In this document: positions 1 through 64,000 of the stretch, one piece after another
Layout: each line of letters starts with the position of its first letter
How positions within the stretch are numbered: position 1 is the stretch's first letter
From: Bryoerythrophyllum caledonicum
Taxonomy: Eukaryota; Streptophyta; Bryopsida; Pottiales; Pottiaceae
Length of the DNA stretch: 64,000 nucleotides
Assembly (NCBI GenBank): GCA_963971425.1
Contig: OZ020518.1
Location: 2,430,263 to 2,494,262, forward strand
Direction of reading: 5' to 3'
The notes under the pieces: generated by a model
What the model was told of the DNA's origin: nothing
What the model saw: the letters and a program-made list of their open reading frames with translations, nothing else
Database searches by the model: none
Made by a program: the position numbers and the translations under genes

Positions 1-202
1 TTTAGTGTTAACCACACTAATTTATTTAAAAGTGCTATAAGTTTTTACTTTTGATGAATATTTTTACCAACTATGTTAACAATGATCACTCTCTTTAGAT
101 AGTATTGATAGTTGTGCCTTTGGTAAAAATCTTCTTTGAAAGTAAAAAGTTATTGCATTACCAAAAACATTAGTGTGGTTACACTAAATATCATCTTTAG
201 TG
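1..202. mobile_element. TA-flanked MITE, copy 1 (cut by window start)
   Basis: This is the same element as 41675-41890, about 90% identical by eye, and lacks roughly its first 15 bp because the window starts inside it. The right terminal inverted repeat ends CATCTTTAGTG at 202 and is followed by TA (203-204). There is no coding capacity. The sequence right of it matches the PIF-like element at 31.3 kb from its AATGAGATTGC block onward, so this copy appears to be nested in a second MITE. Confidence 0.75.
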
Positions 203-646
203 TAATGAGATTGCTTGAATGTGCCTACATTCAAGTACTTTTGGAGAGTTTTGGCACCAAGGCGACAGACTCTCCAGCAAAACTTGGATTGCCGTTTTTA
301 GTCGACCCAAACTTCCTTCGAGAGTCCGTCAAATTTTTCAATAAAATAATCAAAATCTGACAAGATCTCGACCATTAGATGAAAGAGGCTAAATTGTTTG
401 GGCTTGTTTTTTTTGGCTGATTTTTTGGCTGATTTATATTGACTGATTTTTCTAGGCTGTTTTTTTTTGGCATAATGTTATGTGGTTTGGACTTTGGACT
501 TGGGCTTTGGGGCTTCACACCACAGCTGCCCAAAGGCTTCTGTATATATATATGATTTTTTTAATCCAAAAGTTAGGACTCTCACCATAGTTTGGGCAGA
601 AATTTTGACGGATTGACTCTCGACTCTGCCTGGTGTGAAGCGGCCC
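203..646. mobile_element. PIF/Harbinger-like MITE, partial copy
   Basis: It is homologous to the complete copy at 31253-31858. Shared blocks include TTTTAGTCGACCCAAACT, GACAAGATCT..GACC.TTAGATGAAAGAG, a run of GGCTGATTTTTT units, and GGTTTGGACTTTGGACTTGG. It ends GTGTGAAGCGGCCC at 646. An internal piece of about 70 bp is missing next to the block AATGAGATTGCTTGAATG, and the left terminus lies outside the window beyond the inserted TA-flanked MITE. Confidence 0.6.
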
Positions 647-3238
647 TGAGGCTTGGTGCAACGCTTGACCGGGGTATTTAGGCAAATCCGAGTTAGTATC
701 CACTCTGTCAAGTAAAAGATGTCAGTGTACAACAAAATGCCACTGTAGAAGTCACGACAAAAAGAAATCTAAAGACATTTCCAGGGGCGGCCAGCCCGAA
801 CTTGAGGAAGTAGGGGTGCTGCTGCACAATGACAGTCTGAGGACATGACACACCATGAGCAGAGATTACGTGGTGGCACAAGACACTTCGCACATGGAGT
901 GTTGCCTTGAAGCATGCCAGACATCCTGTTTTAATTAACAACAATCAGTTAATAGAAATGCACTTATTAACGGGCACACATATGACAACCTGATAATAAG
1001 GCTGTGGTATTTTCATGGTTTGCAGTAATGCAGATATTTGTAGCTGAAACAGCTCAGGACATGATTACATTTCACCTAAATAGAAGTAATAAAGGTCCCT
1101 TTACACCTTTCTCCTTCGATTTAGTGGTGAAATCTCAGCATTTATTTGAATTTTCCTGCCACCGATAACCAGGTGAGAAAGGCATTGGGTGCCACATCTC
1201 AAACCTGACTTTGATAATGAGCAACAAGGTGTCCATTCATGACAAAGTAAGAGAGTCTATCATGATTCCTCAGCGAAAACAGGAAAGCTGTATGTGGTAC
1301 TGACATCTGGGTCACAGCCTGCATACCACCAGTGATCAGTTTGTTTTTGTACTTGGTGTCCATGTCTTACTCGGTCAATGTCATGCTTCAAAACCTTCGC
1401 AACCACTTACCAAACTAATTCTCAACTAATTACCTATCATAACCCTGCTTTCCAAACTCCACACATGATGTTTCGTCCAGGGTCTCAGGTGTGGCTGTGC
1501 GTTTAGCTGCCTCATCTTTGCTTCATCTCACATGTATTGATTATGGTTGGCAGATCACCTTCAATGAAGAAAATATAGTACGGTTGATGCTCTGCTTCTT
1601 GTAAGTTAAAAAGATATTCTGATCAAACTTCACTGTCTAATTTCTTATTTCTTCAAGTCTTTTATCTTATTAGAAATATCTCTAAGGAGGCCTTATTTTT
1701 GCTCGTGTTACTATCGAGGGGAAAAGGGGGAAAAAAAAACACCACCAAATTAGGAATACTTGCATTCTATCCCAAAAAATTCACTACAATAAAGTTGAAA
1801 GATAAAAGTGATGAGAGGTTAAGCCTGATAAATATCATTGCGCCCCTTCCCGGAGAGAGCTTTTGGAATATCTTTGAGGCAAGCGGAGGCTACCTGTAGT
1901 GAGTCCAAGCTGGAATGGGTCCAAAAGTTGGGGACATCTAACTAACTTTGGCAGCAGCCATCTGGGGCCAAAAGACGAGCCACCACTTGAATATTGATAT
2001 TCTCTCTCTCCGAGTTTTGGAATTTTAGAAACCTTGCCAGCTTTTCCAACCAGCAAAGGGGTGAAGTCCTTACCGGTATCTACTTAACTTGCAACTTTTG
2101 CTCGGTGGTGTACAAAAAAAGAGAGAGAGAGAGCGAGAGAGAGCAGTAATGATAATCTCGACTAATAAGGTACTGAGAACCAAGAGTCTAAAGCTGCTTC
2201 CACCAGTGCTCCAAATAGATGTCGACGAAGAAGTAGAATTTAGCACGATTCTCATCAACCCCCCGAGCTCTTTAACAGAACCCACTGTTGTAAAGAGATA
2301 CATTCGTGTCAGAAGCCGCTGTGTCATGTTTTTGCAGTCTGGCTTTCCGCGTCGTGACAAAGATTATCCTCTCGATTCAAGAACAAACAAAGATTAGCCA
2401 TCGAGAATCATGACAGTCATGATTCACCACCCCAGATTGGCGCTCTCTTTCACCAGCGTTTCAGACTTATCACATGCGTTTTTCTATCAAGAAACGCGTA
2501 ACCTACATCGACATGCTCTGTAACAGTAACAATCACCAGTCTCTTTCACATGCACACAGATCACCTTCGAAATATGGACTTCGCGGTTACAAGTAGGCAT
2601 CAAACAACAAAGATTAGCTTTTTGTAGTCCGAATCAACCAATTCCTCTCATGCAACTGTCACATAATGTATTCAATAGCTCTGTGTTTGGCTTGTCACTG
2701 AGCTTCAGAGCAACAACACATTGAGAAGCATTGTCAGAAGCTGCAAGACTATACAGAGACATGGAAACACGAAGACAGAGGCAAGTAAAGTACGATAATT
2801 CGGCATTTTGGTTTTTCTTTCGTATCGTACAACAAAAGGGGAGTAGAATCTCTGACTACTTGTAGAGTCTTGTACCTACTACCTATCTCCCAGTCTATCT
2901 CAACCACGAGCATTGGCGCTCATTACCAACAACTCCTGTTAATGTATACTCAGCTCATGGTAAACCATGCACTACCATAAAATAATCTATCTACTCATGC
3001 CCAGCAGTTCAGCTCGCGCCGACTCGGCAAAGAAACGCTACAAAATTTGGTGGCGAGCCACGGAAGGCAAAAAAAGAGATGGCTCATAATAACTGGAAGG
3101 GTATGTTACCTCGCATCCCCGAGTTCGAGGACAGTCGTCAGGTTACCGTGTAAAAATGGTGCTCCAGAATGAGGAGGAAACTCAAATCAAAACCGGAAAG
3201 AACAGGAAAATATCAAAACTAGAGAGCCAACAATTCTC
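647..3238. other. Gene-free stretch
   Basis: Only short open frames without recognisable domains are present. A purine tract, A7 followed by (GA)n with one interruption, lies at about 2113-2144. The last few hundred bases form the 3' flank of the CRF gene. No RNA gene, terminal repeat or other structure was seen. Confidence 0.5.
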
Positions 3239-4495
3239 TTACGCGACGAGGATGTCTGCGCTCGTGAACCAGTCCAAGCTCTCGGTCTGCTCCGGACCGA
3301 AGGCGAGGTCCTCTTCAAGAAAATCAAATCCGGCGGAAAAGTCGAGCATGTCCGCGCCGTCTGTGCCTTCACAGCCAGGAAAGTCGAACAAGAAGTCGTC
3401 CGAGAGGAAAACTTCCCCGAGGTCGCACGCAGGACTGTCCGACTCGGAGTGAGAGCTCTCAGAGTCGGAAGAACTCTCAGACGTTCCTGCGAAGAACGTT
3501 TCGGCGACATCGCTAGAGGACGTCGGTTCGCACGCCGTGAGGCTGGAACACGGCGACGGCGAGCCGGAGGCAGAAGGCGAGCACATAAAATACTCGTCAC
3601 TCAGATTCTCGAACAAGACGTCGTCGTTCAGGAGGTCGTCCTCAATGTGAGCGCCGAACGTCCGCATTTGCTCTTCCTCGGCGTCAATGCGCTCTACCTC
3701 CACCGCGCACAGAGGCGAAGACGAAGTGACAGCAGCACCAGCCTCGCAGCGGGCGGGCGCAACCTCCTTCTTCGCCGGCGCGGCTTCTTTCTTCACGTCC
3801 TTCGCGAGCACCTCGCCAGATTGCTCCGCGTCACTGAAATTCGTGTGCGCCTGCGGCCCGCGAATCTCCCGCGCGGCTCTATCATAGGCCTGCGCAGCCT
3901 GCTCGGCCGTGTCGTACGTCCCGAGCCACAGCCGCACGCCCTTACTCGGGTCGCGAATCTCCGCCGCCCACTTCCCCCAGGGCCGTTGCCTCACGCCTCT
4001 GTACTTATGAGGCTTCCCGCCCGCCACCGGCGCCACAACAGGAGCTCGCTTCGCCACCGCCCTGCTCGCCTTCGCCTTCTCACCCTTCTTCTCCACCACG
4101 GTTTTCGTCTTCGGCTGCTCATAGAAGCTCGCAGTCTCCTCATCCTCCACAGGACTCGCGTAGCTCACGGAGCACTGCATTACCACGCTCTGCACCTCCG
4201 GCTCGTCGTCCAGCTCGCTGTCCACCCCCTCGTTCTCCTCCTCCTCCACAACCTCCTCCCCTGCCGCCATCTCCACATGAATCTCATGCACGAGCCGCCG
4301 CTGCGAATTCCTCCTCCCATCCTCCTCGTCGCTCGACGAGTCCGTCGCGTCCGGGTCCGTACATATCACTCGCACTCTCTTCGAACTCACCTGCCTCACT
4401 CTCCTCCTCTCCCTCACGCACTCCTCGTCCGACGAAGAAGAGCTACAATACTCCCGCTTCACCGCCATCACATTACTCTTCCGCTTACCCTGCAT
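3239..4495 (-). CDS. AP2/ERF transcription factor, cytokinin response factor (CRF) type
   Basis: A single uninterrupted frame encodes 418 residues. Residues about 40-59 form the CRF (N-terminal) domain, with the signature [16 protein letters not shown]. Residues about 164-220 are one AP2/ERF DNA-binding domain ([19 protein letters not shown]...[20 protein letters not shown]), with the Ala and Asp residues typical of the ERF rather than the DREB class. N-terminal serine/acidic runs and a C-terminal half rich in Asp, Glu, Ser and Phe look like activation regions. In the family these nuclear proteins bind GCC-box-like DNA and act in cytokinin and development responses downstream of two-component signalling. 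The coding region is GC-rich compared with the surrounding DNA. The start is the first ATG after the TATA box; a second in-frame Met at residue 10 is an alternative. The exact CRF clade cannot be assigned here. Confidence 0.9.
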
Positions 4496-4734
4496 TCTGG
4501 AAGAAGAAAAAAAAAACCACCCTCCTCAACGTCTAGATCAAATTCTTCATTCCTCTCGTAGCGCGTCTTCTAGCAATAGTTCTTCCTCCCTCTCACTCGC
4601 TGCTGCTGGCTGCTGTCGCGCTTCTTTGATGTTGGAGGGGACACAAGACAGCAGAGCTGGTCTGTGGCGCACTTGCAGTGATGATGAGCGTGGGTGGGCG
4701 GAGTGGAAGAGTGGCGGCCAGTCTTTCCGTGCGC

Positions 4735-4744
4735 TATATATAAA
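4735..4744 (-). promoter_or_regulatory. Probable TATA box of the CRF gene
   Basis: On the minus strand the sequence reads CCCTTTATATATAGC about 240 bp upstream of the CRF start codon. This leaves room for a 5' UTR of roughly 200 bases. No other TATA-like run as good lies between it and the ATG. Confidence 0.55.
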
Positions 4745-5087
4745 GGGTAGTACCTGCTCATGTACCGCGCCCCTTGGCTGGTCTGGCGAAGGTAAATTCC
4801 GCTTCTTGACAGGTAGATCTACGTGTGGGGTACATCCTTTGCCTTATTTATACCATTTTCTATTACAATAATATCTGCTTCCACAACACGCTGAGCGCAA
4901 TTCGGCTCCTGATTTTATTTTGTTTCTGTCGTGTGGTTTTTTTCCTTTTAATATTTTTTGGTTTTAGGTTGTTCAATGTGTGACTTATTCTGGGATAGTA
5001 AACCGCGCTTCGTTTCAGGAACATCTCATCAGTCACGGAAGGGGCCATGACTTATTGATTTTCCTGTTTTTTTTTTCTCTCTTTTTT

Positions 5088-5180
5088 AAGAAGAAGATGA
5101 ACTCCGGTTCTTGAAGGGGCCCCGGAGTGAATAAGTGTCTATTCGTTCCACCACTAAATCCATGTCCACCGAGCTCTTTT
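5088..5180 (-). repeat. Probable diverged 3' fragment of the tRNA-like SINE
   Basis: It resembles the tail of the SINE copies near 17.1 and 21.1 kb: AAGAAGA..GAACTC.GGT, then ..GTGAATA..GTGT..TTCGTTC. The tRNA-like head is absent. The flanking DNA (4800-5087 and 5181-5432) shows no gene. Confidence 0.35.
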
Positions 5181-5432
5181 TTTACCTTTCAGGTAAGGGA
5201 TGATGGAGTCCATGTTGCACTAATAAAAAAAAGTTAGAGAACTTGGAGTATCAGTGCAAAACTATCAATATTAGTTGTAATGGGTAACCATAAAGAGGGA
5301 CAATGACTTGGTTGACGATGTTTGTGGGAGCAAAATCTGTGAGTAAATTTGTGGTGAGATATGTTTTTATCTTGGTTTTTGTGAAACTAATGGAGTATTT
5401 TTTTAAGAATGATTTCTCTCTCTCTAAGGCAC

Positions 5433-5590
5433 TTTATGGGAATCTCTACTCTATTAATTGAAAATTGCTAAGGTGAACTTTTTGAGAATGTAATGGTAGG
5501 ATCTTCTTCCAAACTTTTGAGAGGACGTGGTAAACAGAACTTGTGAATTTGGACCATACGAATTGAAAGACAATTGCAGTCAAAGTGAAA
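5433..5590 (-). repeat. Dispersed repeat R1, copy 1
   Basis: The reverse complement matches 7256-7392 and about 10615-10800, sharing GACTGCAAT, a TATGGTCCAAATT-like block, GAAGAAGATCCTACCATTAC and ATTCTCAAA..GTTCA. No coding capacity or clear terminal repeats were seen. Confidence 0.55.
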
Positions 5591-7255
5591 GGACTTGTAC
5601 CCGAAAGGAGCACTTGGTTCGCCAGGGATAATACATGTATGTTTTCTAGCATGGTCGAGGAGAAAAACTACAGCCAGCATTCTTTCACAAATGGAAAAAG
5701 TTGGATTCTAGAATGTGGATATCCAAGGGCAGGCTGGTTGTGTATTCAGGGCAATGGGGCATATGCAATACCATTGCAGAAATTAGGACTGATTATTGTG
5801 CATGCAATGTTGTTGTCATCGGAGGTCTTTGGCACAAAATGGGAATGGCCAGGTAATGGGCACATTCGCATCTGTTTGCAGCTTTGCTTGGTTGTAGAAT
5901 TTACTTCATTCTAGGCGAAACTGGTGCAAAACAAGGAATAGTGTTTGCCAAAAGCAGGCAATTTTGTATCTAAGATATTAGGGGCATGTCACAGTGTCTC
6001 CCTTGAGGTAACTACCTCATGCTCAGATCATGTATGGATTCTGGAGCTCTTGAAGCTTGGAGAGGACAAGAAAGTGTCCAGGAAATGAGCCAGTTGAAAA
6101 TAGATGCAAGTAATTTCTTAAATGTTAGGCTCGGGAACAAAAACTACTATTACAGAAGAAGTCAATTCAGCTCCACCACTACATGTAGAAGCAACTCCAG
6201 AAGGTTGTGCTGGGACCCCACAAAAAGATATAGAAACTGGCCACTTCACTTTAGTAGGGTGAATCTTCCATCTGATGCACCATCCCTTATGACTTCAAGA
6301 TTATTAATAGAAGTTGGTGTCAATCAAGAGGCAGTACTGTGAAATTTGTGCAGCCTAACATGTTAAAGAGATTGAATGTGCATGGCTCATCAATGCGGGT
6401 TAAGCCTTAATAAGGTCAGAGATGACCCCATGTTAACGGATGTTGGGGGAGAGATTTCTGAACCTTCAAAAATCTTGCAGCAAGTTGCCGAATAGAAAAT
6501 GTTTCAACAGCACAGAAATTATGTAACTTAACCAACATCAGATTCGGGTTATTTTCATTTTACTTTGAAGCAATTAATATATTTTTAATATAAATTCCAA
6601 AGCATACATGAATCATGTTTGGGATTGGCCTTTGATCAATCACATGCAATTGGAAAATAAGTATCCTGTGAAATCTGTGGGAGATGTAGTTATCTGAAAA
6701 GTACTTATAACTTAGGGTACGTACCATGAGTTTGGATAAGGAAGGGGACTTGTCAAGCTTGGTGACACGGTTTTGTAAATGCCACACCAAAAGACTGGAA
6801 GAGACAATGTCAGACTGAGATTTTGCAAACTAAATGAAAGTTACAAAGGACCAGATGGGCTCGGTAAGCTTTGGCTCCCTTATTAATAAATCAAAATGAT
6901 GAAAATTTTCAAACCATCTTTCCAATAGTATAAACTTTTTCATTGATAGGGACAACCTTATGAGTTATGACCTTGGCCGCTAGTACGGTACTTGCAATGG
7001 AGGCAATGAATTCCTAAGTGACCAAGCATCCAAGACTTTGAACAAGAACATCTTTGATTTCTTGTCAACAATTACATCCTTTCCATCCATCAATTTTTCT
7101 GAAAACTATTTACCATCTTGTAACTTACATGTGGAGATAATTCAAATAATTTTAGCATCTCCTATAAATCAATGTCCAACTTTGAAGTAAATATTTCCTT
7201 TTAGAATATGGAATTCTAGAGAATACCCCAAGTGTCTGTTCAAGAAACATAAATT
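5591..7255. other. Gene-free stretch
   Basis: Frames of about 109 and 107 codons at 5585-5914 and 6019-6342 have no recognisable domain or coding signature. Neither terminal repeats nor RNA genes were seen. Confidence 0.4.
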
Positions 7256-7392
7256 TTCACTTGGACTGCAATCATCTTTCAATCCGTATGGTCCAAATTT
7301 ACAAATCTTTATAACATCATCTCATACAAGTTTAGAAGAAGATCCTACCATTACATTCTCAAAGGGTTCATCTTGGCAATTCCTCTAAATGC
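7256..7392 (+). repeat. Dispersed repeat R1, copy 2
   Basis: Same block as 5433-5590 in the opposite orientation, ending ..TCTCAAAGGGTTCATCTTGGCAATTCCTCTAAA-like sequence. It lies just outside the larger TTAA-flanked element. Confidence 0.55.
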
Positions 7393-7455
7393 TACAGGGG
7401 TAAAATGATGTTTCTTCTAACTTGTGGAACATGGGATGGAAAAGGATTAACCCTT

Positions 7456-8060
7456 TTAGGCCGAACGACCATATATGGGTCGTTTTGGCACAAGAACCAT
7501 CGTAGCAACCACCTCAATGGGGGAAAAAAAAATATACCATGTCTTAGAGGTGGAGGAAGATGGGATGTGTTGAGACCATCCCCACCGCAATCGATGAAAG
7601 CATAAGCGAGCTATAGTGATTTCCATGAAACGAGTTTGTTGGTTTTTGTGGTGAAATGTACCCAGGACGTGGATATCATTCTGCATGATCTGGAAAACTC
7701 GTAGATTCTCACAGGCCAGAAAAAGCTCATCGGCCTTAAGGTGGGGGGGAGGCGGAGGCATGATGATGCCTTGGAGAGCGAGCAAAGCAGGACAGAGGCG
7801 AGGCCACCTTCTGCACCGGCGCGCTTCCAAGGCCAAAATAAGGAGGCCACTGCCACATTCCCCGAGGAGCCGTCACCCCCAAATAGCTTCGGGAACGCAC
7901 CGCGGGGAACCGGGGAACGCGTATGCGCAGAAACGTGTGAGCACGGACGAATTTGTGTCCAAGAGGAGAAGTTGGTGGGTCGAAAGGTTTTCCATTTTCG
8001 GAGTTTTCCTATTATAGACAGTTCTGGTTCTTTTGTTTGTTGCTCGGCCGTTGTAGCCAT
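7456..8060 (-). pseudogene. GC-rich gene-like fragment inside a TTAA-flanked element
   Basis: On the minus strand an ATG at 8060 opens a frame beginning MATTAEQQTKEPELS. A second frame downstream contains a protein-like stretch, HLKADELFLACENLRVFQI, which runs into HVLGTFHHKN. The two would need a frame change or splicing to join. The G+C content is far above that of the surrounding element. This looks like a host gene piece captured by a transposon, but I do not recognise the protein and homology cannot be tested here. The overlapping plus-strand frame of 225 codons (7741-8418) has no recognisable features. Confidence 0.3.
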
Positions 8061-8500
8061 TTCCTCGTCATGGGACTTTGCTCCCTCTTCCCATGATCCT
8101 CCTGCCGGAGCTTATTTTATTCTTCTCTTCTCCCTCATTCGACACGACCTCCACCGACTTGTGTGTGCGCCACTACCTTCCGCAGGGCAGAGTGGCAGAA
8201 TCTCCACCACTTTTCACCTCCTTTCTTACTTTCACCCTTTAACGCCCAGGTTATATTTCTCGAGGACCAAGATCTTTTTCTTTAACATAACTTTTATGGA
8301 ACTACAATGCCTAATTTTAGTATCCAACCTTGCAAAATTGAACTCATACCATGACCTCAATTTTCGGGGAAAATTTGCACAACTTCCGACTATTGATGGA
8401 ATAGATTACAGTGTTTAAAGCTACAATATATTAGAGTTTTCCTGAAAGTGCTTCACGAAGAGGCAAGCCATGAGGGATATGGTGCCAGACCGTATGAGAT

Positions 8501-9452
8501 TTAATCCCTGTAGGACCAAGTGTCAAAAATGGGCTTTATGAAAGTTCGGTCAGGTTCCTCGAGTGTAAATTTCCAACATTCCAATTTGAAATTTTTATTG
8601 TAGAAGGACATTACTAAGACCTTAATGGGCGAACAATTTTTCCCTAAATCCGCCATTTAATGAAAAAGTTAATAGGTTTTGAATTTCAAATGGGAGAGCG
8701 GGCACTTCGAGCACCTCCAAAAAGTTCTACTAGGACACTCTGTTGAATGTGAGTTTTTCAATACTAGCAAGTAATATTATTTCCCTTCACATTGTCCAAA
8801 AAAAGATATTGTCTTTAGTGAAAAACAACATATTATCACAAGTCAAACATTTTCATACATTGTCACACATTGTCAGGCAAGGTACCAAAAAAACTTCTAC
8901 TTTTCAACATAAAACTTAGAGATCTTCATATTTTTTACTTTTAATTTTTTCTACAACAATATGTGGTGTAAGCCTTCCTATTGACCATTCGGATTATCAA
9001 TTTAAAACATATTTACTTCACAAAAAATTAAAGCATGAATTGGCAAATTTTGAACCTCAATTCCTTGCACAATTGTTTTGAATATGCTACACTCCTCCTC
9101 TGCCTCTAAAAATTGGTGAGTGAGGAACTAATATCATGCTTAACAAGATGGTAATGGATTGAGACCTTGTATAGTGCAAAAAGTTGACACCAAGTGAAGT
9201 CAAAGTCTGCTGATCCACTGAACGCAGGGAAGAAAATGAACCATTTGCTTGACTTCAAACACTATAATCTTTTAATCCGTGCGGTCAAAGTTTATGAAAA
9301 TTTGAGAGTATGTTTCTTAAGAAGTCTTAATTGGGGTTTCTAAGGTCAAAACTAGAAATGAAAGTAATTTTTTCCTTCTTTATTTATTGCACTAGAATCC
9401 AACAATTTGAAGTGTTTTTGGTGTTTTATTGTCATGGTACCTGAGGGGTTAA
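8501..9452. mobile_element. TTAA-flanked 0.95-kb MITE, copy a
   Basis: The left end is TTAATCCCTGTAGGACCAAG and the right end, reverse-complemented, is TTAACCCCTCAGGTACCATG. It has the same length and order as copy b (11628-12582). There is no coding frame. It sits inside the larger element 7447-10300. Confidence 0.75.
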
Positions 9453-9489
9453 AATGGAAAGAAAGAGAGCATGAGGAAGTTCATATCCT

Positions 9490-9680
9490 TTTTTCTTTTT
9501 TGATCCAATGAAATGCTTGCCAATCGATGCGCTTGGGCCCTGCCCCATGCAAGCTAAAGCTCCCCCATAGCATCCTAAGTTCTCAAGGAGTTGACTAATG
9601 TTCCCCTACACCTTTCCCAAGCCAAGTCACCATGTGCATGTGGTCCCAATTACTAACGTAAGACCCTAAGATTTAAGGTG
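9490..9680 (+). repeat. Dispersed repeat R2
   Basis: It includes CCATGCAAGCTAAAGCTCCC and AAGTCACCATGTGCATGTGG. It matches 37150-37300 at about 85% by eye, and parts of 10520-10930. No terminal repeats were identified. Confidence 0.55.
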
Positions 9681-10300
9681 ACTTTCCAGTGTATTTTTGT
9701 GACTTTGAGGAAATCTCTATTGGTAATGAAAATTGTGGACTTTGGAAGGTATACTACTTTATCTATCACTAGATTCTGGCAAGATGTTTTGTACTTTGAA
9801 TAAAAGAGGTTCACATGTGCACTAGCTCGATAGCTTCGCATTGACATATCATACGCGAAGAAAACATTTATTCATGATTAGTGATGATTTTTTTTATACT
9901 TTTGTCCATTAGATTGTATACAAAAAATTTCTAAACTTATACAAGTTAACAAGAAAGTTTTGTATGCGATGAGAGAGATCAACAATCACAAAACGATGAA
10001 GAATCTCCAAATGACAAATTTCAATCAAAACTTTAGACCAAGATCATTTTGCATGTGTATGAAATACAACATAGTATGCGGCATGGTATTCATTGTATTT
10101 TAGTGTATTTGATGTATTGTGTGTTGTACTCCGAGCTTTTCCATGAGTTTTATAACTCCAAATCATGATTTTCTTTTTGGAGAGTGTTCATGTAATGTCA
10201 AATTCAAATTTTACAGCCAAAATCCTCATGGATATCATGCAAATTGAGTTTTAACACCTCCATAGTCCTATTTTGGGTCTCCTGGGCATTAAAGGGTTAA

Positions 10301-11627
10301 GGACGATGGTTGAATCTGTCGTTGCAAGAATCTACAAGGATCGTAGATTATGTTGACGAAATCTATGACCTTAGATTCTTGTAGCGACCAAATTCGACCA
10401 TTGTCTTTAAAGGGTTTTCCTTGTTAAATATGAATTTGAGTAAGAGGGAAGAAGGCGGCTCAAATTCTTGGTACCATGGAGTAAATAAATGAAAATGGGA
10501 GGGTGAGATTTCAATACGGCAAAGAGATTTCTTTTTTTGCACTAATGAAATGTATCGCCATCAATGTTCTTTAGCCCTACCCAATGCAAGTTGACTTCTA
10601 AAGGATTAAGTGTACCTACAAGGTACAAAAATCAACTTTGACTGCAATTATTTTTTAATAAGTACGGTCAAAATTCACAATTGTTTTACTTCATTGTCTC
10701 ACACAAGTTTAGAAGAAGATCCTATGGTTACATTCCCAAAAAGTTCATCTTGGCAGTTTTTAATGAATGGAGTAGAAATTCCTCTAAAATGTCTTGGTTT
10801 TTGAGGGGCTAAAGGTCCCCCATGGTACTCTATGTTCTTGACTAGCTGACCAATAGTTCCCTTACATCTTTTTTAAGCCAAGTCACCCTATCTATATGGT
10901 CCTAGTTACTAACATAAGACCATAATGTAAGGGGTGACATATAGGGTGACCCCCTTCCACTTTCATGAAACTCTTTTATAACCTCTCCTTATTTGTTCTC
11001 AAAGGCGGCTTCAACTACTTGGAACTTGAGTTTAGAAACCATTAGGTTCTTTCCATTGATCCATTAGTTATTGTGCGAAAAAAATTAATAGTATAATAAA
11101 TCAACAAAGTGGTATCTTATTGAAACTTTGGTTGAATTCACAAACACCTCAAATGTAGGCACAATATCAATCATTTTTTATAATTGGGGTAATTTAATCC
11201 ACAAATAATACGAATTTTGTTTTGTAATGTGTAATTGTTGAAACTTGTGTATGGAACAACCATGAAAATTGTGTTTGTTTCACATTAAGCTCACACTTGC
11301 AAAATAGGTGTTAAAATAAAACAATAGTTATTGGTGGGAAGTCTGTTCTAAATTGAATAAATTAGTGGTGTAGATGTACCTTTCAAAACCATGTGACCAA
11401 CAACTCTTGTGAAGAAGGTAGTTAAACATAAATTTGAACTCTATGTCATGTAAATTACAACGAGGCCAATGTGTATTAATATGTTACATATTATACAAAT
11501 GAAGATGTGTTTGTCTCATATCACATTTTTAGAGAGGAACCCACAGTCAAAGATCTTCAAACAATTGGCAATTAAAGATGGATGGTTGTGGTATTGGGCT
11601 ATCCATGTGGAGTTGGAATTGAATTTC
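10301..11627. repeat. Repeat-rich, gene-free stretch
   Basis: About 10520-10930 is a diverged R2 copy interrupted by an R1 copy (about 10610-10800), another nested arrangement. The remainder, 10931-11627, has no gene or recognisable structure. Confidence 0.45.
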
Positions 11628-12582
11628 TTAACCCCTAAAGGACCAAGTGTCCAAAAAGGTCCATTTTGAAAGTTCGGTCAGGTTCCTATGGTGTCAATTT
11701 CCAACATTCTTCTTTGAAATTTTTACCGTAGAAAGACATTACAAAGACCTTAGTGGGAAAACAATTTTTTCCTAAATTGGACATTTGATGAAAAAGTTAT
11801 AGGGTTTTGAATTTTAAATGGGGAGGGCGGGCACCTCGGGCACCTCCAAAAACTTTTGATAGGACACTCTATTGAAAGTGAGATTTTCAGTACTTGCAAG
11901 TAATATTATTTCCCTTCATGTTGTCAAAAAAAAGTTCTTGTCTTTAGTGGAAAATAGCATACTAACCCGAGTCAAACATTTTCACACATTGTCACTCATT
12001 GTCGGGCAAGGTACCAAAAAAACTTCTTCTTTTCCACATAAAACCTAGAGATCTTCATATTTTTCACTTTTTATTTGTTCCACATCAATATGTAATGTAA
12101 ACCTTCATATCAACCATTCGGATTATCAATCGAAAACATATTAAGTTAAATAAATAAATAAAGTGTGAATTAACAAATTTCGAACCTCCACTCCTTGTAC
12201 ACTTGTTTTGAATATGCTACACCCGGTCTCTACCTCTAAAAATTGATGTGTAAGGATCTAACATCATGCTTAACAAGATGGTAATATATTTAGACCTTGT
12301 GTAGTGAAACTTTTTGACACCAACTGAAGTCAAAGTCTGCTAATCCACTAAACGCAGGGAAGAACATGAACCATTTGCTTGACTTCAAACACTATAATCT
12401 TTCAATCCGTGCGGTCAAAGTTTATGAAATGTTGTACATGTATTACTTAATAGGCCTTTATTGAGATCCTACGGTCAGGATTAAAAATCGAAGTTTTTGT
12501 TACCTTCTTCATTCATTGCACTAGAATCCATTCATTTTGAAGTGTTTTTGGTGTAAAATTGTCTTGGTACCTTAGGGGTTAA
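11628..12582. mobile_element. TTAA-flanked 0.95-kb MITE, copy b
   Basis: This is the best-preserved copy of its subtype. The left end is TTAACCCCTAAAGGACCAAG and the right end, reverse-complemented, is TTAACCCCTAAGGTACCAAG. TTAA is present at both ends and the flanking bases beyond it differ between copies, as expected for a TTAA target duplication. No open frame of transposase size exists. Confidence 0.8.
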
Positions 12583-12986
12583 TATAATTGAATTGTTCAA
12601 GATGCACCCCGTACAAGGTGTGAGAGAAGTGTTCAACAGTCTAAGTAAAAGAAACTACTACATCAATCATTTCTTATAGTGAGTATTGTATGCATCGGTC
12701 AAGTATGGACACTCCATGTCAAATCAATTATTTTTTCTGATCAACAGTGGTTTGGACACAATGGGTATTGCCTAGGTGTTGCATGAGTATTGCCTAGAAG
12801 TACATGGGTATGACCTTGGCATTACATGGGTAACTCCTTCAACAAATTCCTTATATTTTACAAAAAAATTGGACCGTCTCCATTTTGAATTAATTATGTA
12901 CGAACCCAACCAATGCGTAGGGTATTTCAATAATCTTTTCTAATGATTATTTAGTAATAATGACATTTCTTGCTAATTCTAAAAAA

Positions 12987-13780
12987 TAACCCCAAATTTC
13001 TCTGATAATTTCACACCAAAAACACTTCAAAATTGCTCGTTCTAGTGCATTGAGTAAGGAAGGAAGCAAAAACTTTTATTTTCAACTTCAATTGCTGGAT
13101 CTCAAATAATACTTATTTGAGTAACATTCACAAAAATATTTATAAACTTTGACCGCATAGATTGAAACATTATAGTGTTTGAAGTAAGAAATGGTTCATT
13201 TTTTTCCATGTGTTGAGTGGATCAACATAGTTTGACTTCACTTGGTGTCAAAATTTTGTACCAAAAATCTCAATTTGGGTGTGTCAAAATTTTGTACTGA
13301 AGGTCTAAATTTGATTACCACCATGTCAAGCATGATATGGGTTCCTTTGTACACCATTTTTTAGAAGTGGAGGAGAGGTGAAACGTATTCCGAAATTTGT
13401 GCAAGGAGTGGAGGTTAAAAAATTGCAATTCACGTTTCATTTATTCGTAAAATCATTTTGTATTAGTATGAGAACCCAAACGGTCAATAAGAAGGTTTAC
13501 ACTGCATATTGTTGTAGAAAAACCAAAAAGTAAAATAATATGAAAATCTCTAAGGTTTATGTAGAAAGGAAGAAGCTTTTTTTGGGTACCCATGCCCGAT
13601 AATGTATGAAAATGATTGGCTTGTATTAATATGCTTATTTTCAATGAAGACATAAATTTTTCTGTGACAATATGAAAGGGAATGATATTACTTGCTAGTA
13701 TGGAAAATCCCACGTTTATTAGAGTGTCCTTGCAAAAGTTTTTGGACTTGCATGATGTGCTTGCACTCGAGAAGTTTTTT
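12987..13780. mobile_element. TTAA-family MITE, copy f (truncated, inverted)
   Basis: The left end is a mutated terminus, TAACCCCAAATTTC. It is followed by AATTTCACACCAAAAACACT, which is the reverse complement of the right end of copies a and b. The right end is lost where copy e begins. Confidence 0.6.
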
Positions 13781-13783
13781 GTA

Positions 13784-14942
<1,159 letters not shown>

Positions 14943-16151
14943 GATGGCATATTTTTTTTAGAAGTTTGATGAGAATAAAAACGATATTCCTCTGTAACTC
15001 TTGTCTTCTTGCATCTTTGTACAAAGTAATCACAAATAGTGAATATAAATCGAAACCATGGGAATGTGCTCAAGATTTGCAAAAGCCCACCTCTAGACTT
15101 TTATCATTTAGGGATTAAAAACATAAATTGTGAAATCTTTGAAATATAAGTAAGTGGAAAGAAGAAATATGAACAAATTCAGACAATTTTCAAGGCCCAC
15201 CAGACAAATATAGTCTTTTACTGTAGAGCAGGGTACGAGCTCAAATCTTTGGTGTGATATTTGGATTTCCTCACCCACTATGAAAAGTTACTCCATGCCC
15301 AATATGGGGGAGAGAAAATCTAAGGCACTCCCCATCATTTAGGTGTATGTGACTCGCGTCATTTTTACCCTTCCTCTTTCTCATGAAAGTAACATGAAAC
15401 CCACTAACTTCAATTCTTAGACCTTTTGACAACCTCGAGGACCACATTCATACAACATGGCACATGAGGTGGGAAAGGGAGCTTTAAGGCAATGGTCAAC
15501 ACCCTACATCCTATGTCCATTGTTGGCATGTGACTCATATACACAAGTGCTGTATTACTATATCACAACCTGTTCAAGATCCGGGACACCATTGGCTGTG
15601 AGTGAGTTGGTGAATTTCTGTAGATCCGCACATGAATTCTGGCAGACCATTTTTCAACTGTAGGTTCAGCAATGAACACTGTAACTTGGTGGTCTTGACA
15701 CCATCCAGTCATTTGTGCTACGAATGAAATATTTGATTTGATATTTGTTAACAGTTGATTACTGTATGAAATATTTGCTAGATAGTTGACTTTTGAATCG
15801 TTGACCGGTATGAGAGTGTCTTGAAGTGTTGTCAACTGCAAGAAACCTCCGGGTCTTTGCAAGCACAACTGAAATCAAAGGTCCAAGGAGCCATTTTTCC
15901 AGTTGCTTGGGAGGCATTCTATCCAGTTAACCCTTTAGTGCTGAGTGACCCGATCCTGGTCGTATCTGACAGTTTCCGCATGTAGCTATCGGAAAGATTG
16001 GATGCTAACATCTTTCATTTTACGGTCAATTCAAAATTTGAACCTTACTACGTTCCAACACAACACCATACATGGAGAATATTGTGGCCACTAGCCGCAC
16101 CTTCACAAAGGTTGAAGAGTTAAGGCACTCTCTTCATGATATTGCAACATC
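14943..16151. other. Gene-free stretch
   Basis: No gene was seen. At about 15929 there is an isolated TTAACCCTTTAGTGCTGAG, which looks like one end of another TTAA-flanked element whose partner end was not found. Confidence 0.4.
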
Positions 16152-17083
16152 TTAACCCCTAAAGGACCACGACCACTTTCGCTCTGAAACCAGTCCAAAA
16201 CTGCCATTGTCAAAAAGAGACATGAAAATCACATTTTAAAGCGAATTTCGGATTTTCAACCGTAAGATCTTAAAATAGACTTCTACATAAACATGCCATA
16301 ATTTTTTTGCTGAAATTCACCGGACGGATTGATAGGTTATAGTGTTTAAAGTCAAAACAATGGTTCATTTTCTTCCCTGCATTGAGTAGATCAACAGACT
16401 TTGACTTCACTTTGTATCAAATTTTTTCATTGTACAAGGTCTAAATCTTTTACCATTGTCGTAAGCATGATGGCATTTCCCAACACATCAATTCTTAGAG
16501 GTAAAAAAAGGGTGTAGCATATTCAAAACAAGTGTGCAAAGAGTGGAGGTTCAAAAATTGCCATTTCACGTTTTATGTTTTTGTGAACTACGTATGTATT
16601 TGAATGATAATCCAAACGGTCAATACGAAGGTTTTCGCCACATATTGTTGTTGAAAAAGTAAAAAGTGAAAAATATGAAGATCTCTAGGTTTTATGTAGA
16701 AAAGATGAAGTATTTTCCCCCCGTTGCCCGACAATGTTTGAAAATGTTTGACTTGGAATAAAATGTTTTTTTACACTAAAGACAAGAATTTTTTTTGAAA
16801 ATTTTCAAAGAAGGAAATATTCTTGATATGTGTGAAAAATCTCAATGTCAATAGAAACTTTTGTCAACAAATTTGAAGGTGCCTGGAGTCCCTACTTTTG
16901 GCTTTAAGTGGTACTCACTTTCAAACCACAAATCCAAAAAATAAATAAAAATATGTGCACGAAGCTCTAATAAGAGGCAATCTAGAATAAAAATTTCAGA
17001 GAAAAACGATTTTTTTTCGAATTTTAGGAACTTGCCCAAAATTAGAAATCCCGTCGAAGGAGATTTGGTCCTTTAGGGGTTAA
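16152..17083. mobile_element. TTAA-flanked 0.93-kb MITE, copy c
   Basis: The left end is TTAACCCCTAAAGGACCACG and the right end, reverse-complemented, is TTAACCCCTAAAGGACCAAA. It is 932 bp, exactly the length of copy d, with high identity along its length. No coding frame. Confidence 0.85.
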
Positions 17084-17134
17084 TCATTAGCATTTTTTTG
17101 GAGGTAAGGGACCAACATCAACTAAACAAGGACC

Positions 17135-17474
17135 ACAAAGAAGAAGAACTCTGGTCCGCAAAGGAGATCAACGTGAATATAGTGTTTGTTCGTTCTCTTC
17201 ACTGAACCAATGGCCACACGACATAGGTTAGTGTAATAGAACTACTTCCTCCTTTTCAAGGATAAACACTTTTCTACTCTAAGTGCCTTAGAAAAAACCG
17301 ACATGTTATTCCCCCCAACAACTTTTTGGAAACCCATACAATGAAGTCTTAAGACCCTCCACCATAGTTGGGTGGACTATGGTGGTAGGCAACACGCCGG
17401 TGTGGGGTTCGAACTCACAACCGCCTCACCAATGTGTCATGATCCAAACCACCACACCAAGATCGTGGTGCCTT
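17135..17474 (-). mobile_element. tRNA-like SINE, copy 1
   Basis: Read on the minus strand it starts GGCACCACGATCTTGGTG, continues GTGGTTTGGATCATG (box-A region), and has GTGAGTTCGAACCCCAC, which contains a good pol III box B (GTTCGAACCC). A non-tRNA body follows (CTACCACCATAG..TATGGTGG, ATGTCGGTT, AAGGCACTTAG) and ends near AGAGTTCTTCTTC. The same order is found at 20764-21120. No coding capacity. Confidence 0.7.
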
Positions 17475-17738
17475 AGACAAGGACCACCTCAATCGACATG
17501 CATTGATCTTGTACAAATCCAACACTTCGTAATGATATTATATATTTAGAATTTACCATTAATAATCTTCATTGGTTTTCCTCAATTGAAAAGCTTGTGA
17601 TCTCTCAAGCTAAGTAGTAACCAGTTGCATCATCTAGAAGATCTACTTGTTATTTTTAGGTCCAAAGGAGAGATTAGACAACGAAGAATCTAAGAGCATT
17701 GCCAATAGTGATCGTGGAACAGACCCTATAAATGACAT

Positions 17739-18670
17739 TTAACCCCTAAAGGACGACGACCTAATTCGCTTTAAAACCAGTCCAAAACTGCCACTGTCAA
17801 AAAGAGACATGAAAATCACATTTTAAAGTGGATTTTGGATTTTCAACCGTAAGATCTTAAAATAGACTTCCATATAAACATGCCATCAAATTTTGGTTGC
17901 AATCCACCGCACGGATTGATAGATTTTAGTGTTTAAAGTCAAAACAATGGTTCATTTTCTTCCCTGCGTTGAGTAGATCAGCAGACTTTGACTTCACTTT
18001 GTATCAAATTTTTGCATTGTACAGGGTCTAAATCTTTTACCATTGTCTTAAGCATGATGTTATTTCCCTACACACCAATTTTTAGAGGTAAAAAAGGGGT
18101 GTAGCATATTCAAAACAAGTGTGCAAGGAGTGGAGGTTCAAAAATTGCCATTTCACGTTTTATTTTTTTGTGAACTACGTATGTATTCAAATGATAATCC
18201 AAACGGTCAATAAAAAGGTTTTCACCATATATTGTTGTTGAAAAAGTAAAAAGTGAAAAATCTGAAGATCTCTAGGTTTTATGTAGAAAAGATGAAGTAT
18301 TTTTCCCCCGTTGCCCGACAATGTTTGAAAATGTTTGACTTGGAATAAAATGTTTTTTTACATTAAAGACAAGATTTTTTTTTGAAAATTTCTAAATAAG
18401 GAAATATTATTTATATGTGTGAAAAATCTCAATGTCACTAGAAACTTATGTCAAAATTTTTGGAGGTGCCCGAAGTCCCACTTTTGGCTTTAAGTGGTCC
18501 TAACATTCAAACCACAAATCCAAAAAATTAAAAAAAATATCTCCACGAAGCTCTTATCAGATCCTATCTTGAAAAAATAAATCAATTAAAAACGATTTTT
18601 TTTCGAATTGTAGGTACATGCCCAAAATCCAAAATGACCCCGGGGGGACGTTTAGTCCTTTAGGGGTTAA
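17739..18670. mobile_element. TTAA-flanked 0.93-kb MITE, copy d
   Basis: The left end is TTAACCCCTAAAGGACGACG and the right end, reverse-complemented, is TTAACCCCTAAAGGACTAAA. It is 932 bp and closely matches copy c. The flanks are GACAT before and AAGGCC after, so only TTAA is shared between the two sides. Confidence 0.85.
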
Positions 18671-19393
18671 AAGGCCTAAAAATAATAAGGGGGATGGAGT
18701 ATGCAGAGGGCACCCCAGTAGCCTTCCAAGCTTCCGGCCCGCAATTTCAAGTTCCCTGCATGCAAACAATACTCCTGCACGACTTACACACATGTAAACA
18801 AACACATGCGCACATCCGTGCATACTAACGAACACTTGCGCGGTTTTTGGTATAGTGTGGATGCATTGGTAATGTGGGTTAAAAATGAGGTAGATCACAT
18901 CAAATATGGTTTTTGTACAAAAATAATGTGGTCTCATTTCAACATGTGTCATGTCACTCACTGCCACCTTACCGCCACTTATAACTTGATATCTTCCACT
19001 CCCCATTTCTCACCGCCACCTCTTTCCATCAATCCACATTAATTTTGAGTCAAGAGTTTCAAAACATCCCACACTATTTTATGAGGAGCATGAATTAATG
19101 TGGATTGAGAATCGAGGTGGATGACCATAATTTCAGTTACTAAAAATAGTGCATGTAATTCAAAATATTTGGTCCACACTATATATAGTGTTTAGTGTAC
19201 TACATTTTCACCAAAAATACCCCAAAACTATACCAAAGATCCACCATGGCACAAGAGAATGCTATCGGTCACAAGCTCCAAACTCCACAAGTTTTTTGTT
19301 TTTGTTTTTGGAGCAAATTAAACCGAAAGTTAATTGCAAAGGAAAAAAATGAGACAAATAAGACGCGCGAGGAGAAAGAACTAGCAACAACTA
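18671..19393. other. Gene-free stretch with MITE-like fragments
   Basis: TATAGTGTGGATG, CACACTATATATAGTGTTTA and CCACATTAATTTTGAGTC resemble pieces of the TA-flanked element at 39.6-40.2 kb, but no complete pair of ends was found. No gene. Confidence 0.3.
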
Positions 19394-19729
19394 AGAGCAA
19401 CTCCACCGGTTCCCAACATTGGTGGAGTTTTTTTGAGAATCTTTTTGGACCTTTTGAGAGCGGGGTGAGAGCTAGCCCCATCGACTCTCAACCAAAATCA
19501 ACCTGGCGTTCTATATTTGGAAGAATGTGCAAAATAACAACTGAATGGCCAATATCTTTCTCATGGGGAAGACCTCAGGGGCTGCACCAAACACACTTGC
19601 AAATTGTCCAGGTTGCAGATTGGAGGCCCTTCCTAGATGGAACCCTGCCTACTCTAGAGGTGCGGTGGGGCATCTTCTCCTCGCCAACGCCGCTCCTCCA
19701 CCAGTGTTGAGAGCCCGTGGAAATGCTCT
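19394..19729. mobile_element. hAT-like MITE with near-perfect 8-bp duplication
   Basis: The left end AGAGCAACTCCACCGGTTCC is matched by the right end, reverse-complemented, AGAGCATTTCCACGGGCTCT. The inverted match continues for about 34 bp through TGGTGGAG. The flanking octamers are AACAACTA (19386-19393) and AACAACTT (19730-19737), 7 of 8 identical. An 8-bp duplication is the hAT signature. The internal frames are not recognisable genes. Confidence 0.6.
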
Positions 19730-20115
19730 AACAACTTCTAGCCCAAGTTGCATGCATGTTGTCACAGGTGCACACAACCTCAAATCGACTCCAATTGTCA
19801 TTGAATCGGGTGAGTGCTCCACTGCAAATTTGCTGCCACTATGCGTTATAAGTTTGCAATAGAATAGGGAGGCCAGGAGAGAAGAGCGCCGCCTAGATTC
19901 TAGAAAGATAAAGGCCATTTTGGACATCCAGCTGGTTGAAATCTCAGTCCTGGGTGCCCGGACATAAAATCTAGTCCAAAAGTAGGCGCCAAGAGTTTTG
20001 AGCCTATAGGGGTAGGTGCCCGGCAATAAACACACTCCCTCGGAAAATCTCATCAACTCCTTGTGAAAGATCCATCTTGGTCGGTGTTAAATGCACGGAC
20101 ACTTGCTAAAGCTCC

Positions 20116-20247
20116 TGCAAACACCATATTTGTTATAATGGGAAAATTCCATGATTTTAGGAAAATACAGTTTAGGTTGATTCAACCTAAACTGTCGTTA
20201 AATTGGGAGATTGGAGATCTCCCAAAATAACAAATATGGTGTTTGCA
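20116..20247. mobile_element. Short foldback element with perfect ends
   Basis: TGCAAACACCATATTTGTTA at the left is repeated exactly, inverted, at the right (TAACAAATATGGTGTTTGCA). In the centre, 20167-20195, there is a second perfect palindrome of 14 bp per arm around a single T. A transcript would fold into a long hairpin. No gene. Confidence 0.7.
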
Positions 20248-20763
20248 CGGCGAACACTTTTTACAACAAGTAGCTTCATGTCCCTCACGTGTGCGACTCG
20301 TCCAAGTTCTAAGTACATGGACCACTTCTGTGGCCACGTCTTGGTAGTATTTTTCACATTGTTTCACTTTCATCCCCTCAAGGACAAAATGTCCCAACAT
20401 GGTTGTTCCTATGGTGTCAACTTATAATAGTATTTTTTCAAGATTTAACTGTAGATGGGTATAACTTAAACTTTTGTAGGGTTACATTTCTTTCCCCCCT
20501 TGAATCAAACATGTGATAATCTTCTCATAATAACCACATGGAGAGGGGATATAGCTTGAGAGAGGTGTAGGGAGCTACTTTGTCTTTGAGCATCCCCAAT
20601 AGTTCTCTCGACACCTCCCTCAACAGAGGATTTCCCGTTTAAAGGCACCACTTTTCGATTTGGAGCTCCCAACCAACACCCTCACACTCCAATTTGTTTT
20701 CGTGGCTCCTTGGAAATATTCACGTGCACGCCAAAAAGTGGCTTGTAGTGAGTGTCCGCGAAC

Positions 20764-21120
20764 CTAAAGGCACCACGGCCTTCGTGTAGTGGTTTGGATC
20801 ATGGCACACCGGTGAGGTGGTTGTGAGGTCAAATCTCCAAGCTCGTGTAGTGCCTACCACCATAGGTCTCTAACTATGGTGGGGGGTCTTGAGACCTCGT
20901 TGTATGGGCACCTAAAAAGCCCTTGGGGGGATGACATGTCGGTTGTCTCTAAGGCACTTAGTGTAGGGAAGCACTTTGTGTAGAAAAGTATTTACCCTCA
21001 AAAGGGGGAAGAAGTTCTATAACACTACCCTTATGTCTTGTAGCCATTGGCTTAATGATCAAAATGAACAAACACTATATTCACGCTAGTCTCCTTTGGG
21101 GACCGGAGTTTTTTCTTTAT
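20764..21120 (+). mobile_element. tRNA-like SINE, copy 2
   Basis: It starts GGCACCACGGCCTTCGTGTA, followed by GTGGTTTGGATCATGG. The box-B region is eroded (GTGAGGTCAAATCTCC). The body and tail match copy 1 in the same order, ending GACCGGAGTTTTTTC with an A/T-rich 3' end. The preceding 20248-20763 holds no recognised gene. Confidence 0.65.
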
Positions 21121-21293
21121 TATAAATTTTTTTGGTCTACTAGCCTGCCCTTGTCCATTCCGAAAGCCGTACGGGTGTTTATCTATATGCGCACAATTTG
21201 TGCGGGTGTATTGTGTGCACGTGCATAACTTGACATCCCGGGTCGGAAGCATAGAAGGCTGCCTGGGTGCCCTCCGCATACTGTTTAAGGGCA

Positions 21294-23575
21294 AAACCCC
21301 ATGTAATGCCCGACCCGAATTATCATTGTAGCTTCCCTACTTGTAGAATGTAGGGAAGAAAATGTAGGGCCACTTCCATGCGTCACATCTGTGAGCTATT
21401 ATAATCAACCCAACGTTTTGGGTGCTTCGAAGTTGTACCCTGTGAGAGTCTAAAACTCCCTCTTGGTTGCCCCTACAAAAAAGAGTTAAAGTAGGATTTT
21501 TAGTCTTAATTAACTAGAAAAGTAGATAGTATTACGTAGAAGTAGGTTGTATAACAATTAGTGAAAGATGGTGAATCCTTAACTAGTTAATTAGTGTTAA
21601 AGTGGTGATAAAATCAGGCCTTATAACTACCAAAGTTGTGCTCGGAAAGACCTAGAAAGAATGACCGAGAAGGATCTCCGGAACAAAAGTCCAAATCACC
21701 ACTTAAAGACTAAACTAACTAGTCAAAGTCTTCATCATCTAGATAGTATACTTAATAGTGTTAGTAATAGTTGTTAGGTTTTTAGGATTGTTGTTGTAGA
21801 GGTTTAAGTCCCCATTTATAGACACTAAATTTTATATGAGGAAAAGAAAAAAGAAAAAAGAAAAAAGGAAAAAAAATAAAAAATAAAAAATAAAAAAATA
21901 AAAAATACATACATAAATACCCGGATATCAATCCGGATATGAATCAGCATGGGTATCACCCCGGGTATGGGCTGATATCCGAGTAGCCGGGTATCATCCG
22001 GCAACAACACCCGACCTCCTCCCTCCAGCCGCCCTCCAACATTCTATTCTCCCGAATATCCCCTCTCTCCAGAACTATCCTCCCCCTCTCTCTAGCAACC
22101 TCCTCCTTCCTTCTCTAATCCCCCCCCTCAAATTTTCTCCTCTTTAGCTCTCTCTCTCTCATAGTTCTCTCTCTCACTCTCTAATTGGATCTTTTTTGGA
22201 GTTGGGGTTTTGAAGAAGAAGAGGAGGAGGTGCAACAAGGTTTAGTGCAAGAAAGAAGAAGAAGAGGTGATTTTCAAGGAAGAAGAAGAAGAGGCGGTGC
22301 AACTCCAAGGAAGGAGAAGAAGAATCTAGGGTTTTGGAGGAGATTGGTGGTGCAACTAGGGTTTGGAGGAAGAAGGTTTTGAAGGAGATTTTTGAAGATT
22401 TCAAGGTGGTTGGGGAGAATTTTTGGAGGCTTCTTCAAGTGTCTTGGAGATTGGTAGAAGATGTGCGCTCAACTTAGGGTTTGGTGGGGCAAGGAGGTTC
22501 ATGGCCGCGGCGAGAAGATCCAAGAGACAAAAGTTGACGGAAGTTGCGGGTGCAAGATGGAGTTGGAAAACAAAGGTGATTCTTGCCCATGTTGGGTTTC
22601 TCTTGTTTGTGCAAACTTCTTTGTTTGGAAGTTTTTTTCTCTTTTTTTCTACCGGGGTGACCTCTGGTAACATCCTCTCTAGTCTAGAAAAAATTCCCCC
22701 GGTGGACTCTATCTAGAGTCTAGACCATATATGTCCTAGATTGTGACTTCTTATACCTCTGAGTCTCGTTGGTATCATATTATGTGTTTTATATTGTCTT
22801 AGCCTTCTGGCAAGTCTTTTCTTTAGGTTTTCTCCATCCTTCTATCCTCTCTAGGTGTTGCCCAAATTTTTTATCATTTTTCCGGTCTCCCCGGTCAATT
22901 AAGAAAATCTCTTTTTAAGTCTTGTTCTCCCAAGTTCCCTCCTTGTAATGATCATATGTAATATTGTTTCGTTAGTGTATTGTTAGATACGTGAGGTACC
23001 TACATCCACGTATTCTAGCAAAATGTTTCAGAGTAGTACACCGATTGACCGGTATACTTATGTTTTCCAGGCCGGGTCGGAGATAGTGAGATTGGTGTAA
23101 ATACAAGGTACATCCAGGAGTAAGTCCATCCCGGACAACATGACTCCACCGGTAACACATACGCTTTCCAAAATTGACCCGAACAAGAGGGAAGGGATTG
23201 TGAAAGTAGAATACCTTGAGGAAGGTGGTTGAGTTTTTAATTCAATCTTCCGGTCAATCATTCCATGGATCTACCGGGAGATAATTCCCTGCTTCTGGAT
23301 GGGTCTTTCGATTGAGCCTTTGTTATTTGTCATGTGTACTGTTGATTTATTCCACCGGTCGGTGGGATGTTGTTTAAAGTTGCTAGATTTATACATTAGA
23401 GTGAGAGTAATGATGTCGATGGGGCTCCATTGCGCACCTGGTCACTATCACTTGAGTGATTTCTCTGGCTACTTATTTTTGTTAGGGAATGTTTTAACGG
23501 TCCCGGACCGGAATTCTTCCGGTTTATCGGTCCACCGGTAATCCGCTGGTGACTACACTACCCTTGATTTTAGGA
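21294..23575 (+). other. Possible LTR-type sequence starting TGTAATGCCCGACCC
   Basis: TGTAATGCCCGACCC is the kind of terminus seen on many plant LTR retrotransposons. The same start with about 150 bp of similar sequence recurs inverted at 36908-37113. Downstream lie TTTATAGACAC (a TATA-like site), a CT-rich leader and a purine-rich GAAGAAGAGG segment, which could be promoter and leader of an LTR. No second LTR, gag or pol was found and no 3' boundary can be set. Frames at 22.2-22.7 kb are low-complexity. Confidence 0.3.
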
Positions 23576-23770
23576 TCTAGATGCCATTTTGTCCTTTTGT
23601 GGATCCACTTTTGGAGGGTAGCTATTGACTTTAGTGCACTCTCTAGATGCCATTTCCACCTTTTGGAGATTTAGTTTGGAGGGTAACTATTGACTTTAGT
23701 GCACTCTTTAGATGCCATTTCCATATTTTGGAATCTAGTTTTGAAGGGTAGTTAGTAGCCTTTGTGTACT
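23576..23770. repeat. Tandem repeat, three units of about 65 bp
   Basis: The units start at 23576, 23642 and 23707. Each begins T(C/T)TAGATGCCATTT and contains GGAGGGTA(G/A)CTATTGACTT or a diverged form, then (T)AGTGCACTC. The third unit is the most diverged. The surrounding 23771-24834 has no recognised gene. Confidence 0.85.
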
Positions 23771-24834
23771 TAAGGAGTCTTGGGCTATTGTGTTAAGTAC
23801 TCTTGTCTTTGTTGATTTGCTCGTGTCTTGCCTTCATTGCTTGAGCCTAGAATCTTTGTTGAGCTTGTGTGAGAAGTCCGGGAGAGAGTTGAGCCCTCTT
23901 AGTGTGTCTTTGCTAGGTGTGCAAGGTTGTGGCTTGTTGTGCCTTATGTGATTGAATGTGAGTAGAGACTTCCCGAGGGTGTAGGGTATCTAGGTTAGAT
24001 AGGTGGAGTGAGATATGGGATCTATACTCCAGACCCTTCACCGGTGAGACCGGGAAGAGCTGTTTTACTCGATGGGATCCGGGAAGCCCACAGCTATTCA
24101 TGATAGCCTCCCTTAAGTGGAAAGTGTTTGGATTGGTAGGGAGGAGGGATGATATCCCCCTCTTGGTACACTGGGAGAGATCCCGGCTAAGCCTGAGTCT
24201 GTAGAATTCCAGGGTTTCTATCCTTGGAGTGGACAAGTTCCGACGATTCCCACGGAATGTTGTCTTGCTCATATGATTTGCTTAGCACTAACTTCTTGTG
24301 AGTCTTGTATCTTCTTGGTTTGATTCATTGGGTGTGGTTGTAGTTGGAACCTGGGCTTGCGTGAGCGGTTTACCGGAACAAGTTTCCTTTAGATTGTGAA
24401 GACCAGTAAGCCAGATGCAACCTTTTTAACTCTTTCAAGATGCAGAGTTAGATTGTGGATATTGTGGCCTCTGGACTGCAAGAACGGAGGGCAGTGGCTT
24501 GGAGGGCAGTGGCTTTTAGGGCACTATAAAAACTTACCGGGAAACTACTCTGACGCTCAACAAAGTTTAATTGAAACACTTGTGGTTACTTGTTACCGGT
24601 TACTAAGGTACCGGGGAAGCCATCCTCCAAGATGTGCTGAGGTATTAAGTGTGAAGTGTTCTAAGATTTAAAGAGTTTGATGCACGATAAAAATCCTTGG
24701 AAATGATCTGGTTAGGTGGGCTCACTTAAGGTTAATTTTGGTTAACTTTGAGAATTACGAACCACTAGACTACGACATACCTCAATTACCTTTTTAAAGT
24801 AAATATGATACGTGCCACCTTAAAGTTTACAATC

Positions 24835-25020
24835 CATCTTGCTCTAATTAGTATGTTGGGTGGAATGAGGAAGCTGACAGGCTTGAAAAGCGACTGCATC
24901 ATCCTGGAAATTATGAGCTACACCTAACCTTACTTTTTGGATAGGATGACAAGCTAACTACATGGAAGTGATCCGACCCCGTCAAAGATGACAAATCGGG
25001 CATTGCATGGAACCAGGCTT
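24835..25020 (-). repeat. Dispersed LTR-like repeat
   Basis: The reverse complement matches 35535-35699, sharing GGTTCCAT..AATGCCCGA, a GGGGTCGG.TCACTTCCATG block and a tail with CTTCCTCATTCC/CTTCTCCATTCC. The start resembles the TGTAATGCCCGACC terminus above. Confidence 0.5.
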
Positions 25021-26666
25021 TTAGATCCTTTCAACGTTGTTTACAAGGACCGTTCTAGGATCATTGCCGGCAATGCTCTTAGGAAAGTTGGGATATTTTC
25101 AGAAAAATTGTAGCTTGCATTGGTTTGAATGTAGGTATATTGATTGTCATTACTATCTCACATGTCCTATTTTTTGTGAATTAAAATCTCGGCCTCTTGT
25201 GAGTCGCTTGTAGCTAGACATCCACGATTATTGTAATGAAGAGTAGAAAACAGGTTGAACGAGACTAAAATGGGGTGGAATTTGGATGAAAATGGTCGGC
25301 ATAGTCGGAAAAAGAGGTGCAACGATCCAAAGTCAACGTCTAATCCATGAACTAAGGCAATTAGGGATCTCCTTATTTAGCCTGGCCGAGCGTTGGTCCA
25401 GACCTAAGGCTTGGTGTGTTGGTTGGTTCGACGCTTGACCCTGGCCCTCTAACCCGCTATCCGTTCTCGGCCCGCCACGGTGTCGCCCCGCCACAATGCC
25501 CCCACCACGTCGCTTGTCCGCCACATAAACTCCCCGCCATGCTGGCCGCGTGTGGCCGCTCGCTCGCTCGACACCCCTCGCCCGCTTTCATCCTCCTCCA
25601 GTTCTCGTCCACCTCCCTACCGTCGGTTTAGGGTTAAATCTACCACTTCTTAGAGATCGCTCAACTATCTTTGCAATGAATTCAGGTGGTTTCAAAATGA
25701 CCACCACAAAATTAGTTCATAGTTTGAGTGTTTTGGAGGGTTTTCTTGGTGGTGCGTTTTGTTGTTCTTGTGGTCTTCATGCATTTCGTTCTTGTTGTGC
25801 TTTGGATGTGTTATTGGCATGAACTTAGATCACTGTCCATTGTTTTGATCGGATGTCGCACCACATTATTGGTATGCTTCATTCACTCTCTCTTCCAAGT
25901 ATGCAAGTTCTGCCTTTGCTTATATGGTTTGGAATTTTTGGTATACAGCCTCTCCAGAGTTCTTGAACTAATTTCAGCTGCTCTATAGGAGTTCAAATTT
26001 CTGAAGCATTTTTTTGCATCATAGACAGGGTGTCAAAGTTTAGGGATTCATGGTGTGTACATAATCTAGGGTAGTAGGATGTTCGTGCGGGTAATTGGAG
26101 AGGGTTCAAAATTTAAGGATTTAGTTTTGGACATGGTTGACGTTGTGAAGCCTGTTCTGGACATGGTTTAGGGTTTCTGGGCGTAGATCCCATTATGGAC
26201 AGTATGGAATGTGTCGTAGACCTTTGTGGTGGTGACGAAGTCGAGCGATGGACATACAACGCTTACAGTCCCACCAGTACTGACAAGGTCTTCGTACTCA
26301 ACCCTAAGCGGACGTTCTTTGCCGTGGCAGGGACGTTTCTCCTATCCGATAGTTGAATGCTACAAACACCCCACTCTCCATTTACAGCCTAAATCCTTGT
26401 AGTCTCTCTCGGCCTCCAAGCTTGCCATACTCTGAACATGTCCCCATTCCAATTTTTCCTTGCCTTGTTGACATCTCCAATAAAGCATACGTCCTTTGCT
26501 GAAATACCGTTTGCATTGTCCCTGCGCAACGAAAGTACATGCATTTGTCTAGCTCCCATACAAGAGATTAAGTAAGTCACGGACACTGTGCACTTTGGTG
26601 GATTCCATTTTCTTTCATCATTTACATTAATTCTTTTATCTATGCTGACTTTGTTGTTCTAAATAG
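25021..26666. other. No supported gene; possible MULE upstream region
   Basis: A small frame starting MDSMECVVDLCGGDEVERW at about 26199-26354 might be an upstream exon of the MULE-derived gene that follows, but nothing confirms it. A GC-rich patch occupies about 25420-25630. Otherwise no structure was seen. Confidence 0.3.
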
Positions 26667-29068
26667 GTACTCGTGTGAATATCGGCCTAAGGACTACACT
26701 AATGAATACAAGGTAGAAGTTCAAAAGGTGTTTGCACACACATTGAAGGACCGTCAAAAGTCTACCAACCAGAAGAAGGTTGTGCAAAGAGGGAAAAAAA
26801 TTGTCCACCAAGTGGAAAAGGCTGCAGCCGCATCTATATGGGCATCTAAAAAGGCCAGGACACATTCAACAATTAATGTGAACATCAACCTAAAAGAGGA
26901 GGACCTCGAGGAAACGGCTATGGTGCAAGCGGCCCAAGAGAGGCTTTGGCAGGCCCAACAAACAATTCACGGGGCGAAGATCGTGAGGCGCGGGATCCAC
27001 ATTGGCAGAAAACAAGCTAGGATATCTAACAAGCGCGACTGCCAATGTTACTTTGTTGCTAAGCACTTGCTAATTGATGAAACACTTTGTACAATTCACT
27101 TCCACTCCATGGACCATGTGAATAGGGAGGACAAACCATGTCATGGTTTAGAATTTGGTGGTCAAAGGGCAAGGTTGTTTGGAAGGCTATCACAAGCTAC
27201 CAAGGATTGGATTGAGGCGTCCTTGCGGAGTAGAAAGTCCCCAACACATGTTATGGCTGACCATAAACAAGAGGTCTTGAGGTGTGCTAAGATAAACTTA
27301 CCACCCACTAGGGATACGTTCGTCCTCCCTCATAATCTTCATAACATTGCGAACAAGATGGCTAAAGAGATGTGGGAGTTGCATCCACGTGATTTGATGA
27401 CTGTACAAATGTGGACCGTTATGAACCCCGACACGCACTTTCACTACCATGAGTATGGGATCATTGACCTAAACCAAGCCTCCACCAACAACAACCCTTC
27501 TACCTCGCAATTCGGAGAATTTGGCAGTTAGACATGATGGTGCAACATCGCCATACCAGGGCATTGGCCATGGACGCCACATTTGGGATTAATTTGCAAA
27601 AGGTTCGTTGTTTTCAAGACTTCGTACTGTAGTCCAACTTCTTTGTTGATAAATTATGATGTCCAAATATACTTCTCCTAGAGTATCCGTTGTATACTAT
27701 GATGGTCTTTGATGAGCGCAAACAAGGCATCCCCATGGCATTTAGCATCCAAGGGAAGTCTTAAGAAGAAGGCATTGTTGTGAGGCTAAAGAAGCTTAGA
27801 GATCGTTGCGTTCAAATTCAACCGGACTGGGAGCCAAACGCTGTTGTAACAAATAACAACAACGCTGAGATCAATGCAATAAGGTGATTCTTTGTCTTGA
27901 TTGTGTCTCACTATTAACACTACTTGGATTTTACGACTTATCCAATTGAGGGAGGTCGTGTACTACAATTGAGGTTTCTTGTCAAGCATGAAGGTGTGGC
28001 TTGACAAGGACAACGTCAAAGTCCTACTTTGCCTATGGCATGTTTGTAAAGCTTGGCTGGAGAATGCGACTCAAAAAATCAAGGCCAACTACACAAGAAC
28101 CCTTGTTTTGCAAGAGTGCGCCGATGTAATGTATGGAAGTGGCATCCAACAAGGAAAAGTTGTGGTGCACGTGTCCTTGGACAAGTTTGGTCACTTGTGG
28201 GCAAAATATATTGCAGCTAAAATTTTCTTTAACTACTTCTAGACGCATTGAATACCTAAGCTAAAAATGTGGGTCACTGGTTATCGGTGCATCCCCTATG
28301 CAAACCAGGACACAAACGCAACAGTTGAGAGCTACCACAGGAACTTGAAGTCTATCTTGTCGAGCACAAGATAGAAGTTTGATGGCCGCCGCGTAGATTG
28401 GCTCATTTACGACCTTGCAAAGCATGTATTTACGCACTACTGGTATGCCGTGCAATGTAAATTATATGGCTTCATTAAGAATGGGAAGGCAGAAGGGATG
28501 GTGGCTAGCGCGGTCATATGAGCGATATCGATTCTAGGCAAACATGTTTGCATCGATCGCGCCCAAGACATCGCCTACGTGGCGAGCCAAACAAGTTTCC
28601 CCACAATTTGGGTTATTACAAGCCCGGCTATAGATTGGACTCACTCCTCATGCTCTCTTGATTTGAGAGGAAAAATATGCATACATAAGATGAAGGTCTT
28701 CAAGATGGTGAACAAAGATGTAGAAGACGCAACCATCATTTGTTTTTAGGGATTGCTTTGTGGTACCGTTGCAACAGGAGTGCGTCCTGGTGACCTAGGC
28801 ACTGTGTACGACACAGTTCACCGCCCGGATGCATCCTTGCAAAGCGTGTTTCAAGGAGAAGGAACAGTGGGAAATTTGTAGAAGCAGCTTGCCGATCTGG
28901 GGTCCTTGTTCACAAGAATGCAGAAGATGGTAACGGACAACCCAAGGGCCAAGTTTGCTGAATCATGCACTTGCAGGCACGTCCAAAATGAACGAGAAGC
29001 TTCTAAACTTCAAGGTGAAGGCTGATGCAGGTGTCCTATACCCGCGTCGCAACCGACGTTTGAATTGA
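26667..29068 (+). pseudogene. Degenerate MULE/FAR1-like transposase gene
   Basis: The first block (to 27531) has a FLYWCH/WRKY-GCM1-like zinc motif: CQCYF, then CTIHFHSMDHVN. The transposase core follows with DATFGINLQK, then YPLYTMMVFDERKQGIP, then VLLCLWHVCKAWLENA, the usual order of MULE transposase blocks. Two GT-AG introns restore the frame between blocks: 27603-27683 joins QK to YPLYT, and a second starts in the AATAAG/GTGATTC region near 27884. A SWIM-like piece, CSLDLRGKICIHKMKVF, lies near 28650 with one of its expected cysteines missing. In-frame stops interrupt at least five places (for example GKS*EEG and TYYN*GF-type breaks), so it is dead. It could be a transposon remnant or a dead domesticated FAR1-like gene. 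No terminal inverted repeats were found. Confidence 0.75.
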
Positions 29069-29679
29069 ATGAGGGAGATAGAAATAAGAGGCAGAGAAAG
29101 GCTTGCAGTGAATTTTCGGGCCGTAGGATAGGGTCCTCTAGCTGTTGAGGGTCCAGTCCTAGCAGTACAACTCAAAAGGTTTACGGTCTTTATGATGTGG
29201 GGGATATCCTTAAACGTGTTTGGCTTGGACATGCTTTGGGTCTATATTTAGACATTCCAGGTTTTTAAAAAACAACAATTTCAATGTATTATTTCCAATG
29301 TATGGTCTACATTGAAATTTAGTGAAATACGAATTGGACTAGTTACACAAAAAGAAATATGGAACATGTGAATGACACTGGGCACTAAAACAATGAAAGT
29401 TTGAATTTTTTTAAACAAAAATTGTCCTTTTTTTTCTTTCCAATTCTACATGTTTATTACTGATACAACATATGTACAACCCTTAACAAAATCATGTTCA
29501 GGGGTCTATAACCCGTTATTCCTCATAGCAGCCTATTTTTAAGTCATAAAAATCCTAGTTTCATACCTCCAAAACCTGAGTACAACTCATCTTTGCAACC
29601 ACTTTAACCATTATCATGACCTGAACTTGTCTAAGACCATAAATCCGTCACACATCTTGAATGTAAAATACCAAACCAT
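29069..29679. other. Gene-free gap between two pseudogenes
   Basis: AT-rich sequence without a recognisable gene or repeat. It separates the convergent MULE-like and unidentified pseudogenes. Confidence 0.4.
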
Positions 29680-31180
29680 GAAACTAGTCGACAAGCAAAT
29701 CGTGCAAATACGCGTGTGTAGCACTATCCTCCGGCACTGCACTATCTTCACTGTCCTGAATCTCATCGCTTTCCGTAGGAGCTCCGCCACTCCCACTATC
29801 TTTAGGTGTCGTATTCTCAGCCGCATTCCCACTACCTCGCATGGCTTGTCTAGCCCGACTATGAGAACACACGACCTCAATAAGTGGATCAATCACATGG
29901 CCTGAGCCTAGGAAAGCGTTTCATACCTCCACTGAATCAACAATTGTAGGGCCTTCAATGTCCCTGACGACCTGCCCATAGCCAACCCCAACATGCCCAA
30001 GAGCCCTATCAAGCTGGCGAGCAATATCGCCAGCATTGGCAACCTCATCTCCAGCAACGCATTCGACAACACGCTTAGAGGACAGGGTCCTCAGCAAAGG
30101 CGACGGTAGACGCCGTTCCAAGAAATCCATGGACATGCGTTTGTGGCGAAGGCCGCTGAAATTAGCCGCCATGCCATCAACCATGATAACATCCAATTTG
30201 GCCTGACAGATGCCAATCCCTCTTGCGACCACGCGAAGACTACATGGTGAAGGGTCTCTCCGGATGGGGACCACTCACCTACAGCCTCCAACCCAGCGGG
30301 AGCATATCCTAAAACCATGTTCTCCCAGAGGAACAAAACATATTGGAAGCTTTCCGAGTTCGTACACAGCTCCTCCCCGCCGCTCGCCACCTACATTCCC
30401 CAAAGCTTGCCATCTATGCTGAAATGGAGTAAGTCACAATAGGCTTGCAGGTTCACCATCCTCCGCCACTCCATGTACGGATCAACCAACAAGGACATGC
30501 ACAACCCGGACTCCAAAACTTGCTTGAACTCTACAATGTCTTCCGCTCTAGTGTCCATAGTAGGGAAAAAAATGTGCCCCATCCTCAGTAGCTCTTGCAT
30601 CGCGAAAACAACATGTTCCCCCCGTTCTGAAATGCATCCTCACGCAAACCATTGAGAGGGAAAACCATGGCCACTCCACAATCATATTCGCTATGCAAGG
30701 ACAACTTCAATGCACGAGCAAATGGTGGGGGAGTTTGATCCAATGCACAAATGTGCTCCTTCTTCAACATCCACCCCGTGAGCATTTTGAACTCCTCCTT
30801 TGTGTGCTATTTGAACTCCTCCTCTGTTTGCCACTCCAACAACGACCTCTCGCCATGTAGTAGGAAATATCTCCGGACTTTACAACCTCTCGCCATGTAG
30901 TACAGGTCAGGCGCTGGAGGTGGGGGCGTTGACATCATGGCCGGGTCTACCTCTGGGAATAGCTTTGCAGCCTCCGCCATGGCTCTAACACGCTGACGTT
31001 GTCTAGGGTGTAAATCCTCCTTGGACTTCCCCCATGTTGCACGCCCCTCGGCTTGCTTACGAGGAGAATGGCAAGGTAATGTCGATAGAGGCAAAGAGAC
31101 GCTCCCACCTTGCGGTTCAGAAGCCTCTACCAATGTCTCACTTGGCATAGGGGGACTCTGTGGTGGCTTCAAATCCTCAA
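29680..31180 (-). pseudogene. Unidentified broken protein-coding gene
   Basis: Reading from 31172 down on the minus strand, protein-like pieces follow in order across several frames. These are a basic/Pro-rich segment (HSPRKQAEGRATWGKSKEDL), VDPAMMSTPPPPAPDLYYMA, LLHGERSLLEWQTEEEFK, then LSLHSEYDCGVAMVFPLNGL, then LLVDPYMEWRRMVNLQAYCD, then SESFQYVLFLWENMVLG, and an acidic C-terminal end (DSGSGGAPTESDEIQDSEDS). Stops and frame changes separate them. No family was recognised. It converges on the MULE-like pseudogene, so it may be a second gene of the same transposon or a captured host gene. Confidence 0.45.
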
Positions 31181-31252
31181 TTTGTAATGAGAACCAGTCC
31201 TCACTTGGTGCAATTGCAAAGTGGCTTCAAATCCTCAATTCACTCATTCTTA

Positions 31253-31858
31253 GGGCCGCTTCACACTTGGTGGCCAAGTCGCGAGGCCGTCGATTTCCAC
31301 CAATGAGATTGCTAGAATGGCCAAAGTCCGGACTTTGGGCCTTCACACTTGTGCCCAAACTCTAAAGTCCGTCGTCCTACATGGCAACACTTTTGGGTTG
31401 TTTTGGCGCCAAAGCAACGACCTCTCGAGCAAAACTAGGGTTGCCCATTTTAGTCGACCCAAACTACAATCGAGAGTCCGTCGGTTATTTTTATTAAAAT
31501 AATAAAAAACTGACAAGATCTAGACCGTTAGATGAAAGAGACCGAATTTTTGGGCTTATTTTTTTCGACTAATTTTTTTAGCTGATTATTTTGGGCTGAT
31601 TTTTTTGGCTAATTTTTATTGGCTGATTTTTTTGGCTTATTTTTATTGGCTGATTTTTTTGGGCTGATTTTTTTTGGCGTGATGATATGGGGTTTGGACT
31701 TTGGACTTGGCCTTTGGGGCTTCACACCACAACCAGCCCAACCTTCAATCTATATTATTTAATGTATTTTTTTGGAAAAAAAGTTTGGCCTCTCGCCATA
31801 GTTTGGCCACTCATTTTGACGGTCGGCCTCTCGACTTGGGCATAGTGTGAAGCCGCCC
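31253..31858. mobile_element. PIF/Harbinger-like MITE, complete copy
   Basis: The left end GGGCCGCTTCACAC.. and right end ..GTGTGAAGCCGCCC are inverted repeats extending about 40 bp (through CCAAGTCG.GAGGCCG). They are flanked by TTA on both sides (31250-31252 and 31859-31861), the target duplication of PIF/Harbinger elements. The interior holds a run of GGCTGATTTTTTT-type units. It is 606 bp with no coding frame. A partial copy is at 203-646. Confidence 0.8.
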
Positions 31859-31861
31859 TTA

Positions 31862-32566
31862 GGCCAAAGAGAATTTGAGGACTGGTAGGGCAAGCACCTA
31901 CAGTTCCTTCTCGTAGCCGATATATAGCCCCTCTAAAAGCCCAGCTAAGTGGGCCTCCAATATAGAATTATTGGACTTGTCCAAAGACCTAGGGTTGAAC
32001 TCCATCGAAGACCAAACTATGCAAAGAGGCCCACTTTTGGAGTTGGAAAAGAACATAAAAATAAGAAATTTGCAAGTTTGGGTTCTTGTAGTGTGAAAGC
32101 TAAAGGACCGAGTTGAGAGGCAATGACCCAAATTATATGGCATATCCCAAGTCAATTTTTACTTCATGAAGCTCCTTATTTTTTTTTAAATCTTCTTCAC
32201 TATCTTTAGTCATGGGCCTAGAAGTGAACACATTTTTGTTAAAGAAAACTTCAAGAAAATGGCCAAATTGCTCATTACACAAAAAATTCCACCACAAGCA
32301 TTGGCAAATAAAATTTTAGGTACAAAATCTTTGTTAAAGAAATTATTGTATAAATTTTTTTAGTTAACAACTTGCAAAGTATCAGATACAAATTTCAGGC
32401 GAAAGAAATTTGGATGAAATTCGACTGTGATGTTACCCTAAACCCACTCTTGGACATCATCTGGCCACTATATAGTACCATATACCGGTAAATGTAGCCT
32501 TTGGGTGTACAAATTTTAATATATTCATGGATGCCATAATCTACATCATAATAGATCTACACACAC
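31862..32566. other. Gene-free stretch
   Basis: No recognised gene, RNA or repeat. Confidence 0.4.
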
Positions 32567-34600
32567 GCCCAGGGCAAACTGACCGCCTCGTTCCCCTTCA
32601 TGGGAGGAAGGGGGCAGTTGCCTGTGGGATGAATCATCCATCCTAGCCAGCCATGTGATGAAACTCTAGCCCGCTAGCACACAAACCTCCCCCCTCCTGG
32701 CATGTGCCCTGGCCCGTCCGCTCTTCTCGCCCGTCGTGACACATTTTTCTACAAAATACCCGTGACAAGTATTGCCTCTTGTGAAGCATGTGTGTAGGAG
32801 CACGTGTAGAGTTTGTTTCTGTACCTCCCCAAGTGATTTCAAGTGCTATTATTTGTGCCCATCTGACACTAATATTGAATATATCATTTTCTTTCATGGT
32901 TCCCATTCCGCAGAGATTGATCCTTTGAGCTCATCTTTTGTGCTTAGGTATGTTGTTATTGAGAACTAGGGTTTGAGTTTTACATTTTCAAGTTTCTTGA
33001 GTGATACATTAGTTTCTTTAATAAGTGATTAATTATAGTTTAGAATATGAGGCATATTTCAATCATTCCATTTGGTGTGACTTAGGGTTTTTATGGCACA
33101 ACTTCATGCTTTTTGGGGGTCCTAACAAGTTTTGCTTCAATTTTCCATTACATAATGTTGTACTTGGTGTGTTTTAAAATCATGACGGATATTGGTATTT
33201 TAGAATACTCTCTTTCATTCTTCTTAGTGTTGTGATTAGATCTTATATCACTTAGAGAAGTTTGAAGATGTAAGATTCTTATTTCATTCTTGTTTATGTG
33301 TAGTTTTTTCCATTCCACGGGATGGAGTTATCCGGGTTACCACTTGCCGTTCTTGACTGGGTCTACAAGGAAGTCCCTCGTGCGGAGAAGCCATGTATGA
33401 ATGTACAATTGCACTTGCATTGCCTCATCCTTGTCTACTAGCATGTTCCCATATAATGTCATAGAATGAAATAGGTCTAGGTGGAGGATTCTGAACGTTG
33501 ATAGTCTTCTGTGATTCTGGCATGTTGACTTTATAAGAAAAATTTAGAATGTATGAAAGGCAATTTGAGTAATGGAAAGTAAAGTGGCGGATAGGTCAAT
33601 TTGAGTACATAAATATTCATTATTTTTAATGCGGTAGATATGAAAAGAATTTTATTTCGATTATGAGAAATCTATGTAATTCTAAAGGTAGGGAAGACAA
33701 AATATACATAGCAATACCCTTCGCGGAGATGACAATTACAAAACATTGCTTTAGATACTTGTTTTTCAAGCAAAATACCCGTCACGTTAGAAGAATATGA
33801 AACAAAACGTCTGTGGTTTCTTATCACAATATCTGTCATGAAGGAAAAATGTCTCATTTAATGTACTTGACTGCGCATTTAAAAGGCAATACTTGTCACG
33901 CGCAATAAAAGTTTCCTAAAACATCCTTGGGAGTCTTTGGATACCGATCACAATACATGTGTCACACATAACCAAATTCAAGAATTAAGTCACCCTCTAC
34001 ATCTATTATGTATCTAGCATAAAGTTGTGCCATAAAAACCCTAAGTCACACTAAATGGAATGATTGAAATATGCCCCATATCCTAAACTATAATTAATCA
34101 CTTATTGAAGAAACTAATGTATCACTCAAGAAACTTGAAAATAGAAAAACTCGAACCCTAGTTCTCAATAACAACATACCTAAGTACAAAATATGAGCTC
34201 AAATGATCAATCTCTGCAAAATGGAAACCATGAAAGAAAATGACATATTCAATATTAGTGTCAAATGGGCACAAAAGATAGCACTGAAGAATACTTGGGG
34301 AGGTATAGAACCAACCTTGCACGTGCTCCTACACACAAACTTTTCAGGAGGCAATACCCGTCACGGGTATTTTGTAGATAAATGTGTTGCGGAAATACCT
34401 GTCCGGGTATTGTATAGAGGAATGTGTCACAACGGGCGAGAGGAGCGCACGGGTCAGGGCACATGCCAAGAGGGGGGGAGGGTGTGTGTGCTAGTGGGCT
34501 GGGGTTTCAGCACCTGACTGGCTGGGAGGGATGATTCATCCCACAGGCAACTGCCCCTTCGTCCAACGAGGGGGAACAAGGGGTCAATTAGCCCTGGGCC
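32567..34600. mobile_element. Element with inverted arms of about 500 bp
   Basis: The left arm (about 32567-33110) and right arm (about 34028-34600) are inverted copies, at roughly 85% by eye. Outer ends are GCCCAGGGCAAACTGACC and, reverse-complemented, GCCCAGGGCTAATTGACC. Inner landmarks such as GGGCACATGCC, CACTAATATTGAATAT and AACTAGGGTT(C/T)GAG occur in both. The spacer of about 0.9 kb and the arms contain recurrent GGCAATACCCGTCACG-like motifs. No transposase frame was seen. Long arms suggest a non-autonomous MULE or foldback element, but a matching target duplication was not found. Confidence 0.7.
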
Positions 34601-35698
34601 TATAGACACTTCGTTGTAGTTGAAATCATTTTACATTTACTCGACCGCGACGAATTCATCATTAGCTCATAAATAAAACTCAAGTTTGACTCCCAGACGA
34701 ACACCCCCAAAAGTGGAAAAAAACAGAGAGAAAAACCTGTTCATGGGGCCCCCAAAATGAGTTGAATTTAAGTCAAGCCTCCTTTTCCACCGAACCAACT
34801 TATTAATAGCCCCAGTGCATTCATAGTAGTTTGAAATAAATCAGATTCTTCCACGATTATTTGATTGCTGACCAAAATAAAATTCCATGTGTGCTCCATT
34901 TGCTAAAGAAATGTTCTAAAGGAGGCGTAGTTATGGGGCCGCCAAGGATAAGCTCAAGAAGTATTGGGGATGCACTGGCGTGGTTGATTGTGGAGCGTCC
35001 ATTTTTTCATCCAGAGGCTGATGAGAAGATACATTGTGTGCTGTTCTGGATATCTGGATAATATTTCAAAGGCTAGGATTCATTGGGCACTTTTTTTCTT
35101 TGTTGGTGTTTTGGTCGATTAAAAACTATGATAGATGTATGACGTTTGGGGCCATTAAATAGGCCGCCATAAAAATCTGGTTTCTGGAAGAAGAAGAAAA
35201 GTGGATGCAGCGTCATTAACTGATTACATAGATTGAATCACATGATAAGGAATCTTTCCTTGCACATGGGGGATCAAACTATCTTTGATTTTGAACAAAG
35301 AGGTAAATCATTTAGGTTTGTATTTTATTTATGAAATATCATTACTGTGTTTTTGAAAAAGCAACACAATAGAGTTTTCCTGAAAAGGAAAGCCAGTTGG
35401 AATATGGTGCCAAACAGGACGAAACTTTTTTATGCACGTGAATAGACGTCCAAAAATCTCATACTCCTTTTTTCTGCACCAATGAGATGCACAACAATCG
35501 ATGCTCCCTGGGGTAGTTGGCGAACTTAGAGCTTGGTTCCATACAATGCCCGACCTGTCATCTCTGAAGGGGTCGGGTCACTTCCATGTAGCTAGCTTCT
35601 CATCCTACCCAAATAGGTAAGGTCGGGTGTAGCTAATAATCTCCGGTATGATGTAGCCTCTTTTCAAGCTCGTCAGCTTCTCCATTCCTCCCAACATA
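34601..35698. other. Gene-free stretch with repeat fragments
   Basis: 34601-35340 shows nothing. About 35360-35530 matches the blocks flanking copy a (GAGTTTTCCTGAAA, ATATGGTGCCA.AC and an ATCGATGC-type block), so this R2 copy is split from its other half at 37150-37300 by later insertions. 35535-35698 is an LTR-like repeat beginning ATACAATGCCCGACC. Confidence 0.45.
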
Positions 35699-36907
35699 TT
35701 AACCCCTAAAGGACCAGAGTCTCCTTTGGAGGGATTTCAGATTTTGGGCAGGTTCCTAAAATTCGAAACAAATCCTTTTTTTATAAATTTTTTATTCTAG
35801 ATTGTCCCTGATAAGAGCTTCGTGGTGGTATTTTTAATTTTTGTTTTGGATTTACGGTTTGAAAGTTAGTACCACCTATATCCTATGTCATGGGCAACCT
35901 AGGCACCCCTGGGAACCAATGAAACACATGTGTGAAAGAGGGGCAGTAAGTAGGGGCACAAAGGGTGGAGGGAGGGTAGGGCAGCCCAAATCAAGGGGAA
36001 GAATGGTGGAAGGGAAGACCCCATGAATTCCAAGAAAATGGATGAAGAGAAGTTTTTAAAAAATAGCTTAAAGTGCCTTGCGGCGGGCCCGACACCTCAT
36101 GACAAGTGGCGCATGGTAGGGGCTGTGGTGGGGCCTGGGTAATGAAAGAGATGGCATGTGTAAAAAAAAATTAAATTTTAAAAATAAAAATAAAAAAATA
36201 AAATAAAAACCCTGCCCTATAGTGGCGGGCCACCCCTGAGGAGCTGCGCGGATCCCGTACATGGGAGTGGGTGAATGACGTGGCCCTTCATTTCTTGAAG
36301 GGTCCCCATTTTGAAGCCCTGCCCTCACCTATAATATTTGAATAATTCAATAAATTCATTAAAATTAGAGATTTTACCCGTTTTAGAAGAAAAAAAATTC
36401 TATAATCAGTAAAAAAAATCCACATTTCAACCGTACGGATTTTCAAATTTGTAAATTTGTAGGTAGCAAATAGTTAATCACTTCATTTGTAGTCATTTGC
36501 ATTGTTTTATACCCCCTTTCACTAAAGTATTTGTTTGAGCATGATGTACCCCTCGAAATGACCTCAAATTTTGCACACACTTAGCTAACATCATATTCTT
36601 TGCATTGGTATTGGTTTTCAACACAATGTAGTGTAAATACTAGAAGATATGCTTAGTCAAAGTGAGCTGACTTTGCCGGGCAAGAGGGAAAAAAAACTAC
36701 TTCTTGCACTTCAAACACTATAATCTTCACATTCGTGCGGTGGATTGCAACCATAATATTACAGGATTGTTATACATGAGTCTATTTTTAGATCTTACGG
36801 TTAAAAGTTAAGAATTCTTCTAAAAATGTGATTATTGCGGCCATGTTTGACAATGGCAGTTTTGGACTAGTTTTTGACAGAAGTTGTCAAGGAACTTTAG
36901 GGGTTAA
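35699..36907. mobile_element. TTAA-flanked MITE, copy v, with internal insertion
   Basis: The left end is TTAACCCCTAAAGGACCAGA and the right end, reverse-complemented, is TTAACCCCTAAAGTTCCTTG. It is inverted relative to copies c and d (ATTTTAGGAAC..GCCC at their right end appears here reverse-complemented at the left). About 35880-36370 is extra GC-richer sequence absent from other copies, probably a further insertion or a divergent core. Confidence 0.75.
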
Positions 36908-37113
36908 TCAAAGCAAGACGCATGGGGAACCTCAAGTTGGGACTTGTCAAATTCTCTTAATAAAGGTAATTAGGGTACAACTTGGAAGCATCCAAAACCT
37001 TGGGTTGATTATAATAGCTAACGGGTGTGACGTATGGAAGTGGCCTTACATTTTCTTTCCTACAATCTGCAAGTTAGGAAGCTACAGTGATACTTCGGGT
37101 CGGGCATTACATG
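36908..37113 (-). repeat. LTR-like fragment starting TGTAATGCCCGACCC
   Basis: On the minus strand it begins TGTAATGCCCGACCC and matches 21294-21450 (GTAGCTTCC.., GCCACTTCCAT.CGTCACA, TATTATAATCAACCCAA). It stops exactly at the TTAA of copy v, so that copy probably inserted into it. Confidence 0.5.
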
Positions 37114-37149
37114 GGGTTTTGCCCTTAGAGGCCGCCGTGGCGAGCTGCG

Positions 37150-37300
37150 GCAAGTCCACCCCCATGCAAGCTAAAGCTCCCCTGTAGTACCCCAAGTTCC
37201 CAAAAGGTTAGCCGGTGGTTCCCCCATACCTTTCCCAAGCCAAGTCACCATGTGCATGTGGTCCCAATTACTAACATAAGACCCTAAGATTCGTGGTGTG
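37150..37300 (+). repeat. Dispersed repeat R2, second half
   Basis: Matches 9537-9680, with shared CCATGCAAGCTAAAGCTCCC and AAGTCACCATGTGCATGTGG. Confidence 0.6.
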
Positions 37301-38139
37301 AAAGATCCTTTACTTTCAGAAAAACTCTAATGCTTCTTTTACGTCTCGAAACATTTGGGTCGCTTTTGGGCTACTTGATTTGAAGTCCAAATTTTTTAAT
37401 CGAAAACTAGATACTTTTGCTTCATGTCATGGAAGTGAAGAATAGTGGATCAGTTCAAGATAGACGAGAAGAGTTTGTATGTTTTATGATTATTGAAGGA
37501 ATTTTATCAACTCATTGAACCTTCAAGAATGTGGACCTAGCAATGAGTTCATGCCATGCCAACACAACTTCATGAACATAATTCATTGTTAAATTCTGAA
37601 ACAAAAATCTAACACTTGGGCTCCACCGTGGACTTTGCATCAAGATGCTTTTTGTTAAAGTTGAGAGAATGTACTTTACAGATGTATTGGAGTGTTTCTC
37701 ATGCAAGGAGTTGACTACAAACTTTGGAACCAGGCGAGTGATGTTAAAGATGACACGAAATGGGCTTGCAAATGGGCCTTCAAATGATTGAAATATTTTT
37801 CAGTTCCGGACTTCCTTATCAAGCATGAGCTCTTTATGCGCAAGCCTATCCTCCACTTTTTGAATATACTTCTGCTTTACATCAAGCGAGCTTGACACAT
37901 TTTCAAATGACATGTAAAGCAGACCACGTCAAATCCATTTCTATGGCTTGTGAGGACAGGTGGAACTTTGCAATTGTGATAAAGATTGAATTACGTATCA
38001 TAATTTTACTGAGCATTGCACACTCTAACCTCATTGATGTTGCCAATTGGACATGCTAACCCACCTATCACATGTCCCTATGGAGAAGATGTCATAATAG
38101 TAACCAATTTGAACCAATTTAGAATGTTTGAAACCCTCC
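37301..38139. other. Gene-free stretch
   Basis: No gene or recognised repeat. Confidence 0.4.
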
Positions 38140-39025
38140 TTAACCCCTAAAGTTCCTTGATAATTCCACTCCGAAACACTTCATTGTAGATTATAGTGTA
38201 AAGAGTGGAGAAGGAAACAAAACATTTAATTTCAAATTCTGCACCGTATGATCTTAACTCAAACTCCTTCAATAACATGCTCAAAATCTTTCATTGACTT
38301 TGACCGCACCAATTGAAAGATTATAGTGTTTGAAGTAGAGGAAAATGTTATTATCTTCCATGTGTTGAGAGGATCAACAGACTTTGACTTCACTTGGTCT
38401 CAAATTTTTGCACTACACATGGGCATCATGTTGAAGAAGATAATAGTTCCTTGGACACCAATTTTTAGAGGTAGAAAAGAGGTGTAGTATATTCAAAACA
38501 AATGTGCAAGTAGTGGAGGTTCAAAATTGCCATTACACATTGTTTTTTTGGTACACTAAACATGTTTTCGAATGAGAATTCAAATTGTCAATAAGAAGCT
38601 TTACACCACATATTGTAGAAGGAAAATAAATAGTGAAAAATGAAGTCCTCAAAATTTTATGTGGGAAAGAAGAAGTGTTTTTGGTGCCTTGCCCAACAAT
38701 GTGTGAAAATGTGAGATTTAGGTAAAACTACTTTTAAATACTAAAGACATTTAAAAAAACACAATATCAAAGAAAATTTATTTATTTATTTGTATGAAAA
38801 TCCATAATGTCAATAGAAACTTGTAGCAAAATTTGTGGAGCTATCTTAAGTCCTCAATTTTAGATATAGAATAGCTTAATTTTTTATTTTCTTCAAAGGT
38901 TCACTGCAAAAAGAATAATGTTTCCACAAAGCTCCTACTATGTTGCATCTTTATAAAATATCAAAATGAGAAACTTATTGAGAATTAAGAACCTGCCCTA
39001 TTGCAAACGTCTCTAACGGGGAATA
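38140..39025. mobile_element. TTAA-family MITE, copy g (right end eroded)
   Basis: The left end is TTAACCCCTAAAGTTCCTTG, identical to the reverse-complemented right end of copy v. The interior matches family landmarks (GACTTTGACTTCACTTGG, ACACCAATTTTTAGAGGTA). The right end near 39020 (..CTAACGGGGAATAAT) is degraded. 39026-39593 beyond it holds nothing recognisable. Confidence 0.6.
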
Positions 39026-39593
39026 ATATATTAGAGATTAGTATAATGATTTAGAAAATATGTTTTGAATGTAGAATTTTGTAATATTATAAAACATTAT
39101 ACATAAGAGGTTAGAGTGTACATGCTTTTAATAGGTCATTTTATTGGTTCTAAACAACCTTGGACTACTTGAGGGTGGAGACCAAACTTTAGGGTCATCA
39201 CTAACATTATTGTATTTAGTACTATATATAGAATTAGAACAATTAGTGTATATTTTCTTTCATTTTTCTACTCATTTCACATGGCTACCTAAAAATAAAT
39301 GGGCCATCTGAAAGATGGAATTTGCAATAAGGTGTATCTATTTTCTCAATGTCATCACTGGGTGAGAGATACTTTCTTTGGATACTTTTGACGGTTGTAA
39401 AAGGTGTGACATCTTTTATGGACTTGCATACTTTTTGAAGGCGTTGTCTTTGACACTTTCAAGATTGCTTGAAAGTGGAGCAACCATAAAAAGAGCATAT
39501 TCAGAGTCATGCATTGAACATCATTGCCCAAATGCTTGCAACATTTGACAAGTTGCTAGACAATGTCACAACATCAATCAAGGAGTCCTACTA

Positions 39594-40182
39594 CACCGTT
39601 CCCTGAATATAGTGTAGACTAGACTATTTGAAATTTCCTACACTAATTTCATTAAACGCAAATTAAAGTGGTCCACTTCAATTTTCCATCCACATCAAAT
39701 CATGTCCATTAGAAATAGTGTGGCTTGTTTCAAAATAAAAGACACGGGAATTGATGTGGATAAGTTTTTACAAGTTGTACCCTAAAACCAAAATTATAAT
39801 ATAATAACATAATAATAACATAATAAAATAATAAAATAATATAACATAATAATATAATACCATAATAATATTATTTTATAACAAAAGAATATAAAAATAA
39901 TATTATAATATAATATAACAGAAAATAATATTAACATAATAATATAACATAATAATATAATAATAACATAGTAATAACATATATGAATAACATTATAATA
40001 TATATTATAATATTAATATTATATACAATAATAACATATATAATAATAACATATTAATACTATATTAATAACCAAAATTGATGTGGTCCACATCAATTTT
40101 CATCCAAAACTAGAATTGATGTGGTCCACCTCAATTTTCATCCACATTACCTATACCTCCACACTATATTCAGTGAACGGTG
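39594..40182. mobile_element. TA-flanked MITE with AT-microsatellite core
   Basis: The ends are CACCGTTCCCTGAATATAGT and, reverse-complemented, CACCGTTCACTGAATATAGT, which differ at one position. Both are flanked by TA (39592-39593 and 40183-40184). TA duplication suggests a Tc1/mariner-type origin. Internally AATTGATGTGGTCCAC occurs twice near the right end and in related form near the left. No coding frame. Confidence 0.7.
39790..40072. repeat. Imperfect ATA/ATAATA-rich microsatellite
   Basis: Almost pure A/T with scattered C, built from AATAATAACATAATA-like units. It sits inside the preceding MITE. Confidence 0.9.
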
Positions 40183-40184
40183 TA

Positions 40185-41674
40185 GTTGGGCTACACCGCT
40201 ACTTTGAAGTATTTGCCATAAGTCAAAATATGCGTGTTCCTACAACCTCTACGGCACTTGTTGACTCGAGGAATTAGACACTTGCGGATTGACTTTTGAT
40301 GCTTGGAGAAGGTAAAGTCGATATTGTTTAGGAAAACTACATTGCCAGCTCTCGACCAAGTATGGCATTGCCTCAACAGATTGTGAAGGGTATGATTGAT
40401 GCAATTTTCTCCAAAATTGCAATTGGCTGTGGTGGAAGGGAATTTTCCAGCGTTCACATTGTTATTGTGGCACACAACAAAGACGTGGAAAAAATCAACA
40501 TCCTGTACTTGACATGGTGCGTGAGGCAAGTTAAATTCTCCTAAGTGCTTACAAGGTAGACGATGAAGATGGCGTCAATGTGATCTCATCCAAGTTCTTG
40601 AACAGGCTCGAAGGTAGTGGGTTGCCATTGCATAAGCTTACACTTGAAGTTGGTACATTGGTGATGCATCTGCATAACTTAGATCCGTCAAACAAACTAT
40701 GCAATGGCACAAAATACACCGTTGCTCGGCCTGAGTGATTGAGGCAGAAGTCCTTACTAGTGATTGTGTAGGGTAGATAGCAGTAATACTTGTGATCCCT
40801 TTTGGTTATTGGGAGCGCCGGGCTTCCTTTTCCAACATATTGCAAGCAGTTTCCAATTTGTGTATTATATGCCATGACTACAATTACAAGTCACAAGGAC
40901 AAATCCTTTTGAAAGTTGGTAACTACCTAACCAAGAACGTATTTCGCATGGACAATTGTATGTTGCATTTTTGCGTACGATGAGTTTTGAAAACGTTTTG
41001 GTGCTTTTAGAAGGAGAATCACATAAAGATGACAAAATAATGCGCAATGTTGTTTACAATGAAGGACTTTGATAATCGCATATTTTTCCAATGACTCCAA
41101 TTTTGTGTCAAGTTCTACATCACTAGGGACAACCTGTGCCCCTTTGGGAACAATGAATTTTTATATTAGTATGGGAATTAAAAATTTTGCTATTGTATAT
41201 ATGACAAAAAAATTATGCTACCAAAGTGGTTTTTTTTTTGCGAGGGTGTAAAGTTGTGTGAAGCTTGTCCGCTAACTTTGAGATTTTGTATAAAAATAAA
41301 AAATAAAAATTATATTTTGAGATTCATTCTTAAAACTTTCTGGAGTACAATAACCTCGCTCCAAGAATTGTCCAGGTTTTTGTGTACCTTACAAGAAACA
41401 ACTCTCCTTCCACATTTGTAGGCACAATGTTTTATTATTTTACTACTCTTCTTGTTCCTTTTTCCAACCTAAAGGAGAAGATATCATCATCTTCACTATT
41501 TGGAGTAACATGTTGTAAAATTTTAGTATCACAGACAAGAATTTTATTTTGGGTGTAATTTGAACCACTTCTAGTTATATGTTTGATAAGAATGTGCTAG
41601 ACCTAAAACAATACATAAAAAAATGAAATTGTCCAGGTTTTTGTGTACATTCTTAAAAATGAAAAAGCTCACTA
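40185..41674. other. Gene-free stretch
   Basis: Short frames on both strands have no recognisable domain. An inverted CTACACCG motif follows the preceding MITE at about 40191. Nothing else was seen. Confidence 0.4.
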
Positions 41675-41890
41675 CACTAAAGATGATATTTAGTGTTAAC
41701 CACACTAGTTTCTTTAAAAGTGCTGTAAGTTTTTACTCTTGATGAATATTTTTACCAACTATGTTAACAATGATCACTCTCTTTTGATAGTATTGATAGT
41801 TGTGCCCTTGGTAAAAATCTTCTTCGAAAGTAAAAAATTATTGCATTACCAAAAACATTAGTGTGGTTACACTAAATATCATCTTTAGTG
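41675..41890. mobile_element. TA-flanked MITE, copy 2 (complete)
   Basis: It is 216 bp. The left end is CACTAAAGATGATATTTAGT and the right end, reverse-complemented, has the same 20 bases. The match continues to about 35 bp with one indel. It is flanked by TA (41673-41674 and 41891-41892). The terminal repeats also contain internal TAGTGT/ACACTA palindromes. The start CACTA might suggest a CACTA element, but the shared TA flank fits Tc1/mariner better. Confidence 0.8.
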
Positions 41891-41892
41891 TA

Positions 41893-42943
41893 CTTGTAAA
41901 TGGTTTATGTTCACATTAAGATGAAAATTTTGGAGTGTTTTTGAAGAGCATAGTCTTGGTCATAAATTTAATTGTGTATCCAATAGGGATTTTTTAAAAA
42001 TTTCTGGAGCTTGAATGAAAGAAGTTATTCAATCTCTACAAAGGACTTCAGAAAAAGGGTAAATTACACCTCTGTGATTGGGGCTTTTGGGTTAAAATTG
42101 CACCTTTCACCATACAAAACACTAAGCCAATTTCAAACAAAAATTGTTTCAATACCCGAACATTTCTCGGCTGTAATAAACAACGATAAAAAACATACGT
42201 GGCGGAGGTTGTTAAAAATATGCTAAAATTGACTCCGATATCCGAGCCTTGACAGTGAACATGCCATCCTGGGAAAAGCATGAGGCAGACACACGTAGAT
42301 ACCTGCCCTTTCTCCAAGATACGGTTGGCCCACACCTTTCCAGGAGGGGTCCCAGTAACCGAAAAAGCAAGTGGCTACTGTAGAATCGGTGCTCTAGAAT
42401 CGAAGGGTATGTTTCGCGAGCAGAATAGAATGTGCAGCCAGACCAGGCTCTGGTCTGCCCTGAGTTTGGGGCCACGTCGCAGGAAGAATCCTTTACGTGG
42501 AACCACATCGAACGGATCAGATCCCACCAAGCCGTTTCGTGGGCAGTGGTGGACGAGACCGACCAAATGAACACCGAGTCAGAATTACGACGTCCCTTGG
42601 AAGGTGAAAGAACTTAACTGTCTGCCAGTAATCCCTCGTAACTGGCGGCCCCAACTCCTCTCCAACCCCCTCCACCGAGGTTGCGAAACGCCTGACTGCA
42701 TCAAGGTCTAATCGTAAGCGTCCAGTCAAACAGGACAAAGGACTAGCATACAAGCATGTTGGACACTTACACCGTCGCACGTGCAAGTATCCGTGGAGAG
42801 GTGCGAGTGCGATAAAAAGAAGTCTTTACTCGGTAAACTATGCTGAGAAGTGCTCGACAAAGGTTGGGGTTGGAAAAAAAATATTGCTTCCTGAGCGTAG
42901 TATGCTTCACTATCGAACCTGTAGCGTCAGCTATTCTAACTCC
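41893..42943. other. 3' flank of the HSP90 gene; no gene seen
   Basis: AT-rich to about 42230, then mixed composition. Overlapping frames at 42.2-42.8 kb on both strands have no recognisable domain. Part of this is presumably 3' UTR, but no convincing polyadenylation site was identified. Confidence 0.4.
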
Positions 42944-45900
42944 CTACAGCTCATCCTTCTCTGAGTAAGCGTCCTCATCAGCTGCGGTGTCGTCAGCTGT
43001 ACCATCGGTTGCCTGCTCGGAAGACATCATGTTATCCTGGCATGGAAAGATACGAATGAGTCAATACATTGACTAATGCAATGTGCAAAACTTGCTAAAC
43101 TAAAAGCAGCAGACTGCGAAACGAGAAGTAGAAAAATCGTGAACTAGAAGCAGGTAGAGGTTACGGATGTGTCCTTACCTGGTCTAGGTTCAGATCCTTG
43201 AAGTTTTGGAAGTCGGGGGCATCCTCCGCAGCGTTGTCGGCTCTGTCCTTCTCGGTCTCCTCATCGACTTCATCGTCTTCCACGACGGCGTCGGGGCTGA
43301 CGTTCAAGTTGGCCTTGATGACATCGTAAATGCGCGTGGCGAAGTCTTTCGGGTCTTCCAAGACGAACCCACTCTCGAGCAAAGCGGTTTCAAACACAAG
43401 CTTTGCTGCCTGTTTTGCGGAATCATCCTGTGGAATGATAGAATAAGGAGTTAGAATTGGATTATAGAGAAAAATGGCAAAGCAAAATGAGCATCATATA
43501 CTATGAGTTAATCAGTTGAACAAGTACGTACCTCAGAACTCAAAGCAACTTTCTCCTTCAAATCTTTGATGATTGGGTGGTTGGGGTTGACTTCGAGAAT
43601 CCTTTTGCCACGCATGTAGGACTGCTTGGTAGGATCAGCGAGAGTCTGAGCTTGCATAATCCTCTCCATGTTGGCCGACCACCCATACTTTGAAGTGACA
43701 ACAACAGCGGGAGTGTCTGCCAACCGGTTGCTGACCTGAATCCGCAATTAAAAACGACCCAGTAAGTATCCATACATTTTCTGAACGTTAAAATCAGACG
43801 AAGTTAAACAGTTTTTAGGATAAGAATTCTATGAAAAAGAGAAAAGGAAGATAGCCTCTTGGTGTTCCAGGATGGCATGACTATCGAGCCAGCTCCCATT
43901 TTACAATAATGCAAGAGAGTTGGATCACAAAAGTTTCCTCTGAGATTAAGACAATCGAATCCTCCATGATCATTAAGACATTATTACTTGCAAGAACTTG
44001 TAGGTCCAGGACAAAAATTACCTTCACAGCTTCCACCAGTTCTCCACTGAGCAAGTCCTTCCACCACTTGGTAAGCTCCTTGTATGACTCCTTAACCTCC
44101 TTGAACTTGGCCTTCTCATCCTTGCTTCCGAGCTTGAGGTCATCCTTTGAAGCGTTTTGGAACTTCTTCTCCTCGTATTCGGTCAAATTTTGGGTCAAGT
44201 ATTCATCAACTGCGTCTGTCAAATAGATAACCTGGGGGAAAAAACATATCGTGATTAGTAAATACTTGTAACCTCTAAGGTAGATCAGATACATCACAAC
44301 AGGAAATTTTCATAATCAGGAAGCAGGGAGTAAGTATATTATTGTACCTCGTATCCCTTCTTCAACAGCTTCTCCACGAACGGGGACTGCTCCAACAATT
44401 TCCTGTCCTGACCAGTGAGATAGTAAATTTGCTTCTGGCCTGGCTTCATCCGTGAGATGTACGCGTCCAATGAAGTAAATTTGTCACCAGACTTGGAACT
44501 GCAAACCAAAACGTCAAGGAGACATGTAAGCAATCAAATTTGTATTAGCTCTAAGACTTCACCACATTTAGCACACTGGAGACAGAATGGTCATAATACC
44601 TGTGGAAACGCAGGAGCTTGGCCAGACGAACTCTGTTCGAGGTATCCTCGATGATACCCAACTTGATAGCCTTTCCAAATTCCTTCCAGAACTTGGCGTA
44701 CTTGCCCTTCTTTTCAGAAACTTCGCCATCCTTCTCTTCCTTATCTTCATCTGCAAAGGCGATCTTTCACACGTCAAACCCACTACCAATGCGAATAATG
44801 GTAGTTCAAGTTGGTATTATTCAACCAGGATTCTACAAAAGCCAAGTATCGATGTGCACTAACCAGTCTTCTTATCATCAAGCTTCTCATCTTCATCCTC
44901 TTCAACAATTCGTCGGATCATGTCCAAAGCCTTGCGGACAAGCTTCTTCTTGATGGTTTTCAAGCTGCTGTGTTGTTGCAACATCTCACGAGATACATTC
45001 AAGGGAAGTGTATCCGAGTCGACAATGCCCTGAAAGAAATATAGACCCAATCGTGAGGGTGATTATACGGATAATTGATCCTTGATAGGTATAGATTAGT
45101 GCATGCTATTTCCAAAAACTTAGATCGAGCATCTGAACTGAAGAGAAGATGTAAATTTTCAGCTAGTTTCCTCAGACAACTCACCTTCAGGAAGCTCAAA
45201 TACTTTGGCAGAAGCTCATCGAATTCATCCGAGATGAATACCCGTCGTACATACAGCTTGAGGAAAGCCTTTTGCGAGTAGTAGTTTTCAAACAAGTCAT
45301 ATGGAGCCTTGGGCGGAATGTAAAGAACTGCTTTGAATTCAACATCTCCTTCAGCATTGAAGTGACTCCATGACATTGGTTTATCAGTGCTGAAATCCTG
45401 GAGCGACAAAAGATATCTACAATATTAGAACGAAGCCTTCGTTTAATAAGCAAAATGTAAAGAGAGCAAGCATGGTGAAGCTAAGAATCAACCTGTACTA
45501 ACAGAGAATTATACTAACAGAAGAAAACACTAACCTTTGCCAAAGAGTGGTAGAACTTGTCGTATTCCTCTGCTGTAACATCCTTCGGATTCCGAAGCCA
45601 AACAGCCTTTGCATCATTGAGAAGCTCCCAATCCCACTTTGTCTCCTTCACAGTCTTGGTCTTTGTTTCTGTCACCACATACCAAAATCGGACAACAAAA
45701 AGTATCTCATCAGAATACGGGACTTAACTGGCTCCGATATAAGTAAGATTACGTATTGCGGAATACATTCTGTACCTAGCATAAAGATTGATTCAGCTGA
45801 TTCAGCAAATTGTGGTTTCTATCACCGGGATTTCGACCACCTAAATCAGCATGAGCACTACAACCACAAAGGAAAACTAGATAGATGAGGTATTCCAGTA

Positions 45901-48763
45901 CTTCATTCGACACAACATAACACCAAAGATGTAGTTATAAACACAGTTATAGCTCGCACCTACTTCAAGTGATGATTAGTCATGATTACTTCCGAAAGTT
46001 AAGGTGGTCCAACAGTAGTTTAAAAAAGCGACAAAAGCAAACTGAAGTAAAAAAGCTTACCAGTTGATTCTTCGTCTTCGGATTCTGTGTCAGAATCCTT
46101 GTCTTCTTTCTTTTCTGTCTCCTCAACGGGCACTTCTACATCAACCTCTTTGCTAGCCCACAAATAGATGGGGAAACTTATGAACTCAGAATACTTCTTC
46201 ACCAATTCCTGCAGCCGAAAAGTTATCCCCATAAGTTTCTGTCAGGTAGTGTACTAGAAATCTCCATTTCACTAAATCACCCTGTCGCCAGTCTCAGTGA
46301 TGACTTCAATGAGCACAAGGTCCAGCCTCTTACCCTCAATTTGTCTTCTTGGGCATACTCAGCGGCATCTGACTTTAAATAAATCCTGATCTCCGTACCC
46401 CGTCCGAGAGGCTCATTCTCTGTATCTTCAGAAACAGCAAAGTTGCCATCAGCTTTAGACTCCCAGATGTACCTGTGAATCACCAGGGAAGAAGGTCGTC
46501 AGAGACGTCTCATAAACTGGAATCGAGGAACAAAAATGATCAAAGGATCCTGTTTGATACTGAGCGTAGTGGGTGGCCAGAATCAGATCAGAATGATACA
46601 CGAAGTGCCTTGATGCAGCTCTCAGGATTCTCCCAATCAAATAAATCAAATATATTGAAGCCATTGATTCAGAACTCACTGCACGTCATCGTTGTGCTTG
46701 CTGATGACTTCAACGTGGTCGGCAACCAAGTACACAGAGTAAAAACCCACTCCAAATTGACCGATGAGGTTGAGGTCTCCACCCTTTTGCATCTGTTCCA
46801 AGAAAGCTGTACCAGACGAGACAAACCATTAAACTTACGAGTCCACGGAAGAAATCAGATCAGAAACTCTCCCAAATGGTAATGTTAGAGGATCCATTAA
46901 GACGGTTCTTTCCTATGACGTACAATCTGAGCTTGAAAAAGATTGTTGGCACCATCAACGATTTAAACCACACAGCAAGAAAGCCAACAGCACACATTTC
47001 GAAGAGAGATGTAGTACACCTTAACCACTTCATACATACCTGATGTCCCGGACTTGGCGATGGTACCAAGATTCTTGATAAGGTCATCTTTAGTCATACC
47101 AACACCACGGTCTCGAATTGTCAAAATCTTCTTCTCCTTATCAAGTTTGATCTGTGTAGTACACGACCCAACAAGCGTCATCCTTATAGCAAAAGCCAGG
47201 TTGACAGATTGCTCACATGCATAGTCGACATATCTAATTCATTAAGACAACGGATGCAGAGACTGAAAGAGTCGAGTCAACTTACATGAATGTCCAATTT
47301 AGCGTCATCTCCTTCACCAAGTTGCGAGGCATCAGTGAGAGCAAGGAATCGAATCTTGTCCAAGGCCTGCAACATAAAAAAGTCGCAACTTTCAACTTTG
47401 AGCCATTCAAGATTGAAAACATCACATTATATGTTGCACAATGGGCGAGCAACTCAGATAATCTGAAGATGATAAATGATATATATCACAACCACACTGC
47501 AAAGACCAAGCCACGAGGGATGTAAGCCAAGATTTGTGTGAAGAATGCACATTAAACTTACATCTGAGGCGTTGGAGATTAATTCACGAAGGAAGATGTC
47601 CTTGTTGCTGTACAATGAGTGGATAATAATGTCCATCAACCTGGAGACTTCAGCCTGGAATTCGAACTTCTCAGCACTCTCTCTGAGGTTCTTGGGGGCC
47701 ATAGATTCGCTTTCCCTGCAATCCAAGCCAATTATGTTCAACGTCAGCATACTTCAATTAAAGTTCAAGCTCGCATTAACTTCAAATACTACACGTCCTG
47801 CAGCAAGAAGAAAGTCTCCTTTTTAAAGCATGCTCACGTCGCGCACAGCGGATGCGAAGGTCGCGACAATACAGAACAAGATTTCCAAATTTAATACCTC
47901 TTCACAACGTCAGAGTCAGTGGTGGATCCAGCTGTGTGCGCCCCAAGATTCTCCTCCAGCTTGGGAGGAGCTCCAGTGTCCATCTTCGTTTCTTCTTGAG
48001 CATGAGCTCTTCCAGAACGCCCTGAAAGACACAAACTCTCGTCAAACGTGATGCAGAACCAATACGAGATTAATCAACAAGGAACACAATCTCTTGACCA
48101 ATACATATCCACAATCCCCTCCCAACTCCTTCCATCAATCAGACAATGGCCTTATCAAAGATACACCCTCCAAAGGCGAAAAACTCAAAAATCAACGCGT
48201 TGACCGATCCCGAGACACAAGCAATCAAACCACCCGCCGTCCAATATCACAAGCAAAAAAATCCACATCAATCATCGGCCGCCTCCACAGCTCATTGATA
48301 AAAGAGCTCCAAACACCTCAATCAAGACAGCGACGCACCAGTAACAAAATCCTCACGTAAAGCTACCAAAACCTCGCAGAACACCAGCCATTCCTCCGTC
48401 CACCACCACAACCGCAAGAAGCATAAAAAAGAACGCCTCTCAAAGCCTCACAACCACACCACAAACTCCAAACCATCACAACCTCCCTACATTGTGCGCT
48501 CAACCCCGCGATCCATAAACCTCAACGATCCCCGGGCACATCCGCTAACAAAACAGCCGCGACAAACATTCTCAAATCCAAGAAACAAAACCTCCAAACC
48601 CTAGATCGACGCAATCGCAACCAAAAGCGAGGCGGCCAGGCTCCCCGGCATAGCGCTCACCATTAGAGTTAATGTGCAGCGACGAGAAGGAGAGCAGCAG
48701 GCAGAGCAGCAGCAGCGAGACGTTGAGACGCCGGTCCACAAGATGAAGACGCGCCATCGCCAC
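42944..48763 (-). CDS. ER-resident HSP90 chaperone (GRP94/HSP90.7 type), 17 exons
   Basis: ATP-dependent chaperone of the ER lumen that folds secretory and receptor proteins. GT-AG splicing gives exons 48763-48661, 48021-47898, 47715-47562, 47366-47286, 47151-47040, 46806-46680, 46472-46334, 46208-46061, 45668-45535, 45397-45185, 45029-44864, 44750-44600, 44498-44348, 44231-44022, 43735-43532, 43427-43179 and 43036-42944. They sum to 2559 bp, or 852 residues plus stop, close to the roughly 820 of plant GRP94. Exon 1 is a signal peptide ([12 protein letters not shown]). The ATPase domain shows [27 protein letters not shown] and GQFGVGFYS (residues about 115-220). An acidic linker ([19 protein letters not shown]) follows, then the middle domain and the dimerisation domain ([14 protein letters not shown]). 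The protein ends SEKDEL, the ER-retrieval signal. No stop or frameshift was seen. Confidence 0.95.
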
Positions 48764-48965
48764 GATCGTCTCTCACTCTCGAATGCACCAGGTCTCCTTC
48801 TTCTCCCACCTCTTATGAGAAAAACTCATTCCAAATCGGATGCAATGGTTTTTATTGGCAGTCAACTTCTAAGAATGTGGAACCTAAAGGCGTGAATGGC
48901 CAGGAATGGTGACCGGATCTAGAACTATGGTAGACTTGGGGGTTGTGACGGACATCGGGATCCGG

Positions 48966-49035
48966 TGATGTGGAGGTTGGTTCTGATTGGCTCGTTGGCG
49001 AGGGTTGCGCTGACGTGGAGGTCGATTCTGATTGG
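48966..49035 (-). promoter_or_regulatory. Duplicated UPRE-like/CCAAT module upstream of HSP90
   Basis: Two copies of the same arrangement occur 45 bp apart, written on the plus strand: TGATGTGGAGGTTGG..CTGATTGG (48966-48990) and TGACGTGGAGGTCGA..CTGATTGG (49011-49035). TGACGTGG is the bZIP unfolded-protein-response element and ATTGG is an inverted CCAAT box. On the gene's strand the order is CCAAT-N12-CCAC(G/A)TCA. This resembles the ER-stress element but has spacing 12 rather than 9. It lies about 200-270 bp upstream of the start codon. Confidence 0.5.
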
Positions 49036-49055
49036 TGGAAAGCGATGGGGAACGG

Positions 49056-49063
49056 TTTATAAA
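49056..49063 (+). promoter_or_regulatory. TATA-like site of the original tRNA locus
   Basis: TTTATAAA lies about 30-36 bp upstream of the tRNA 5' remnant at 49092, the usual position of the TATA-like motif of plant tRNA genes. A CAA motif (CCCAAAGC) follows nearer the tRNA. The LINE insertion has separated both from the complete tRNA. Confidence 0.4.
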
Positions 49064-49086
49064 GAACAGGTTCCCAAAGCATTCAG

Positions 49087-49104
49087 TAAGCATCAGAGTG
49101 GCGC
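49087..49104. repeat. Target-site duplication, HSP90-side copy, with tRNA 5' remnant
   Basis: TAAGCATCAGAGTGGCGC, identical over 18 bases to 51045-51062. The last 13 bases are the first 13 of the initiator tRNA, so this is an orphaned tRNA 5' end. Confidence 0.9.
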
Positions 49105-51044
49105 TAAATCCCACTTTGGGTTAAAAGAAAACAAGTAACAAAACAAAAGCCAAACGGCTAACCACCAAGGCCACAAACGGCCCAACCAGCAGAATGCCAG
49201 CGAAGGGGAGGGACCCCAAAAAGAAACCAGGGAAAACCCAGTCTAAAAGAAAAAAACAGGTCCAAAGAAAAACCTCAGACCTCGAAAGGAAAAAGTAACA
49301 AAACAGAACAGTCCAAGACTACCCTGCCAAATACAATGAGCTCGAAAACAAACAAACTAAGACTAATCTCCACGTCCATTACACCAGAAATCAGCTTGCG
49401 ACTTGAGCTCCAAAGAATCCTGAATATCTTCAGGCAGATTGACCGCATCAACTCCGAGACCACTTGAAGCTTGATCAAGATTAACATTCCGCTCCACCTC
49501 CGCGTCATGAACAGGATTATCCTGAACGAGGAGGCCCTCGTAATTATTCAAAACCAACTCCACCAACAAATCATCAAAAAGCTCCTCCGTACTTGAAAAA
49601 GAGCTAGTATTGCTCTTATCACGAATGGAGGACGAAGAAGATGACACAAATCCTTGAGAGAGGGGAGTAAAGGAGATGGAATCAGTTTCCGATAACATAT
49701 CGAAATCCGTACTATCCTCCACTTCAACCGGTTTGTTGAAGGCTCTATACTTGTTCGCCAACTCTCTTGACAAGAAATAAGGACTTGGCGCTAATTGCCA
49801 ATTCATCGATGATCCTTGAGTCTTCAGGAAAACTCCCGCATGGCTCCAAACAGAAATGAAAGAACGCTCTTTGGCTCGTTGCTTGGATGACTTTGGGAAT
49901 CTAGCATAACGAGTAAGCTCCTTCCAGGCCCCCATGCCAGATTGAATCGTTAGTTGCCAGGCTTTAAAGATGACCATCCCAAGATGGAATTGTTCATCAT
50001 GCAGGTCATGTCCCACCTTGACACACCAAATACTCCAGATAATACAAGCCCTGAGAATATCCCATGGTTTTTCCCATGTCTCAACCACCGTACGATCAGG
50101 AAGTACTGGAATCCCCAATGGAACCACAGGATCCAATGGAGGCCCCAAACCAGTCAATGTTCCAAACCAAGTAGAGGGTGGTGGAGGAAGACAGGCTCTA
50201 AGCCTTACATCTCTCAATTTTGACCACACATCCTTGACTGACTCACATTCCCAGAATGCATGTAGAGGGGTTTCACTAGTACCCAACGAGCAAAGGTTAC
50301 ACAAACCATCACTCCCCAATCTACGCCTCCAGTCTGCCAATGGCAAACCTCCTTGACAAGTTAACCACATCATCACAGCAACTCTCCGGGGATGCCAAGC
50401 ATGCCATAAATTCTTATAAAAAGAATCTCGTTGCACAGAGTTATATCCCAACTCTTGTAACTTCTTCTCAAATGGGGCAGGGGTCGAAATGGAATCCAGA
50501 ATAATTCTGTATCCCATTTTCGTAGTATAACCATAAAAATTAGTCGCATTCAATTTGCCCCTCTTCCCCCAAGTCCATTCTTTTGGATCAAAGTTAAGGG
50601 TTTTAACTTTTCCATCCCTTACTGTCCATAACGATTCTCCTTCTTGTGCCGTCACAGGTCCATTAATATCCAGAACTTTACCTTTACAATCCTTTCTAAC
50701 AACTCTTGCAGCCGTTAGATTCGAATCGGGTAACCTGAATAAATGTTGATGAAGCAATTCTAAAAGCTCCAATTCTCCTGTGTGTACATACACATGAGCT
50801 CTCAAAATACCTCCAATCATCTGAGAGACTCTATAATATTTTGTCAAGGAGCCCGCAATATCATCCATTAACCACGAACCTTCCTTCACTTCAGTAGAAA
50901 CAAAGGGAATACTGCGTAACAGTTCATCCCTAATTCGAGCAAGATTCAGCGACCCTGTAAGCTCTCGAATTTCTCTGGATGACATCAATTCTTGTCTTCC
51001 CTCGTGCCAGATATCGCGAACCCTCATGAGTCCTCTGTCCAGCC
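49105..51044 (-). mobile_element. 5'-truncated LINE inserted in the initiator tRNA gene
   Basis: This interval of 1940 bp lies between perfect 18-bp direct repeats. It carries the C-terminal part of a LINE ORF2 on the minus strand and lacks endonuclease and reverse transcriptase, the normal result of incomplete target-primed reverse transcription. The 3' end (low coordinate) reads ..CCAAAGTGGGATTTA on the minus strand, without a clear poly-A tail, which is unusual for a plant L1. Confidence 0.85.
49363..51044 (-). pseudogene. LINE ORF2 C-terminal fragment with zinc-binding RVT domain
   Basis: One open frame covers the fragment and runs on into the reverse strand of the tRNA by chance (to 51153). 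Its middle carries the reverse-transcriptase-associated zinc-binding (zf-RVT) pattern: YKNLWHAWHPRRVAVMMWL, CNLC, then TPLHAFWECESVKDVW (Cys-x2-Cys...His-x4-Cys). The C-terminal third is Ser- and acid-rich (SSSSSSIRDKSNTSS). It lacks the catalytic domains, so it cannot act alone. The absence of stops over about 560 codons suggests a fairly recent insertion. Confidence 0.8.
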
Positions 51045-51062
51045 TAAGCATCAGAGTGGCGC
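51045..51062. repeat. Target-site duplication, tRNA-side copy
   Basis: TAAGCATCAGAGTGGCGC, identical to 49087-49104. It includes the first 13 bases of the intact tRNA. Confidence 0.9.
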
Positions 51063-51121
51063 AGCGGAAGCGTGGTGGGCCCATAACCCACAGGTCCGAG
51101 GATCGGAACCTCGCTCTGATA
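51050..51121 (+). tRNA. Initiator tRNA-Met (CAU)
   Basis: It is 72 nt. The acceptor stem pairs ATCAGAG with CTCTGAT, keeping the initiator A1-U72 pair. The D region is TGGCGCAGCGG (box A) and the anticodon stem-loop is TGGGCCCATAACCCA, with anticodon CAT in the initiator context. The T arm is CGAGG-ATCGGAA-CCTCG, with A at position 54 instead of T, another initiator hallmark. It has no intron and no encoded CCA. Its native 5' flank was displaced by the LINE, so its transcription may be altered. The first T4 run downstream is near 51176. Confidence 0.95.
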
Positions 51122-51181
51122 AAACTAGAGACGATAGCTTCCTTGTGATGCATAACTTTCTTCTTCCTCGGACAATATTTT

Positions 51182-51589
51182 AATCCCTAAACTTGAAGAG
51201 TGTTTTTTTTTATAAAATTTAGTGAGAATAGGTATATGGGTTATCTTTTTGGGGATGTTTTTCTTTCTTGTTTTGGACTTACAGTGGGAAAGTTATGGTG
51301 CTTCAAACATTAACACCTTGAGTTTGGGGCAGTTGGATGAGGTACAGTCAGACCTCTTTACATGTTATTGCTCTGGAGCGGAAAAACTCATAACACTTAT
51401 TAAAAATAACATTTATCAATTCTCATCCAATTTGTTCAATTATTTTTATTGCTTTGCACTATATTTTACTGTCGCCATTCATATTTACTACATAATTTCT
51501 CCGCATTTTCCAACTTAAACACTTATAGAGGTGAAGTTAACAAGAGAGCGAGCGGAAAATGTTATAATACTTAACATATAACACTTCAT
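51182..51589. other. Gene-free gap between tRNA and LINE fragment
   Basis: AT-rich sequence with no recognised gene. Confidence 0.4.
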
Positions 51590-52538
51590 AACAAGTAAAC
51601 ACATTATCTAATGTATACCTATCCCTCGCAAAACCCGTTTGAGAGGACCTAATCCATCTCGGTAAGTTATTTTGTATCCTATTAAAATATGTTTTAGCCA
51701 TTAGTTTATATGTTGAATTGAGGACTCAAATAGGTGTAAAATTAGACAATTGAACCTTCGGGCCACCCTTAGGTATCAATGTATGAAAATCTCTATTAAG
51801 TTCTGGTCGCAACTCACCTAAACCAAAAACCTCTTGAATCAATTTCACCAAATCCTTCTCTACCTTCGGCCATGCTTCATGAAACCATTCCGTATGAATC
51901 TAGTCCAAACCAGTTGTCTTCTGCTTTGGCATGTCCATGGCTGCACTTTTAACTTCTTCATCCGTGAAGGGTCTCGTGATTGAACCATTTTGCCACACTG
52001 AAACTTGTGTGGGTACATTCTTTAGACACTCTTCTCTCCCTAAAACATTCACTTCAACTGTAGAGTCATTTGTATAGAGCGTTTCATAATATTGTTGAAC
52101 ATACGCTGTTATTTCTTCCTTCGATCGAAGGGACTCTCCTCCATGCAACAATTCCTTAATGACAGTCTTTTTCTTAATTTCCTTATGAAAATTAAAAAAC
52201 TTTACCGAGCATCTATCACCATATTTAAACCAATTTGCACCTTTCGCAAATTGTTTCCTCTCAAGCTTGGTCATCCGTATCTCTTCTAATGCAGCCTGAG
52301 CTCTGTTAAGATGCTCCCAAACACTTAAATCGTATCAATCAGCTTGTAAAGCTTCTACAACCAATTTAATCTCAACAAATTGATTATCATACTGCTCTCT
52401 TCCTGCCTTTTTCTGCTTACAGGTGATGTCATTGCTCTTGTCTTTAGTTACCTTCAAGGTCTCTACAACCTTCATGCCTTGTGATGATGCTTGATTGCTT
52501 TCCATTGTATCTTTCCATGTCTTAGTCAGTTCATCCAA
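51590..52538 (-). pseudogene. L1-type LINE ORF2 fragment (pre-RT and RT N-terminal part)
   Basis: From 52538 downward the minus strand encodes the region between endonuclease and reverse transcriptase typical of plant L1: ANWFKYGDRCSVKFFNFHKE, then EEITAYVQQYYETLYTND, then KQKTTGLD followed by a stop where the family has G. The reading continues past the stop with RT motifs (PKVEKDLVKLIQEVF, LIPKGG, STYKLMAKTYFNRI, SSQTGFARDRYTLDNVF). It ends near 51600 before the catalytic aspartates. It may or may not belong to the same family as the tRNA insertion. Confidence 0.75.
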
Positions 52539-52629
52539 AGTATGAATATTTTTTTAGTACTCCAGAGTTAAAGGGTTCAATACATTATCTTAGAACTAGG
52601 TTCGCTTAAGATTGGTGTAAAACCTTCAA

Positions 52630-53123
52630 TTAATTCTCCATGCCCACGCGAAGAAAAAAAGGGACTACGCAGAGCGCGGCGGTGCGCACGAGAAGCGAGA
52701 AACCGCTGACTACAAGGAACGAGACGCTGTCAATCAATAGCGAGACGATACCGCCGTAGAGAGAATAGAATCGCCGCTGTCTATAAGGAGCGTGACGCTG
52801 TGGACCAAGGAGCGCGAACCCCACCGCCAACGCATCAAGTCCCGGCCTTACCTCTGAAGCCCTCCTCAAGCACACCGCCAAAGCCCCTGCTGCCGCCAAC
52901 GTCCTCGTAGACCCCCCGCCAACGCTCCAGGTCCCGATCTCATCTCAAGAGCCTCTCCCCTCGAACCCACCTTTGGAGCCTCTCTCGGAGGGGCACTAAC
53001 TGCAGTGGCAACACCAAGTCTCGACTCCGTCCCCCACGCACGAACTGCAACCACAAACCCACCACAAGAATTGTACTTGCACACGGAGTACAGAAACATA
53101 ATCATGTCCTCTGGAACAATCAC
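52630..53123 (+). other. GC-rich leader of the ORF1-like region
   Basis: A GC-rich stretch contains two related 30-bp blocks (AAGGAACGAGACGCTGT near 52713 and AAGGAGCGTGACGCTGT near 52786). Short proline-rich frames lead up to the ORF1-like pseudogene. It may be the 5' untranslated region or a decayed N-terminus of the same retrotransposon. Confidence 0.35.
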
Positions 53124-55206
53124 ATGAGCTTTGCAACACGACGCACCCCTGTGACAAGGAAAAGAGCAGCCTCGAAAACCCAGATTGTCCCCACGGTTCC
53201 TCAGCCAAGTGCTCCATCCCTAGAACCACCCCCGAAGTGCTCAAACACAAGGAAGAAGACAAGTTCACGGCCCGCCGAGAAAGCAAGCGACAAGCTCACT
53301 GACCAAGAACAGAAGAAGCAACCAAAGAAAAATCCCCCCCGCTTACTTCTGCTCCAGGACGAAGACACAGACTTTGACTTGGGGTCGGGCCTCCCTACTT
53401 GGTCGGTCTACAAACGCCCCCTACCAAGCCACAAGTACCCAAAGGCGACAGACCTGAGTGGCGGTACGTGTGTTGTTACCTCCCCCTCGCAAATGGCGAG
53501 CAGCACACCCCCCCTAGCTTTAGTAACCCTTAGAGACCTCCCTGACCCTCATACACTACTCTCCCAGGAACACATGGCGGTAGACATGGAGGTGGAGAGT
53601 ACCTCAGAGAGCTCCAAGAGGATTACAGAAGCCCAGACTAAAACCCCTTCGATTGAGGACGCACCAACCCCTTCAAAGAAAGCAAGAGGTAACTTCCCCC
53701 CCAGTAGAAGTCTCTACCCCTAACCTCTCCTCTTTTCACTTTTGGTTGCGCTTCTCCACCATAGAGAAGCTTGCCATAGACGTAGAGCAATAACCTCTAT
53801 TTAGTAGAGAAAGTATCATAGATATGATCACAAGAGGAGTGCCCAAGGAAGAGGCGGAAGTAACTTTTGGAGTTGAGGTGACTTATTCGAGGATCCCACA
53901 ACTATTGTATCCCTCAGTACGGCAAGACAACATTGCAGAGCAACACTATAATCTGACACATGTACCATTTGACATTCCCACCTCCCATGTGACTGGCCTT
54001 TCCCTTGACTTCTATGTGGCAATTCATTTTGAATTGCCACAACACAACATGTATCATGATGACTTGAAGATACTCACGATTTCTAGACTTGAGCACATGG
54101 GGATCCCTCTTGGCACTAGCTTAATGGACCCCGTTGCAGTCCTATGCAAAGGGGTCAAAAAGCATGGCATGGACATATGGGCAGGGATAATTAAGCTCCA
54201 CCTCCTCAGGCCAAAGGTGGATGCTATATCTCTACTTAGAGGCACCATGTACTTCATATTACAATTAGACCCTCTAGATCCAACCTCCATGGGGAAGGTA
54301 TGTAAGACCTTCCACGTAGTAGCACGGAAGAACTTATCAGTGAGGATCAAAAGTCACAATCTCAAGGGTATTGCGGCACACGCACTCTACCAGGACATAG
54401 TTGCGAACGGATTCACTAGGAAATTGGAATTTGAAATAGTAGACGTACAGAAGGTGCCAGGAGAGGCACACGCCTTCATTGTTGCCCCAACCCCACAACA
54501 GGCCAAGAAATTCGAACTTCACCAAATCACTACACACCAAGAAGTGATTCCAGCAAGGGCTACTAGTTCTGGAGGATTTTCAACCACTGATCAGGCAAAA
54601 AGGGATGCTCTAATGGTCACACTTTCACAACTCCCCATCCTTATGGGTGTTGAGGAAACCTCGGCCATCATCAACAAGGTGTTTGAAGAAAAGAATGTTA
54701 TATCCATATGGTTCCACAAGCAGGAAGGGGGGAAGCACAATGGCAGTGCTCATGTGCAACTTGTCAATCCTATTGTCTACAGGAAGTTCCTAAACAAGAC
54801 ATTCACAGTTGGTAGTCACCATGTAGAAATTGCCCCTCACCGAAGAAGCCTTGAAGGCATTGCACCCCCCACCCCCTCCCTGGTCGAGAAATGGGGTTTC
54901 AATGACATCAACAAGGCTCTAGTCAACACCGTTGCTTCAATTCAGGTCACACCCGCCCCTGCCGGCATCACCAGGTCGAAAATGACAGCCATCATGGAAG
55001 CAGGTAACCAAAGACTACGCAAGGAGCTCTCTACTCTTCGCGAAGACATCATCAAGGAAACCCGAGAGTATACCAACAATGCCACCGATGAGCTCCGCAC
55101 CAAACTCACCAATGTGGAGAGTTTGATGGCCTCCACATTGCTCGTATTGCAAGACATCTCGAGGTCCAAGCTTCCCGCCCCAAGAGATCCTACAAACGTG
55201 GATTGA
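53124..55206 (+). pseudogene. Retrotransposon ORF1-like protein, broken once
   Basis: Two frames (53124-53723 and 53710-55206) join after a frameshift near 53700. The second carries one stop (TAA near 53791) ahead of its long open part, which starts at 53824. The first part is basic and Pro/Ser-rich (RKRAASKT, RPAEKASDKL). The long part (460 residues) has no family I recognise. A segment VISIWFHKQEGGKHNGSAHV..LVNPIVYRKFLNKTFTVGSHHVEI has the alternating pattern of an RRM-like fold, and the C-terminus (residues about 390-450, RLRKELSTLREDIIKETREY) looks coiled-coil. Nucleic-acid-binding ORF1 proteins of non-LTR elements have such parts. It stands just upstream of the large LINE on the same strand but has ordinary base composition, so it may belong to a different element. 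Confidence 0.5.
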
Positions 55207-56819
55207 CCACGGGCCACAGACAAAGTTTCCACCACCATGGAACTTTATGGTGGATTGGTAATTTGACCTTCTCTCCATCCATCACCTCTACTCATATTTG
55301 TCCTTCTATCACCACCATAGTTGTCATTGTGACTATTGTCATACCCTCATCTCAACTCCTCTCTCCATATTTGCCCCACAAGTTATCTATGTCGCTTATA
55401 CGTCCTCACATGTCCCTTGAAATCCCCCCCCCCCTTCTAACACACTACAATAGGCCCCCCTCAATAGCTCCACCTTGCATCTTAGGTGCACCTACCCCCG
55501 CATTTCTATCCACTTACCCCCACAATACCTACTCTATTCTTTGCACCCCGTTGCTAGAAATCTACCTCATAGATACCCCTCCCCCCAACCCCCCTCAGTA
55601 CTTAGTAACCTTCCCATCCCTCACCATAGTCTTCTTCTTCACTAGTGTTCTTGAAAAAAATGCATGCATCACACACATACATAGATGCAAGTCACGGACC
55701 TACAAACTCCCATACACTCTATGGCTCCTTGTTTCCTCTTATTATCTTTGGAATTTTATTCCTAATACATGCACACTTTGTCCACACAAGTGTATATGGA
55801 ACACATACCTCCTTCGGGAAACCACATACAAACCACACTCAACACTAAAGATTGCATACCTACTATCTACAAAGGGGAACTTTACTCTCCCAAAAAACAC
55901 ATTGTACCTCCACAAACATACTCGAAACACACATCCCACCCCCCGGGTAAACACACACACTACATACACATCTCACAAACATACTTATCCACCCCAACTC
56001 CCTATACCCGAAGCAACACATATCTCACATCAAACACCTACTAATATATACCAACATACTGCTCAATGCCTACAAAACCATGCACCTTTACATACACCAT
56101 GCACATCAATCCCTATCATCCACCCTAACACCAAAAAATATCACCACCCCCCTTACCTACGTAAACTCCCCTAACTCACAACAATTCCTTACCCACAATC
56201 CCTGGAGAAAAACATACAATTACCGGGTCACAACACTCACTCCATATTCTAGTAAACATGCCAATAGAAATATTGACACAAACACCCATATTGTATACCC
56301 ATATTGTATTGAAAAAATAATAATAATAAATAATAATAATAATAATAATAATAAATAATAATAATAATAATAATAAATAATAATAAATATGAATACTATA
56401 TCAGATATTGTGTATACAATACATATACAAGTACAAATACATATACATACAATGTACTCGATAAAATTACTGACTTCTATACAAATATAAATACGAATAT
56501 AAACACCAGAATAGATATTGAAATACATACTAATACACACATCAAAACAAACACTAGTATAAATTCCAACATATATACTAACACAACTGCATATAAAAAT
56601 GACTTAAATACCCCCCCAAATACCAACATAAACCCATATACAAATATTCTTACACATAACAATCACATACACACATGGCCAAACACAAACACCAAAATAT
56701 ACAAACAAACATACTCACACCTATACATCATTAAAACAAAAACAACTATGCAAATAAACACATGGACAAAAAAAAAAGTGAATGACAAAAACAATTGCAC
56801 CCACTATAAAAATGAATAA
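55207..56819 (+). other. C/A-rich, G-poor spacer before ORF2
   Basis: From about 55260 the plus strand becomes very poor in G. A frame of about 323 codons (55203-56174) is low-complexity Pro/His/Thr sequence without ATG or domain. It is either a degraded N-terminus of the retrotransposon polyprotein or not coding. Confidence 0.35.
56318..56393. repeat. (AAT)n microsatellite
   Basis: ATAATAATA units with occasional AAATAAT interruptions. It lies in the G-poor spacer. Confidence 0.9.
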
Positions 56820-57740
56820 CAAAAAACTCATTACCCACATACAAATACAAACACCCACCTACCCCCAAACAACAAAAAATATAATACCATAACAAAGCCT
56901 CAAAAAATTATACATACAACAAAAACTTTAAAATACAGTACTAAACATATACACCACAAACTCCTACTACTTCTAGGAGGAGACATAGAAACCAACCTGG
57001 GACCCATGCCTAATATACTAAAAAGACACCCTACATCACATAAGAAAAATGCCAAAATATACTTCATACCTAACACCATAAAATTACAACCGGAATATGG
57101 ACACATTGCAAAATCCTTTGCACCTTTGTTAAAAAACACACATACATTACACCACACACATAACACTATACACCCAAACATTGCCCAATACATACAACAA
57201 AAAAATATCCATCCACCACCCCACATTCTATATGCCCTAGTAGTCACTACCCATCCACACATAGATAAATGTAACCATCTCGTAAATCCACAAAATGTGA
57301 ACACAATTACATGGACCAATACACTTCTACAAACTTTACTAAACTTACAAAACCCATCAGAACGACACATACACACTCCACACCCTAATATAAAGTTTCT
57401 TGAAGACAACCAAAATATTATTAACCATGAGGACTCAATACATAAGGAACTATATGACTTTGCACATAGTCAAATCATACCTCTCCCAAATGAAACAATA
57501 AAACTAAAATTCCCTTACCTCTCTAACAATCTCATCAATGAATCACTAAAATATTTAGACCCTATACCAGAATACATCCACCCACCTACACCACCTCCCT
57601 ACATCCCTCCACAAAATCAAAACAATAGATCAAATCAAGAAAATACATACATAATCACATATAATACCTCCTCTCTAAACACTGCCCTTCCTCTTTTCCA
57701 AATTTTGTCATGCACACAGACACACCACCAACCCTTATAG
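56820..57740 (+). pseudogene. Retrotransposon polyprotein N-terminus with 2A-like motif
   Basis: The open frame from the stop at 56817 lacks an ATG before the motif KLLLLLGGDIETNLGP, which is immediately followed by Met. Peptides of the form LLL.GD(V/I)E.NPGP near the start of LINE proteins cause ribosomal skipping in other elements. Here the critical NPGP is NLGP, so activity is doubtful. The following 240 residues are His/Asn/Pro/Thr-rich without known domain, and end in the first endonuclease motif (IITYNTSSLN at 57651) before a frameshift near 57705. Confidence 0.55.
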
Positions 57741-59041
57741 TTATACAAGAAACAAAATTATCTGCCACAAAATCTACAAAATATACACAAAATATATTTC
57801 ATGACTATAAACTCATCTTCAACAATACACATGCACTTACTAGATGCATTCAACAACGGAGACCATACACACCGGACTGCGGTGGCCTCCTTACACTAAC
57901 ACACAAAAAATACGCCTTCCCGGGCAACATCAACAAAATTCCTACCCCAATGAACATATCACCTTACATTCAAATAATCAAAAGTACTCATCACCCACTA
58001 CAACCATGGTTAATCTTTCACATGTACATGCCATCTCATCCCGAAGATACTAGATTTATCATAGACATACAAAACACTATTACATCTCAAATTAATAATA
58101 ACCCCAATCACACATACCTATTATGTGGAGACTTCAACAGAGACATAGCATTAATTGGCCGCCAAAATGGAAATCATAACACCCCTCCTCAAACCATTGA
58201 TTACCAATGGCGTCGCTTCACAGAAAACTTAAACTTCACTTACATCAATACTAATACACAATTCTCTAGACAAGGTGGCTATAATTATAGTGATTGGAGT
58301 CTAATAGATGGATTCTATATAAATACAATCAACAATATACAATACACCTCTACAACAAACAAAGATGTTATTCTCAACCCGGACCACTCTCCAATACAAT
58401 TGCACATCCCAAATAACACATTAATTAGTAGAACTCCTACAATCCTAAGCAATGACACTATATGCATACTCAACCCCATTCCAAAAGACAATATAGAAAA
58501 ATTCAACACAAAATTCTTTGAAGAAAATTCCATACAAATAGACTCACTCATAAACATTCTTGAAAATAACAACCAACTATCACAAATACAATGGCAAGAA
58601 GCATGCCACACCCTAGACAAACTCATCAATGCAATCTCCGACACACTAGAACAAACTTGTAGAGGCCACTCAGTACCTCAAATGACAAACAGAACTTCTC
58701 AACAAGGCGGTTATTTACCCCGCAAACTTTCTAAAACTTGGAAACAACACCTAACCACATACCATGTTATACGAAAAACCATTAGAATTGTAAAAAAAAA
58801 CCCTCAATGGCGTAACCACCCCATATGCAATGAACTACTAACTCTACAATACACCCAAATCCCTACCCTGCTGCCTCCGGATCTACCCTACAATACATGG
58901 ATAAAAGATATCGCATTAATTGCAAAAATTGCCATCATACAAGCCCGGAAAGTAACCTCAAAATACGCCAAAGATAACATTAAAAAAGCCATCTCAAAAT
59001 ATAGACAACTACATGAAATTAACCCAAAAAAAATTAACTAA
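57639..59041 (+). pseudogene. Apurinic-type (APE) endonuclease domain
   Basis: Motifs of the exonuclease-endonuclease-phosphatase fold appear in order: TYNTSSLN, then (after a frameshift) IVIQETKL with the catalytic Glu, HMYMPS, LLCGDFNRDI, SLIDGFYI and NPDHSPIQL with the catalytic Asp-His. In LINEs this domain nicks the target to prime reverse transcription. The C-terminal part (58450-59041) is a linker with a tryptophan-containing CRGHSVPQMT..PRKLSKTWK segment, ending at a TAA in frame with the sequence beyond. Confidence 0.8.
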
Positions 59042-60757
59042 AAAATCTTTAAAAACCTTGAATCCCCACCAATGGATTGTATCATGGATCAATATAATAA
59101 TATCCTAACTAGCCCCGAAGACATTGCAAATGAAATATTCAACCAACAAACAAAAATCAACAGACCAACGGTACCAACATGTAATTACCAACCACAACAT
59201 CCAATAGAATGTACATGTGCAGTACGCCAATACCCATGGCATGACCTGGATGGATATACCCTTGACAAATGGGGCAACCAGAAATTCCAACACATAAATA
59301 CTTTAACAGAGCCACATACGACACATGCCTTCAAAATCTTGGTAACAACAAAGCCCCAGGCCCAGATCGCATACCAAACTCAATACTCAAAAACATGCCC
59401 CCAAGATTTCATAAATTATTATTCCTATTCTTCTCTCACTGCTATAAACAAAAACAAATACCGACCTCATGGACATCAAGTGCAACAATTTTACTGTACA
59501 AAAAGGCAACCCGTCTATACTACCCAACCATAGGCCGATTGCACTAGCTAACACAATATATAAACTCTTTACTAGTACACTCACCTCTATACTATCCTCA
59601 TATGGTGAAAAATTCAAAATCCTACATGATAGTCAAGAAGGATTCGGAGCAGAGAGAAGTACCGATCGACAAATACAAACTATAATAGCCGCACTAGAAG
59701 ACGCAAGATTTACAAACCAAGATATATACATATTATACGTTGACTTTAAAAATGCCTTTGGCTGAATAGACCATGCCCGACTACTAGCAATAATGATGGA
59801 TCTTGGTTACCCAAAAGATGCAACTACACTTGTTGGAAACATCTACTCTCAATCATCTACTTACTATACAGGTGAACACTTTGGGAAAAACAAAACCTAT
59901 ACCCATTCAAAGAGGAATTATACAAGGGGAGACTCTTAGCCCATACCTATTCAATATATTCTTAGAACCACTACTCAGATGGCTAGAACGAGGCAACAAT
60001 GGATATACTTTTGGCACATCACGAGTTACAATAAACTCTGCCACCTACGCGGATGACCTCGCCACCATAACTAACAAAATTAAATCTATCCAAATACAAC
60101 TCAATAAAATTGATAGATATTGCAAATGGACCGGTATGGGCGTAGGTGTCCCAAAATGCGCGGCTACCGGATGCCCAAACAAATCCAAACTGAACCCTAC
60201 CACGTTCAAAGCCCTAATGCAAACCTCTAACATCAATTACCGCAATCAACCAATCCCTATACTACACAAAAGTGAACCATACATATACCTAGGTACAAAT
60301 CTTGTTCCCTCACTAAAATGGAAAATCCAAATTCACACTACAACCACAAAACTCATCAAACAATGCAAAGAACTAACAACATGTCTGGCCACCATGAAAC
60401 AAAAAATAAAAATGGTTGATACTGTACTACGCCCAGGTGTGGCATACAGCTTCTACGGTGTACCATACTCTATGCCAGCTATCAAAAAACTTGATCTAAA
60501 AATAATAGCCATACAAAAAACTATATGTGGACTCCCAAAATGTATGTCAAATGCGATAACCCAACTCCCACATAACCTATTTGGGCTTGAAGCTTTCTCC
60601 CTCAAAATCGCATATCTCTGATGTATAGGTGAACAACTACAAAATGCTTTAAACGATAAAGATAGACTTGGAAAAATATATAATGGATTAACTCATTATG
60701 TCCTAGCCCAATACGGTGGTGCCGAAAACATACCCAAAATTTTAAAAAAGTGACTGC
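59042..60757 (+). pseudogene. Reverse transcriptase domain, multiply broken
   Basis: RT blocks occur in order across three frames: NKAPGPDRIPNSIL, IPTSWTSSATILLYKK, NHRPIALANTIYKLF, DSQEGFGAERSTDRQI, LYVDFKNAFG (first catalytic Asp) followed by a TGA, IQRGIIQGETLSPYLFNIF, and SATYADDLA with the catalytic YADD at 60046-60057. A thumb-like region (YIYLGTNLVPSLKW, VLRPGVAYSFYG) follows. Frameshifts near 59300, 59490 and 59850 and stops at 59763, 60619 and 60751 disable it. Confidence 0.85.
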
Positions 60758-61888
60758 ATGAGATCACCAATAACACGAACATTCTTCTTATTAAAACACA
60801 TAGCTAAAGTCCACCTTAAAAGTACGCTCCCAAACTTCCTCATTAACCCTACATCACTAGAAATACTATGGCGCCAAGAAACACTAAATCACAACACACT
60901 CAATGCCCAACTCTACCAAAAACTTCTACAAAAACTCCTCTTAAAAAATATTTTTGAACTAAACCAAATCACTTTACCTAACGGCACACACATCATGAAC
61001 AAGGATGACTTCAAAGCCTACCACTTCACCCCATCTAAATTATTAAAAAGTGCCCTAAATGTTGTTAAACAACTATTTTGCCATCCAACATGCCCCACCA
61101 CATGTCATACCCCTTGTAACATACACCCATACTCCTATATACTTCAAGATACATCCATCACCATCATCAATAGCATCACCCCAAGAAATATCCCCCCACC
61201 AATCAATCCCCCTAAGCCCCCACATCCATACTACCCCCGTCCCCCAACATACATCCCCAAAAACCCTACCACATATTCCATTATTAACATCATACACCAT
61301 AAACATATCCAACACACAGACACAAATAACATACAAAATACCTACGCAAAATATTTATACCAATGGCAACACAATGATAAGACATACAACAACTGGCTTT
61401 TCCAAATAGACATTTTTCCACGACACGACACCAATACCTCCACACATAACATTGACAAATTAAAACAATACTACCAAAAAATTCAAAACAAAATTTACTC
61501 GGATATCATCCTAGTCCATCACCCCCAAGAACAATTCTTAGACTCAAGATCCATAACACCACCCATAATTATTCCACTCTTAAACATCTATACAATAGAA
61601 TGCAATCCCGAAAATGATATCCTTACATTCTCAAACACAATTAAAATACATAACAATCAAGCACATCTATATGAAGAAAATGGTCGACATTTGCACACTA
61701 TCCCCGTTACTCGACTCCAATGGCTATGGAATCAATACAATACAAAACTACAAACTCCTACGAACATGGAACCAACGACCCAATCCTTTGAAACCGAATT
61801 AATTTGGCTATACCAAAGGTTTAAATACCGAATACCAAAAAATGACCCCCTAAAAATGCGCAATACACAATACCCACACCCATTTTAG
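60758..61888 (+). pseudogene. Linker region between RT and downstream domains
   Basis: A frame of 376 codons, rich in Asn, Thr, Pro, His and Ile. A cluster CHPTCPTTCHTPCN (near 61079-61120) has metal-binding-like spacing but no known family. The rest is not recognised. Its frame differs from those on both sides, so it is part of the broken polyprotein. Confidence 0.5.
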
Positions 61889-62457
61889 ACTCACTAATCT
61901 CATCCTTTAACATTGAACAATCATACTTTTCTTCCCCGGTCACATGTTCTACCAAACTAAAAAAATTCTACTCACCCTATGAAAGAGACAAAATATTTGG
62001 ATCCTTGGGAAAGGCCTTTGACTACAAATGGATCGGTAACGGCATAGCTCACCCCCACAACGAGAAGGAAATGGAACAAGCAATACATTGGGCTCGACTT
62101 GCCGCCAAACACAATCCAAACAACACAAATACAATCATCATCACACTGAACAACAACTGGTACCAAAACAACAACCAACACTCAAACCCATTTCCAAACT
62201 CCCATATCATTGCATTATTTGAGGCAGACTCAATACCATACAAAGAACCTACTATCCCATCCGAGCTAAGAAAACCACGAATCGAGCCATCTACATTACA
62301 AATACTATGTGTCCATCATAAAAAACAAACCCTTGGCACCCTAGAACAACTTGCCAAACATACCTCCATAACAGACAATTTAAACATACACAAATTATAC
62401 ACAAAATTGGCCCCACCGACACCTACACAAACCCCCGTAAACCGAAGTAAAAACTAG
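61870..62457 (+). pseudogene. Unrecognised domain between RT and RNase H
   Basis: This is a well-preserved stretch in the same frame as the RNase H. It includes FSSPVTCSTKLKKFYSPYER, then DKIFGSLGKAFDYKW, HPHNEKEMEQAIHWARLAAK, TIIITLNNNWYQ, SHIIALFEADSIPYKEPTIP and PSTLQILCVHHK. Alternating hydrophobic strands and a helix rich in Ala suggest a folded domain, and it ends at a TAG that does not change frame. I cannot name the family. Dualen is reported to carry a cysteine protease, but no protease motif is evident here. Confidence 0.5.
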
Positions 62458-63000
62458 TCAAAACTAAACTATGTCAACAATACACTAAACTACTTTATCA
62501 CACCGCCCCCTCTCCCAAACTATCCAACTCATACCACACCAAAATTTAATCCCACACATAGTTATTACACCGATGGCTCCTTTAAACCACCAGAACAAAT
62601 TAGCCCGGGAACTTGGCGCAGAGAAAAAGTTGGCTATGGCATCTATAACTCTACCAAGGAAATTAAGCTAGCCAAAAGACTCCATGGACTACAAAATATA
62701 CTTAGAGCAGAACTCATGGCCATTCACAAAACACTACAAATCATCACAACAAAATACAATAATGAATCCGCACATATATTCACCGATTGTATAAATGCAC
62801 TTTACCTACTAAACATTCAAATAACACACCCTACTCTTCACAATAGCCACCCCAACCAAACCATATTAATATCAATGGTCCAAACGTTATAAAACCGAAC
62901 ACAAATCACAACCCTCCGCAAAGTGCAAGCCCATGCCAATATTGATGGCAACGAACAAGCATATAAAGTAGCAAAAGAAGGCCGAGAGAAAACACACGAA
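62458..63000 (+). pseudogene. RNase H domain
   Basis: The catalytic acids are readable in one frame: YTDGSF (Asp, codon 62572), RAELMAI (Glu, 62710), IFTDCINAL (Asp, 62785) and the final block VQAHANIDGNEQAYKVAKEG with His at 62932. In most family members the last block is GNExAD; here the Asp is Tyr, so the fourth catalytic carboxylate appears lost. A TAA at 62890 breaks the frame without shifting it. The domain removes RNA from RNA-DNA hybrids during element copying. Confidence 0.8.
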
Positions 63001-64000
63001 AAGGCCAAAGACCCACACGAACATGCCCATGCTACTCCATACTACTTTCAAAAAGAAGACTGGCCTTCCAAAGAGGATACCCCTGACAAAGGCCCGATTA
63101 GATTTCTGGGCAAATATCTCAAAAAACAAGACCTCTACAACAACCTTGATACAATATTAGAAAATATTCCTAACATAGAAAAATGGACTAACAATAACAA
63201 CATAGACAATGAACTCTCTACAAATTTTTGGAAAAATCCCATCATTTCAGATTCACAAATAATATGCCTCATCAAATTCCGTACTGGTCAATATATGGGA
63301 AACGCTCGCAAACAACTCTTCTTTGGAATAGAAAGATTCCCATCCATAAGATGCCCCATATGCCCTTCAACGGACCCCGACACATGGCTTCATGTTCTAC
63401 TCAAATGCCAAAACCACCACATACACTCCCTTATTGTTAAAAGACATAATAAAGCGGTATGGGAAGTTTGAAAACTAATCACCTCCTACAACAAATCGAG
63501 ATGTTTTATACTAATGAACGCCGACACCTTTAATAACAATCCACAAGAAAATACGGTCCCTCCTTGGCTACTCCCATGCTCATGTGAGACTCAAAGATGT
63601 CACTGCAATGCTAGGCTCAAACCGGACATCCTTTGTGTTAGAGGTTTACCATATAATGACCCACCACCCGATCACATTAACCAAGACTACACCATTCAAT
63701 TCATTGAATTCACATATTGCAAGGATAGATTCTCCACGAAAACAATTCAAAACAAAATAGATAAATACCAACCCCTCATTGACGACATCATAGCCCTTGG
63801 ATGGAATGTGGACCCCCTTATTGATATCACGTCTGGCGCTCGTGCCACCACCTTTATCCCATCTATGAAAACTCTAGAAGATACCTTCAAAATACCCATT
63901 GAAAAAATTAAAAACACCTTTAAAAACATTAACACCATCGCTACTCAATATGCCATGTCCATCTTACTATATAAACGCAAAATTGAAAACAACCAAGCCC
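63001..64000 (+). pseudogene. Cys/His knuckle and restriction-like endonuclease candidate
   Basis: One frame (with a TGA at 63469) contains CPICPSTDPDTWLHVLLKC (Cys-x2-Cys...His-x4-Cys), as found just before the C-terminal nuclease of R2-group LINEs. It then has CSCETQRCHCNARLKPDILC, giving Pro-Asp at 63622-63627. IQFIEFTYCKDR follows, with Glu at 63706, then KIDKY and ALGWNVDPLIDITSGAR. The order PD, about 25 residues, (I/V)xExT, then basic K..KY is that of the PD-(D/E)xK nuclease of R2-type retrotransposons. The frame runs open to the window end. Family-level assignment needs a profile search. Confidence 0.6.

Follow-up and report, generated by a model that had tools for sequence, protein, structure and literature searches.

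Does the long, broken coding unit near the end of the window, the whole 64,000-nt stretch of DNA analyzed here, belong to a LINE that encodes two endonucleases? The original prediction read an APE endonuclease, an RT, an unknown domain, RNase H, a Cys/His knuckle and a candidate nuclease in that order, and all were found as described. We consider it quite probable that the 56.5-64.0-kb region is a nearly full-length, now decayed copy of a LINE with two ORFs and two endonucleases, belonging to a family with very recent activity in its host plant. The ORF2 of this family consists of a 2A-like peptide, an APE endonuclease, an RT, an insert, RNase H, an R2-style CCHC-RHN knuckle and a PD..E..K nuclease. 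As predicted, the coding unit is broken: the window copy carries several in-frame stops as well as several frame shifts. The predicted extent (56820-64000) proved too narrow; family homology begins at 56421 (compared to L062) or 56527 (compared to copy B) and runs to ~64313, where a (TTC)n tail ends, with the family's stop codon ~25 bases beyond the window end, and an ORF1 was found at 53657-55206. A target site duplication was looked for around the window copy, and none was found. The features of the element are:

53657-55206, + strand: ORF1 belonging to an element of this kind; its best-preserved open frame is 53794-55206
56421-56936, + strand: A/C-rich region preceding the 2A-like motif, the first stretch with family homology (from 56421 versus L062, from 56527 versus L032, L034 and L058)
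56937-57014, + strand: 2A-like (StopGo) peptide of the window copy, LLLLLGGDIETNLGP (core motif as given in the abstract of PMC12846837)
57630-58423, + strand: APE (EEP) endonuclease with an internal frame shift; QETK, GDFN, LIDG and PDHSP are readable
59272-60732, + strand: reverse transcriptase, interrupted by frame shifts and stops; YADD and the thumb are present
61061-61183, + strand: Cys/His-rich segment, CHPTCPTTCHTPC, part of a Cys/Pro-rich stretch
61259-61438, + strand: possible chromodomain-like segment (weak, below the Pfam cut-off)
61694-62442, + strand: PCIF1-like domain (cap N6A methyltransferase fold) with AHPHNE where NPPF would stand
62530-63012, + strand: RNase H, of the D-E-D-H-D type in intact copies
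63343-63447, + strand: CCHC zinc knuckle (CX2CX8HX4C), then RHN as in R2
63448-64000, + strand: candidate R2-style restriction-like endonuclease (RLE), KPD...E...K..KY, with one in-frame stop at ~63469

The element is not a product of chance, since the family's 3' end sequence was matched 3463 times in the 437-Mb host assembly (≤2 mismatches) and a reversed-pattern control not once. A chance assembly of unrelated pieces was likewise ruled out by intact copies having an identical order of parts. The matches were spread over many chromosomes and many places, and the insertions do not occupy a single fixed site. As regards the host, LEAFY-type and AP2 genes agree with a land plant. Intact copies comprised 33 in a 3087-codon class and 14 in a 2809-codon class, the latter with an ORF1; 33 of the 132 scored CCHC/RLE matches lay in a 3087-codon frame, and one identical top score was common to 39 of the 132. 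When two intact copies (A and B) were compared, dN/dS was 0.04-0.16 in 11 of 12 segments, both nucleases included; only the Cys/Pro-rich stretch around 61061-61183 gave no sign of constraint. The original prediction did not include the large family with its intact copies, ORF1, the PCIF1-like domain or the 2A-like peptide.

The ORF1 of the window showed 71% amino acid identity over 504 residues to that of the 2809-codon class. In each of the 14 copies of that class, exactly 7410 bp separate the end of the ORF1 match from the CCHC/RLE match (coordinates compared by hand). This fixed spacing rules out that the ORF at 53.8 kb belongs to an unrelated element. The C-terminal stretch of ORF1 is coiled-coil-like, with weak Pfam coiled-coil matches only, and the protein probably acts as a chaperone of the RNA-binding or coiled-coil type. 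No recognizable ORF1 was found in copy A of the more numerous 3087-codon class; the first in-frame ATG of copy A is codon 477. At the 2A-like site, GDIETNPGP is found in intact copies A and B, which carry further, off-motif modules upstream. The predicted APE endonuclease was weak in the window pieces (Pfam E 0.013-0.018, below the cut-off) and above the cut-off in intact copy B (Exo_endo_phos, 1.6e-5); the 5' part of copy A gave no Pfam match. The dN/dS of this segment was 0.09 (A vs. B).

The RT was detected by Pfam in window pieces (E 3.8e-5 and 4.5e-13) and above the cut-off in intact copies (RVT_1, 3.2e-26), with a dN/dS of 0.07 between copies A and B. Compared to PDB chains, it matched three R2 chains at ~1e-30 and human L1 at ~1e-20; the RT chains of R2Bm were weaker than L1 (3.5e-16 and 6e-15), which counts against the dual-endonuclease LINE favored here. 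A tree was built of 12 rows (intact element copies, three R2, human L1, five host L1, and L076, a LINE frame on contig PUOC01000032.1 of a sediment MAG) with no outgroup and with the R2Bm row flagged for odd composition. The element and L076 formed one clade (100/99), as did the three R2 (100/99) and human L1 with the five host L1 (100/98). The AU test rejected uniting the element with host L1 (8.5e-9). It also rejected joining the element plus L076 to host L1 (0.0024), to human L1 (0.0023) or to two of the three R2 rows (0.005). Clustering of the RT within L1 had been named as one outcome that would speak against the prediction; in this 12-row tree the RT falls outside the L1 rows and also outside the R2 rows. 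R2 proper was ruled out, the three R2 rows forming a clade without the element and APE being present in the latter. Scans of viral_contigs and genome_contigs yielded no Dualen sequences. We use "Dualen-like" for architecture and not for descent, because the tree, in which the RT is compared with L1, R2 and L076 rows alone, holds no Dualen or I-group sequence, nor any Jockey, R1 or RTE row.

The insert between RT and RNase H corresponds to the unknown domain of the original prediction and now holds a match to PCIF1_WW (3.7e-9 in the window copy; 8e-12, above the Pfam cut-off, in intact copies). The PF12237 match spans positions 8-146 of 176, with a weak alignment through the catalytic region, and the domain has a dN/dS of 0.14 (A vs. 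B). NPPF is the catalytic motif of PCIF1 methyltransferases. It is absent from the PCIF1-like domain of the element: the copies read carry AHPHNE, AHPYNE, AHPHNV or AYPHNE, and L076 has CHPIYA. Probably the domain no longer catalyzes methyl transfer and serves as an RNA (perhaps cap) binding module. Upstream of it, Pfam Chromo matches of E 0.057, 0.12 and 0.022 all missed the cut-off, and the chromo-like segment is kept as a possibility only; its dN/dS was 0.06 over 60 codons (A vs. B). The predicted RNase H fell just under the Pfam cut-off in the window (5e-5), exceeded it in intact copies (2.9e-12 and 9.2e-13) and had a dN/dS of 0.11 (A vs. B).

At the C-terminus, the predicted Cys/His knuckle was present as CX2CX8HX4C, followed by KPD at ~63619-63627, E at ~63706 and K at ~63754 and ~63763 (counted on the translation). 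The CCHC-RHN-KPD-D/E-K order matches that of R2 PDB chains. When Smith-Waterman alignments were compared to shuffles, none of 2000 was as good as the CCHC/RHN stretch versus R2Bm; versus the remaining two R2 chains, 134 and 861 of the 2000 shuffles did as well, so no significant similarity was seen there. RHN and KPD...E...K..KY after the knuckle, as in R2, arose in 0 and 13 of 200,000 shuffles, with patterns that were picked after viewing both sequences. Comparison of the C-terminus to R2 RLEs gave an hhalign probability of 2% and an hmmsearch rank no better than shuffles, and PDB searches with it returned no R2 among the matches. The CCHC-RLE segment had a dN/dS of 0.07 (A vs. B), and A vs. 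L078 gave 0.09 for the RLE and 0.02 for the CCHC. In 14 distinct copies, the R and H of RHN, the K and D of KPD, the E, both K and the Y were kept in 14 of 14 and the P of KPD in 13; the zinc ligands were partly lost (first C in 13 of 14, second C in 11 of 14). Motif order, constraint and the likeness of the knuckle to R2Bm make this module a candidate R2-style RLE, possibly with a PD-(D/E)XK fold. The idea of a dual-endonuclease LINE stands insofar as APE, RT, RNase H, CCHC and PD..E..K occur in one ORF under purifying selection, with an R2-like motif order and a knuckle stretch matching R2Bm; its RLE part holds only partly, because no R2 RLE profile match was significant, and failure to match an RLE profile was another outcome that the original prediction had named as speaking against it.

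Of four insertions whose two flanks were both read, A, C2 and C1b showed target site duplications of 11-12 bp (by eye) and C3 showed none. Additional bases stand at the 5' junction of C1b, and the first bases of A are missing. A 3' hairpin was strong in copy B (z -5.1), not in A (-1.0) nor in the window copy (0.14), and a conserved 3' hairpin was dropped because it was strong in copy B only. The many intact, nearly identical copies suggest very recent jumping, often into the family's own copies. In a sample of 22 loci (L050-L069, L038 and L039), 21 were counted, L059 having no recognizable 3' end. The flanks of 15 of these 21 young copies lay in family DNA, 13 of them in antisense, compared to 0 of 20 control stretches (300 bp each, evenly spaced on five chromosomes; Fisher 8.6e-7). 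A strict count, made without the flank that L064 and L065 have in common and without L066 and L069, which match the upstream extension of copy B only, gave 13 of 20 (6.4e-6). Short flank matches were those of L050 (65 bases, none at a stricter E-value) and L067 (71 bases). Some ends of the family reference, which was put together from element A, the 5' region of the 2809 class and 11.6 kb of copy B, may lie outside the element. Young copies thus often land in other family copies, mostly antisense.

How does the element relate to known systems? With the R2 group it shares the C-terminal CCHC, RHN and KPD order and RT similarity. It differs in having APE and RNase H, neither of which R2 is known to carry, in an RT outside the R2 rows and in having no single fixed insertion site. 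The likeness to the cap-adenosine N6 methyltransferase PCIF1/CAPAM lies in PF12237, the element's version having HPHN for NPPF and standing inside a LINE polyprotein. Surveys of adenine methyltransferases may mention transposon-borne PCIF1. The RT of L076 is 37% identical to that of the element and is followed by a PCIF1_WW-like stretch (Pfam 25.8 bits vs. a cut-off of 31.1), likewise without NPPF. L076 also has a PHD-like Cys/His stretch (read by eye), and its contig, probably a eukaryotic contamination of the MAG, is too short on both sides for APE, RNase H or RLE. What is new here is a PCIF1-like domain without NPPF in a LINE, common to the distant L076, together with the frequent, mostly antisense landing of young copies in other copies. 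Among viral_contigs, two single-protein scans, one alignment scan and one DNA pattern found no relatives; the one match of a further alignment scan, L075, is an L1 resembling those of mammals on a chimeric contig and was left out. Pfam found no protease family in copies A and B or in the C-terminal part of ORF1; a cysteine protease was reportedly described for Dualen in 2005, and the excerpts cited below define Dualen without it.

Dualen/RandI of Chlamydomonas and its relatives likewise has both APE and RLE in a single element, along with RT and RNase H (excerpts of PMC4640811 and PMC3636483); in our element, the RLE is recognized by motif order, R2Bm likeness of the knuckle and selection, and the host is a probable land plant. 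Neither a PCIF1-like domain nor 2A-like modules are mentioned for Dualen in those excerpts. The tail of the element is (TTC)n, unlike the (ATT)n or (CTTT)n found at the ends of those C. reinhardtii SINEs that have their tails in common with RandI (PMC3747384, excerpt). Nested insertion into existing copies is also known from Zepp/ZeppL of green algae, which is an L1 with one cluster per chromosome (PMC8226300, excerpt), unlike our element with its non-L1 RT, dispersed copies and mostly antisense nesting. The position of Dualen has been cited as a clue to how LINEs replaced one endonuclease type by the other (PMC4640811, excerpt). An excerpt of a 2015 survey gives Dualen from green algae only (PMC4438587), and one of a 2025 paper has LINE/Dualen annotations in cryptophytes too (PMC12747079). 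Among the literature matches listed, neither title nor start of abstract pointed to a report of Dualen in land plants or of a LINE with PCIF1.

We propose that ORF2 would be made as a polyprotein whose leader is freed by the 2A-like StopGo peptide. APE would nick the first strand, the RT would begin target-primed reverse transcription at the (TTC)n-tailed 3' end, and RNase H would clear the template. The C-terminal CCHC-RLE may then bind the branched intermediate and make or resolve the second-strand cut, giving the 11-12-bp duplications, with the PCIF1-like domain acting as the RNA (perhaps cap) binding module. A further-reaching reading, less likely than not, is a living land-plant lineage in which both nucleases would be needed, one for entry and one for second-strand resolution. 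Its PCIF1 fold without the methyltransferase motif would have been kept as a reader of RNA 5' ends since before the split from the sediment-eukaryote LINE, and its copies would home, mostly antisense, into their own kind.

The nuclease fold might instead be retained in an inactive, DNA-binding RLE remnant, with APE as the sole cutter. The second acidic residue is an E, 27 residues past the KPD aspartate and much further than in R2 chains, and duplications of 10-20 bp are also usual for APE LINEs (PMC6895275, excerpt); however, E is permitted in PD-(D/E)XK, and the candidate catalytic residues are kept in the 14 distinct copies save for one P, leaving this reading rather unlikely. It is also doubtful that the element is an I-group LINE with APE, RT, RNase H and a C-terminal CCHC whose tail merely resembles an RLE. 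Such elements do have APE (PMC3636483, excerpt) and RNase H (PMC4640811, excerpt), and no RLE profile match was significant, but the succession of knuckle, RHN and KPD...E...K..KY is R2-like, rarely arises in shuffles even if its patterns were chosen post hoc, and belongs to a module under purifying selection with its residues kept. A plant L1 that acquired extra domains is hardly credible: L1 does occur in the host genome, but the L1 clade excludes the element, AU rejects its union with host L1, and its RNase H has the catalytic H where the archaeal-like RNase H of plant L1 has R (PMC4640811, excerpt). For the six L1 rows used, the tree and the AU test rule this origin out.

Returning to the dual-endonuclease lineage, an abundant family with intact copies in a probable land plant would make the role of each nuclease directly testable. 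The family also brings a methyltransferase fold, altered in its active-site motif, into the context of reverse transcription and offers a case of self-nesting in a non-L1 LINE.

Translated pieces of the window showed a single decayed LINE ORF2 running from ~56.5 kb to the window end, in the order APE-type endonuclease, RT with YADD, long insert, RNase H, Cys/His knuckle and KPD...E...K, as the original prediction of a Dualen-like LINE had read it. This copy has several frame shifts and in-frame stops; the family's stop codon position lies ~25 bases beyond the window end, and its 3′ terminus is a (TTC)n tail ending at ~64313. It lies among the following features:

3239-4525 (-): AP2 gene, a reading frame that is open and encodes an AP2 domain (9.4e-16), resembling a cytokinin response factor by eye
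49363-51779 (-): decayed host L1, matching zf-RVT in 49363-51186 and, weakly, RT at 51546-51779
51050-51121 (+): tRNA-Met (CAT), called by ARAGORN inside the L1-derived stretch and possibly a false call
53794-55206: ORF1 frame
56316-56395: (AAT)n microsatellite, directly upstream of the first family homology (56421)

Searches of the host assembly (437 Mb) with the RT and with the CCHC zinc knuckle plus candidate restriction-like endonuclease (RLE) gave 141 scored matches among 5513 first-look candidates and 132 among 9210, respectively, the unscored ones being unconfirmed matches. One identical top score was common to 39 of the 132 scored CCHC/RLE matches; 33 of the 132 lay in a 3087-codon frame and 14 others in a 2809-codon frame. 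Two fully read copies were single open frames of 3087 (copy A) and 3757 codons (copy B). Copy A was 99.96-100% identical to three other members of the 3087-codon class across 2.3 kb of 5′ regions, and all four occupy different genomic places. A 29-base 3′-end pattern (≤2 mismatches) occurred 1753 + 1710 times in the assembly, compared with 0 for the reversed-pattern control. At the 3′ ends of both copies and the window copy, a terminal hairpin with a TTCG loop precedes (TTC)n, with a strong fold in copy B only. The same assembly contained seven SAM_LFY (LEAFY) matches over cut-off, with 0 in 14 control genomes; one was strong (1.3e-27) and the other six were weak, which may reflect a LEAFY-like fragment present as repeats. 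The LEAFY match and the AP2 gene of the window are consistent with a host that is a land plant or closely related to one.

Purifying constraint was assessed by computing dN/dS on twelve segments of ORF2, listed here with the Pfam matches of the intact copies.

dN/dS of ORF2 segments (copy A vs. copy B) and Pfam matches
2A region: 0.12
APE: 0.09; Exo_endo_phos in copy B, 1.6e-5, slightly over cut-off
First linker: 0.16
RT: 0.07; RVT_1, 3.2e-26, over curated cut-off
Post-RT: 0.05
Chromo-like segment: 0.06
Second linker: 0.09
PCIF1-like: 0.14; PCIF1_WW, 8e-12 and 1.5e-10, over curated cut-off
RNase H: 0.11; RNase_H, 2.9e-12 and 9.2e-13, over curated cut-off
Third linker: 0.04
Cys/Pro-rich stretch, 66 codons: 1.84, from one silent change, too few to judge
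CCHC+RLE: 0.07

A Pfam scan of the 5′ part of copy A gave no match. The APE motifs TWN, QETK, GDFN, LIDG and SDHSP and the RNase H residues D-E-D-H-D were readable in both copies. Upstream of the APE, both carry GDIETNPGP, which matches the 2A core motif, (D/G/C/N)(V/I)ExNPGP, as worded in the abstract of PMC12846837; further 2A-like modules lying upstream of it, one in copy A and two in copy B, fit the core motif inexactly. Between the first and second modules of copy B (~residues 700-950), ~5 tandem repeats with a ~41-residue unit (NRKCFLRNSKIRDGKCTKLVMGISYNKNTNVKNIAINSST) were counted by eye. The window's ORF1 frame is itself repeated in the assembly (90 scored among 3635 candidates), and in 14/14 copies of the 2809-codon class 7410 bp separate the end of the ORF1 match from the CCHC/RLE match (coordinates compared by hand). 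The one 5′ region fetched from this class holds a 1229-codon frame, the last 504 codons of which are 71% identical to the window ORF1; no ORF1 of this kind was seen in copy A.

That the element encodes two endonucleases, as originally predicted, was borne out by Pfam for the APE, whereas the RLE was recognizable by motif order and constraint but not by profile: hhalign and hmmsearch against an R2 RLE profile of three sequences gave no significant match, and phmmer with the window C-terminus returned no R2 chain. The element's C-terminus reads, in order, CX2CX8HX4C, RHN, KPD, E and K..KY; R2 has identical zinc spacing in two of three distinct C-termini and RHN followed by KPD in all three. Shuffling reproduced the shared patterns, picked after inspecting both families, 0 and 13 times in 200,000. 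By Smith-Waterman, 0/2000 shuffles were as good as the alignment to R2Bm, limited to the knuckle and RHN stretch, and 134/2000 and 861/2000 were equally good for the other two R2 chains. Because the profile and phmmer searches and two of three Smith-Waterman tests were not significant, the assignment is based on motif order and constraint. Against L078, which is more distant, dN/dS of copy A was 0.09 for the RLE (dS 0.96) and 0.02 for the CCHC. Among 14 distinct copies, R and H of RHN, K and D of KPD, E, both K and Y were invariant, and P of KPD was present in 13. The zinc ligands were less conserved: all 14 copies had H and the final C, 13 had the first C and 11 had the second. The C-terminal module is a candidate R2-style RLE.

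The intact RT matched three R2 PDB chains at 1e-30 to 1e-29 and human L1 at 1e-20 to 5e-20; two R2Bm chains scored 3.5e-16 and 6e-15 and therefore rank below human L1. In a maximum-likelihood tree of 12 rows (no outgroup; no I, Jockey, RTE or Dualen rows; R2Bm flagged for odd composition), the element formed a single clade (100/99) with L076, a LINE frame of 1624 codons whose 5-kb contig was assigned to a sediment MAG and whose RT is 37% identical. The three R2 formed a separate clade (100/99), as did human and five host L1 (100/98), and the L1 branch split the L1 rows from element, L076 and R2. AU tests rejected joining the element with host L1 (8.5e-9), and rejected element plus L076 with host L1 (0.0024), with human L1 (0.0023) or with two of three R2 (0.005).

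The insert between RT and RNase H, unassigned in the original prediction, includes the PCIF1-like domain; PF12237 had 2614 first-look candidates in the assembly, and all 150 scored were over cut-off. Matches to vertebrate PCIF1 chains by phmmer were weak (E 0.094-0.9) and cross the NPPF place, which reads HPHN in the element. L076 also has no NPPF; it matched PCIF1_WW at 9.4e-6, under the curated cut-off, and the element's domain at 3e-7 (tblastn), so that two distant LINEs appear to share RT and a PCIF1-like domain with an altered motif. L076 has a PHD-like Cys/His stretch, and its contig, binned as Clostridiales in a GTDB genome, is a probable eukaryotic contamination. An IMG/VR contig joins, by eye, a mammal-like L1 to phage-like genes (chimeric assembly or contamination).

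Target site duplications of 11-12 bp were read by eye for copy A and two other insertions of the 3087-codon class; none was seen in a fourth. Tails measured (TTC)3-6 across 21 counted insertions, 15 of which had their 3′ flank inside same-family DNA, antisense in 13 of the 15, compared with 0/20 evenly spaced control stretches (Fisher 8.6e-7); a strict count gave 13/20 insertions (Fisher 6.4e-6). Zepp, an L1 of green algae, likewise nests in existing copies according to an excerpt of PMC8226300. Chromatin, target sequence or the T/G-rich strand may cause this self-nesting.

The data show the architecture, the selection, the copying and the landing sites; what follows is inferred from them. In the most likely mechanism, element RNA would be coated by ORF1 and ORF2 freed from its leader via StopGo, with the PCIF1-like domain probably a reader, not a writer; the APE would nick, the RT would prime off the 3′ tail and RNase H would clear the template. 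The CCHC-RLE would then most likely cut or resolve the second strand, a role modelled on R2 protein, for which an excerpt of PMC6895275 describes second-strand cutting or resolving on open 4-way junctions.
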